From Chrysoperla carnea (taxonomy: Eukaryota; Arthropoda; Insecta; Neuroptera; Chrysopidae), in contig NC_058339.1 in the NCBI RefSeq assembly GCF_905475395.1, forward strand, positions 49,857,172 through 49,921,171: 64,000 nucleotides of DNA. Direction: 5' to 3'. Both the position numbers and the translations under genes were made by a program. This document shows positions 1 to 64,000 of the stretch, in pieces. A model generated the notes under the pieces. It saw only the letters and a list, made by a program, of their open reading frames with translations. It did not search any database and was not told where the DNA came from. Each line of letters opens with the position of its first letter. Position 1 is the first letter of the stretch.

Positions 1-509
1 TATACATTCAATTATATAAAAATAAATTACTAAACATGTAAAGTAAAATTAAAACTTACAAATACATCCATATAAAAATTAATGATAAAAACAAATAAAA
101 TGATAATACGAATGTAATACTAATTAATTTGAACTTTGTATTTAAAACACGATGCACTGCTTATTAATACTTTCCCAGTACATAAGTTATCATTAAATAG
201 CTGGTAAGAAATAGAGAAAAACTTTAAATTCGAAAATTTTTCTTCATAAATAATTAACAACTTTTGTTCAAAACATTTTTTTGTTCTTCACTTCCTCGTT
301 ATTTTTTTAACCAGTAAATCCAGCGCCGTTTTCGAGAACTCAAGAATGTAGTCTAATTCAGTACTGTCAAATGTATGTTAGAAACAGACAAAGTAGTTCT
401 ACCGAATAAAAATATTTTAGATTTTTAAAGGGGGGAGGGAGTTATATTGAAATTTGTCAAACCTATATTTAGCTTTTTGTACGATAGACCCATTATTTGG
501 AGTATCTAC
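1..509. other. Downstream flank of gene A, no gene seen
   Basis: AT-rich non-coding sequence. Positions 1-200 resemble stretches downstream of gene B (about 4970-5090 and 5400-5460) and gene C (about 8680-8760 and 9030-9190), including shared strings such as AAATAAATTACTAAACATGT. These look like the 3' flank carried along in the tandem duplications. No ORF, RNA gene or mobile element is recognised. Confidence 0.6.
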
Positions 510-896
510 CAGAAGGAGGGCTGAGTGACATTTTGGAGTAGTTATTTTAGGCACCTTGAAAACTAGTTTAATAATTCTTCTGCAATAGCTGAATACGAAG
601 TGAACCTGGTTGGCCTTTTAAAAATATTAATTTTTAATGGCAAAGATTGTTGTGTTCAAATTTCAAATTATCTCAAATATGTTTTTTGGATTTTTGGCAA
701 AATAAATTTTGTTTGAGGATATGATAATTTCAAAACGCCTCAAGAACATTTTTTTTTTCGGAAAAAAAAATATTTAGAAATTTGTGAGTTGGACCAATTT
801 CTCAACCTAGTTCACTTCGTGTTTAGCTATCGTAGAAGGAGTATTAGATAAGGTTTCAAAGTACTGATCCAAAATATTACTCAGCTCTTTTTTCTG
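510..896. mobile_element. Foldback MITE-like element
   Basis: The two ends are imperfect inverted copies over roughly 100 bp each. The left arm (about 510-610) contains GAATACGAAGTGAACCTGG and the right arm (about 794-896) contains its counterpart CTAGTTCACTTCGTGTTTAG. The outer ends also match (AGAAGGAGGGCTGAGTGACA against the reverse complement of TACTCAGCTCTTTTTTCTG). There is no coding capacity. It is a non-autonomous DNA element or hairpin lying just downstream of gene A. The superfamily is not identified. Confidence 0.6.
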
Positions 897-952
897 TGCT
901 GTATAAACACAAACTAGAAATATACATTATCCTGTGGATTCATGTTGTTGTT

Positions 953-3445
953 TTAGTATGTTAATTTATTATATCCCAAATAGATTGGTATTTTTTCCTC
1001 TTTTTCTTTATGATGCGTTCGTTTATGGGCTGCTATATTCTTATTAGATATAAAAGTCTTATCACAAATATCACAACTGTACGGTCTCTCACCTAAAATA
1101 AAATTAATAGTAGTTAATAATGATTTAAAATAATTTCAAATATTGTGACTTTTTTACAATTTTTTTCATAGTGTTTTTATTGATAAAAATGCGTAATTTT
1201 CGAGTTACAGACCTTCTACTCGACCTATATTTTCATAAAAAATTAACAAAAAGCATTTCTGTTTTTCATGAAAAAGGTCTATTAGTCCTTAGTCCGATAA
1301 ATGGATCGGGAGTCTGGGTTTGGAAATCACAAAATGTGAATTCTCATTCACTTTTTTATCACGATTTAAAGATCCGAAAACGTACGAAATATGATACGGA
1401 TTTTGACGAATGAAAAAACGTCATAGAGAAGTAAGAAAATTCGTTATCAACGAAAATAAAGATTATTTTATTGTTCTGGTAAAAAATTTGATTTGAAAAC
1501 CATATAATATTATAGTTTGGGCTTTTATAAACACTTTTTGACTATTGACATTTTTTATCTTACCTCATTATTTTCGAAATATAAGCGTTTAATAATAATA
1601 AATTTAAAGGATATTTATAAATTTTATCTAAAAAATATTTATATGTGCAAATAATAATATCTTACCAGTATGGGTTCGAACATGTATAATCATATTATGT
1701 TTTCTACCAAAACCCATATTACATATTTCACACACAAACGGTTTTTCGCCAGTATGAGAAAGCATATGAGATTTTAAATGTGTTTTAGAAAGAAAACTCT
1801 TGTCACATTCTGTACATGGAAACGGGCGTTCTCCTGTATGTTTTAGTTTATGTATTTTGTAGTTATCAGCGTGACTAAAACCTTTTCCACATTCTGTACA
1901 TAAATAAGGTTTTTCACCAGTATGTTTACGCATATGAATTCGATGCTCTGATGAAGACATAAATCTTTTAGAACAAACTGTACATTCGAATTTTCTAATA
2001 TTAAGATGATATTTCATGTGACGTGCCAATTTACTTGAATCTGCAAACCGTTTACCACATGACGCGCATACGTAAGGTGTTTCACCTAGATTAAAAAAAA
2101 TATAAAATGTAACTTTTTTTGAAAATTTGTTAGTTGCCACAAAATAATTACCTGTATGAATCCGCACAATATGGCGATTCCGATCCCCCGACATCGAAAA
2201 ACGTTGATCACAAACAGTACATTTATATGGTTTGTTAATCATATGTGTATCGAAATGTTGTTTTAAACTCTTCTCAGTTCTGAATGATTTTGAGCATTTA
2301 GGACAAATAAAATATTCAAATTTTTGATGTTTCAGCATATGAAGTTCTAAATCTGGTTCTAATTCAAAACGTCTTTTACATTTCGGACATGGTAATCCAG
2401 TTTCAGGAGTATCGTCATCTTTTTTCTCCTCTTCCTTCACTTCCACTTTCTTCTTTACCTTCTGTTTTGTAGGTTTTTTAGTACTTTTAGCATTTTTGAC
2501 ACCTTTACCTTTAGTTTTTTTAATTTTAGGAATGTCATCCCAATCGTCATCGTCATTAATTAAATCACTATTTTCTGTCTTTAGTTTCTTTTTTGAAGGT
2601 TTCTTTTTGACATCACTTGGTAAACTATTCTTTCCAGTTTTAGTCTTTGTACTTTCTAAGTTAATATTTTTCTTGGCTGAATCCAAAATATTTTTATCAT
2701 CGCTTGTGGTAGTTTCAGTAAAGCCTTCTACATTACTTAACGGTTTAACATTCATATAACTAAATTCACTGTTAGTTTTGAGTTTATTACTTTCATCGCA
2801 TGTATCGAAATTATCGTCGTTTATATTATAAGAATCTTCCGATTTAATATCAATGTCATTTGCGTCATCTTCAAGTTTAACAGGTGGTACCCCAAATTCT
2901 CTTAGTTGTAGTAGAATTTTTTGAGACACATCACATTGTTTTCTAAATTCAAACGCAGTATTTAGTTTGTTAATGCATTCAACGCAAATTAATTTTGGTA
3001 AATCATCCGTCATGTCAATCTAAAAATTTAACATAATAATTCTGTTAATATTTAAACAAAGATATTCGTGTCCAGTGTGTAGAAATAATAATGTCTTAGT
3101 GCAATGCACTAAGACACGCAGATTGAATTAGTTGGGTCGAATTAAGATAAGTTTTCGAGTGGATCCAACCAATCTAAGTTGTTGTTTTTTATGTAGTTAC
3201 GATCACACACTGAGTTTTACTTAAGTAAAATAAGACTTAAATCTATTTTGTACGCGTTTGTCTGAATCTGTGATATGAAATTAATCACATTTAATATTGA
3301 TTGTACTTACTTGTATTGAAGTACATTCCTTTAATAAATCTACAATACCAAAAATTCCTCGTAAGTTATCTTTTTCTAATAAACAAGTTCTGCAAATTTT
3401 TTGGAAATTTGCTTGTATATTTGATAATCGAATGTATTCATCCAT
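953..3445 (-). CDS. Gene A: ZAD-C2H2 zinc-finger protein, 9 fingers
   Basis: Predicted nuclear DNA-binding protein of about 520 residues. Coding exons are 3311-3445, 2152-3019, 1666-2085 and 953-1092 (introns 291, 66 and 573 bp, phases 0, 1, 1). The ZAD is split by intron 1: C18 and C21 (ICRTC) are in exon 1, C57 and C60 (ICVEC) in exon 2. In this family ZADs bind zinc and mediate dimerisation. Residues about 77-250 are an acidic then lysine-rich linker with likely nuclear localisation signals (KKKPSKKKLK, KKPTKQKVKKK). Three C2H2 fingers follow in exon 2, five in exon 3 (HTGEKP-type linkers) and one in exon 4. I chose the start at 3445 because it is the first Met before the ZAD and aligns with B. 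The Met at 3013 lies inside the ZAD and is not a start. Finger 5 has His where the core helix Leu is expected. The target is unknown. Confidence 0.88.
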
Positions 3446-3535
3446 TTCTTTATAAATTTGAATTTAGGTCTTTAAAAATTATAGCAAGTCCTTAATCCAT
3501 GAAAAACGAACGATACATATCAATAATCACATTGG
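3446..3535 (-). promoter_or_regulatory. Conserved proximal upstream block of gene A
   Basis: Just upstream of the start codon, positions about 3482-3514 read TAGCAAGTCCTTAATCCATG then AAAAACGAACGATA on the plus strand. Very similar strings lie upstream of B (7375-7411) and C (11986-12026). This is either a shared 5' leader/promoter or simply the edge of the duplicated unit. No TATA box or Inr was fixed. Confidence 0.35.
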
Positions 3536-4136
3536 GTGCATTCAAAATGTTCACCCTATAGAATTGGGCTTAGGAGAAAGGTGACTCCAATAATAGGGTA
3601 TTCTACTATATTTGAAAAAATACTTCAAAATGTTGATTTTGCTAATAAAAAGCCGCCAAAAATCTATTTCTGAAAAATACACACGCTTTCTTGCCAAAAA
3701 CTTAAATTAAATTTTAAACCTTTTTTAAACTGTCAAAAACGCGGGCATCCAATTTGATGACGTAATATCGGTATCATTACACGAAATAGCACAAATAAGT
3801 TTGACAGATATATTCATAGACATCTGATTATAATAAATATAAATACTTATTATCTATGTATATATTATACCCAGCTGCCTACACTGAACTAATTGATGAT
3901 GTATGGCTCATACCGATATGACAGCAAGGCTTGCCCTCGTTTTAGATCACGTGATATAGTTTAAAAAATACGATTTTTAATTTTAATATTTTAAAAGAAA
4001 AATGTGCTTTTATAACTCGAAATCAGAATATTTAGGTATATTTTTACATAAATTTTAATTTTTTTCAAATTTCATAATTTATTTTTGACTAACGATAATA
4101 CCCTATTTATAGGTGATAACAGTTTTGAATACACTA
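3536..4136. mobile_element. MITE-like element with about 28-bp inverted ends
   Basis: The left end (about 3536-3565, GTGCATTCAAAATGTTCACC) is matched in inverse by the right end (about 4107-4136, AGGTGATAACAGTTTTGAAT). TACCCTAT-type strings recur inside the ends. There is no ORF. It sits 90 bp upstream of gene A's start codon, directly beside the conserved upstream block. The target-site duplication is not clear. Confidence 0.5.
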
Positions 4137-4364
4137 TCGTATCAGTTTAAAAATTTTATGGGCTGATTTCTATTACGCACGATAGATTAAATAAATCTCG
4201 GTAGATTTAATATAGATATGTGTACTATTTTCGAATTCCTCCATATATAAGCACTTGTTTAAATTTTCAACTTTAGTTCATTATTCAGAAAAACCCGAGA
4301 TATAATAAGTCGGATCTTGCAGTCACGAATAGAATAATTATTAAGTTTGCATTCCTTTAATATT

Positions 4365-4406
4365 CCATTTATACGGTTGTTAATCATGTGTGTATCAAAA
4401 TGTTGT
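4365..4406 (-). pseudogene. Relic of a zinc-finger exon (cluster paralogue)
   Basis: About 42 bp on the minus strand match exon 2 of genes A and B across the end of one finger and the linker to the next (the region coding QHFDTHMIN in gene A). One base is missing in a run of T, so the frame is lost. The fragment stops exactly where a copy of repeat R begins at 4407. It suggests a further cluster member or partial duplicate once lay between A and B. The rest is not recognisable. Confidence 0.55.
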
Positions 4407-4634
4407 TATACCATGTATATGAAATATACTATTATACCATGTATATGAAATATACTAAGGTATTCTAAGTTTAGTCCCTAGTTTGCAACGCTTAAAAATA
4501 TTGATACTATGGACAAAATTTTGGTATAGGTGTTACCAAGTTATAGGTTAAGTTCGTAAATGAGCAACATAGGTCAATTGGGTCTTGGGTCCGTAGAACT
4601 TATCTTTTAAACCGCTAGAGATAAAAACGAACCC
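4407..4634 (+). repeat. Repeat R copy 1 (partial)
   Basis: Shares the characteristic order of repeat R: the palindromic end TATACCATGTATATGAAATA, then AACGCTTAAAAATATTGATA, AAAATTTTGGTATAGGTGTT and CAACATAGGTCAATTGGGTC. It ends early, in the ACCGCTAGAGATA block. The 26-bp palindromic end is duplicated in tandem (4407 and 4433). No coding capacity. Confidence 0.75.
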
Positions 4635-5501
4635 ATGTCTTCATCTGCCACGCTACGTAACATTTTCAGCAACCCTTCGCAAATATAAAGCTTTATAATT
4701 TTTAGATATAATAATAAAAATTTAAATAAAAGTATTAAAATAAAATTGAACTTGAAATGTCGTTTACTTATAGACTCCCCTCCTTCATTGTCACGTTAAG
4801 CAATACCACTCCATAGCTCTCTTGCAATGGCGTTTTTATGAGTTTTACGAAATTATCTATTTATATATAACAATTTCTTCGTACAAAACGAGAAGAACTT
4901 TTGTGCAGAATTTGTTTGCTTAAAAAAAAATAAAATTTGAATAAAACTATATTATCTAATATCGATACATTAAATTATATAAAAATAAATTACTAAACAT
5001 GTAAAATAAAAATAATATTTTAAACATTTCTAATACATAATTACAACTTACAAATACATACATTCAAAAATTAATGATAAAACTATGGAATCTCAACATC
5101 TCGAATTTCGAACAATCTCATATGGCTATTTGAATCAAAAAGTGTCCACAAAATAGCATTAAATAAAAGGGCTATAATGGCGCTAGTGTAGCGTAGAATA
5201 TGTATATCATGGACAAAGGGGAAGAAGGGATGGAGTGTAATTAATCCAGAAAGTGGGAGAGTATTCTAAAAATGTATTGTACAACTTTATACTCCGTCTC
5301 TACTTTTCCTATGACTATGATGTCTTGCTTGACACCAATGCCATCTGAATTTAATGTAATTTTAGGGTCACTTTTATAACACAGAGATTGTATTCCTTAT
5401 CTCTCTACATTCCATAGATAAAACAAACAAAATAATAATACGAACGTAATATTAATTATTATCAAACATTTGAATTCGTTAATATAACTCGGTTTGTTGG
5501 T
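4635..5501. other. Intergenic A/B, duplicated gene flank
   Basis: AT-rich sequence with no gene seen. Positions about 4967-5090 and 5400-5460 resemble positions 1-130 downstream of gene A, so this is the corresponding 3' flank of gene B. The part between (about 5090-5400) has no counterpart downstream of A and may be an insertion, but no terminal repeats were found. Confidence 0.45.
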
Positions 5502-7343
5502 TTAATATGTTAATTTATTATATCCCAAGTAAACTGGTATTTTTTCCTCTTTTTCTTTATGGTGCGTTCGTTTGTGGGCTGCTATATTCTTATTAGATAT
5601 AAAAGTCTTCTCACAAATATCGCAACTATACGGTCTTTCGCCTAAAATCAAATTAAATTTTTAGAATATATTCCGAAAATCCTTAAAAATAAATCTTACC
5701 AGTATGGGTTCGGACGTGTATAATCATATTATGTTTTCTATTAAAACCCATATCACATATTTCACACACAAATGGCTTCTCGCCTGTATGAGAAAGCATA
5801 TGAGATTTTAAATTTGTATTCGAAAGAAATCTCTTATCACATTCTGTACATGGAAACGGACGTTCTCCTGTATGTTTTAGTTTATGTCTTTTTAAGCCAT
5901 CCGAATGACTAAAACCTGTTCCACATTCTGTGCATAAATAAGGTTTTTCACCAGTATGTTGGCGCATATGAATTCGAAGCTCTGATGAAGTCATAAATGA
6001 CTTAGTGCAAACTGTACACACGAAATTTTTAATCATTAGATGATATTTCATATGACGAGACAGTTTACTTGAATCAGCAAAACGTTTACCGCATGTAGAA
6101 CAGACAAACGGTGTTTCACCTAGATTAAAAATATATAACTTTTACTTTATCGAAACATGTTTAAAATATAAATAATTACCTGTATGAATCCGTAAAACAT
6201 GCCGATTTCGATCAACTGACATTGCAAAACGTTGTTCACAAACAGTGCATTTATAGGGTTTGTTAATCATGTGTGAATTGAAATGTTGTTTCAAACTCTT
6301 CTCAGATCGGAACGACTTTGAGCATTTAGGACAAATAAAATATTCATACTTTTGATGTATCAGCATATGAATTCCTAAATCTACTTCCAATTCAAAACAT
6401 TTTTTACATTTGGGACATGGGAATCCACTTTCAGGATTATCATCAACTTTTTTTTCCTCCTCTTTCACTTCCACTTTCTTCTTTACCTTCTGTTTTGTAG
6501 GTTTTTTAGTACCTTTAGCATTTTTGACACCTTTACCTTTAGTTTTTTTAATTTTAGGAATGTCATCCCAATCGTCATCGTCATTAATTAAATCACTATT
6601 TTCTGTCTTTAGTTTCTTTTTTGAAGGTTTCTTTTTGACATCGCTTGGTAAACTATTCTTTCCAGTTTTAGTCTTTGTACTTTCTAAGTTATTATTTTTT
6701 TTCTTGGTAGAATCCAAAATACTTTTATCATCGCTTGTGGTAGTTTCACTAAAGCCATCTACATTACTAAACGGCTTAATATCACATGTATCGAAATTAT
6801 CGTCGTTTACATTATAAGAATCCTCGGATTTAATGTCGATTTCATTTGCGTCACTTTCAAGTTTGACAGGTGTTACTCCAAATTCTTTTAATTGTAGCAA
6901 AATTTTTTGGGACACATCACATTGTTTTCTAAATTCAAACGCAGTATTTAGTTTGTTAATACATTCAACGCAAATTAATTTTGGTAAATCATCCTCCATG
7001 TCAATCTAAATAATAAATATAAATTTATGTAAATAATACTCAACAAGGATATTCGTACACAATCGTGTATCTAGCTCAACGCATCTCATATGCCAAATTG
7101 AGTCGAATTAAGCGTGGTTTACGAGAGTTTCGAACCTAACACAAACTAAAGCTGTATAATTCGCTTGTGTACGAATATAACTACTTTTTTAATGTTTACT
7201 GTACTTACTTGTAGTGAAGTACATTCCTTTAGTAAGTCTAAAACACAAAAAATTGCTCGAGAGTTATCTTTTTCTAATAAACATGTTCTGCAAATTTTTT
7301 TGAAGTTTGCTTGTATATTTGATAATCGAATATATTCATCCAT
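5502..7343 (-). CDS. Gene B: ZAD-C2H2 zinc-finger protein, 9 fingers
   Basis: Closest paralogue of gene A, about 506 residues. Exons are 7209-7343, 6180-7005, 5700-6119 and 5502-5641 (introns 203, 60 and 58 bp, phases 0, 1, 1). ZAD cysteines C18, C21, C57 and C60 are all present. The linker lacks about 16 residues found in A after the DTCD motif. Its lysine-rich part (about residues 115-230) is almost identical to A, even in nucleotides. Finger layout is 3 + 5 + 1, with canonical TGEKP/TGERP linkers. Compared with A, exon-3 fingers differ mostly in or near the recognition helix (for example SHSDGLKRH against SHADNYKIH), so DNA targets probably differ. Intron 2 is a multiple of three but contains an in-frame stop, so retention would truncate. 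The start aligns exactly with A. Confidence 0.88.
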
Positions 7344-7415
7344 TCCGTTAAAAAGTTGCCTTTACTACTTAATTGTAACAAGCCCTTTTAACCCATGAAA
7401 AATCAACGAAACTCA
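7344..7415 (-). promoter_or_regulatory. Conserved proximal upstream block of gene B
   Basis: Positions about 7375-7411 (TAACAAGCCCTTTTAACCCA, then TGAAAAATCAACGA) match the equivalent positions upstream of A and C. The distance to the start codon is similar (about 30-40 bp). Probable 5' leader or promoter shared by duplication. The function is inferred only. Confidence 0.35.
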
Positions 7416-8297
7416 TCGGACGCACTCAGAATTTTAAACTTCAGAGGAGCAAATGATATTATTTAGTATCATAATTTGTAGTCGTATAATGAATGACCAA
7501 GGGATAAAAATTATTTTATACTATTTAGTTCACTAAAAGTTGATCATTTAAAAATTATTTTTTACATTACCTAGGTACGTGAATAAAAATGGTGAAATTT
7601 TTCCATATGGATATATAGCAAGAAAAACTTCTTATTATTCCTTCCCGTGTATAAAACTTGAACAATTCTTAGAAAGATATAGAATATCAACAAGAACAAG
7701 AAGGATATAGAATATCACTTTAAATTAAAAAGTTGATATTCATAAAAATCTAACAATTTTTGTTTAAAACATTTTTTTCGAAAAACTTTAGCTTTTGGAG
7801 GAAATGCAATTTGCAATATGTCATAATTGCATTTAATCGAAAGAAAATACGTTTAAAGTTTACATTTTCAATGTATAAAAATTATTAAATATACGACAAT
7901 GAATCAAAATAGGAAATATTCATGTATTTTTTTATTTAGTTTAAATTCATTGTTTGCACCGTTATAACAAAGTAAAAAATATAAATACTGCTTAAAAATG
8001 CTGTATTTATGTGTAAAAAATTTTTTTAAAATACATTATAATTTTGAGATATTTAAACGCAGTTTTTTGGCGCTCTCTGTTGATGACGTATAAATACGTG
8101 ATCTGTCAATTTTTGACAGTTCAATGTATAATTTGCACTTTAAAAAAATGAATTACAACATAGAATTTACACTCGTTATTATTAATTTTTCTTATTCAAA
8201 TTAAGATGAGCATTTCTGTGGGCTGTATTATACATTTTGTTAAAATATATCCCCTTAAGGACTCACAATAAAAATATTTAGTTAGATTATAAAATTA
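7416..8297. other. Intergenic B/C, no gene seen
   Basis: AT-rich. It contains a short direct duplication of GATATAGAATATCA around 7678-7715 and a small hairpin (CTGTCAATTTTTGACAG) near 8104. No ORF of note. Confidence 0.5.
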
Positions 8298-8356
8298 TTA
8301 ATTAGCTAGACCGGTTTCGATTGCTTTGGCAATCCTCTTCAGTAGCATTAATTTTT
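8298..8356 (-). ncRNA. Hammerhead-ribozyme-like motif (type I, short stem III)
   Basis: Read on the minus strand the order is GCTA, CTGAAGA, GGATTGC, CAAA, GCAATC, GAAA, CCGGTC, TAGC. This matches the hammerhead core CUGANGA / stem II / GAAA / stem III / NUH. Stem II is six perfect pairs closed by CAAA. Stem I is GCTA/TAGC, and beyond a TA bulge ATTAAT pairs with ATTAAT. Stem III is only the palindrome ACCGGT, as in hammerheads thought to work as dimers and described in Penelope-like and related retroelements. The predicted cleavage follows GTC. One extra G lies between CTGAAGA and stem II. No host element could be delimited around it. Confidence 0.5.
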
Positions 8357-9356
8357 CTAATAAAAAGCCGTAGAATAGTATAATTTAATGAAATACCATA
8401 TAAAATGTAAGTAATTTTAATATCATACAGTATGTCAACAAATTTAACAATCCCGTACTATGATGTCACGTCCGTATAAAAATTTGAGTTTCCGTTTTAG
8501 AAATTTTTAAATGTCCTCGCTGAAATTTGTACTTTTATTAATTATTTTTAAGTAATTAAAAAGATATTAATTACTATAAAAATAAAAAGTTACAAACCAT
8601 AAAAAATTAAAGTTACGGAAGAAAAATATTTGAACCAAATTTAAATTTCATGAATATTCCCTATTGAATGGTAACATTAAATGTAATTTAAACTACGTAT
8701 TTAAAACACCATGCACTGATTTTTAATTCTTCTGTAGTACATGTGAAATATCATTGAATTTTCATAAATATCACCGATCTCTATATTGAGATCGATCGTA
8801 AGAAATTTGACTTTAGAACTTAATAGTAACAATATTGTTTCGAAAAGTTAAAACTGGGCGGTTTCAGGATTTTAAACTTGAATAACATTAATCTTTAACA
8901 ATAAGGATAAGCTTGTCGTTTAAAAATTAATTTTTCGATGCTTGAGGATCAAAGTGTAAAATTTTGTTGAATTTGAAATTAATTTTAAAAACATTTAATT
9001 TTGAAATAAAACTATATTTTCTGGTATTAATATATCAATCGTATAAAAAATAAATTACTTAACATGTAATACAAAATTAATATTTTCAACATTTGTAACG
9101 CGTAACTTCAACTTACACGTACAAAACTTAACGACAACAAAAACAGAATGGTAATACGAACGTAATACTAATCAATTTGATCTTCGTAAAAACTTCTTCC
9201 TTAATCTTTCTGCAGTATGTGAAATTAATATCACTGAATAATCATCGTTATCATTCAGGCCTTAATTCTTTAATTAATACGATCTTTTAATACGAATTTT
9301 TTTAGTTCTTTTAATACAATGTCATTTGTTGTTTTATTGATTATTTTCCAAAAAAG
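8357..9356. other. Flank downstream of gene C, duplicated unit edge
   Basis: No gene seen. Positions about 8680-8760 and 9030-9190 resemble positions 1-200 downstream of gene A, including ACCATGCACTGATTTTTAAT-like and AATACGAACGTAATACTAAT strings. This marks the edge of the duplicated gene unit. Confidence 0.5.
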
Positions 9357-11954
9357 CTATTTAATCTCTCTTTCTCTATTATGAGTTCGTTTATGCTGTG
9401 ATAAATTTTTATTAGATATAAAAGTCTTTTCACAAATATTACAACTAAACGGCCTCTCGCCTAAAATAAAAAAATCAAATTTATTATATTTATTACAATA
9501 TTTAAATGATGGGTTTATAAATATCTTATGGATAAGTTATATTCGGGTCAATATAAATCTTACCAGTATGTGATCGAGTGTGTATAACAAGATAATCTGA
9601 TCTAGCAAAACCCATCTTACATATTTTACACACATATGGTTTTTCGCCTGTATGAGAACGCATATGTACTTTTAAATAATAATTTGAGAGAAAATTTTTG
9701 TCACATTCAGTACATGCATATGGACGTTCTCCTGTATGTTGTAGTCTGTGTTGTTTTAAGTCTTTAAAGTGGCTATAACTTTCTCCACATTCCGTACATA
9801 AATAAGGTTTTTCGCCAGTATGTACACGCATATGACTTCGAAGTTCTGGCGCAAACGTGAACGATTTTGAACAAATTGTGCAAACGAAATTTTTAACCCC
9901 AATATGATGTTTTTTTATATGTGTAGACAATCTGCCCGAATCAGGAAATCGTTCACCACATGATGAACATACGATAGATTTTTCGCCTAGAATATGGAAA
10001 ATGTAAACTGTTAATTTTTAGTTGTGTTATTAAAATACATTAAATTACCTGTATGAATTCGTAAATGTCGATTTCGATCCCCAGATTTAGCGAAACTTTT
10101 ATCACAAAAATCGCATTTATACGGTTTTTCAATCATGTGTGAATTCAAATGTTCTTTTAAATTGTTCTCGTTTTTGAAAGACTTTGAGCACATAGGACAA
10201 ATAAATTCATCAAATTTTGTATGTTTCAACATATGAATTTGAAGATCTACTTCTAATTCAAAACATTTTTTACATTGAGGACATGGTAAACCGTTTGTAG
10301 ATATTATTTTACCGTTATGAACTCGTAAATGACGATTTCTCTCACTTAGTCCTGCAAAACTTTTATCACAGATGTTACATTTATATGGCTTATTAATCAT
10401 GTGTATGTTGAAATGTCTTTTTAATTTTGCAGCGTTTGCGAATGATTTTGAACATTTTGGACAAATAAATTCTTTAAACTTTTGATGTTTCAACATATGA
10501 ATTTCTAGATCAGCCTCTAAGTCGAAAGATTTTGCACATTTCGGACATGATGATCCATCTTTTAAAGAAATTTCTTTATTTTTCACCTCCAATTCCCGCT
10601 TATCCTTTAATTTACTATATTTATTTTTTCTTGAAACTACATCTTCATCACTGCTTTGAATAGGAATATCACAATTGTTGTCTTCATGAAAACTGTTTTC
10701 AATCTTTAATCTATTGTTTAAGGGTTCGTCGTCAACATCGAACGGCAAACAATTTTTCTCTGTGATCGCATCAGAACTTCCTAAGCTAATATTTTGTGTT
10801 TTAGAAACTTCCAAATTATTCTTATTTTCATTAGTAGTTGTTTCAATTAACTCATCCAAGTTGCTTAAAGGTTTAATTTTTACAAAACTAAATGCGTCGC
10901 TAAGTTTAAATGTATTATTTTCAATACATACATCAGAATTATCCTCGTTTACATTATAAGAATCTTCAGATTTAATATCTACCTCATTTGTTTCCAAACT
11001 TTCAATTTTATGTGTTTGAAAATTTGTTCCGACACTTTCTAATTTAACAGATGTTTCCCCGAATTCTCTTAGCTGTAGCAAAATTTTTTGACACACTTCA
11101 CATTGCTTTTTAAATTCAAACGCAGTATTAAGTTTGTTAGTGCATTCAGTACAAATTAATTTTGGTAAATCATCCCCCATGTCAATCTGGAAATTATAAA
11201 TACCCATACTCTTTTTATACCATGCATATATGTAATATGCAAGGTATACTAAGTTAAGTCCCAAATTTGTAACGCTTAAAAATATTAATACTATGAACAA
11301 AATTTTGGTATAGGTGTTCATAAAATCACCTAATTAGTCCATTTTCGGTTGTCTTTCCGTCTGTCTGCCAACACGATAATTCAAAAACGAAAAAAGATAT
11401 CAAGCTGAAATTTTTACAGCGTGCTCAGGACGTAAAACGTGAGGTCAAGTTCGTAAATGAACAACATAGGTCTATTGGGTCTTGAACCATGGGTTCGTAA
11501 GTCCCATCTTGTAAACCGTTAGAGATAGAACAAAAGTTTGGATGTAAAAAATGTTCCTTATCAAAAAATTAACAACTTTTGTTTGAAACATTTTTTCGTA
11601 AACAGGACTGTTTATCCGTGAGGGCGCAAATTAGGCGTAAATTTTATAGTATGTATTCTATGGGGATATCAGTTACGTATGTGTGGCATGTATGTATGTG
11701 TAATGTGATAGAGTCACCAACACTATCTATACATGGTATTTCAACAATTAACTCAGTCAATTGTTTGTTTTCACTTGTTTTTTTTTTTCAATAATCGCCT
11801 TGTATTTGGTTATCTTTATACTTACTTGTATTGAAGTGCATTCTTTTAATAAATCTACAATACCATAAATTTCTTGTAAATTATCTTTTTCTATCAAGCA
11901 AGTTCTGCAAATTTTCTGATAATTTGCTTGTATATTTGATAATCGAACGTCCAT
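9357..11954 (-). CDS. Gene C: ZAD-C2H2 zinc-finger protein, 12 fingers
   Basis: About 597 residues. Exons are 11826-11954, 10049-11186, 9564-9986 and 9357-9460 (introns 639, 62 and 103 bp, phases 0, 1, 1). The ZAD has C16 and C19 (ICRTC) in exon 1 and a second pair (ICTEC) in exon 2. The N-terminus is two residues shorter than in A, B and D. Exon 2 has an acidic, serine-rich linker, then two successive three-finger modules. Each runs from a CPxC finger through an HM(I/L)xKPYKC linker to a CDKSFA finger. They are joined by HNGKIISTNGLPC rather than TGEKP. Exon 3 gives five fingers and exon 4 one. Intron 1 carries a full-length copy of repeat R. A GGTAAA at 10313/10312, between the two modules, is a possible alternative donor in the same phase as the normal one. 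Confidence 0.87.
11216..11779 (+). repeat. Repeat R copy 2, full length, in intron 1 of gene C
   Basis: About 564 bp from the TATACCATGCATATATGTAA palindromic end to the TTTGTTTTCACTTGTT end. Relative to gene C it lies in antisense orientation inside intron 1, ending about 47 bp from the donor of exon 1. It has all internal blocks of the family (TTCGGTTGTCTTTCCGTCTG, AAAAAAGATATCAAGCTGAA, GTGAGGGCGCAAATTAGGCG). It explains most of the extra length of this intron. Confidence 0.8.
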
Positions 11955-12030
11955 TTCTTTAAAAATTTCAACTTAACACTTATTTGTAACAAGTCATTTA
12001 CCATACCAATGAAAAAATAACGATAAACAT
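11955..12030 (-). promoter_or_regulatory. Conserved proximal upstream block of gene C
   Basis: Positions about 11986-12026 (TAACAAGTCATTTACC, then CAATGAAAAAATAACGATAA) resemble the blocks upstream of A and B. Gene D does not show a clear copy. Confidence 0.3.
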
Positions 12031-12221
12031 TGGATGAATTCAGTGCGGTATTATAATTTGTGATTTAGACCAACACAAACTACATTCGCTTGAGAATAAG
12101 GAATCATTTTTTCTGAATGGTATCGAAACAAGACTGGTTTCTCTACGGCGCTGTTCAAAATAGTATATTAGAGATTTAAACCATTATAATTTTATTATTG
12201 GGTCGGCCGTATTCAACAGTC

Positions 12222-12765
12222 TGATTATAATAATAGGGAAGCCTAAGAGAGGATTTTTGTTGTAACTCGATCGCGTCAGATAAACTTATGAAGGGTTCCT
12301 TGCACCTTCCTTAGTACCTCCACCAAATATTAGCAATAAATATGGAAGGACGCACATAGGGTAGACAATCAAATTAGTAAAAAAGAAATTGCGATAGAAT
12401 TACTCGTGCGCGTCGAATTGAGTTATGGTGAGTTAATTACATGATAAAAAATTTATATTTCAAAAATCTGAAAAAATTTTGCTCGCGATCGAGATACTAC
12501 GGGTAACACAACTTTGCAAGCCTCCCATTTCCTTGCATCACGTTTAAATCATCAGATTATTGAAATGTACATATTTTAGCAAATAGCTCGAGCTAACTCA
12601 CCTATCGCCTTTTTTTACTAATCTGATCGTCTGCCCTACACTCCCCTTCCTAATATTTGGATGAAGTACTAAAGAAGGTTCAAGAAATTCTTCATATGTT
12701 AATCTGACACTCGAGTTACTACACAAATCCCCTCTTGGGCTCCCCTATTATAATTTTATGACTGG
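12222..12765. mobile_element. Long foldback MITE with about 190-bp arms
   Basis: The left arm (12222-12410) and right arm (12575-12765) are inverted copies along nearly their whole length. Examples are TAATAGGGAAGCCTAAGAGA against the inverse of CCTCTTGGGCTCCCCTATTA, GTAACTCG against CGAGTTAC, and AATCAAATTAGTAAAAAAG against the inverse of TTTTTTACTAATCTGATCG. The loop is about 165 bp, with no ORF. It lies between the start of gene C and the end of gene D. Confidence 0.75.
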
Positions 12766-13244
12766 TTAAAACTTGTATATTAGCAGAAATATCAAACTGA
12801 AATTGTTGAAAATGTACATATAACCCTAACTCTTATACTTATAAAAACAATACATTTTATGTATTGAAAATACATCTTTTATAAAGATCATAGATCGCTG
12901 ACTTAATAAGTGGATGCAGGATATTAAAAAGAAAATTTTATATAAATTTTAGTAATTAGTTGTTTTATTTAGTTTTTGTTATTTTGGGCAAATCTTAATT
13001 GAAAACGAAATCAATGTCTATTTACACAGTTTTAACAATCTTTTTATGTATCTTTATTATGAAACTAAATTTTCTATTTTAAATTGTTGTGTGCTTTAGT
13101 AAAGTGCCTCATATAATACTTTTAATTGCTTTTGATATCTCAACACATTATACCACTTAACATGTGAGGGTGAAATTGTACACTTAAATGGAAAACGCAC
13201 ATTACGTATTTTCAATTGAAGAAATAGAAAGAAAGGAAAAAATT
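12766..13244. other. Intergenic C/D, nothing recognised
   Basis: AT-rich sequence with no ORF, repeat arms or RNA motif that I can support. Confidence 0.4.
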
Positions 13245-13310
13245 ACACAGAAGACGGGACTCGAACTCTGGCCATCTAGATATTCGGTCTAGGACGTAGC
13301 CTATATATGT
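13245..13310 (-). repeat. tRNA-like / SINE remnant
   Basis: On the minus strand AGAGTTCGAGTCCC (13256-13269) is a good RNA polymerase III B box. Upstream is a five-pair stem CTAGA/TCTAG closing a seven-base loop CCGAATA. However, the T stem does not pair and the A-box region is weak, so it is not a working tRNA gene. It is most likely a tRNA-derived SINE fragment. Confidence 0.35.
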
Positions 13311-13424
13311 AACCTCTCCGTATCTTTATTCTATTTGTTTGTTTATACAGAACACATATTTTTACACATTTGATTTTATTAATAAAATTTTTTATTTGTT
13401 CTATTTATTATTATCCAAATAAAC

Positions 13425-16400
13425 TCAGCATCTTTCTTTACTATGTGTTCGTTTATGTTGTGATAAATTTTTATTTGATTTAAAAGTCTTTTCACAAATA
13501 TTGCAACTAAATGGTCTCTCACCTAAAACAAAATTAATACCAATAAATAAATTTTAATTAATCATTTAAGTTAATTAAAAAAATGTTATTACACGAATTC
13601 ATTGAAGACCATAGATAACATTGCGAATTTGTATCTTTTAAAATATTTATTAAGATACAAAAAGATACGTGTAATATGTCAATATGTCTTCAGTTCCCGC
13701 TTTCAACCAGCAGAAGTGGTTTATTCAGGCTCATTATCGTAAGTAGTAAGAGATAAAATTGAAAATAAGTTGATTAATTTGAAGAATTCATGAAGCAAAA
13801 ATTTTACGGGATTCAAATTCGAATTTTTAACATGGCAATCTTTAAAATACAAATCTTACCAGTATGTGTTCGAGTGTGTATAACAAGAGATTCTTTTCTG
13901 GCAAAACCCATTTTACATATTTTACATGGATATGGTCTTTCACCTGTATGCGTTCTCATATGCACTTTTAAATAATAATTTGACAGAAAATTCTTATTAC
14001 ATTCTGTACATGAATAAGGACTTTCTCCTGAATGTTTTAGTTTGTGTTTTTTTAAATCTTTAAAGTGACTATAACTTTTCCCACATTCTGTACATAAATA
14101 AGGTTTTTCACCAGTATGTACACGCATATGACTTCGAAGTTCCGGTGCAAAAGTAAATGATTTAGAACATACTGTGCACACGAAGTTTTTAACTCCAATA
14201 TGATATTTTTTTATATGAATTGATAATCTGCCAGAATCTTGAAATCGTTCACCACATGATGAACATACTAAAGGTTTTTCTCCTAGATTAAAAAAAATGT
14301 AGATTATTAGTTTCTAGAAGCTAATGTAAAATACACCAGTATTAACTGATTAGCATCATCATATACTCCATATCTTTATTACCGAAAGAAATTATAAAAT
14401 AGGTGCTAAATTTGTGGAGAGCTCGTTGTGTCAGACCAATGCTTTGGCTACGGCCAGGTTCCGGGCCAAAACCGAAGGTTTTTCTGACAAATAAATTGCA
14501 AGCTAATTTTTTTATCATCTCTAGAAAAATTTCTTTTAAAATCATTTATATTATTAATTGTAGCTTGTAGCCAATCTTGAACAAAATTTTTTAGAGCCTA
14601 TAAGCTTTCGGCTTCGGCCGGAGGTAGTCGCGATATTCGATTAAAAGGATTCGGCCAGAAATCAGATCCCGAGAAACCGAGAAGAGGATGACTCCGTTAT
14701 TAAATGTTATATTCGACAGCGGATTTACGGTAAAAACATGTTCTGATTAAGAAAATTAATGATTTTTTTTTCAGGCCAAAATACAGCAATTGAAAAAAAG
14801 AAACAATAACAATTCTATTTTTCTTATATTTAAAATATTTAAAAATAAAGCAATTTTCGCTGAACTGAATTTACTCAATTGTTCAATTTTTCACTAACTT
14901 GTTGAAAAACGCGATCAAAACACAATCCACCTGGTGGAAAATTTTTTGAAGAAATAGTAAGTCTTACTCGATAAGTCTTAAAAACTTTGAAAAAGTCTTA
15001 AAAACTCTAAAAAGTCCAAGGAACTCTGAATTTCTCAACGTTTTTGGACTGTTTGATTAAGACTTAATAAGTCTGAATAGTTCTGAATTAGACAGCCAAA
15101 AAACGTTGAGAAATTCAGAGATCCTAGGATTTTTTCAGAGTTTTAAGATTTATTCTTTCTTCAAATATTTTTTTCACCAAGGTCTTTCAACTTAGCACGT
15201 TGCAAAAAGATTTTACTTATCTATGGCATAAAACAGAGGGAGCCAAATTACCTGTATGAATTCGTAAATGACAATTTCGATCGCCAGATCCAGCAAAACT
15301 TTTATCACAAAATTTGCATTTATACGGTTTGTCAGTCATGTGTATATTCAAATGCTGTGTTAAATTGTTCTTATTTTTAAAATCCTTTGAGCATATAGGA
15401 CAAATAAATTCATCGAATTTTTTGTGTACCAACATATGAATTTGTAGATCGACCTCTAACTTAAAATATTTTTTGCATTGAGGGCATGGTAATCCATCAT
15501 TGATTATAGGTGTTTTACCATTATGATTTTGTAAATGACGTTTACGTTCACTAATTCCAGCAAAACTTTTATCACAAATATTACATTTATATGGCTTTTG
15601 AATCATGTGTGTATTGAAATGTCTTTTTAATTTTGCAGCGTTTGCGAATGATTTTGAACACTTAGGACAATTATACTCTTTAAACTTTTGATGTTTCAAC
15701 ATATGAATTTCTAGATCTCCTTCTAATTCGAAAGATTTTTTACACTTAGAACATGAGAGTTCATTTTTTATTGAAGCATCTTCTTCCTCCACTTCTAATT
15801 TTTCATTGCTAGATTTTTTATTACATTTAGTTTTTCTGGCACTTAAAACTACAGACTCTTCACTACTTTGAACAGAAATATCACAATCGTTTCCTTCGTC
15901 TCTGTTTTCAATCTTTAGTCTTTTATTTAAAGGTTCATCATCAAGATCATAAGGTATAATATTCTTCTCAAATTTATTAATTACACTTTCCAAATTAATA
16001 TCTTGTTTCTTAGAAACGTTCAAAATATTTTTATTTTTATTAGTAGAAGTTTCGACAAAATCATCTAAACTACTTAACCGTTTAATATTCACAAAATTAA
16101 ATACACTATTATCTTTAAATTTATTATTCTCATCACATGCATCTGAATTATCCTCGTTTACATTAAAAGAATCCTCAGATTTAATATCGATTTCATTTTT
16201 TTCTAAATTTTCTACTTGAGAATTTGATCCATTAACGTTACCTTCAACTTTAACATTTTTTCTCTCAAATTCTTTCAGTTGTAACAAAATTTTTTGAGAT
16301 ACTTCACATTGCTTTCTAAATTCAAACGCAGTGTTTAATTTGTTAATGCATTCAAGACAAATTGATTTTGGGAAATCATCGGCCATATCGATCTAAAAAT

Positions 16401-16596
16401 TATATATTTAGTTTTCGTTAAAAAATTATTATGCTTTTTCGCTGGAATTTACCGTACTTACTTGTATTGAAGTACATTCTTTTAATAAATCTATAATACA
16501 AAAAATTGCTTGTAAATTATCTTTTTTTATCAAACAAGTTCGGCAGATTTTCTGAATATTTGTTTGTAAACTTGATAATTTAAGGTAATCGTCCAT
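13425..16596 (-). CDS. Gene D: ZAD-C2H2 zinc-finger protein, 12 fingers
   Basis: About 598 residues, sister of gene C. Exons are 16462-16596, 15252-16392, 13860-14282 and 13425-13522 (introns 69, 969 and 337 bp, phases 0, 1, 1). ZAD cysteines are in ICRTC (exon 1) and ICLEC (exon 2). The exon 2 linker is acidic, followed by two three-finger modules joined by HNGKTPIINDGLPC. Exon 3 has five fingers and exon 4 one, ending SKERC. Exon 3 is very close to C, including the recognition helices (SFTFAPELRSH, FLSNYYLKVH), unlike the A/B pair. Intron 2 is about 15 times longer than in the paralogues because it holds a foldback element and other insertions. GGTAAA at 15519/15518 is a phase-compatible internal donor, as in C. 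Confidence 0.87.
14287..14926. other. Insertion-derived part of gene D intron 2
   Basis: In A, B and C this intron is 60-66 bp. Here a patch of relatively GC-rich sequence (about 14410-14490 and 14590-14700, with strings such as GGCTTCGGCCGGAGGTAGTC) stands out from the AT-rich surroundings. It looks like old transposon sequence, but no ends or ORF could be matched. Confidence 0.4.
14927..15184. mobile_element. Foldback MITE in intron 2 of gene D
   Basis: The arms are inverted copies: CTCTGAATTTCTCAACGTTT (about 15026) matches the inverse of AACGTTGAGAAATTCAGAG (about 15102), and TTTTTTGAAGAAATAGTAAG matches the inverse of TATTCTTTCTTCAAATATTT. The outer ends are CACCTGGTGG and CACCAAGGT. 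Arms are about 110 bp with a loop of about 35 bp. No coding capacity. Confidence 0.65.
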
Positions 16597-17268
16597 TTCC
16601 TGAAAAATTTGAATTAATCAGTTGATACTAAAAAATTGCCCATAAAGATCTATGTAAAATACAGATTGTTCGGGGCTTGACCGGTTTGACCAAGCTGGAT
16701 TTGGGTTTGACGGCTACTTTGATTACGTTACGATACAAATTTTATCGAAATTTTTTTTGTCTGAACTCATACTCATGCGAAAGTTTGATACTTTTGATAC
16801 TCATGTGAAAGTTTATACACACAGAAATACATTTTTTTTCTTTACATTTACCTTTCCGAATTTAAAAAAAAAAAATTACAATATTTATTTATGAGAGAGA
16901 AGCTCATTTAAATAATGAAAGCAATCAACTGTTGGTCAAATTTTTTAAAGATCTTTCCTATTTCACATTCAAGAAAAATGAAAATCTAGTTTAAATTACA
17001 AAAAATTGCGGTACATTGATGAAATTATTTCGTTTTTAGTTATTATTTGAATAAAAATGTTTGTTTTTCAACACTCAAAGAAAATGATATGAGAATACTA
17101 CATTTAATAATTATTTTCTATTTTCTAATAATTTCGAATTCCTACTGTAGAGGTTGTATTGTACCTAGAGTATGTTATTTTTGGTTGTTAATTATGTATT
17201 ATGATTGTGAAGTTTCTATTTGAGAAAAAATTTAATTATATGGTAATTTAAAATAATAAAAAGAAAAC
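16597..17268. promoter_or_regulatory. Shared upstream region of divergent genes D and E
   Basis: These 672 bp separate the start codons of D (minus) and E (plus), so both promoters should lie here or within the first leaders. It is AT-rich with poly-A/poly-T tracts. I could not fix a TATA box, initiator or transcription start. Confidence 0.4.
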
Positions 17269-20200
17269 ATGATATCCGAAAAAATTTGTAGAACTTGTGT
17301 GGCTGAGAAGGATAATTTACAAGCAATTTTTAATGTTACAGATATGCTAAAAGTGTGTACTTCTATACAGGTAAAAACTTTGTTTACATATTTGTGTCTT
17401 TCTACATCACGGATCTAGTAATTATAGTAGGGATGTAGTATAAAGTCCTACTTAAGACGGGGGGGGGGGGGTGTATCACTCAGGGGGAAGCAATGTGCCT
17501 ACTTTTGATTGGCTCTCATTTGCGGGAAATTCAAATAGAACGATAATATTTCGTGTGTTTTAGATTTTAATATTTCTATATCCATGGTTTTAGATTGCCT
17601 CAAGCAATATGCCTGCTTTTGATTGGCTGCGGCTGTTCGCACTCCCAATTGCGGGAGAAATTAAATGAGTAGCGAATTCTGCGTGTATTGTAGATTGGTC
17701 CGAGCAAAAAATCTTTCTATTTAAAGTAAAACCTTTTACCCTAAAGAAAATAATGTATTTTTTTAAAAATACAATTTAGAAATTAATTACAAATATAATA
17801 TTTTTAACTAATTACCCTTGGATGAAGGAATATACCTTTAATATTCCTATGACCGACTAATTACCTAAAGAATATATCGTAAATAATTCGTAAAATAATA
17901 AAAATAAAACTTCAGTTATTTAAATTAATATTAGGTTCACGGGTACATAATTCATTACATAAATAAGTAATAATTTGCCCAAATAACTTTTGCTGACTTT
18001 CAGCATGCACCTAGTTAACAGCCAATAGAAAGTAGGCACAATGATACCCTGCCTCTTCCCCCTGAGTGAGACTCACCCCACTCGGTTATACTCCATCCCT
18101 TTTAAAATATTCCTATATCCATGTTCTACATCATCATTCCAATAATAATAAATTTTTCATTGTTAAAGGTAACTAAAAATGATGGTTTGCCGGAATTAAT
18201 TTGTTCGGAATGTATAGAAAAATTAAATAATGCTTTTGAGTTTAGAAAGCAATGTGAAATTTCTGATAAAACTCTTAAAAAATTTACGCATAGGGTAAAT
18301 TTACTAGAAAATATATCAGTTATTAAAGAAGATTTTGTTTTAAATAAAGAACCTGATGATTTTGATATTAAATCCGAAAATTTAATTGATTTTGATAATT
18401 CGTTGCAAAGTAACGAAGACAATGATGATGAAATTATAATTCAGAAAACAAATAAAGAAAATGAAAGCATATTCGAATATAAATCCCAAATTAATCCAGA
18501 AAATTGCATACCCTGTTCTGAATGTAAAGAATGCTTTGAATCACAATCAGATTTGGAAACTCACATGATAACGCATCCTAAATTAGAAGAAAATGTGTTA
18601 ACATGTACTAAATGCTCAAAATCGTTTAGTGATATAAAAATTTTACGTAGGCATGTTCTCACACATATGAAAAATAAGCGCTTTAAATGTTCAATATGTT
18701 CAAAAGGTTTTTCCGAATCTGGTAATTTTCAACGTCATATAAGAACACATAAAGGTGAAAAACGATATTTTTGTAAAATTTGTAATAAGGGCTTTTATGA
18801 AAAAAATGTTTTAGCACTTCATACAAGAACACACACGGGTAATTTTTATATATTAGTCTTGGCTTAAAATCAAAAGAACGTTTTTCTAAAGCTGTGATTT
18901 TTGATTTTCATCATTTATCTATAAAAAAAATTTTATAGTTTCTTTGGCGCATAATTTTCAAAATTCAATTCAAGTATATTACTTTCTAAACTTAGTATAC
19001 CTTGCATATTACATGTATGCATGGTATAAAAATACAAAATTATTTTTATATAAAAAAATAGACATTTTTTGAATATAAATCCAGTAAAATTAAGTATTCA
19101 GTCACGTGACAGCAAACGCCAATAAAAAAGTATTACGTAACGCCATCCCAAACGCTATTAATACTATTTACATTTTAATAGAACGAACACGATTACATCG
19201 GTTACATTATTGTCATACACAAAATGATGGATTACTTACAACTGCTAGAAACTTTTATACCCAAAAATTGCTTGGCAAGTCGTGATGTCATTCAAGACAC
19301 CATTACACTTTACACTGTTTTTGAAGTAAATTAGAATTGGTTTCTGAAAATGTAAAATAATCGAATATCGAATATTATTGTAACGTATAAACCAATTTTT
19401 CTTTAAGACAAAAGCCTATTATCCGTATCACTTTTATACTGTATTTGTTATTATCTTGAAAAATCAAATATTTATGTTTTTCTGATTTTGAGCTATCTAT
19501 TTAGTCTACATTATTTGATACAAAACTAAATAAAAGTTATTTTCTAGGAGAGAAACCTATCATATGTTCAGCTTGTGGGAAACGATTTTCTGATCCAAGT
19601 GGCTTGTGGGCGCACATGAAAACACATAGTGGTGAAAAAAATTACACATGTCAAGTTTGTTATAAATCTTTTTCACATTCATTTGTTTTAACGAAGCATA
19701 TGCGTATACATACAGGCGAACGTCCTTATTTGTGTACCGAATGTGGTAAAAGTTTTACTCAATCGTACTATGTCCAAATTCATATGAGAAAACATACTGG
19801 AGAATTTCCATTTGCATGTACAGAATGTAATAAAAAATTCACTCAGAATAGTCAATTGGAAATTCATAAACGAGTTCACACTGGTGTAAAACCATATGCT
19901 TGCTCTATATGTGATAAACGATGTGCTAGAAGCGGAGATCTTACTAAACATATGAGATCTCATACCGGTAATTATTAAACAAAATTAACATACGTTATTT
20001 AGTACGACAGACCTTATATAATAATTTTCTACAGTTTCCCTTAACGAATTCTAGATGAAAGAAGACATGATTCTCTTCAAGAGTTTCGTTGGGGACGCAT
20101 TATCTACCAATTCCTAGACTTTACGAATCTCTTTTCCTCCATCCACATAATCGAAATTATGTAATGGAAAGTGTTTTATAAATAAAGAATGAAAGATTGA

Positions 20201-20847
20201 AAATAATGATGGGTGGGAAAATAATGAAAATAATTACCTGTGTTTTATACGGATATCTGAAAAATAGTGTATTAACAGTCACGATTTAACGGACTTAAGC
20301 CTAAGTACAAAAGTAATCCTTATAAAATTCTACACAAAATTTCCTTTGTAAAAATTTATTTAAATATATCAACGAATGGGCCCGCTAGCATTAATATATC
20401 GAATAAAATTTTTGTTGAAATAAGTCCCCAATTTTTAAAAACTTTGCTCCGTTTCTGATTTTTTTACATTGCGATTCAAAAATCTGAAAAATTCAATATC
20501 TTTACTTTGTTTGAAGAAGGGAATCATTGTTAACTACCCAATCCATACATTATTTTATTAATAAAGGATTTGTTTCAGGAGAGAAACCCTTTGCTTGTAA
20601 CATTTGTACAAAAAAATATGCATCATCAAGTCGATTAGCTGCTCACAGGCGTAGTCATTCAGGTGAACGCATTCATAGTTGTGATATTTGTGGGAAAGGA
20701 TTTATCGAATCGCAAGGATTAAAAGCACATAAACGAACGCATACAGGAGAAAAACCATATGAATGTACTACTTGTGGTCAACGATTTAGTCAAGCTGGTT
20801 CTTTAAATACGCATAAAAAAATTCATACCGAATTATCGAAGACTTAA
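17269..20847 (+). CDS. Gene E: divergent ZAD-C2H2 zinc-finger protein, 12 fingers
   Basis: About 486 residues. Exons are 17269-17370, 18169-18838, 19548-19967 and 20579-20847 (introns 798, 709 and 611 bp, phases 0, 1, 1, the same as in the minus-strand paralogues). The first Met is only six residues before ICRTC, so the ZAD start is shorter than in A-D. The second cysteine pair is ICSEC in exon 2. Exon 2 has a short acidic linker and four fingers, exon 3 five, exon 4 three. The last finger of exon 3 has Cys in place of the core Phe (CDKRCARSGDL). The Met at 18121 lies in intron 1 and is not a start. It is the most diverged member of the cluster. A possible AATAAA poly(A) signal is at 20868-20873. 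Confidence 0.87.
17429..18100. mobile_element. MITE with about 90-bp inverted ends in intron 1 of gene E
   Basis: The left end (17429-17515: AGGGATGTAGTATA ... TCACTCAGGGGGAAGCAATG ... CTACTTTTGATTGGCT) is matched in inverse by the right end (18012-18100: AGCCAATAGAAAGTAGGCAC ... CCTGAGTGAGACTCACCCC ... TATACTCCATCCCT). A second internal copy of the TTTTGATTGGCT block lies near 17610-17626. There is a run of 13 G at 17459-17471. It fills most of the intron, and no transposase is present. Confidence 0.75.
18988..19028 (-). repeat. Repeat R copy 3 (terminal 40 bp only), intron 2 of gene E
   Basis: Only the palindromic end survives (CTTAGTATACCTTGCATATT then ACATGTATGCATGGTATA). Confidence 0.6.
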
Positions 20848-22129
20848 ATTTAAATTATATAAAATTAAATAAACAAATTAATTTAAAACTAATCATCATT
20901 GTTTTAATCAAATAAATATACCCTTATTAGACATATAATAGGGGATAATTCTGATATTATCCATAAAAATGTAAAACTAGACTTGATACCATAACAAAAT
21001 TTGAAGGTGAAATTAAAATTAATTAAAAAACGAAGAAGTTTTAAGCAATCAATGATGCCCATTTCCTTTTAGCTTAAAAAGGTTTTATATGTAATTTCTA
21101 TGGCGATACCCACGTATGACTTCACTAGTGGGTATATTCCTCTTTCTTTAATTAGGAAATTAAATGGTTCATATCTCGCATACTAGAAAAGATTTTTAAA
21201 AACCAACTTTTCTATTCGTGAAGGGAGAATTCTTCACCTATTACTGATATCCCTGATTTAAAAAAATTGATTTAGTTGAAGTTTAAATGAATAGAAATTA
21301 AAAACCAAGCTCGTTTTATAAAATTTTCGAACGGAATGAACAAGTCCCAATCGGAAAAATTTACGCAAATAAATAAGTATATTATATTTAATGCAGAAAT
21401 CCATTAAAAATAAATCTAATTTCTTCTTTGTTAGACATCCAATACATTGTACTGATGTTTGTTATTTTTTATTTTGCTTAAATCTGTTTTGGCGAATAAA
21501 TTGATGAGAGTGCTATTCTAATTCATTTGATTATTCGCACCTGTACCGCAGTTAATTGTGACTAAAAAAATTGAATACCTAGTTTTAAGAAGATTTTAAT
21601 GTCCAAAAATCATTTTTGCAAACCTTTTGAGAAATCGCAAAAAAGTGTGTGAGTGGTAGATAAAATATATTACATTAAATGGCATAAATAAATATCAAAT
21701 TTACAGGAACTTCAGAATCTTATTTAGGATATAAAGTTTTAACTTTCAAAATTTTCTAAAAAAGGAATTTCTAAATTATAACTAAAATAATAAGCTGCAA
21801 CTGTGCTGTCATATGTGCGTTTATGTTAATGAAATTGCCTATAGTTATTATTTATATTTGTATGCAATATAAAATTATTAAATTAATTTAACATTTGAAA
21901 GGAAAATTCAATTTTGAAAAATGTTGAGCTAAATTATGCGTAAAATATAAATAAATTAAAATATCTAATTATATTTCAATTAAATTTAAGAAATATTATA
22001 AAATAATTAATTAAAATTATGAACTTCTCACTAGTGACATGTTTAGATGTTGGCACTATATAATGTGAATGACTAGCTATGTTAAATGGAAGTGTGTGTC
22101 TTGTGATGGCACAGCTGAACATTGATCGC
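20848..22129. other. Intergenic E/F, no gene seen
   Basis: AT-rich sequence after the poly(A) signal of gene E. A small hairpin, ACCCACGTATGACTTCACTAGTGGGT (a short stem), is at about 21108. Nothing else is supported. Confidence 0.5.
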
Positions 22130-22293
22130 TATATAGTCTAGGCAGATCTGCTCAGTCGGTGACGTCACGTGGTCGATTCTTGTAGCCGCGGAAGGCTCCC
22201 GATGCAGTGGGTCGGCCCGCTAACGCACGGTAGAGCCACTCTGCGGCTCCTCGAACTACCGCGATTTCCAAATTCCAGGATAGGTCTAACGAG
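22130..22293 (+). promoter_or_regulatory. Candidate promoter and first exon of gene F
   Basis: A GC-rich island in AT-rich DNA. TATATA at 22130-22135 is followed 24 bp later by the initiator-like TCAGTC (22152-22157). A perfect CRE (TGACGTCA, 22160-22167) overlaps an E-box (CACGTG, 22166-22171). The TATA-Inr spacing is shorter than the usual 28-30 bp, so the start point is uncertain. An ATG at 22202 opens a frame of 30 codons that ends at the possible donor AG|GTAATT (22293/22294). Its phase fits the next exon, so gene F may begin here. Otherwise this is a non-coding leader exon, with an alternative donor G|GTATGC near 22331. Confidence 0.45.
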
Positions 22294-22773
22294 GTAATTC
22301 ATTCGCTTCCATATAACGGCACTGCAGTTGTGGTATGCCATTTCTTTTTTTTCATTTTAATCATTTACAAAATTACTTATAATTATTGCAATACAATTAA
22401 TTTTTAATTTTCCATTCATAAATAATAATAAAGTATTATTTTACAATCTGTAGAAAACACAAAAATAAATCGATTACAAATTAAATTTTGTTGACCTTTG
22501 TCAATATGACATTTTTTTGTTTTTAAAGTTTAAAAAAAAATATTTGTCAAAATTTTTCTTAAATCATACACTGTGTTACCAAATTCCGGTAGTTTAACAA
22601 AGAATTTACAAAATTTTTCAATCCATTATGAATTGTAAGTAATAGTAAATTGTAACTGTATACGTTACAAAAATTCAATGCTAATGGTGTTCTTAATTTT
22701 CCAATTGAACACCTAATATTTTTTTTAATTCATACTTTTCAATTTCAATTGTATACCTTTATTTTATTACAGA

Positions 22774-25700
22774 ATGTTTAGGTCTAATTTTTACTCAGGA
22801 TATTCAAGGTAAAAAACTTTTTATTTAAAGAAAAATTAACCACGGGCCTTTGTCATATTTTTCGTAAACATTAACAACAAAGTTAGAGGAATGTTGGGGC
22901 AGGTCTTATCAATGTTGCTGTTATATTCGTAGTCCCCGTTTTTATATTATAATCATACAATAAAACCTCAAAAACTCATTCATGAAGAATTAAAAATAAA
23001 ATATTGGGTTCGAATTTTCCACATGATTTATACTGGTAAATTTAAAGTTGTAAGATCTCAAGTATTATGAGGTATTTTTAAGCCTAATGTTGAATTCACA
23101 TCAAAACAATTGGCGACAAGCCGTAATATACTTTTATGTGTATAAGTATATAGTGTGTATTACGGGATTTTGGTGAATTTTTTTTTAAACTCGTGATATC
23201 GATGGGAATTTTTTACTCGAGGCTCAAATAGAACTGTCTTAGGAGAAATTAATATTTGTTTTGATATATTTTTGGCCAATTTTCGACTTTGTTGTTCGAA
23301 AAGAGTAGTTCGGGTAGATACACATTGACGGGGTATAGTTAGTAAATAAATAAAATAAAACTGTTATCTAGAATTTTATAGGAAGTATTTATTAACTACT
23401 AATTTTGTTTTTGAGGCTGGAGACATGGATCATTTTATACCAATAAATCACAATGAAGATAACAAAATTCGGCAAGATATTTTTAAGGAACAGAACGAAA
23501 TACCATTATTATGTTGTAAGCTTTTTCCATCTTGTAGAGTGGTTTTCTTTATTTTTAATAATAGAGGGCCGCAACTTCGGTTCTATAAGATCAAAAGACT
23601 TGGAAATTGTCCAATAAAGTGGGCAGACACAAATAGCTAGTTGATAACATTAGAAGGCAACTTGCAAGGTTGATAAAATTAAATAGCAAGTAAAATTTTT
23701 GACTTTCTTACGTGGATGACTGCCTTGACTTTTAAAGTATAGTATAATACTAACTCCATTCTCTTTAATCGTACTAAGTTTGTTTGGGTTACAAAAGGTT
23801 GGCTTAGCATGGATAGACTTTTTTTTGGAATCTAGCATTAGAGATTCGAAGAGAGGTTATAAAAAGATTGAAATTAAATGTATCTACGAAATAATTTTAC
23901 CAATTTTAATACCAATTTTGTTCTAAGGTCCGGCAAATAGAAAGACTCTCATCAAAAATTCAGACAAAGTAGATGCAAGTACAATTTGTAATTTTTCTAT
24001 ATCAGGTAATAAATATCTATATTAAAAAAAAAAACATTTTAAATTTTCCAATAAAATAATTTATTTGAATAGATACAAGAAATTGGAAAACAAGATTTCG
24101 AAATCAGTTTTTGAAAACAACACCACTAACTAAATCTTTAGTAAATTCAGTTACGTGTAAACGATATCCAATTTTATCAACATTTTCGTCATCAGGTGAA
24201 GTTGAAAGTAAGTGTGTTCATTAGGTAGGTAAGCACTAAGTGGTATAAACAGGCGAAACCTGCAGTTTATAATTTCCATAACAGAAATAATCAAATATTT
24301 TCCCCGAATGCAGTTTCACTTTCAAAAGAAGAATTATTATTTTATCTTATGGATTATTTCATCAAGTAATGGATTCAATTACAGAAAATATTGGGTATTT
24401 ATTCAATTTTTTTAGCTCTATGTGGGACAAAGATAGAATTTGTGATCTAGAATAGAGCAAATCAAAAACTTTCACCCTAAAAATTTCTAAATTCAACAGC
24501 ATTTTCTCATAATCAAATACTTAACCAACTAAATCAGTCGCAAATCGAGATCAAGAGGGCAGATTGCCTGACCTACCCTCCTCTTGAACCACCCATGACA
24601 AATAGAAGGTTACTTACGATTTCAAGACTTATTTAAATTAACAATGGTATAAAAAGCATATAATAAGAATTAAGGAAACAAGGATGGGTTCGAATTTTTT
24701 CCATTAATTTTTGGCTATTAATATTAATTTTAGGTATAAAGTCACAAGAATCATCAAATTTGGAAATATTTTTGTCGACTGTTTCGATCTGTGAAAAATG
24801 CGAATGTGTTGAGAGTGAGTAAAAATCAAATCAATGTAATCTATTATATACGTATTTACACCGAAACTATAAGGATAAACATACCCTATTGTTAGGTCAT
24901 ATCGGAAAAACAATATGTTTTTTAAACTATTTGTAGGTTTTGAAATTTTATAAGACGATGAACCCGATGGATTGGGTTATATCTTTAAGGCTTTTATGCA
25001 TTATAATTATCTGCAGGTGATACTAAGTTGAACAAATTTTGTATGAAGCAAGCGCGAATTTGAAAAGGAGCAAATCGGCAATTGGCTCATTTGCTCCTCT
25101 CTATACATTTTATATAAAAGAAATTCATTATACATCTCTGTCTGTATGTTTATCTGATAGTTCCTTCTAAACCGCGTCACATATTTTGAAACAGTTTCCA
25201 CCATCGTGTAGATACTTTTTTCCAGAAGGTTTTTATGTACAGTATATCCTAATTAAATTTTCGTAAATTGTGTAAATAATAAATTCTTATGTGCTATACA
25301 TACAAAAATCGGTATATGCCCACGTAAGGGTAAACCGGGTACATACTTGGTGGTGCCTACTAGGATGCTGTATCCTGGGGGAGGGGGGTGAAAAACTGGT
25401 TCATATATGTTCCGTGCGAGACCGAACCGGGTTGCTTGTACTGCATAATGGCAAAAAATTTGCAGCCGTTAGCAGTAACACATAATACATTTGGGTATAG
25501 CTCTTTCGATATGGGTTATATTTCACATACAAATCGTTTAATTTAAGTTTAAAGTTTTAATTCTCTATTATGGAAAGCCCATAATATTCCATTTGAATAC
25601 TCTTCATGGAAAACACATTCGTACATTCTTAATGGAAAACACAATTTTTTTCTATAAATAGATGCTCCAGCTCTTGTTAAATCGTCAACGAGGCCAGATT

Positions 25701-28604
25701 TAACGTGTCACAAAACCAAAGGTGAGTTCAATAATTCATTGACTATTTTAAACTTTAAATAATGACAAAAGTAGAAAAGAAACTAAAATTTATGTAGATT
25801 ATAGTTCCATATGCCAAAAATGGATCGGGACCCAGATCTGAACGCCCCTTGCATCAATTGTTACAACTGCAAAATTTCTGTACAACTTCGTGTTAAAAAA
25901 GTCTGGGGAATTTATTTTTTTGGAAATTTGGATCACTAAAAATATTATTTTAAATCTGAAACTCGTTCTAAGTGAAATTAAAATTTTTCTTTTACCCGAC
26001 TTAATCATTTCGTTTGAATCTTATGTATCATTTATTTAGATGTTCTGAGTGTTGAAAGCATTCAAGAAGTATGTCCTCATTGTCTTGCAAAACACCTATC
26101 ATGCGATAATCAGCCTCAAGATAATAAATGTGCCGTATCGTTAAACAGTAAGATATTTTATCTTGTAATACAGTGTATTGATATTTATAATATTCTTAGC
26201 TAATTTTAAAATTTTATGGCGATTTTTATATATTAACACAGTTTCCCACATAATTTTTCCTAATTTCGCATTTCATGATGCTATTTATCTGTTTTTTATC
26301 CTTTTGATCATATTATTTAACATCTCACGGGCTTATGGAAGCCCTTCTATTACGTTGCTGCTCCTGAGGTCTCATAAAGAGTTGCAATTTAAAAAAAGTA
26401 TAAAGAAGTAAATTTAAGCTTTTGAATCTCCGCTTTTATATAGAATTTTTGAGTTTACTGCATATTTTAAAAAACGATTTCATCAAATGTTCTGTTATTT
26501 TAATTTATTTGCTAAAATTTTTTTCCTTTTTAAAAATTAGGTGACATAAGTTTGTCTAGCACATTTATTCAAGAAATCGATTATCAATCTGTTAAAAATG
26601 ACACATCTGCTGGTAAGATTGCAGTTTATGCATATTATTGTAATTTCAGGAGTATCATGTATGAATATTTTATGATTCCTTTAATTTTTTTCGTTTTTTT
26701 CAAATCGTGGTATTTATTGAGCTTATTTAAAAAATTAGATGCCTTTTTGAAATTAAGCTATTCACAAAATTACCATAGATTATTATTTTGAAAAAAAAAA
26801 GGATAATCTACACAAGGAAGTTTAATTAACTTCTTCTTTCGAAGATTAGCCTCTCGATGTTTCAAATTTGAAAATATTTTTGCCATTTTATGTATATTTC
26901 AACTAAATTTCTATTTTTGATAAAATGGGATAAATGAACACCGACCTAGTTTTTTTTAAGTTTATAATTAAGAAAAAATGTTTGCAAACGAAATTGTTCT
27001 TCTTCAAATGTAAAGATAGAATTAAATAAATATTATCTTCTTAAAGTGACAATAAAAATGCCATCCGAATCCTTAAAACAAAAATTGATACAGAAAGGTT
27101 TGTTGAAGCTACCCAAGAGCAGCTCCACACATTGTGATCATTGCACTAATAATTGTCAAGCTGTAGTTGTAAGCAGAGACTACTCTAAATCTCAACAAAT
27201 ACTAACTGCCAAATGTTCATGTTTTGAAATTCCTTTACCTCCCGATGCAGTCAAAACAGCATTATCTAAAGATTCGTATTCTAAACGAAAGAAAACTTAT
27301 GTCAGCCATTATTCAACATTTTCACATCAATCAAATGGTAAGATCAATAAATTTTTTTATTCCGAAAAAAATATTAATAAATTATTACAATTTCGAAGAT
27401 TCTGAAGAAAAATTACCCAGGTGTACATGTTGTGACTCGCTGAAATCAAAATTATCAATTGTTTCACAAGGTTAGTAAATTTAAACATTATTCACAAAGA
27501 TTGAAAATTTAACTCCTTTAAAACTAGAACTATTTAAATCGTTTGCCCTCTTCGATAAATGTACGCACCATCGAATTTAAATAAAATTTAACTACTTCCG
27601 TCTTTCTAAAATTATTTTTTTGGATCAAATTCTTCTCGGGTCTGTAGACCCTAATGTGAAGTTCATAAATATCTTCACATGCTCGTCAAATTTTTGAAAA
27701 TGTTACAGTTGCAGCAAGTTGAAGCAACTAGTTTGCCTTTTGTTTTATCTGTAGAATAAAAATTTTCATTTGAGCAGAAAGAAGAAAGATTTCGGAAAAA
27801 TCAACGATTTTCAATAATTTTTTGCGATTTAGTCGAAAAAGAACCATCAAAGTAGTGTTTTTGGTGGTTTTTTAATTTTTTTTTAAAACTTTGAATTTTA
27901 GAGAAAATATACTTCTAATAAAATTTGTTAAGCATAAAGTTTCCAAACGATCTGTATATTTCGATTGTTCTCAATCTTTCGTATTTTTGGAATAATTTTT
28001 TTCATAAACTATGCATTTTAGAAAAAAACACACCAGTTTAAAGTTAAATTAACAAAGAGTGTGAAATTTTTAATCTATTTGAAAACTACGGAAAAACATG
28101 TAGAGATCGGTAGGGAATTTTAGGCTAAACAATTATCATCAGAAGGTGTTCATAATAATTAAAAAATTACCACTATCAATTTTCACTAATTTTTTTTCGT
28201 GCTAAATTTATTAAAATTAATACAGTACAATTTGAATTATTTTAAATTAGACGATAGCTCCGAAGATATTCAAAAGAAGTTTAATGGATGTGGGAAAAAG
28301 GAATCTTTTCTTGTAGATAATTATAGACCTTTATGTAACCGACAACCTGATGTTATTCCGTTTATTTGTCAACGGGCAACCATTTCAACCGCAGGAAAAA
28401 ATCATCAAGACGGTATTTGAATATCTGGTAAATAGATTTCATTTTTATGGATGAAATGCTATTTTCAAATTAAAAAAAAATTTAATTGTTATCGTATTAA
28501 ATTTAGAACGAAGTTTAATAACTGCACAGAAGTATCGAAATATAACGAAGAAATGCAAAAATATGCAAGAAAACAGTTTTATATGCCAGAATATACTGAA
28601 TTAA
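22774..28604 (+). CDS. Gene F: novel 12-exon gene, cysteine-containing protein of unknown function
   Basis: I do not recognise this protein. Coding exons are 22774-22808, 23382-23515, 23928-24005, 24073-24207, 24734-24814, 25662-25721, 26040-26147, 26541-26612, 27047-27337, 27399-27470, 28251-28412 and 28507-28604. Each is bounded by AG/GT and all join in frame, giving 441 residues and a TAA stop. The first intron is phase 2 and the other ten are phase 1. The N-terminus is basic and low in acidic residues (MFRSNFYSGYSRK), which could be a mitochondrial presequence. Short cysteine clusters follow: ICEKCECVE, VCPHCLAKHLSC, HCDHCTNNC, KCSC, RCTCC. They suggest metal binding but fit no family I know. 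There is no membrane segment. An AATAAA lies at 28671-28676. The exon at 24073 has a second in-phase donor (24195). The start could instead be at 22202, giving about 472 residues. Confidence 0.65.
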
Positions 28605-30570
28605 AAAGTCATGGTCTGTATAGTTAGCTTTTTTGAAAATTAAATTTATGTTATATGTTACACATTTAAAAATAAAGTGGAATGAATCGGAAATTTTTGC
28701 CCTAATAATTTCAAAAATACGACAATATTTAGATATAAACACACTTAACTTGTAAATTTCGCTATTAGATTACCTACTAATTTTTTAGTTAATTCTTAAA
28801 TCGTGACTAAAATATTGCTTATTTTTAGATTTTCTTTTTTGAATGCCGTAAATGTTAAAAGAAAGTAGTTGACAGAAAAATTAAAATGGGTTGCGTTTAT
28901 AATAAAAAATTTTTATCAACCCTTTCAACACTTAAATTGAAATCACTTCCTCTTGGCTCTTATCATACGAAGTAGAAATATGACGTGGTTTTTTATTTCC
29001 AATGACAATTTCTTTTAAGAGGGAGCGTTGGAAAACTAAATTTTATCTCATTGCTTCAACTATATTTGATATAGAAATGTTTCTTAGTTTTAAATTAAAA
29101 ACTTAAATTATTTTATTTTTTATTTCAATTTTTTTATTTAAAGTCTTTTAATTATTATATATGGCAGAGAAAAAAAAGACATGGAAAATGAACTTGGTCT
29201 AATTTTTTTAGATACGTTTAATATCTTAAATCATTTCATTCTTGTCAGTCTTGTCTTCAAAAAACAAAATTGTAATTTTTACTCCATTATTGATTCCATC
29301 GCTGCCTATAAGAAAGATCTGATCCTAATTACTATTTCTGATTCTTTTTCAGGTAATAATTAATGGAAACAACTAAAAATGAATAAATTACAAAAACAAG
29401 GAAAATATATAAATTTAAAAAAAAAATAATAATTTGTCTTTCTAATTAGTATTTTTGTCAAATATTTTTTACCACCGAGAAAATTTAATGTCTTTTCGAA
29501 TTATGGTGGTTTGATCATTTTAATAATAGTAACTTCCTGTTGTTAGTTTTTAAAATTATTAATAAAAGATCTTTAATTTATTATTTTGATCATTTTTATA
29601 GACTACCGATATGGAGAGATTCCTTATATTTTGAATAATAAATGGAAAATCTGAAAACGCGAAAACACGTATCAACTCATTCATTTTAACGGAATGATTA
29701 TTTTATACGGGAACGTTTATATGGTCAAACAGAGGTTTAATTTTTTTTGTTTAATAAAACTATATATTTGCCAAAAATTGAAAACCAGGAATTTTTGGCT
29801 ACAAAAAAATATGTAGTTCCATTTCTTGAAATATGTTCCCGTATTATACAAAAACTTAATACTATACTTTAATGCCCCTTAAAACTCTGAACTTTGCCTC
29901 TTCTCATTGAACAAACAGAAAAGTGAAGTTAGATTTTGGAAATCCTTAGAAGTACGCAACGTTAATCATTTTTACCCAATTAATATATGTATTTCATTCC
30001 GAAATTTTCTTAAAATAACATACAAATATTACGGTTGTTTTACTGTGCCCCAACTTCCCCTATAGTGATAGAAATTTATTAATAAAAATTTTTGTTTGAT
30101 AAGTAATCTAATTTTGATGATTTTAAAATGTAAATATATTTAAATACACTCCTTATATACATATAAGAAATATAATATATTTAATGATATTTTAATACAA
30201 AAGTTTTCTTAAATGAATAATAATAATAATAAAATATTCATTCGCACAAAGCCAATTTGATCCCCGTCAAAATATTAAATTAAAGCAATTATGCGGACTC
30301 ACATCAAATGATATGTTTATAAATATATTCTATAGATACGATAGATGCGATGCTGACTGTATCTACTGTACCTTAAATAACTAATCTGTCTAAGTTAAGG
30401 ATAAGAATGAATGTTGCAATAACGAATGTTGCGCAACGGTTATAATATAAAGTTTGTTTGCTTAAAAATATGTGCAATGTTTCTATTTTCTATGTCTTAT
30501 TATTATTATTATTACGCATTGTATGTTTAAAAGAGAATTTCTATGTAGAGAGAAGTACAGTCAAATCTGA
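28605..30570. other. Gene-poor sequence downstream of gene F
   Basis: After the candidate poly(A) signal at 28671 the sequence is AT-rich with only short random ORFs. No repeat ends or RNA motifs are supported. A short AAT run lies near 30217. Confidence 0.5.
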
Positions 30571-31076
30571 TTAAGGTATTTCCAGCATGGTATCTGCAGT
30601 TCCTATGCTAAAGCTATGGTTAAAATTTTTTTCGACATAATTTAACGAAAAATTAAATTTAAGAATTTAATAATGCTTACTATTAATTCCCAAAGTTTCA
30701 GAAATTTTGACCGTTTAAAATGGGAAATAATTATGCCAACGTCCCAATTTCGATCAATTTACGTCAAAATTAGTATCTCGAAAGTGAAAATTAATTTCTA
30801 AATTTTTTTTTTAGAATTTTATTGTATAAACATTTTTTTCTACTTTTTCTTCAATATATAATAATATCATAAAAAATAGTTGGAGAGACCGGACATTTTA
30901 CATGCTTTAAATGGGACATGACCCTCAAAATCGCGAACTTTGTCTTTAAATATCTCGCGATCTAAACGGCCAAAAATTATGAAATTTTAGGAATTCATAA
31001 ATAAAGCTATTATAAACCCGAGAAAAAAATTCGGCCAAATCTGTCGAAAAGTGATTTCATGCTGGAACTACCTTAA
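30571..31076. mobile_element. TTAA-flanked MITE
   Basis: The ends are inverted copies: TTAAGGTATTTCCAGCATG (30571-30589) and CATGCTGGAACTACCTTAA (31058-31076). TTAA at both outer ends is consistent with the TTAA target duplication of piggyBac-type elements, but the terminal motif itself is not the classical piggyBac one. No ORF. A TTAAGGTAGTTC string at 58861 may be a relative. Confidence 0.6.
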
Positions 31077-32360
31077 GTATTAAAGATTTCTGTAAAAATA
31101 GTCAATATAAAATATTTCACGGCCATCTTTTCTGATATACTCAATGAATAATTACGACTATTATATATTTAAAAAAATAGAAAACCATACATATATTTTA
31201 CTTGTGTAAAACAATGCTTACCATTAATTCGCGTGTTATAGAAAGGGGAAAAGCGAGAACAATCTTTATCAATCTTTACTTTTAAACGAAGCGGGTGGGT
31301 ACACTCTAGTAATAAATACGAAAAACCAATTTGTTTTACTTCATAAAATTTTGATCAAGTGCTTTTGATGCGTTAATTGTTTTAGTCTTTAAGAAAACGT
31401 AGATTTAAGATTATCGAAAAAGATCTTAAATTGAAATTTGCACCAGTTTAAATTTGAACATAACTCGCCACTATTATCGGATTTTGAGCTTTCTTGACGA
31501 AATGAAAACGTTGAGTTTTAAAGAAATGATTCGAATAAAAATTGTTAGTATTATTAATTAAAAGAATCATTTTTGTATTTAAAAGTTTTGCACAAGTTTT
31601 ACAAGTTTTCGAAAATTTCTTTTATTTAAAACAGTAGTGTTAAAGAAAGAGAAAATTGTTCGAAAACGGTTAGGGATTTTATATGGCGAAAATATGCCTA
31701 TAAAAAAACCAACGACTTTTGTTCAAAATATCATTTCGAAAACCCAACAGAATTGGCAACTATAAAATGATTTTGATGTCAAAAAAAAGATGTAATGGTG
31801 GAAGCGCGGTGAAGAAGAATATATGAATAAAAAAAAAAAAACGTTGGGAAATCCAGTTGAAGTTAAGGCAGGACATACAGTGATGCAGCAAAACATTGAA
31901 CAGGTTAGTCAGTGTGAAATATTATAAGCTATACCTAATAGACTTGTATGTAGCCCAAAAAATGGACCGGAAATTTGATTCCTACACAACTTACTTCAAT
32001 TGTTTAAATTTAAACAATAATTCTAGCCTACTTCGGTAATTTAGTTTCACGTTTACTTTGAAAAACTTGAACACATGAATCTGATCGCTATTCATACTAG
32101 TAGCGGGCCGAGTTGCCCTCCTTTACAGGGTCGGAAAAATTTTCGATTGTGTGATCAAGCTTGAAATTAATGGATAACTGTTATTATTATCATTATAACA
32201 GAAAAATCATCACATAACAAATGAAAAAGTCATTTTGTCCGATATTCAATAACAAGTGTTTGTTGACCGACACCTTGAAAATTATAGTTTTCTGGGTGTT
32301 TAGAAACACAATACTGAAAATTTGTTTACTTTTTTTGAACTTATTTACAGTATTCTAGGA
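31077..32360. other. No gene seen
   Basis: AT-rich, with only short ORFs in random frames. No repeat structure was recognised. Confidence 0.45.
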
Positions 32361-32793
32361 TATGGCACGTAAAAAAAACCCTTACAGTCTGCCGCGTAGT
32401 AAATAAGCTCCTGAATTGATGTGGAGCATTTTCTTTCATAATTGAGAAAATTTTCTGTGCCTTACCAAGTAAGCTCCTTGATGATCACACAAACGTTACA
32501 CACTGCTGGCAGACATTTACTTCTCTCCCTCCTCCCAAAGCCCGAAATAGGGGAACATGGTTTGATTGATTTTAGTTGGGAAGGGAAGGGGCGATATGTT
32601 TGCTAGCATTACGTAACATTTGTGCGGTTATTATGTAACACTTGTACAGATCTTATTTGGCAAAGAGCAGAGACTTTTTTAATTTTTATTCATTTTAATG
32701 CCCCTTCTATCTCGAAAATGACAGCTCAAGTCAGAAGCTAATTTTACCGCCCGACAGAAAGTTAGGGTTCATGGATGTTTTTTACGTGCCATA
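32361..32793. mobile_element. MITE with TATGGCACGTAAAAAA ends
   Basis: Left TATGGCACGTAAAAAAAACC (32361) is matched by right GATGTTTTTTACGTGCCATA (ending 32793). TA at both outer edges would fit a Tc1/mariner-type target duplication. The interior is non-coding. Size 433 bp. Confidence 0.65.
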
Positions 32794-34973
32794 TGGGAGT
32801 ATATGGAAACATTTCTTTTCTTTTTGATCGAAGTTCAACTGTAATATTTATAATTTTATAGCTAGTCAAATTTAGTAAGTTTTTTGAATGTCGTTCGTTT
32901 GTGTGTATAATATTATATTATATTATTGAGTTTACAATATTGTTGTAGATTTCCGTAACAATAACAAGTGACAGTCGGATGATGGATCACATCATAGATG
33001 TAGTAAATTGTTGGTTTGGTTATACTCGTTCATTCCTTCCATATATGACGGCTTGCTTTGGTTTCACAGGACAATCAACTATTGCACTTTTATATTAAAC
33101 ATATATACGTTCTAGTGATATATTTAGACGATATAATTTATTTTTTTTCGTCTGCGCGATAAGTACATTCTTTACGCGTGTTTTTTCGTGCGAGAAATAG
33201 TTAATTGTCCATTGTACGGATAATTAGATATTTGTTATTGTGAAAAAAATTCAATACCACCTAAATAATAGTAAAAAAAATAGTAAATTATGAAACTAGA
33301 GTTAATTTTCACTAACATATAAGCGCATTTCAAATGCACTGTCGTGTGCAAATTGTTCGCGCTTGTCGTGCAATATACTAATATTGCATTCGTTAGTTAG
33401 CAAAATTACATTTGCAAACACAGAAATTTCGTTCTTATTGATACAACGGTAGTTCAGTAAATTACTTGGCTCGTTAATTTGTAGTTGTCAAACATTCGCA
33501 CATTCGCAACCGAGGCTCGTATTTATAGATACTCGGTTTTATAGAAGCAACTTTTGGCCGTAGCCTGCATAAGAAAAAACATAAAATTGGCATTATATAT
33601 CAAAGGTTCTCCAACGTATTTCGTCTCCCACCCACTTCGAGAATCGTTTTTTTTTTCAGAACTCCCTATATGGAATTTTTACACGATATTTTATGTTTTA
33701 ATGTGTGCAAATACATTCAATTTAATTAGAAATTAGCCTTACCGCTCCCTATATACCCTATGGCCCATAAGGAGGCAATATCGCCTACTTTGAGAAACAC
33801 GGTTACACTTTGAGAAGCACGGTTATATATGAATTCGGCGCCCTAAGAAAGTCCTAAGCACTGATTTTCAGCAATTTTTATGTTTTCTTACAAATGTTTC
33901 CCATGCTTGGCAGCTATCTGCTTCTTAAAGTGTCCAGTCTACAAAACTAACGGGTGGAGCTTTGTTGAAATATCAAAGAGATCATTTAAGAAGAAAATTA
34001 AAATTGGAGTTGTGCGAGTTACTTTCTTCAGGTCGCCGGTTAAATCCTATGTGAATCATTGAATTCTTATAATTCTCACCTTCGTTTTTACGAAGACTTG
34101 ATAAAATTAAAGGAGTTTTTAACTCACTGAATCTAAATCTGAGCTTGAAAAGTATGGAAACCCACATGCCATCAGAAAAATTTAATTTCGGAATTTTCTA
34201 AATACCATTTATTTTATGACATTGTGAATATAACTTTAGGTACTCAAATATGATTAAGGGTGAGAAGAACATATATCTGGTGAAAGACTGCTTATGCCTT
34301 TAGTCACTGTATGCCGATTTCAATATCACACACTCATTCCCATTAGTCGCTACTACAACTACCAAAGTCGTATATAAAATAATACACACGTTTTTGATTT
34401 AAAACGATGATTTTAAATGAAGGGGAATGAGAGGGGAAAATTTGCGTTCTCCTGTCAAAGAATGATTTATGTTTGCTTAAAAAAATTTTCGTCCATTTAT
34501 TGTTATTGTTCGTTGTAATAACAACACATATTAAAGTTTAGCAGACTATTTTTTTTATTTATACATATTATTTAAATTTTGTTAGTATGCCGTTTCTAGG
34601 TATATCTTTACAGATCTCGGAGCCTGGAATAGTATTTGATATTCATTGGAACAGGACAATTAGAACATTGAAAAGCTCTTGTTAAGGTCAAGTTGAACAA
34701 CTTTTTCATTTACTAAAATTTTCACATTCGGGAACTTCCCTTGAAAGTTTTGGAAGATAATAAAAATTTTTACATTTTTAATCATTTACCATCTTACCTG
34801 GATCAGTAAACTGGATACGCTATCTCGATTATCGATCTTTTCGATCAATATCTAGATGCGACGCATTCTTCACGAGATAATTATTGTTAATTTTGACAGA
34901 AAAATATAAATATACAATTGCACTGGAAAATGTTATTTTTCCGGGTCCTATTTTATCTTTTTTGTTTGTTTTG
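32794..34973. other. No gene supported; possible regulatory stretch
   Basis: About 32930-33550 is slightly richer in CG-containing words (CGTCTGCGCGATAAG, TTACGCGTG, TTCGCGCTTGTCGTGC) and has TATAAG and TTCAGT strings. It could be an unrecognised promoter or leader, but no exon could be attached. The remainder is featureless. Confidence 0.3.
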
Positions 34974-35492
34974 TCTAAGTTTAGTCCCAAGTGTAACGCT
35001 TAAAAATATTGATGCTATGAACAAAATTTTGGTATAGGTGTTTATAGAATCCCCTAATTAGCCCATTTTCGGTTGTCTGTCCGTCTGTTTGTCAACACGA
35101 TAACTCAAAAACGAAAAAAGATATCAAGCTGAAATGAGGACGTACTCTGGATGTAAAAAGTAAAGTCGAGTTCGTAAATGACTAACATAGGTCAATTGGG
35201 TCTTGGGTCCGTAGGATCCATCTTGGAAACCGTTAGAAATAGAACAAAAGTTTTAGAATAAAAATATTCATTATAAAAAAATAAGCAACTTTTGTTTGAA
35301 ACATTTTTTCGTAAAAATTACTTTTTACCCGTGAGGGCGCAAATTAGGCGTAAATTGTATTGTATGTATTATATGGGGATGTCAGTAATGTATATGTGAC
35401 ATGTACCCTTGTGTAATGGGATAGAGTAATCAGCACTGTCTATAAATGGTATTTCAACAATTAACTCAGTCAGTTGCTTGTTTTCACTTGTT
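34974..35492 (+). repeat. Repeat R copy 4
   Basis: Lacks the palindromic end but otherwise runs from CTAAGTTTAGTCCCAAGTGT through the CGGTTGTCTGTCCGTCTGTT and CGTGAGGGCGCAAATTAGGC blocks to TTGTTTTCACTTGTT. Confidence 0.75.
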
Positions 35493-36265
35493 ACTTCTGA
35501 AAAAAAACCTTGTTTCTTCACAATCATCTATCTTCATAAATATTAAAAAAAAATTCCACTGAACCTATTTTATAGAGGCTTGTTTCATCACTTTCTATAA
35601 TATTTATTATTTATTTAATAATATTAATGTAGTAAGTATGTGTATGATTAAAAAAATAATTTCTAACTAATATAATAGATATTCACATAACTTTTTAGGG
35701 TATTTAAAAAAATATTTTTTCTCATGTAAATTACATTTACCATTTAGAAGGTAATCTATTCAATTGTTTTTTTTTTTTATGCATTTGTAGACACTTTTTT
35801 GTTACCGAAATCAAATCAATCTTATAAATTTAATTGTAAATATAATGGATTATTATTTTATAATTGTTATTGATTTCTTATAAGAAAGAAAAAGGGTATT
35901 TTTGATCAAATAAAACTTAAAAAATAAACCGTTGAAGAAAGCCGTATACGTGCATTGAATAAAATTTATAAATTAATTTTTTTAAAGATTCTCTATAAAA
36001 TTTTGGGTTAGCTTTTACTTGGAATCTACTCAAAAAATTTATTAAGGGTGGTACTGCCTTCTTGTTGGTACTTGGTCTTTTTATTCGTAAGTTAAAGAAA
36101 CTTTTGTTGTGAATTTTATACGTATTATTTTATAAGCAGGTATTCTTAAAGTATGTAAAATATTTTTGTTGCGATTTTTATACGACTCCAAAATCATATC
36201 CAGTATGAACAATTTAAAAAAAATTTTGCGATCGAAATTTGTGAAAGAGTTTAAAAGTTCATTGG
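35493..36265. other. No gene seen
   Basis: AT-rich spacer between repeat R copy 4 and a LINE fragment. The junction with the LINE at about 36250 is its 5' truncation point. Confidence 0.4.
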
Positions 36266-36985
36266 TACAAACTCCCGTCGTCCTTCTCTATTTTCTCTTG
36301 CGAGGCATATGCCATTCTAGAAAGCCGTAAATTAATCAAGCAACTCAACATTGAAAATGCAGCCATATTCTCTGACTCAAAATCAGCGATAGAAGCGATG
36401 CAAAACTACAGTTCAATAGACTCTATCATCCAGAACTGTCAATCTAGAATCAATAATATAAATATCTACAAAAATGTAAAAATAATCTGGGTCCCCTCTC
36501 ACCAAGGTATAAGAGGAAATGAATTAGCAGACAAAGAAGCTAAAGAAGCTACGATCACAGGTACAGATCTAATGCAACAACTTCCTACAACTACTACCGA
36601 CTTCAAAAAGACAGTAAAAAATCACGAATGGAACGAATGGAACACTCACTGGTCTAAGAGTCAGTCTCATCTCCACAAAAGCAGAAACAATGTAACTTAA
36701 TCAAGACTATACACTCAGAGCAGAGAAGACCAGTGCTATATCACTAGACTGAGAATTGGACATACAACATTCTCTCACGGACTTTTCCTGAGTAAGGCCA
36801 CCCCCAAAACATGCCCAGCATGCAACGAACCAGCCTCCGTAAGCCACATCATCGAGACATGCCCAGGACTCACGAAACTCAGAAATCAACACGGAATTCT
36901 AGCCGACCTTTCAACTACTCTTAACGAAGAACGTCATTGCCTCCAGACGATCAAATTTTTTAAATCGATGAAACAAATCTGTTAA
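36266..36985 (+). mobile_element. 5'-truncated LINE: RNase H and C-terminal zinc knuckle
   Basis: One frame reads through 36266-36985 with a single in-frame stop (36698-36700). It encodes the end of a non-LTR retrotransposon ORF2. The RNase H part has the conserved acidic residue in FSDSKSAI and the WVPSHQGIRGNELADKEAK motif. The C-terminal part has RLRIGHTTFSHG, then a CPAC / HIIETC zinc knuckle. RNase H followed by this knuckle is typical of I/Jockey-group LINEs. Reverse transcriptase and endonuclease are missing. Dead copy. Confidence 0.85.
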
Positions 36986-37138
36986 TCTTAATATATAAAA
37001 CCAAATGTTCTCGCCTGTTATTTGCTCACTTAAAAGTTTATCCAAATGTTGTATTTAAGTGCAGTAAACAAGGACCTGGGTTGTCAGAGCGACTTTAGAT
37101 AAACACAATAAAAGAAAAAGTTATGTAGGTATGAGGGG

Positions 37139-37510
37139 ACTTTGAGTAAAAACTGATAATTTGTTATAAATTTTTGCATATGTTTTTAAATATAATTTTA
37201 TAAATATAGTTTTATAAATCCTTTTTTTTTGTTGATACTTGTGTAGGTATAGTGTTAACTATGTAATAAAGTACACACAAATTTGAAACAAATAGGAAAA
37301 TTTACACAAAAAATAGATCCATGTCATTTGATGATTCCATATGGAATGATTCTCCTAGATAGGTAGCCAGATAGTATATGTGACATCTTAATTTTATAGT
37401 AAAAATTGATAATTTATTATGAATTTTTTCATATGTTATTTTATAACATAAATCCCTATTTTTTTTTGTTGGTACCTGTGTATAGTGTTAACTATGTAAT
37501 AAATAATAAC
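37139..37510. repeat. Diverged direct duplication (about 250-bp period)
   Basis: Two copies of a block containing ACTGATAATTTGTTATAAAT, a run of T, GTTGATACTTGTGTAGGTAT and AGTGTTAACTATGTAATAAA start at about 37139 and 37390. Identity is moderate. Non-coding. Confidence 0.5.
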
Positions 37511-38306
37511 ATTTTTAAATCACAATATTGTGAAAATTCTCACTGCATATAACATACCTATCCATAGTATATTTGTTTTTCCCTATACATAGTCTGGAGG
37601 TTTCAGTTATTTTAACCCCTAAAACGTGAATAACAATTATGGAAATGTTATAATGACAATGAGATAAGTGGGATGGCCATCAGCATAATGCTTGCTCAAA
37701 GACCTCTGAAGTGTTGACTATAATTTGAAAAATTGGCCACTTATGCTTTATTTATGGGTATCATTCAGGACCTTGCATGTCGCAAAGACCCAGGCAATTA
37801 AGCGGCCTTGAATTATAAAATCTAGTAGATTTAAAACGATATAAACGATACTCCTTGGTTCATATACTTAATAGCAATTATTTGCACATTCTTAGTGTTC
37901 TCATTCCATAAAATGTTATAGTAATAACACTTAGAATGTTTAACTGTCGCGTTTTTACCTTTACAGAGTAAACATTTGTTCATTACAACTTAAATTAGAC
38001 AGCTTAATTTAATTTTGTATTTTTTTTCCAAAATACAAGCTACTGAAAAATTTATTACCTTACAGTCAATATATAGAACATTATCTGAATCAATATTATC
38101 TGTCAATAAGCCATCAAACCCTTTTAAATAGTTTGAAATAATACCGAAGTGATAAAATTACACATGTCCATGATATGACTGTTGCTATTGGCGTAGGACT
38201 TTTTAAAAATTGTCCTTATAAATAAGGCACATAGAGAATTGTTTTTACTTAGAGACAATAGGGAAAATGTTTAGTCAATGTTCGATCGCGCAAAACATAT
38301 TGTATG
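37511..38306. other. No gene seen
   Basis: AT-rich, without recognisable features. Confidence 0.4.
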
Positions 38307-38799
38307 AACAAGTGAAAACAAACAATTGACTGAGTTAATTGATGAAATACCATATATAGACAGTGTTGATTACTCTGTCAAATTTCACATAGATGCATGT
38401 CCCACATATAAAACTGATATTCCCATATTATACATACTATACAATTTGCGTTCTCACGGGTAAACAGTGATCTTTACGAAAAAATGTTTCAAACAAAAGT
38501 TGTTTATTTTTTTATAAGAAACATTTTTTATATTTAAACTTTTGTTCTATCTCAAACGGTTTACAAGATGCGTTCTACGGACCCAAGACATAATTGACCC
38601 AAGACGAACTTGACCTCACTTTTTACGCCCTCAGCACGCTATACAAATTTCAGCTTAATATCTCTTTTCGTTTTTGAACTAGATGATTTTATGAACACTT
38701 ATACCAAAATTTTGTTCATAGTATAAATATTTTTAAGCGTTACATACTTGGGACTAAACTTAGTATACCTTGATATTTTTCATATAGCTACATGGTATA
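38307..38799 (-). repeat. Repeat R copy 5
   Basis: In inverse orientation: begins AACAAGTGAAAACAAACAAT and ends CATATAGCTACATGGTATA. It has small internal deletions compared with copies 2 and 7. Confidence 0.8.
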
Positions 38800-39024
38800 A
38801 AAATGCTGTAAAATTGATACATTAGCCTTTGGACTACTATAAAATATACACATATATGGTAATCAATATATCGTTTAAAATGCACACACAAGTTATTTGT
38901 TATTTTAAATATAACACAAAATAATAGTGAGCAATCAACGGATGCATAAAATAACCCAATAAAACCCATTATGATTGCACATAAAAACAATGCAATAGCA
39001 TTAAATAAAATTTGTCATTTATAT

Positions 39025-39075
39025 AACATTACATAACATAACATTACATTACATTACATTACATTACATTACATA
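39025..39075. repeat. (ATTAC)n microsatellite
   Basis: Tandem ACATT/ATTAC pentamers, nearly perfect in the second half. Confidence 0.85.
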
Positions 39076-39441
39076 ATAATAATAACAATAACATATTATA
39101 CCACTTTTATATAGATTTTAGGTATACGTTGTTTGTTGCAGCTTTTATATTATATGCAATTTATATTTTTATTCATTTTTTTTTTATTTACCTTTATTGT
39201 ATGATGATGTACCTAGATTTTATGATTTTTTGATTAAAATTACTGTTTTCACACTATATTTGGAAAAAAATACTTCGATTTTAGATAATATGTTAAATCT
39301 TAACACACTTTGAATACAAAAATATAAAAAAAACTCATTTTGGTGGAAGCGGTTGGAAAAATTCAAAGATTTGCTCTATATAGATTCAAGGACTACATTT
39401 ATCTGATATTCTATGAAAGACACTCTTAGGCTATAGAGAGC

Positions 39442-39720
39442 ATTGAAGAGCTTAGTGGATGAAGATGTTATGAGACAATTAAGTGGAATCGAGATAATCA
39501 GCTGTAACATAATAATAGCTGTGTAGTGTGTTTTTAACTTGCATAACAAGTTATGCAAGACATAACAACTTCATCCACTGAAAATAGCTTTATTTGAAAG
39601 GTTAGCGAAAAGGGGAAACATGCTATGTTTAAAGGAGAGCATAACATGTTCATCCACATGAAAATCTCGATTTCCTCAAAAATGTCACTTAACATGTTCA
39701 TCCACTAAGCTCTTCCATTG
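39442..39720. mobile_element. MITE with about 30-bp inverted ends
   Basis: Left end GAAGAGCTTAGTGGATGAAG (about 39448) pairs with right end TTCATCCACTAAGCTCTTCC (about 39697). An additional inner copy of the TTCATCCAC block lies near 39571 and 39650. No ORF. About 279 bp. Confidence 0.65.
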
Positions 39721-39770
39721 TGATAACATATATGTGTTTTATTACTTTCCGCTGATAATATCATATACCA

Positions 39771-39850
39771 GCTCCTCAATTTCAAATGAAATTGGTTACT
39801 CCGTGGACGAAACATGGTTACGCCTTAACCTACTGAGCTAATAGAGCAAC
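39771..39850 (-). repeat. tRNA-derived SINE fragment
   Basis: On the minus strand TAGCTCAGTAGGTTAAGGCG is a perfect RNA polymerase III A box. A degenerate B-box-like CATTTGAAATT follows about 45 nt later. The anticodon region does not fold like a tRNA, so this is a SINE head or a strongly decayed tRNA pseudogene. Confidence 0.45.
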
Positions 39851-40079
39851 ACATAAGTGAGTGTTAATAAACTAATTTAATTATTAGCTGCTCTTTAGAA
39901 GGTACCTTGTACCTTAACAGGTAGCTCAGGTTTTAAATCTCTACGGGGAAAATTTATTCAACGAAAGAAAATATATAATAATATGATATTATTATAAAAC
40001 GTTAGTCACATATGTGGCACACATCATATGACAAACATCAAACAATGAACTAAGATAGTCATCAAATAGATAGTTTTTT

Positions 40080-40966
40080 CAGGACCGTATTTAGAATTCG
40101 GAATCCCTGGGCCAAAATTTGGTGGACGCCCCTAAAATTTTTTCGTATATAGTGGAGTATACTCGAGTAAAATAAAATGATTACATACAGCATATGCTGC
40201 AAATACAGCAAAAGTTCATTCTTGTATTATATTTGCACACTGCCAATCGTTTATTACTTCTAATTAAATAAAAACTTTGCATGATTTATTATTAGCAAAA
40301 GTGTTGACAATATCATCAAAATTCATATAGCAAAGAATGTCGCTTTTCAAACTGAGAAGCATGAGATTCGACAAGCGTTCTTGAGTCTTCGACGTTCGCA
40401 ATCTATTGTCTATAATCTTTAGTTTTGAAAATTATCTTTCCCCACTGCAATTAGTTACCATCATCGATAAATAAACTAAAAATGTCACTTTTGCATTACA
40501 AAAAGTAGATTGCACATTATTTTGCAAAATAATCCTTTTCTCTTCGTACTGTTTTGCAAAAGTGGAGTGATGAATCAATACCTTAGCTAAATTCAAGCCT
40601 AAATTATCAGGGTAATGATGTACAATAATTTTGGCCGTTAATTCCAACTGAGGTGGTTCATTGTTGTCATCCCAGCCAAGAAACCGAATCGTTCATCAAC
40701 GATTTCGTACGCTGAAATTCGTTCATTCAACGATTCATTCTTGAACAATCAAACACGATAGTCAGTCAACTGTGGTTACTCGACAACTACAACTACACTG
40801 GCGACCTTTGCTAATAACTACACTAGAAAACTTTTCTTAGTTTCTATCGAATTTGGGATCAATTAAAAATCATACCAATAGTTTTTCTATTTTAGATGCT
40901 CTCAATTGGTGGGGGTCCTTGGGCCATGGCTTCGCTGATCCCATCTTAAATTCGATCCTCAGTTTT
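40080..40966 (-). mobile_element. hAT transposon remnant with dimerisation-domain fragment
   Basis: The ends are inverted: CAGGACCGTATTTAGAATTC at the left, and GATCCTCAG after GGTCCTTGGGCCATGG at the right (inverse CTGAGGATCGAATTTAAGAT). Inside, on the minus strand (about 40300-40650), is the C-terminus of a hAT transposase of the zinc-finger-MYM/TTF-like kind. It shows NCSGER, a stop, then FSKLKIIDNRLRTSKTQERL and LMLLSLKSDI, matching the family's CSxERxFSxLK...LRxxxxxxRLxxL pattern. The N-terminal two thirds are absent, so it is internally deleted and dead. No clear 8-bp target duplication was found. Confidence 0.65.
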
Positions 40967-41254
40967 TATGGGAATATTCTATTGTAAAAATATTAGTTGT
41001 AAGAAATACTTATTTATTCAGTGAAAAGTTATATTTCCAGATATTCCACTGTTTCTATCAATCCGTTTTATTGATACAATCCGTTCGTTGTATAATGTTA
41101 TATACAAGTTCATAATTGCCTATATTCGTTAAGTTTTTGTCATAATATTTAGTCCAAGTTTAAAACAAATTCAGCTACGATAATTAGAACACTCAATAAT
41201 TACTCAAAATGATATTGCTATGATTCTAAAAACATAATAGCATCACAATAACAC

Positions 41255-41795
41255 CAGTGTCGTAGCTAAATATACAAGGACACAGGTGCATAGAAAATAA
41301 AAACGGGCATCCACTCAGTCTTTCCACGTTCGAAACAACGCAACGATGCACATGAAAATAAAAAGTATTAATTATACAGATGGGATCAATAGATGGGAAA
41401 AAAGATTTTCAACAAAATTCTCAGTCATATTCACAACATCTTGCGCGCTTTAATTTTTGTAAATTCTTCTATACCTTCACTCAAATCACTCAAGTTGCCT
41501 TGTTTTTTATCACAATTAAAATCAATATCAGTTCATAATAAGATAGTTTCTATAATAGATCATTTGTCAATTCAAACTTGGGTTAAGAAAAAATTTCTTT
41601 ACCTTTCGATAAAGTTTAAAGTTAAAATCTTAAATTAGGAGTTCTTTTATTATGATGTTAATGTTCATTTAACATCATAAAAAAAAATTCATTTGAGCAG
41701 ATCCGAGATATGCTAGCTTTGTGAGCTGACTGCTCCTTTCTTTACAATGCTTGGAGGCCCTTTGAACTACGAGACCCTGGTGCCTTACACCACTG
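41255..41795. mobile_element. Possible hAT-type MITE
   Basis: The left edge CAGTGTCGTAGCTAAATA and the inverse right edge CAGTGGTGTAAGGCACCAGG share a hAT-like CAGTG start and similar following words. No transposase and no exact target duplication. A perfect 13-bp hairpin (TTATGATGTTAA / TTAACATCATAA) is at 41650-41680 inside it. Confidence 0.35.
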
Positions 41796-43284
41796 AATGA
41801 TTTTTCCATACAATCTCGGAATCGAAACAAATCTAGGCAAAACACTCTCGTTTTTATTGAGTTTGGATTACCGAGACTCCACTGCATTTAAAAGGTCTGT
41901 GCAAAAGGAGAGGCGCATAGCTACGTTTAAACGGTTATCCAAATCCAAATTTTCAACTTTCAACGCCAAAACTAATCAAAATATTTTAAGGAATACTTCT
42001 ATTTTTTTTTAATTATAATGAATTTTTTACTTAGCACAAAGAAAAAAAATATAAGGATAAACGAAAGTAAACCAGACGAATTTTTTTTGCTCGAATAAAC
42101 AATTTTATGATTTTTATCAATTTTTTAGGTACAACTACAGTTTTATACTCAGCCAAGTTAATTTCTAAAACTTAAAATATCGTATTAATTGTGGCAAAAT
42201 TTCGTGGATAACAACATACACACATTAAAAACATGCATGGTATACAACATATTTTAAATATGGATATATGAAAACCCCAAAAACTATCCACAAAATATTC
42301 AAATAATAATAGTAATAATAATCACATTATTTGATAGCAGTAACAATAATAATAATAATATGTAATCAATAGATTCGATCACAAACAATATATATTGGTA
42401 TTGGGTTATATATAGGTAGTACAGGTCCATATTGTGTTCATGTTTGGTCAATGATGCTTACCAAATGAAAACAAAACATCTCTATATTATATGTATCTGC
42501 TTGTGAAATTATTATCATTTGTGTAGCTATCTATCTATATATGTGTATATGTATGATAGGTAGAGGTGTTTTAGGTGATATATTATTTTAATATTATCAG
42601 CATTGAATCGGCGATGTTGTTGTGATTTATAAAATCTGATTTTATAAATATACGTATTTGAAAAACAAATATTTACAAATAATTTAATTTATTTATTATT
42701 CTTTTCATCAATAAAAGACATTGCATGTACTTACAACATCTTCTTATTATATTCAATTATTATAAAAAGACAAAAATTTGGGTTGATTGTATTTATCAAT
42801 TTAACACAAAGTAACATTTTTTTATAGTCCTTGAAAATAAAAAATTTTTCGTGGTGAGATATTTTATTTCTACAAAAGAGTTATAGAACCTTATATGATG
42901 GAATCTTAAAATACAACGCTTTTCTTATGTACTTTGAGTATTTGTCTTCATATTATCTTCAAGAAAACATATAATAAACAATGTACATAGTTTTTCGATC
43001 TGAGCTTATAGCGATTAGATTAATTTAATAATAATATTTAAATTGTTATTGTTATCATCCATTATTCTTTAAATAAAGTTATTTTTGCAGTTTTACTAAG
43101 ATTTATCGAGAAAAATATCTAACGAAAATTTCTCCTTAATGATATATTACGAAAATATTCTCAGAACTTAAGCATTTATTATAGGTTACTGTTTTACAAA
43201 CTTGTAGTTATTCCTTACCTGTAGTTACTCCAATGGCTATTAAGGGTTCTGTGGACATGAAGGGATTAACAAGAGATTCAGATC
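41796..43284. other. No gene seen
   Basis: AT-rich. It contains ATA/ATAATA microsatellite-like runs at about 42301-42362 and TATATATG-rich tracts about 42530-42560. No coding exon is supported. Confidence 0.45.
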
Positions 43285-44655
43285 ATTTTTAACTCCAGAA
43301 CCAAAAAGGAGGTGTTATAAGTTGGATCGCTATGTGTGTCTGTGTGTCTGTGTGGTACATCGTAACGCCTTAACAGATGAACCGATTTTGATTTTTTTGT
43401 TTCGTTTGATAGGTAATTTAATGGAAAGTATTCTTAGCTACGTTTCAAGTGCGAATTTAGGGTTCCGTACCCGGAACAACTAAAAAATAGGCGGTGATCC
43501 TCAAAATCGGTTCAGTTTGGAGGAGGCTCGAAGGATAAAGCTAATTTTACCTTCTCGTGGGTTTTTTAATTTTGTAAATTTCGCTTGTCCTTGTTTTTTA
43601 ATCTGTAGAAACGATTTTTGATTTTGGATAAAACCATCTATCCTCTGTTGAGTTTGATAAAAAAGCAGTCATACTGGAACAAAAGCAATAAATAACTTCA
43701 ACAAAATTTATATTTATATTCATTTTTTCCCTGAATTTTTATAATTCTGACATTGTTATTTCATGATTGACATAAAAATCCAATCGACATCCATTCATAC
43801 ATACCTATATGTTTATAGACATAAAAACATATAATTCATGATGCGACATAAGGTACTGGAACCATGTAAGGCTAACTTAAATTTCCACCATTTAATTACT
43901 TATTGACTGGTTATAGACATTTCATAAATGTGTCATATTTTAGTGGTTCTAAAACTGAAAAAAAAAACTAAATTTAAAAACATAAGTGGTGCTGTATCTC
44001 AGGAATTTAGTTTCCCAAGGAGACACGTTATATTCATATAGATAAAAAACTATGTAAACCTATCATTTGATTGCGTTTTTTTATTAATACAAATGCCCAT
44101 TTACAGTATTATTAATAATTTAATAATTGAAAATAGAAAATTTGTGTCAAAAAAGTGGCTATGGCCCATCTTAAGTCTATTAAAAGTCAAAATTGATAGA
44201 AAAATAAATGCAGTTTTTTCTTAAAACAAAAATATCACTCTATGATCTAACATATTCATTTATAACAAAATATGAAGAAAAGTAGTTTAATCACTCATTT
44301 ATTTTCAGTCAAAATATTTTGTGGGCTATGCTTGATTGCTTGGAGGGCAATTTAATTATCATACGAAACCCTATTCAATTGTAATAAATTCCTGGTAAAA
44401 TATTTAAATAAACAAGTAAATTTTACAATATTTAAAAAAGACCCGGAAAATTTTTCGGGTACGGAGCATTAAACTCGCACTTGAAACATAGCTAAAAATC
44501 CTCTCCTTTAAATTTACTTTCAAAGAAAACCCAAAGAAAATAAAATCAGTGGTTCTGATTAGGCTTCACGATGTCACAGACAGACAGACACACTCACATA
44601 GCGGTCAAACTTATCACACCTCCTTTTTTTTTTAGTTCGGGAGTAAAAAATAAAA
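43285..44655. mobile_element. Inverted-arm element, about 1.37 kb
   Basis: The left arm (about 43295-43500) and right arm (about 44435-44650) are inverted relatives. Shared words include AGGAGGTGTTATAAGTT / AGGAGGTGTGATAAGTT, GTTTCAAGTGCGAATTTAGG / GTTTCAAGTGCGAGTTTAAT and CCGTACCCG. Each arm also has a GTGTCTGTGTGTCTGTG-type run. This is either two copies of one dispersed insect repeat in opposite orientation or the ends of one foldback element. The roughly 930 bp between them has no ORF. Confidence 0.5.
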
Positions 44656-45875
44656 ATTTTTCTTTATTTTAATGTCCAAACGTTTTGGTATGAAAATCTA
44701 CTGCTTATAACAAAATAGTTTTATATATTTTAGCTATTTTTCTTTGATTATTTTTTACATTTAAAGTTATATAACACGCACTCACTTAAATGTTAAAATA
44801 GCGGCGTATTTTTATCTAGGTGGGGTTGCCTTTTTGTCTGTGATAGCCTAGGTAGTTTTTACGAATGCCCACAAAATATGAAATAAATTAGTCATTGTAT
44901 ACTTATTTATTTGAAATGTTGCTATGATAGTACCCAGTCCATCATTGGTTCCACTATCTTATTACAAATTGTATTTGCCAACAGCTACCTACTACCTATT
45001 AGGTATAGGTAACTAACTAACCAACTAAAACTAATATATTGGTAGTGACTAGTGACTAAAATCACATATACAAAACATAAATTCCATTAAATTTTTACAG
45101 AATGTAGGTAATTGTGGTCATTTATCTGAAATCTATCTATTGTATTGTCTCTGACCGCTACGAACTAACTAACATACATACAAATGCAAATAGATAACAC
45201 TAGATTGAACTCAAACATACATATAGAACATAGAACATAGAACATAACGAACGTATTCATTAATGAGTAAACTCTTCGATGTTCGAAGGTTCGATTATAT
45301 TGTTGTGAAGTATATATACCCACCTATCTACCTACAACCTACAAACCTCATCATACCAAAATATGGTATTCCAATATTATATTATTAAGCATTGTGTGTA
45401 TTCGAAATAGTCCGCAAGCCCACATCTATAAAACTTACTGACTATATAACTGTTGAGACTTTTTATACAGTATGTGCTAAAAGTTGTTAGCCATCTTTTA
45501 ATAAGTTCTTTCTTTTAAAGTAAGTCACATGCAGAAAAATGTTTCAAGCAAAAGTTTTTCGTATCAAAGATAGACATTTCATGAACAGCTTGATTAGGAC
45601 CTAGACCTTGAAGTTCGGTCAAAGATAACGCCGGTTTCGTTTGGTTAAAAAATAGAAGAAAACGAATAAGAAAGTTGGTCCCTCTGAAATTACGAAAATT
45701 TTCGTTTGAAACCTTTTTTTCAAATAGGGATATTTCATTGAAATTAAATGTAAAAATCTAGTAAAACAATGAAATTTTGGCTCTTATTATGAGTTTTTGA
45801 AAGAGCACTTTAAAAATTTTATCTCATAACCAAATAAAGTTCAAAATGCTATGGACAAATTCAGAGATAAATTTT
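44656..45875. other. No gene seen; short tandem repeats
   Basis: ACTA/ACTAACTA-rich stretch about 44985-45040 and a four-fold ATAGAAC-type repeat about 45221-45247. No coding exon is supported. Confidence 0.45.
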
Positions 45876-46136
45876 TATACCATGTATATATTAAATATAC
45901 ATAGTATATTAAGTTTAGTCCCAAGTTTGTAACGCTTAAAAATAATGATGCTAAAAATTAAACAACTTTTGGTTGAAACATTTTTTCGTAAACCTCACTG
46001 TTTACCCGTGAGGGGGCCAATTAGGCGGAAATTTTATAATATGTACTATACTTGATTATCAGTTATGTATGTGTCACATGTTTGTATGTGTAATGTTTCA
46101 ACAATTAACTCAGTCAATTGTTTGTTTTCACTTGTT
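45876..46136 (+). repeat. Repeat R copy 6, internally deleted
   Basis: Has both ends (TATACCATGTATATATTAAA and TTTGTTTTCACTTGTT), but the middle 300 bp, including the CTGTCCGTCTG block, are missing. Confidence 0.75.
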
Positions 46137-46380
46137 ACATTCATTTTCTGACGAATCAATTTCAAACAATAATTGTGTTTTTTTTTTTATAAAGAACAAC
46201 TGTCTAATTTTATGTTTTGTGTTATCTCTTACTTGTTATGAAATTGAGTATATTACTAAAGCCTTCAAGTTCAAGGTTAAATTCAAGGTGCTTATGATAA
46301 AAACCACCATATTTGATATACAAATCTTTTTTAGTTTTAAATTAAATATTTTAATAAAAAATACTTTTTAAAGAAAATTT

Positions 46381-46543
46381 ATTGTACTAAAAAGTAGAAA
46401 ATAATTATTATTATTACTCATACTTGACTATTTGTAAAAGTTTGAGCACTCCGAATCCTTCACAATTTAAATTGAGTGCTTCAAACATAGCAAATAGTCA
46501 TGTAGGACTCAAAAAATAATCATTTTCTACTATTTAGTACAAT
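46381..46543. mobile_element. Palindromic hairpin element, 163 bp
   Basis: ATTGTACTAAAAAGTAGAAA at the left pairs with TTTCTACTATTTAGTACAAT at the right, and CTTGACTATTTG pairs with CAAATAGTCATG. The inner parts also pair (GTTTGAGCACT with AGTGCTTCAAAC). The whole element is one long imperfect palindrome. Confidence 0.7.
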
Positions 46544-47071
46544 AAAAGCTTATTTCTTACCTAAATTTTTAATTCCAATTATTATGCGATGATATTCTTG
46601 TTGGAATAACAAAAAAACGGATACCTATCAAATTGAAGTTAGAATGTGCAAGAAAAATTTTTTAAAGTTTTGAGAAGGAGAATGCCTTTCTTTCGAAAAT
46701 TTTTTTATGTAACAAGTTTTATGTTCGACAGAATAAAAAAATTACAAAGTATGACCGGTGATGTACTTAGTTTTTTAGGCGTGGGCTTGCGGATAAACTG
46801 GTTGGTGCTACCAGTTGGTAGGTTTGGTATGGTAAATCATCTATCTATCTATCCATCCACGTATCGAACATTACTCGATCAGAGATATTCGTTAAACATC
46901 GTTTGACAAATTTTGTATCAATATTCAATGTGGTACAATGTTTTAAAAAATATTTTGTATTAATTTTTCTTCATAATAAAAATTTCAAAGTGTAAAAGTG
47001 TAAAATTGTTACTTTTTACCACGGGGACAACAACTATAATCCTGGTCTGTCAGTGTGAAAGGGGGATTATA
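46544..47071. other. No gene seen
   Basis: An 86-codon open frame at 46646-46906 has no recognisable motif and no supporting splice or promoter context. Confidence 0.35.
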
Positions 47072-47577
47072 TACAGGGTGTCTCAGAATTACACGGTACT
47101 ATTCTAGGCTCGTGTTCTTAGGCTCAAAATACGCAAAGAAATTCTGAAAATGATTTATTTCTGATTTTTAGATTAAGATTAAGAGATTTTTTTCAGAAAT
47201 TAGCAGTTAATCAAGTGCGAAATGATATAGCCACGGTTTAAAAACCTTTCATACAATAATTGAATATTGTAATGTGTTTGACAGGTGATCTAATATCTGT
47301 CACATTGTCCTAAACACTTCTTGGTAAATTATCACTGTCATCAGTTTTACAAGTACTTGTATAGAACAACAGCTATCAAGAATCTTCCTGATGCTACAGT
47401 TAATTTTCAGGAAGCATGCGTTTGTTGTGTAGCATGCTTCATTCATAAAAACGAGGACTACGTTCCCGCTGTCAGTAATAAATTCTTTTCGTAAATATGC
47501 TTATACGAACTTTTTGGTAATTTTGTGCTAGAGAGCATGCATCTAAAAAAGTCCCGTGCAATTTTGAAACATCTGTA
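47072..47577. mobile_element. Tc1/mariner-type MITE
   Basis: 27-bp inverted ends: TACAGGGTGTCTCAGAATTA at the left, and at the right the inverse TACAGATGTTTCAAAATTGC. Outer TA fits a TA target duplication, and CAGGGTGTCTCA is a common insect mariner-like terminus. No ORF. 506 bp. Confidence 0.65.
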
Positions 47578-48105
47578 GATAAACATCCATTTCATTTGAT
47601 GCTTATCTGAATTAAAATCTTTTTGTACAGAATTTTACGTGATATTTTAAAAATCGCTATTTTAATCGTTAAGAATACGATTTTTGTATTTTTTGGGTCA
47701 ATAATATACTAAAAATTAGTTTTATCAAAATGTCTAGTGATTTATTTGACTTTTTCAAAGAGATGCTTTCAGAAAATGGTAAAAATTCAGGAAAATTTAT
47801 TTGTCACCAATTTGGCTAATAATTATTTTTTAGGGTTAATTTAATTGAGAAAATACCATTCTTCCGAATACCGATATCTTTGTTGAGTAATTTCTTAGGT
47901 AACGACTAACATCGTATACGCGAGGTGGTCTCTCGGGGAAATTTCCTTAGTCCCTTAAAAATTGTCGTTGAATCGCAAAATCTATTAGATTTTCTTGTCT
48001 TTGAACACTCATCAATTTTAAGCAGATGACTTATAATATTCCGCACCAAGAACTTAAAAAGCGTAGCTCTTTCAATATCTTATGTTATTGAACTGCCTAA
48101 GAACC

Positions 48106-48655
48106 AGGTTAGGTTAGGTTAGAGTGGCTGTCCTGGGGTGGGACACACTTAGTCCATAGGGTCCGTTGTGATACCGAAAAAGGGTTGGCCCATCCCCGAC
48201 CAATATAAATTTGTGATAAATTTGGAGCTGTTTAAGAACAACAGGAGAGCTTTGGAGACGGACTCCAGGTCGGAGAGGTCGTCAAAGAGAGGCTGGCTCA
48301 AGTAAGTCCATTTCCTCATGACACGAGTTGGGCAGTGACAGAGAAGATGAGACATTGTCTCCTCCTCCTTACTGCTGTGGCAGCTCCTGCAGTAGTCGTG
48401 ATACACTGCCTGGTCCAGGCGTTCAGAATTCCTGCCGCTCAACTAGTGTCTTGTAATAGCCACAAAAACTTTGCGAACAGACGCCCTTGGAAGTGATGTA
48501 AGATGTTCGGAAAGACTACGATTGTACTCAGACCATTTCTGTCTTGTAGTACCAGAACTACGTTCCTCCCTCCATCTAAGAATTGCCCTTTTTAAGATAT
48601 CCCCTTTGTGGAGCAACTTGCAGTTCGCAAATGGAACTTCCGTATATTTATAGAT
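48106..48655 (-). mobile_element. 5'-truncated LINE with TTAGG-like 3' tail
   Basis: The minus strand encodes a LINE ORF2 C-terminus: RWREERSSGTTRQKW, then FVAITRH, one stop (48443-48445), then LSGRNSERLDQ. A zinc knuckle YCRSCHSSKEEETMSHLLCHC and the RKWTYLSQPLFDDLSDL tail follow. Such knuckle-ended ORFs occur in several insect LINE clades. The 3' end on this strand finishes in three CTAACC-type units (plus strand AGGTTAGGTTAGGTTAG, 48106-48122). Dead, with no reverse transcriptase. It is a different family from the one at 36266. Confidence 0.8.
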
Positions 48656-49364
48656 GCTTGTGTCTAAGAACTACCTTCACACAAATTTTCTGACTTTTTG
48701 CAGAAAATATACTTGTGTTCAAAACGTACGTTACCTTCGTACCTTCGTACCTAACATACCAGATAAGAATACTTTTGAACAGCATTGTAATATATAAATG
48801 TTATTGAAACGATATGTTTGAACACTTTCAGTGTTCGAATATTAAGTATAGTGTATATTATTATTACGTAGCGTACCTACCTACCTATATAATATAACCT
48901 CACTTCAATATTATTATATTATATGAATGATATTGTTTAAAGCAAACCATGTTTAAGCATCTGTTGTTTAACCAATAATAGGTTTCCACGATTTATCCGC
49001 GTTGTGTGGTTTAATCAGACACTCACGCTCAATACCCAATACGTACCTACGTATATACACTTATATATTATAAAACAATTGTATTTGTATATGAACTATA
49101 TTATCATGATTATCATGTATGAGATGAGTCATTTTGTTCATTGTTCATATTATATTTGAAGTGGGGATAGTGGTAGGGGTAAATAACTGATTATATTTTG
49201 AGAGGGTTGAGAAATGATGTGTGTTAGATGAATCATAACAATATGTATGTATAAAACAATATATTATTATTATTATTATTATTGTTATTATTAACATTTA
49301 CATGTGTGGTAAGTAGAATAACAGTTCTAACAGTGTTATTTGAAGCAAACTGTTCAAATCTGTG
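48656..49364. other. No gene seen; ATT microsatellite
   Basis: TTA/ATT repeat at about 49261-49290. Several TACCTACC-type runs about 48877-48890. Otherwise featureless. Confidence 0.45.
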
Positions 49365-49760
49365 GTCAAAATGCTGTTCCCGATAGTTTGAACAACGTGG
49401 TCAATGGTATCGAAAAATTAACACCAAAGATGAAAAGTTTCATCCAAAATTAGGGGGTTTCATAAACAATTCCATTCAAATCGGATAAAGTCTTTTGAAC
49501 CTTATAACGTCAGTAAATGAAAAAATTTGAATTTTGCTCTATCAAATCCAAATTATATCCGATTTTGCTAGATCAAGTATGTGATCCTACTAACTTTGAG
49601 CCCTATTTTTCAAATTTGAGGTAAAATAATTTAACTTATGTTTAATATGATGAAGATTGTGGGGTCCTGGTCACTACATTTAGCAGAACGTTGAATGGTA
49701 TGAACAAAGTAACATAAAAAATGAGAAGTTCAAAAATTAGTAGGTTTTAAAAAATTTTTT
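49365..49760 (+). repeat. Two diverged direct repeats, about 305-bp period
   Basis: TGTGGTCAAAATGCTGTTCC ... TCAATGGTATCGAAAAATTA ... GATGAAAAGTTTCATCC (from 49361) recurs as TGTGGGGTCCTGGTCACTAC ... TGAATGGTATGAACAAAGTA ... AATGAGAAGTTCAAAAATTA (from about 49658). Possibly two units of an old satellite or one element copied in tandem. Confidence 0.4.
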
Positions 49761-51973
49761 ATTAAGATAAATTACGCTTTGTTACCAAAGAATCGAAATA
49801 AACTTAATGGCATTATCAAAATCCAAAACCTTTTTTTTGCTTTATAATATCATAGTTACATTAAATTTTGACAAACAAAGTTTACCAAACATATCGGTGT
49901 CAAAAAGATAAATAATAAACGAATCCTTTTGTTTATTATTTCTCAGAAAATGAATTGTAATCCTTCTTTTAATGACTAGTTGGTACTCTAAGAGATAATA
50001 TTCGGACTATTATAGTAATAGATTTAATATTTATTTTATTTGTTATTGTTTTTATTATTGGTTTTGATCATCTGTGAATTATATTATATCGGACCATATA
50101 ATTTATATACTTTTAAATTTTAACTCGATAATCCCCATTTTTAGTGTTCATAAAGGATGTCCCAAAATTAACGCAAAAAGTAATTTTCAAAGAGAAAGTT
50201 TTTAAAAATTGAAAATTGTGTAAAAGAAACGGGAGATGTCGTGGAACACTCGGTAGGAACTATATTCCTTTCGCAACTTGGTACATTAAAAATGTAGCGC
50301 ATACTTTTTTTATTTACAAGATATATTACTGAATATTTAAGGATTTAATTTTTTAAGTCAAATACTTGTTGGATTCTTTAAAGAATTTAATTTTGTAGCT
50401 ACTTTAAGTTTTTACTGCATGAATGAATTATATTAGAATGAGTAATATTAGAATTGTAGACATACTTCTGATTTAGTAGTCAACCCAATTTGTGCGTGCA
50501 TTACGTTTAGTTTGATCAGGATATTTATTATTACACAACAAAAAAATTTCATTGTACTTACTTTAAATTATCTCTGTTATCTTTAGCTTCCGATAACTTT
50601 CACAACTTTTTTTAAAAATATTTTGACAAAAAGTACAAATTGACAAATTATAAAAATATTTTTGCCTTTTCTCAAATTCATGGAAAGCTGAGTCAATGAC
50701 AGGAAGGAAAGATTTAATTCGTTCATTCAACCATCCGATTTTTCGACGATACGATGGGAGGCCCCGAGGCCCTGACCCTCTGGCATCGTCCTACATTTGG
50801 TCCTGTTCAATTTATTTAACAATTCGTTGAATAGTTTTTATACGATATCGCCTAAATTTATGAAAAAATTTTATATTTGGAAGCAATTCCAGAGATTTCT
50901 CTGGTAAAATACACATCTAATCGTCGAATAAGCTGGATTTTAATGTTTTACTGTGTTATAATTACCTACCTCTAATAATCTATTGACATGAAATGAGAGC
51001 GACATGTTTCGGAGGTATTGCCAAAAGAAATTGCTTCAGGACTTCAAGAAATCAATGGGACCCGATTTTTATATTTTTGAGGCAATACTATTGAACATTT
51101 TTATCCATAATCGTAACATTTCATAATCCTCCCTAGTACTTCTCATATTAGATCTTCATTTTAAATTCAAACATATATTTTCAGCTTTCTGGTGGCATTA
51201 ACACCGCCCTATTGAATTTTCATTTTTTAGTTTATATTTTTTTTGTTTTTGTGGAGACAAAAATTTTTGTAATTTGATTATAATAAAATTTGATGGTTTT
51301 GATATTATTATTTTGAACTATTGAATATAAAAACATATTTTTAATATATATTAATATACATAATATATAAAATTAATAATTAAAAAACATTTTATAATTA
51401 TTTTAAAATAATAATAATAATTTATATTTATTTTTGTTTTAAAATAGTTTGGTTTATAAAACAAAAACAACAACAACAAATAATTATGATTATGATTATT
51501 ATTAAAAACAGCACACACATATTTTAAAATAAATTAATAATTTTATTAAATATATTTATATATAAAAATAAATTATAAAAACACATATACTATAAACATG
51601 TATAAAACAATATGTTTTATGTACACAAATGAAAAAATATTTATAGTAATTATTCATATATATTGGGTGATATTTACATCAACAAACAATAATCTTTACT
51701 AATTAAAATTGGTTTTTGTTGAGTTAAAATGCGGAAAATTTAAGGTAGTTTAGCCATAAATCCACATTTCTTAAGTTAATTATACTTGATGGAATTAAAA
51801 TATAGTGTTAGTACCTATACTTGATGCGTTTTATCGATGCCAACATGTCAAAAAACAAAGTACATTTTTAAATAACACAGTTTAATTTAAATAGTTCTAG
51901 ATGTTTTAATTAAAAATATAAATTCGAATCAATTAAATTGTACTATTAGGCTCAAAAACACACTTTATAGTTC
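49761..51973. other. No gene seen; very AT-rich
   Basis: GATGTCCCAAAATTAACGC at about 50157 resembles the end of a common insect DNA transposon, but no partner end was found. From 51230 to 51660 the sequence is extremely AT-rich with AAT/TTA runs. Confidence 0.4.
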
Positions 51974-52527
51974 AACAAGTGAAAACAAACAATTGACTGA
52001 GATAACTGTTGAAATAATATGTATAGACAGTGTTGATTTCATTACACATATACCTAATACGTATACATGTCACACATACATAACTGATAATCCCATATTA
52101 ATACATACTATAAAATTTGCATCTAATGTGTGCCCTCGTGAGTAAACAGTGATGTTTAAAAAAAATGTTTCAAACAAAAGTTGTTTATTTTTATAAGGAA
52201 CATTTTTTACATTTAAACTTTTGTTCTATCTCTAACGGTTTACAAGATGGGTCCTACGGACCCAAGACCCAATTGACCTATGTTGCTCATTTACGAACTC
52301 GACCTCACTTTTTACGTCCTGAGTGCGCCGTAAAAATTTCAGCTTGATATCTTTTTGTGTTTTTGAGTTATCGGGTTGGCAGACGGACAGACAACCGAAA
52401 ATGAACTAATTAGATGCTTTTATGAACACCCATATTAAAATTTTGATGGTAGCATCAATATTTTTAAGCGTTACAAACTTAGGACTAAACTTAATATGCT
52501 ATGTATATTTCATATATACATGGTATA
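51974..52527 (-). repeat. Repeat R copy 7, full length
   Basis: 554 bp in inverse orientation, from AACAAGTGAAAACAAACAAT to CATATATACATGGTATA. Together with copy 2 it defines the family's full length of about 555-565 bp. Confidence 0.85.
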
Positions 52528-54649
52528 AAAAGTTGGCTTCGATAAAACGCATCAAGTATAGGTATATTTAATTTGTAAAAAAAGGAAATTTTCAAACCGA
52601 TTGTTAATGCTCTCAAAAACTAACAATAAAAAAAGGAAGTAAAACAAAAAATAGTAAGTATTGGACGATACATACTTACGACAAATTTGAATTGTGGTGG
52701 TGCCTGGAAATCAAGTATTTGGTGAGTATGAAAATCTGCATTATAATTGATTTAATTTGTTTGTCTACATTTCAATAAAGCCAAAATATTTTGTCGTCAA
52801 TAAAGACTTCACTAAATAAAAATGTATTTATAGACAATGTGAAAGGTATGAATGAGCTTGTTTTCTTTTTCAAATTTTATTAAAGGAAATAATAAATAAA
52901 CAAATCAGAAAAAAAGTGTAAATACAGAAAAATTATCTTCTGATTTTCTAAAACAAACAGAAGAATCTCAAAGAAGCAAAAAACGAGATAAATAAATTAA
53001 ACAATTTTCGGATTAAAAAAATTTTACTAAAAAAATGAAACGTCGCGTCGCCGGGACCTGGCATTCATAGATGAAAAGTTAAGTAAATCTACGAATTTGA
53101 AGTAAATTATACATTTTATGCATTATTGTTACTTATGTGTCGTTGAAGTTGCATACCTAAAAAAAAGTATTTTTTCATTAAATAAACGAATTAATATGAC
53201 GTTCATCCAACGTGCCCTTAAACATTTATAAAGTTGTTCAGTTCCAAGTTTTCTTGCCATTCTTATCTCGAATTTCTTAATAATACAACTTATTAATAAA
53301 ATATATATCCTGTATATATATCTACAAGACATGGTAGTTGCCTATACAAAAACATATATGGAGGATGTATGGAGTAACAACACTACCTATATTTAATAAA
53401 TGTATAGGAATAATAATAAAATATTACATAGATCATATTTATTATAACTTTAATAAATAAAATAATAATAACAAAACGTTACTCTAACATGGTAATAAAA
53501 ACATTATATTTATTGTTGGTATTTTTAGTAAATATTATTTAAAATACAAAAAAATAATAACAAAAACAAGTAAAATTCATTATTTTATTTTATATATGAA
53601 ACATTTTTAATATTTATAATAGTTATCTATTTATAAAAAATATTACATACAATGCAACATTATTATGTGTTAATAATAACAAATATTATGAGTACAATAA
53701 TACTACAAAAAGAAAAAAATAATTGCACTAAAAAGTCCAGGGTTTATTTAAGAGTGAGCAAAGAGCAAGAAATATTGATAAGTTTAGACTTTTTTATTTA
53801 TACAAATCCTTTATCAATAATGTAAAGTCAATCATTGAGTAGACACACTGAATTTTTCTCTGAAATATTCACTGAATGCTGTTTTTTACCAAGGTTTTGG
53901 AAGCCTTCGATCTCCTATTACTAATAAGTAAGTTTGGACAGTAAACAATTTTTGTTATCAAAATCGGCAGTAACAGGAGTTTATAGTACCTATATTTATT
54001 TATAGAAATCCTTTGAGCAAAAATAATGCTAATTGTTTTAATTTTATTAAATGGGAGATCTCTGGGTAGATAAGAGTCTATGAGGCAAAGCTTTTCTTAA
54101 CACATTCGTTTCTTGTGGAAAACATTAAAACATTTTAGATTATTTTGAAAAAGATTCACTATTGCGAAAGAAAAGTATACTGGAGGATGGTGAAAAAGTT
54201 CGGACATCAAAATATTCTAGATTGCTTTGAACTGTAAAGAATGTGAGCATAAAATTATATCATGTTCGAAAATAGAAGAGAATGTTCTCGAATGTTTCGA
54301 ACTACTGAAAAACTATCTTACTTACGAGATCAAAGAGAATAATCATAACTTAATGTTTAAAAAGTTAAAGAACGTATTGGAAGTTAGTTAAATTCGAGAA
54401 CATTCAAGTATACTTTCGAAAAAAAAAACGCAAAAAAATGGAATACTTATTTATGAGAAAGCTCCTATTTGGTACTTTTAAATGGTACAATTTTCAGTTG
54501 TGTTTTAAGTTATGTAAAAAAAGGAATCTGAAACAAAAATACATACAATTTTTCATTTATACTTTACTCGGTGAAAAATACGAAAATTTTGTTACGAATT
54601 TTTTGGTCAGAATAAATTTTTAAAGTGTAAACTTTTTGGCAAAAAACAT
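52528..54649. other. No gene seen
   Basis: AT-rich. A small GC patch at 53040-53065 (GTCGCGTCGCCGGGACCTGG) stands out but has no partner or frame that I recognise. Confidence 0.4.
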
Positions 54650-54800
54650 GGAACTTGTGTCATCGCGTGTTTGTAATTGAAGTCCTCCTAAACGGATGGA
54701 CCAATTTTGATGAAATTTTGTGTGTGTGTTCAAGCGAATACGATGAAGGTTTAGATTCAAGGTCACTACAATAGGTTTTTGAGAGTTCCGCACCAAAAAA
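54650..54800. repeat. Dispersed insect-type repeat fragment
   Basis: Contains CCTCCTAAACGGATGGACCA, ATTTTGATGAAATTTTGTGT and GTTCCGCACC. This word order resembles repeats seen widely in insect genomes and is loosely like the arms at 43295 and 44435. No ends were defined. Confidence 0.35.
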
Positions 54801-55805
54801 TTAAAACCCATGAAATATAAATGTTGGAAACGCATTTAAATATTATAATACATTAGATCTTACTATTCAAATGTATTTGTTTGTAATTTATTAGTATTCA
54901 GGAATGGTGAATAGGTATTTATTAGAGCTGTAAGCGATCGCAGCGAACTCCACTGCCGAAGGCTCCAGCCAGGCCAAAGGCCAGTTATTCCAAAGTTGGA
55001 AGGTTCCACTTTCGTCGACAGTCCCTTTGACGAGTTTTGCACATTTTAGAGAAATTTTCAAGGCCACTTTGATCAAATACCATGTGTTCACATGACTTTT
55101 TTACATTATTTTGTTGTAAGACTTATTATTATTTACTAAGCTGTACAGTTACAATAAATTTTATTTTCTGAAACGTGAACATTGTAAGCAATAGTGTATT
55201 TTTTATTTAAAATAAGTTTTCTAATATGTAGCTGAAAATCAATAAAATCGTACTTGCAGTGAAGTATAAAATCTTTTTCTGAATATCCATGTTAAAGTTT
55301 GTTATTAAATGTATGCCAAAATTTTGGAATTCGTTGTACAAAAAAAAATTATGATATTGTTTAAAAATATGTATATTATATAATTTTTTACAATAGGAAA
55401 CATAATCTATTATTTATGAAAATTAAAAACATTTGACATCATGATTGCACACACATTTTATTTTATATATCAATAACATATATGTATAAATATATATCTA
55501 TATCTAATATTCATGAATTATAATAACTAATTGGTATTGTTTGCAGGTACACATACATACATGATGTATGTTATAGATATTTTTTTGAATATTACAGTCA
55601 AAAACGGTTATAATGACATTAGTCGTCGAAATCCTTCAAATTAGTCGTTTATAACAACCAATATATAGACTAACATATTTCTGTTTCTCGGCAGATATAG
55701 CCATTTACCGGACGAGAAAGCAGGTAGGCTGAATATTGATTGTCAACAATTGGATACTGATGAGGAAGTTGATATACCACATTCTAATCATCACTACATA
55801 GAATA
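54801..55805. other. No gene seen
   Basis: AT-rich. A modest GC-richer stretch (about 54930-55040) has no recognisable motif. Confidence 0.4.
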
Positions 55806-55930
55806 AAAAAAAGTCGCTTCCCGCTGTCTGTCCCTATGTATGCTTAGATCTTTAAAACTACGCAACGGATTTTGAAGTTATAAAAAAATTCATCATCAAA
55901 GTTGAAAATAAGATACAAATAATTTCAATC
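55806..55930 (+). repeat. Dispersed repeat fragment
   Basis: GTCGCTTCCCGCTGTCTGTC, ATGTATGCTTAGATCTTTAA and ACTACGCAACGGATTTTGAA in order. This resembles a common arthropod dispersed repeat, known to me by pattern only. Ends not defined. Confidence 0.4.
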
Positions 55931-56289
55931 CGGAATCTAAAATTGCCTTGATGCTCGGGCTCTCTTAAAGTTAAAATACAAACTTTAACACAACCGCGTT
56001 GATTGTTGATCAAAAGAAGCTCCTGCAGATATTTCTCTTTGGATGATTATTATTTCACAGATAATATATCACCTAATATCAAACGAAAATCGTATGTCCC
56101 TTCGATGTTATAATAACAGATTTTGACTGTATATAATTATATATCATATATCCAAATATTTTTTAATCAATTTTTTGATTTACACAAAATAAATTCTGGT
56201 ATAAAAATTTCATACAGCACATGTAGTTTTCGTTTGCATATGTTATCATGGTGCATATTTATTTTCTTATATTGGTATTTAAAGAATAA

Positions 56290-56570
56290 AATTCTGGATT
56301 TTTTCTAAGCTGTATTATTTATTTTAATATTATTACTTACCTACTATTTGGAGATAGTGATTGTTTCTCCATTTGATGTAACGAGGTTTATACGCAACAA
56401 GAAATATTATTAAAAAAATTTTACAAAACTAATTTTATCATGGTGGAGGTAAGACTTAACGAATAAAATGATGCATGCTTCAGTTTTGATTTTTTTTAAA
56501 GCTATATTATTTATTTTTCTTATACCTTCTTATTATTTGGAGATAGTAACTATTCCTCCTACTGGGAATG
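56290..56570 (+). repeat. Diverged tandem duplication, about 200-bp period
   Basis: GCTGTATTATTTATTTTAAT ... CTACTATTTGGAGATAGTGA ... TTTCTCC (from 56309) recurs as GCTATATTATTTATTTTTCT ... CTTATTATTTGGAGATAGTA ... ATTCCTCC (from 56501). Confidence 0.45.
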
Positions 56571-59500
56571 TTATAAAGAAAATTTCACAAAACTTCAGTA
56601 GTTTTTCTAACACTATACTATTTTAATCTTAACTTAGCAATAATAAAATTTTGAAAATTGTGAAGCAATCGAAAATAGTTTCCATACCTAAGTTGTCTAT
56701 TTGAATGTTTGACGATTTTTTAAGTTTTTGTTTATTGATGTAGTAATTTTCAGGTAAACTTAGAACTTAATTTAATTGAGTTGAGATTTTTTTAACGAGT
56801 GATTAGCTATTCATCAAATATGCAGATAATTATACATTTTTTGAAGTGGATAATGGTAAACACATGTTGTCAAGGTACAATATTGATCTGAATAAATTTT
56901 CTCGTTTTAATGAGACCTTCCACTTCCTAAAGGTAAATACAATAAGCATAAATTATTAATTATTTAAGCATGGTATAACAAAAGCTAGTTCTTTTCGAAA
57001 AGGCTAGATTTATTAATTTCGATGATTTTCATAAACTTTAATTTTTTTTTTGTAATACGCATCATAAATTTATCATTTAGAAATAATTCAAATCTATATA
57101 ATTACAAAATGATAGTTTCTATTCATTCGAAATAAACCCAAATATGAATTTAAACTTGTTTTTAAATTTTTTTTTAAAACCACCCGAATACTATGCTTAT
57201 TTACAAAGAATATATATACAAAATATAACAAAATTATCATAATAACATACATAAATGCATAATATGTATCTTACCTATTGTATGCAAGTAACCAATTGTA
57301 TGAAAGTGGAAATACAGATGGCCATATTTAAAAATAAAAAACGGCGTTCATAATGAATAACGAAAAACCCTTTGTATACATACAGAATGATAAATTTTTA
57401 TATTAATTAGTTATTTAGTACAACTCTTAATAATACAAAACTTGTGTTCCTATGGAATACAGGGAGGTGTGTCTAAAAGTTTAACTTTTGAAAACGAAAT
57501 GGTTTTAATTTCGAGAATAAGCTGTAAAATAAAATTAATTTAAAAGGAACAAATAAAACACATAAAGCTCTTCGATTTAACTATCTATAATTTCAGGAAA
57601 AAGGCGTTTTTTGAGTTTTTCTACAGTCCAATGTAGGGATATCCTTTTAAAGGCTTTTAAGGATATAATAAAAGTCAGCGAGTGGTTTTTATCTATGCTC
57701 ACGTTGGCGTGAATTATTCTTTATGTTTGATCTTTGCCCATTGAATTTTAAGAACTTAGAACTTATGGTTTTATTTGTTGCGTGCAGAACTGATTCTTAA
57801 TATTTAATATTTTTATAATGATCTTTTATTTATTTGATTGTCTTTTAAGTTAGGTATTAGTGTATTTTTTGAACAGGATTTATAGGAATTTTTTTCCAAT
57901 GTATATACAATCAATTTTAATTCCGTGTGAAAAAAATAAAAAACAAGGCCTGGGTTTCAGGAAGAAAATGACGACGAACGTACGTTGGTACCGTACACAC
58001 ACACTCACATACTTCTTCTCCAAATTGTGGTTAGTGCCCTATGATGACCATGAAACGTAAAGATATGTTGAAAATTTCTATTTCGAAAATAGGACCCATT
58101 ACAATAAGTTCCTATACTGTGAAGAATACCGAATGTAAACTTTTACAAAATATTTTTATCATTTATGTAAGAATACTGCCTATGTTTAGTATAAATATTT
58201 TTGTTTAGAAACACAGAAACTGCTTTGGTTCCCCTTGAAATTTGATTCGTGTAGAGTGAGGAATTACTACGTAAAATAAAACCTTTAAAAAGCTTGAATG
58301 CTAGAAATTTTCTCTTCGGAAGTTTCTGTTTTTTATTATTTTTTTTTTAAATTTCTGCTTTTTTTAAATAAGGGAGGCATTAATATTTGGCAAACCATTC
58401 TGTACGTAAGTTGTTTAACCCCAATGAAGGTACGCGTCAGATTTACCCTCGAATTTATACACATAAATGGGTGGAGAAGTTAACGTACTGTGTATATGAT
58501 ACACTATTGTATTAGAAATAGGGTGTTTAAGTGTTAGAAGGGATTCAGCAGTATATATATATATAAATACATGAAGGTACCCTTACATTGTAAGGTATTA
58601 TGTTCAGCCAAATGAATACTGAATTGAAGTTCACTTCTTATAAAATTAGTAATAGTTTTTTGACTAATTGTAATGTTTTACTAACCTACTGACCAATAAT
58701 AATAAACCAAACCAATTCTTTCTAGTTAATTGTTCGAAAATTAGTTAGAATTGATTTCAAAAACTTTTTAAATTTACTTTGAAACGAGTGTATTAAATTT
58801 AATTAGGTGATAATTTAAATCGAAATAAATTGGAATTGAAATAATTATTACTTTTTTGATTAAGGTAGTTCTCTCTTTATATCCAAATCCATATAAAAAC
58901 ATGTTCTTATATTCGTGCACTATTTGTAACAAGACAAAAGTGTAAAATACTGATTACTGAGACTAAGTGTTTTTTTGCTTATCTTTTCAACAAATCATGC
59001 GAGAACGATTTTCTTGCTAACAAAAAACTCGTCATAAATTGAGGTTTCAATACCTTGCTTTTGAAAAAAATTGTAAGTATCTCTCTCATTGCATAGATGG
59101 TGAAAAAATTTCCTTTTTTTCATTTTATACAGTTGTAGCAATCTTATATTTCAATTTTATTGAATTACTAAGAAAAGTCCTTTCAAGATTGAACTACCTC
59201 AAGCCTGGGACGAGGCACAGTATTTAACAGTCATTTCAGAACAGCTAGAAATTTGAGAAACTCTTTCAAGGGCCCTGGAAAGTTTATAATTGTAGAAGTA
59301 ATGAAATATTTGAAGACAAATTGAGTTTCTTGTAGCTCATATTCTTTTTGTATTTATTTTTGAAGTTATTAATTTTTTTGGGATAGAAATTGTTTTTCTT
59401 TTTAAAAAAGAAAAGTTAAGTTTTAAGTAACATAAATAAACCTTTACTAAAGTCTCAAAAAGATAGATACATGGAAGTTGTTATAAAAAAATTGTTAAGA

Positions 59501-60908
59501 AAAAGAAAATAGATAAACTAAAAAATAAGCTTTAGAAGATAAGAAAATAGATAAACTTAAAATTTAGCAACCTACAGTGCCACAGACAATTTTAATAGCT
59601 TAAAATTTATTTCAAAAGAACAAATTATTTTAATTTGAAGAAAATCAAATTGATCTTAAAATTTCTAAAGTGTTTTCTAAAAATATCTTGAATTAATAAT
59701 TTTTACATTATCTAATTTTATAATAATTAAGTCATTATAACACAGGAAGGGACTATTTTATTTAAAATATAAAAAGAGTTACATCGTATTAGTTTTGCTA
59801 AACAAGATTTATTTAAACTAACTTCCGACGACCATACTCTGAAAGATTTAATTGTATTGTTATAAAGATCGATATCCTTTTTGCAAATAAAATATTGTAC
59901 GTTCTCACGGTCAAAAACAAATTAATAATAACAATTTTATAATTCGTATAGCGTTTTATTTGAAAAAGTTTGATCAAAAAAATAAATAAAAACCCATCTG
60001 ACGACTATACCTATATATATATAGGATGAACGTTTAGACTATGCTGACCTCTTGTGTCGCTTTATAATACTTATTATTATTTATATTAGATTTAATAAAA
60101 ATCTTTTTGTGTATAACATGTAACAAAATTAAATGGATGTTGTATGTTCGATTAGACTTTTCATTCTGATTTTCAGGAGTTGTCTAAGGTTTATTAGCTT
60201 AATTTTTTCTTATGATTGTGAGTATATACAAGAATAAGACCCGCTATTACAAATATCAAGTGTATAGGAATTTCATCGCCATTAAATTTTATATCCTTGT
60301 GTAAAATTGTCCTAAAATGAACTCATGAAATGAAAGAGTCATCTTAAAATTAGCACAGCCTACACGAAACTTAATTTCGATTTCAGTAGTACTTACTTAT
60401 TATGTAAAGTACATCTATAATCTTATAATTTTGCCAGCATCAATAAAAGGTTTGTATAAAACTTCAGGACTTCATTAATGCGAAGATGTTGGCTGCCGGT
60501 TATCTTCTTGTATCTTCATCTTCACTTTCGCTATAACTTTCTTTTCATAATAAGATTCCAATTTAAAGCGGCTCTAATTTCACTGTCGGAGTGTCTTTCG
60601 GAGTGTTTGTGGATATAATTAAAACAAACTCTTATGTACAGCGGCTAAGTTGCCGAGCTAATAAAGCCACCACCATTTTTACCAGTTTGACAACTAAAGC
60701 AGTGGTAGTATGATCAATTATAATAAATGGCGGCGGTAGATTGATCACACTGTCGTATCGATTACGCTTGGATAAGAACGATGTAACCGACTCCACCCAC
60801 ATCATAAATTTAATTGCACATATATTTTGTATTAAATAAATAAATAAAAATAATGATGTGAGTTGCCTCTGTTATAGATATATATGTCTGAGGAATGGAT
60901 GTTTAACT
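56571..60908. other. Gene-poor AT-rich region
   Basis: No supported exon, RNA gene or complete element. Weak items: TTAAGGTAGTTC at 58861 with GAACTACCTCAA at about 59193 (possible decayed relative of the TTAA-flanked MITE), and a repeated AGAAAATAGATAAACT at about 59504 and 59543. Confidence 0.4.
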
Positions 60909-60944
60909 CCATTATTATTATTATTATTATTATTACTATTTCAC
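60909..60944. repeat. (ATT)n microsatellite
   Basis: About eight perfect ATT units, then an imperfect one. Confidence 0.85.
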
Positions 60945-62036
60945 TCTATAATTTAATTGGATTCGACAATGGCAAGTGTTCAAATGCACAAAACAGAGTT
61001 TCAAAAGTTGTTATTGCAACGAGCTACAAATACTTTTTATCAAAAGTATTATTAAAATAACAATTACTTACAAAAAATAATCAATTCCCCATTTCACATA
61101 CTTAACTTTAAGTATAATAAGTAGGAATCCGTAGTTTTTTATCTATAAAGGAGATAAACTTTGTTTTTTGGGCCCATTTATTCAAGGATATTGTTGGAGA
61201 CATCTTTGAAAAAATAATCAAAAATTTCCAGTAAACTTATTCCATAAATGAAAATCTCGAACAATATCATTATTAAATTGATCTTATACAATACATTCAT
61301 TCGATGTACACTCCATACAAATCATATCCAATATATTATCTATATGTAGTATATATTTATTTATTATTGAAATATCTTTTTGTTTCATATTGAAAAAAAG
61401 AATTAAGCATATTATAATCATTAAACAATTTGTGTAATAACAAAAATTATATGTTTATATTTATACATATTATTTATAAATATATTTATATGTATAAATA
61501 TAAATGTAATTTCTATAATATATATAGAAATTTTGCACGTTTTTATTTCATGACACAATTATATTTAAATAAAATACCATCCATGTACCAATCATATTCG
61601 GAAAAAAATATTAATTTAAAAAGTTTATATTTTTAAATGTTCCTGTTAATAACGGGAGTTCATAAAGAATGGTGAAAATGGAACTATATATTCATGCGTA
61701 GACTTTGTATAAAAAAGATTCCAAGGTATTATGGTGTACAGTCACTAAATATAGTTTCTATAAATAAGTTTATGATGGTAAAAACGCTTCATGAAAACAT
61801 GAACAGAGGATTTCTATGAAGCTTGTGTTGGAAATATTCGGGAATACTGCATTTTTATTTTGAAATCCGCTTCAAGTTCAAAGTTTACAAGAACAGGTAT
61901 TATCTACTTTTCTCTATAGTTTAAAAAATTTATTTATTTAAGATATTTGGAAGTGCCGGAAATAAGAAGCAGTACCTGGATGACCGAGCTTTGCTGGGTA
62001 TTTTAATTAAATACGATATACGTATACTATAATAAT

Positions 62037-62059
62037 TATATATATAATTATATATATAG

Positions 62060-62101
<42 letters not shown>

Positions 62102-62130
62102 CGATATACGATATACGATATACGTATATC
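62037..62130. repeat. (AT)n microsatellite with ATACGAT minisatellite
   Basis: A long TA dinucleotide run to about 62098, then three to four GATATAC units. A lone AATACGATATACGTATA copy lies before the run at about 62008. It is strongly self-complementary and may form a cruciform. Confidence 0.8.
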
Positions 62131-63678
62131 ACAACAGCTATCGATTGACCAAAACTGACATGGCCACACGGACCGCACACTTATACAATACATACGAAAC
62201 GAACCACGTGCAGTATATATACTCGCCAATAGATGTCAAAAAGAGTCATATTTTGCAGTTTATATTACAATTTTTCCTGAAAAAACGCATAAAACGATGT
62301 TTTCTAAAAATGGTTAGATTAGCTAGATTGACTTTTCGCCTCAAAAACTCCCTATCTATCACCGGAGAGGCTTAGTATTACTTTGGATTCTTTTAAGACT
62401 ACTTTTTCCTGATTGTTAGGGGCAAAAATTCAAGAGTTAGGGTCGAAAATAAAAAAATCCGCGTTCTAAGGTATATGGTTGGAATTTCAACGGAAATTCC
62501 ACAGGAAGATTTTCTTTAATATATCAGGCTACTTGGAATACCTTTTTATCACGCAATAAAGAAAAAAACTCCTGTGCGAAATCACGGGCTGTCTAAATAA
62601 AATTTTTAACATATCCAAAATCCAAGAGAATAAATTCGTGGAAATAGTCAGTATGAAATATTTGAACTTTACCTGTATTATGTTAAAAGTTTTTTAAATC
62701 TTATATACTTTATTTAAATTAGCTTCGGCTAACTAATTTTTTTACGTTAAGCTTAACATATTTTTATAGCGTGTGATCAATAATTTACAAACTCCTCTTA
62801 TTACATATTCGGTTTGTCTAAAGATATACCAATTTCAGATATTCATCAAATATTTAATATTTTAATTTTGGGTTTAGAAAGTATACCTAATATTAACGTT
62901 TTGTGAGTATATAAAGTGTGATTATTCATTTTTCGTGAATGAAATATTTTTATTTTGTGTTTTAATTTCCAAAATTGATTAGTGTCAAAGATAGGTATAA
63001 TTGCTTTGTTTTTAAGCGTTAATAAGCCCAATTACATCATCATATGTATATGAAAAACCATTGGGAATATTCCGATGTTTTTTTTTTTTTTTTTTTTGCT
63101 TAATTAAAAGCTAATTCATGTAACAAACGAAAGCGGAAAATTATTTTTCTGTAAACTATAAAAATAATCAAGACAAAACCCTCTTAAGATTTGTTAGTGC
63201 CTCTTTCTAGAAAAACAGGATTTAAATGAATTCTTATGGTATACTTAGATTGTATTGTTTGTATGGTAAACTTATGTATAAAATACTATGTATAATAAGG
63301 AAGTTTTCGTATTTATATATTAGATTACTAAGAGTAATTGATATGCAAAATACATAAAAATCCTGTCCATTTCACGATTAAATGAGTATTTTTCGTATTA
63401 TCTACCAAATCGCTCCAAAATAATCGCTTTTCGATTGGCGATATCGAAAACTTCGCTTCCAAACGTTATATGAAGCTAGTTTTGAAAGTTTTTGGTCCAA
63501 ATTCACTTTATATACCAAGGTTCATCAAATTCCAAAACAAAAGTTTTTTAAATGACCATGTTTTCAAAGGGATACTCCATAAGAAAATTGCAAAAAATCG
63601 GGATAATTTTTAGTCTCTAATTTGGATAAAATCATTATTGCGTGTAATTTTGATCCAATAAAATTCAAAAATTCAAAA
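62131..63678. other. No gene seen
   Basis: Open frames here (for example 62145-62375) show no motif. A homopolymer of about 21 T lies at 63078-63098. Confidence 0.4.
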
Positions 63679-64000
63679 GTTTAGTTCTAAGTTTGTAACG
63701 CTTATAAATATTGATACTACGAGCAAAATTTTGGTATTTGTGTTCATAAAAGCCATTTCCGGTTCCTCATTTGAATGTCTGTCCTTCCATCCTTAAACAT
63801 GATAACTCAAAAACGAAAAAAGATATCAAGCTGAAATTTTTATAGCGTGCTCAGAACTTAAAAAGTGACGTTGAGTTGGCTAATGAGCAACGTAGGTCAA
63901 TTGGGTCTTGGATCCATAGTACAAGTCTTGTAAACCGTTAGAGAGAACATAAGTTTTAATGTAAAAAATGTTCCTTATAAAAAAATAAACTTTTCTTTGA
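63679..64000 (+). repeat. Repeat R copy 8, cut by the window end
   Basis: Starts AGTTTAGTTCTAAGTTTGTA without the palindromic end and runs through the AAAAAAGATATCAAGCTGAA block to the AAAAATGTTCCTTATAAAAA block at the window edge. Confidence 0.75.

What the first reader, a model, noticed from the sequence alone, without database searches (positions are those of the whole stretch)
22774..28604. A multi-exon gene of unknown family, hidden in tiny exons
Twelve coding segments of 35-291 bp, each with plausible acceptor and donor, join into one open frame of 441 codons plus a stop. Ten consecutive introns share phase 1, which is hard to get by chance. The product has repeated short cysteine clusters (CxxCxC, CxxCx6C, CxxCx3C, CxCC) and a basic N-terminus, and fits no domain I know. 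Individual ORFs are so short that ORF-based annotation would miss it.
Basis: partly seen in the sequence, partly recalled or inferred. Interest (0 to 1): 0.8.

Follow-up and report, generated by a model that had tools for sequence, protein, structure and literature searches.

The report
Orphan lacewing gene with matched exons
The sequence holds what is very probably a real but uncharacterised gene of the green lacewing, cut into about eleven small coding pieces that all join at the same position within a codon; its protein resembles nothing in the libraries searched, and its job is unknown.

Summary
Confirmed: the twelve segments splice by GT-AG junctions into 441 codons plus a stop; introns 2-11 are all phase 1. 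The best gene model found freely in the region beats every shuffle (0 of 200 at each of five penalties; 0 of 300 at each of three). Phase-1 exon chains in 1000 shuffles reach at most 4 exons, against 11.
Its ends are probably wrong: a start at 23425 and a last exon at 28530-28627 in another frame fit better, giving 11 coding exons, 415 residues, ten introns all phase 1.
The genome is Chrysoperla carnea. The gene lies between a ZAD-C2H2 array and dachshund. No paralogue was found in its genome, and no Pfam, NCBIfam or PDB match above cut-off. The aphid bicycle-gene classifier rejects it.
Reading: a single-copy gene, perhaps lineage-restricted, for a soluble Ser/Lys-rich protein with four CxxC clusters; each internal exon could be skipped in frame. 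Function is a weak inference. Expression and conservation could not be tested.

The parts
   Evidence: coding log-odds -2.9; not an exon of the free models
   Evidence: free models use acceptor 23382 once and 23416 twice, so the 5' end is unsettled
23928..24005 (+). coding exon 2, phase 1-1
   Evidence: recovered exactly
24073..24207 (+). coding exon 3, phase 1-1
   Evidence: recovered exactly
24734..24814 (+). coding exon 4, phase 1-1, CEKC and CEC; less certain
   Evidence: recovered at two of three penalties, not; weak coding signal (+0.8)
25662..25721 (+). coding exon 5, phase 1-1
   Evidence: strong donor but weak coding signal (+0.3)
26040..26147 (+). coding exon 6, phase 1-1, CPHC cluster
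26541..26612 (+). coding exon 7, phase 1-1
27047..27337 (+). coding exon 8, phase 1-1, CDHC and CSC clusters
   Evidence: no usable AlphaFold2 model alone (mean pLDDT 46.7)
27399..27470 (+). coding exon 9, phase 1-1, CTCC cluster
28251..28412 (+). coding exon 10, phase 1-1; with no further splice it would end at the stop ending at 28420
   Evidence: one search took the 28420 ending; donor weak (2.8)
   Evidence: coding log-odds +5.9 against -4.1; chosen at two of three penalties, the third keeps the acceptor but splices on; AATAAA at 28671

Best explanation
A real spliced protein-coding gene of the green lacewing Chrysoperla carnea, single-copy as far as sequence search shows, and either restricted to a narrow lineage or diverged past recognition. 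About eleven coding exons (23425-28627) encode about 415 residues, and all ten coding introns are phase 1. Shown: the sequence features and their excess over chance, no paralogue found, no known domain found. Inferred: a soluble, largely flexible intracellular Ser/Lys-rich protein whose four CxxC clusters, in four different exons, bind zinc or make thiol contacts and act as small knots in an adaptor. As each internal exon is symmetric (1-1), any could be skipped or included without a frame shift, so the number of clusters could vary by splicing. A fast-evolving reproductive or regulatory role is a guess. The confidence given is for the gene being real and roughly as drawn; for the zinc or thiol adaptor mechanism I would say 0.25.
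For: Junctions and frame. Free gene models above all shuffles; phase-1 chain 0 of 1000. In the nine revised internal exons the coding frame has no stop and each other frame has at least one; the coding frame also has the highest codon score in 7 of 9. 23 Cys against 9.6 expected from random sense codons (1 of 5000 reach it); four CxxC against 0.22 (0 of 5000). Own-genome search, E up to 10: 11 of 12 matches are this gene's exons, the twelfth has E 0.84. Highest 19-residue hydropathy 0.75; no signal-like first exon among ATGs in 19901-23400 at the thresholds set.
Against: No transcript, no second species, no dN/dS. Codon scores come from nine zinc-finger ORFs of the same window, amino acid frequencies and splice matrices from recall. 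In 2 of 9 internal exons (24734-24814, 25662-25721) another frame scores higher. Real zinc-finger segments of the flanks score far above this gene on the chain test, so that test shows coding, not a special class. CxxC beyond composition is modest: 129 of 5000 shuffles of the protein reach four. The exon 27047-27337 model is unusable.
Confidence: 0.77

Rival explanations
1. It is a divergent member of a widespread insect gene family, with orthologues elsewhere that are merely unrecognised or lack a Pfam model; nothing about it is lineage-specific.
For: No other insect genome was held, so absence elsewhere is untested. A ten-intron structure is more usual in older genes than in young ones (recalled).
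Against: No match in Pfam, NCBIfam or PDB sequences; none of these is a full insect proteome.
Confidence: 0.4
2. It is a distant relative of the aphid bicycle effector genes: many small phase-1 exons and a secreted salivary product.
For: 9 of 9 internal exons of the revised model start at codon position 2, as in nearly all bicycle exons.
Confidence: 0.03
3. The open chain is an artefact of choosing splice sites in AT-rich DNA, or a decayed gene.
For: Weak coding signal in some exons, unsettled ends, a weak donor at 28412; the fixed reader model does not beat all shuffles at four of five penalties.
Against: Free models and chain test exceed all shuffles; no in-frame stop in any internal exon; Cys excess.
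Confidence: 0.12

Closest known systems
Bicycle genes of aphids, phylloxerans and scale insects (PMC9168663; passages seen)
   Same: Many small coding exons, nearly all internal ones starting at codon position 2; product without known domain
   Different: Larger internal exons, classifier rejects it, no paralogue found, no signal-like start seen; host is a neuropteran
Orphan genes of Neuroptera, such as antlion venom protein genes (PMC11319779; passages seen)
   Same: No homologue found
   Different: Those were found as expressed proteins and kept if in the venom proteome and/or with a signal peptide; this one is predicted from DNA and looks intracellular
ZAD-C2H2 zinc-finger genes next door
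   Same: Cys-rich; phase-1 introns also common in their predicted models
   Different: Product matches no zf-AD or zf-C2H2 model, while the one neighbour scanned matches both

Membership tests
Bicycle genes | Gene-structure classifier above 0.72 | tested here: not met
   logit -16.17 and -18.69 with the coefficients printed in PMC9168663
Bicycle genes | Nearly all internal exons start at codon position 2 | tested here: met
Bicycle genes | N-terminal signal sequence (many members) | tested here: inconclusive
   none by hydropathy, no upstream candidate at the thresholds set; true first exon unknown and no signal-peptide predictor was run
Bicycle genes | Cysteine-tyrosine-cysteine motif | tested here: inconclusive
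   the three CxC are CEC, CSC, CTC; a spaced form of the motif was not tested, and the paper reports members without it
Bicycle genes | Multigene family in the genome | tested here: not met
   no paralogue by sequence, though bicycle paralogues can escape sequence search
ZAD-C2H2 zinc-finger genes | zf-AD or zf-C2H2 match | tested here: not met
   0 families at E up to 10 for both full products
BIR / inhibitor of apoptosis | BIR domain above curated cut-off | tested here: not met
   exon 27047-27337 alone: 13.8 bits, cut-off 22.9, E 0.085
Pup ligase | Pup_ligase / PafA model above cut-off | tested here: not met
   C-terminal 86 residues: 11.5 bits against 25; 12.4 against 551.3
Taxonomically restricted (orphan) gene | No homologue in related species | not testable with these tools
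   no other insect genome held; no match in viral or prokaryote collections, which says little

The most novel reading that the evidence does not exclude
The founding member of a new neuropteran protein family whose exons are all phase-1 symmetric, by origin through exon insertion or duplication or by selection for free exon skipping, so that splicing mixes Cys-cluster modules: an architecture reached independently of aphid bicycle genes. Homology between its exons was not detectable (best of 55 pairs 0.035 per pair).
Probability: 0.12. Interest if true: 0.55.

Novelty: new member of a known kind. Interest (0 to 1): 0.3.

Why it matters
If real and lineage-restricted it is one more uncharacterised gene of a widely used biocontrol insect, and a compact case for asking why some unrelated fast-evolving genes carry only symmetric exons of one phase. 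It also shows that a chain of small exons can be recognised from raw sequence alone. Orphan genes are common, so by itself it is modest.

Tried and rejected
Sequence searches of the product, its exon 27047-27337 and its C-terminus against PDB sequences: best 0.75 and 0.64, all carbonic anhydrase 2; one designed protein at 6.6; none for the exon and the 86-residue C-terminus. AlphaFold2 on exon 27047-27337 alone: unusable, so no fold search was run.

Aphid origin was considered because of the bicycle resemblance. The genome has one SQS_PSY gene in two pieces, which I take from recall to be NDUFAF6, hence no carotenoid synthase; the assembly sizes then settled the lacewing. TTAGG repeats: 196 forward and 262 reverse matches, control 1 and 1, not used further.

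Exon-to-exon homology: nothing beyond chance in 55 pairs. A resemblance of the C-terminus to a ciliary protein came to mind from recall; it was not tested as such and the Pfam and PDB searches did not show it.

Random-genome control for phase-1 chains: planned, not obtained.

Full report
WHAT WAS CHECKED. Locating each by its flanking motif gives 1326 nt, 441 codons plus a stop, GT-AG at all eleven introns, intron 1 phase 2 and introns 2-11 phase 1.

IS IT MORE THAN CHANCE. I wrote a simple gene finder (codon log-odds from nine zinc-finger ORFs of the window with general amino acid frequencies, splice matrices from recall) and compared the best free model with dinucleotide shuffles of 22000-29500. 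It beats 200 of 200 shuffles at penalty 12 (15.2 against a maximum of 5.8), 200 of 200 at each of five other penalties and 300 of 300 at each of three penalties with a minimum internal exon length of 24 nt. They also add small upstream exons that I do not believe. A chain test restricted to phase-1 symmetric exons, with settings chosen after seeing the gene, gives 11 exons and 1257 nt; 1000 shuffles reach at most 4 exons and 366 nt. Of 116 flanking segments run as controls the 14 best were listed; they score 68.6-129.2 against 42.0 here, one with 9 exons, and where I could match them to the models they are zinc-finger genes. So the test shows coding sequence, not a special class.

RESULTS AGAINST. 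In two of nine internal exons another frame has a higher codon score. Exon 24734-24814 is dropped and at one penalty.

THE ENDS. Exon 22774-22808 has coding log-odds -2.9. A third ending, the stop ending at 28420, was chosen. The ATG at 23425 starts a frame that leaves all ten coding introns in phase 1 and a product of 415 residues. The acceptor before it is unsettled (23382 once, 23416 twice). An AATAAA lies at 28671.

WHERE IT IS. The window is C3:49857172-49921171 of a 559,487,470-base genome in 337 contigs. Contig C1 is 139,979,878 bases, exactly the longest scaffold of Chrysoperla carnea inChrCarn1.1, which also has 337 scaffolds (PMC10116181; first of two parts of the text read). The totals differ slightly (paper 560,248,701; C3 here 94,120,854 against 94.41 Mb), for a reason I do not know. 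To the left lies an array of predicted zinc-finger genes; the one scanned has zf-AD and zf-C2H2. To the right, beyond the window at about window coordinate 69725, a predicted gene carries the dachshund homology domain (Ski_Sno_DHD, E 9.5e-37).

WHAT THE PRODUCT IS LIKE. 415 residues, 46.9 kDa, pI 8.4, 13.5% Ser, 10.1% Lys; 23 Cys against 9.6 expected from random sense codons (1 of 5000 reach it), four CxxC against 0.22 (0 of 5000); against shuffles of the protein itself the CxxC number is modest (129 of 5000). The four CxxC (CEKC, CPHC, CDHC, CTCC) lie in four different exons. No long hydrophobic stretch, and no signal-like first exon upstream at the thresholds set. No Pfam family for either full product; pieces gave BIR 13.8 bits (cut-off 22.9), Pup_ligase 11.5 (cut-off 25) and PafA 12.4 (cut-off 551.3), all chance-like. 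PDB: nothing below E 0.64. Own genome: 12 matches at E up to 10, 11 of them its own exons, the other E 0.84. Viral and prokaryote collections: none confirmed out of 63 and 227 pattern matches. Exon 27047-27337 alone folds to no usable model.

HOW IT PROBABLY WORKS. Inferred: a flexible soluble adaptor with small Cys clusters that bind zinc or make thiol contacts. Each internal exon can be skipped in frame, so isoforms with different numbers of clusters are possible. Nothing here tests this.

COMPARISON. The nearest known pattern is the aphid bicycle gene: small internal exons nearly all starting at codon position 2 (PMC9168663; passages seen). It is not filed as a member. It is best described as an uncharacterised, possibly orphan, gene.

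VERDICT.

Noticed in passing
L013; L036-L040 (C1:138865001-138915000): Within 50 kb of lacewing chromosome 1, about 1.1 Mb from its end, many long frames look bacterial (an intact 532-residue cytochrome oxidase subunit I, Pfam COX1 E 6e-158; by recall also SecA, MurD, MurG and transposases, Rickettsia-like), interrupted by non-bacterial DNA. Either a nuclear insertion of a symbiont genome piece or a misassembly; its edges were not found. A paper listing (PMC7762206, title and abstract start only) reports Rickettsia in C. carnea.
   Followed up: partly
C1:138878472-138882360 (L037): Long frames between the bacterial-like stretches that by recall resemble a protein-primed DNA polymerase of Polinton type; not searched.
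   Followed up: no
window 1-21000 and 80 kb further left (L020-L023, L032-L035): Array of predicted ZAD-C2H2 zinc-finger genes on both strands, some nearly identical in the linker; one scanned by Pfam.
   Followed up: partly
window 36245-36697: RNase H domain (E 7e-07), probably a remnant of a non-LTR retrotransposon.
   Followed up: partly
L024 from about position 5725 (window coordinate 69725): Predicted dachshund gene (Ski_Sno_DHD E 9.5e-37). In the free models the stretch between about 32 kb of the window and this gene has only low-scoring models.
   Followed up: partly
L014 (C2:59569181-59569471): Mitochondrial-like COX1 fragment of 97 profile positions in chromosome 2 with three TGA codons, probably a nuclear copy of mitochondrial DNA.
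   Followed up: no
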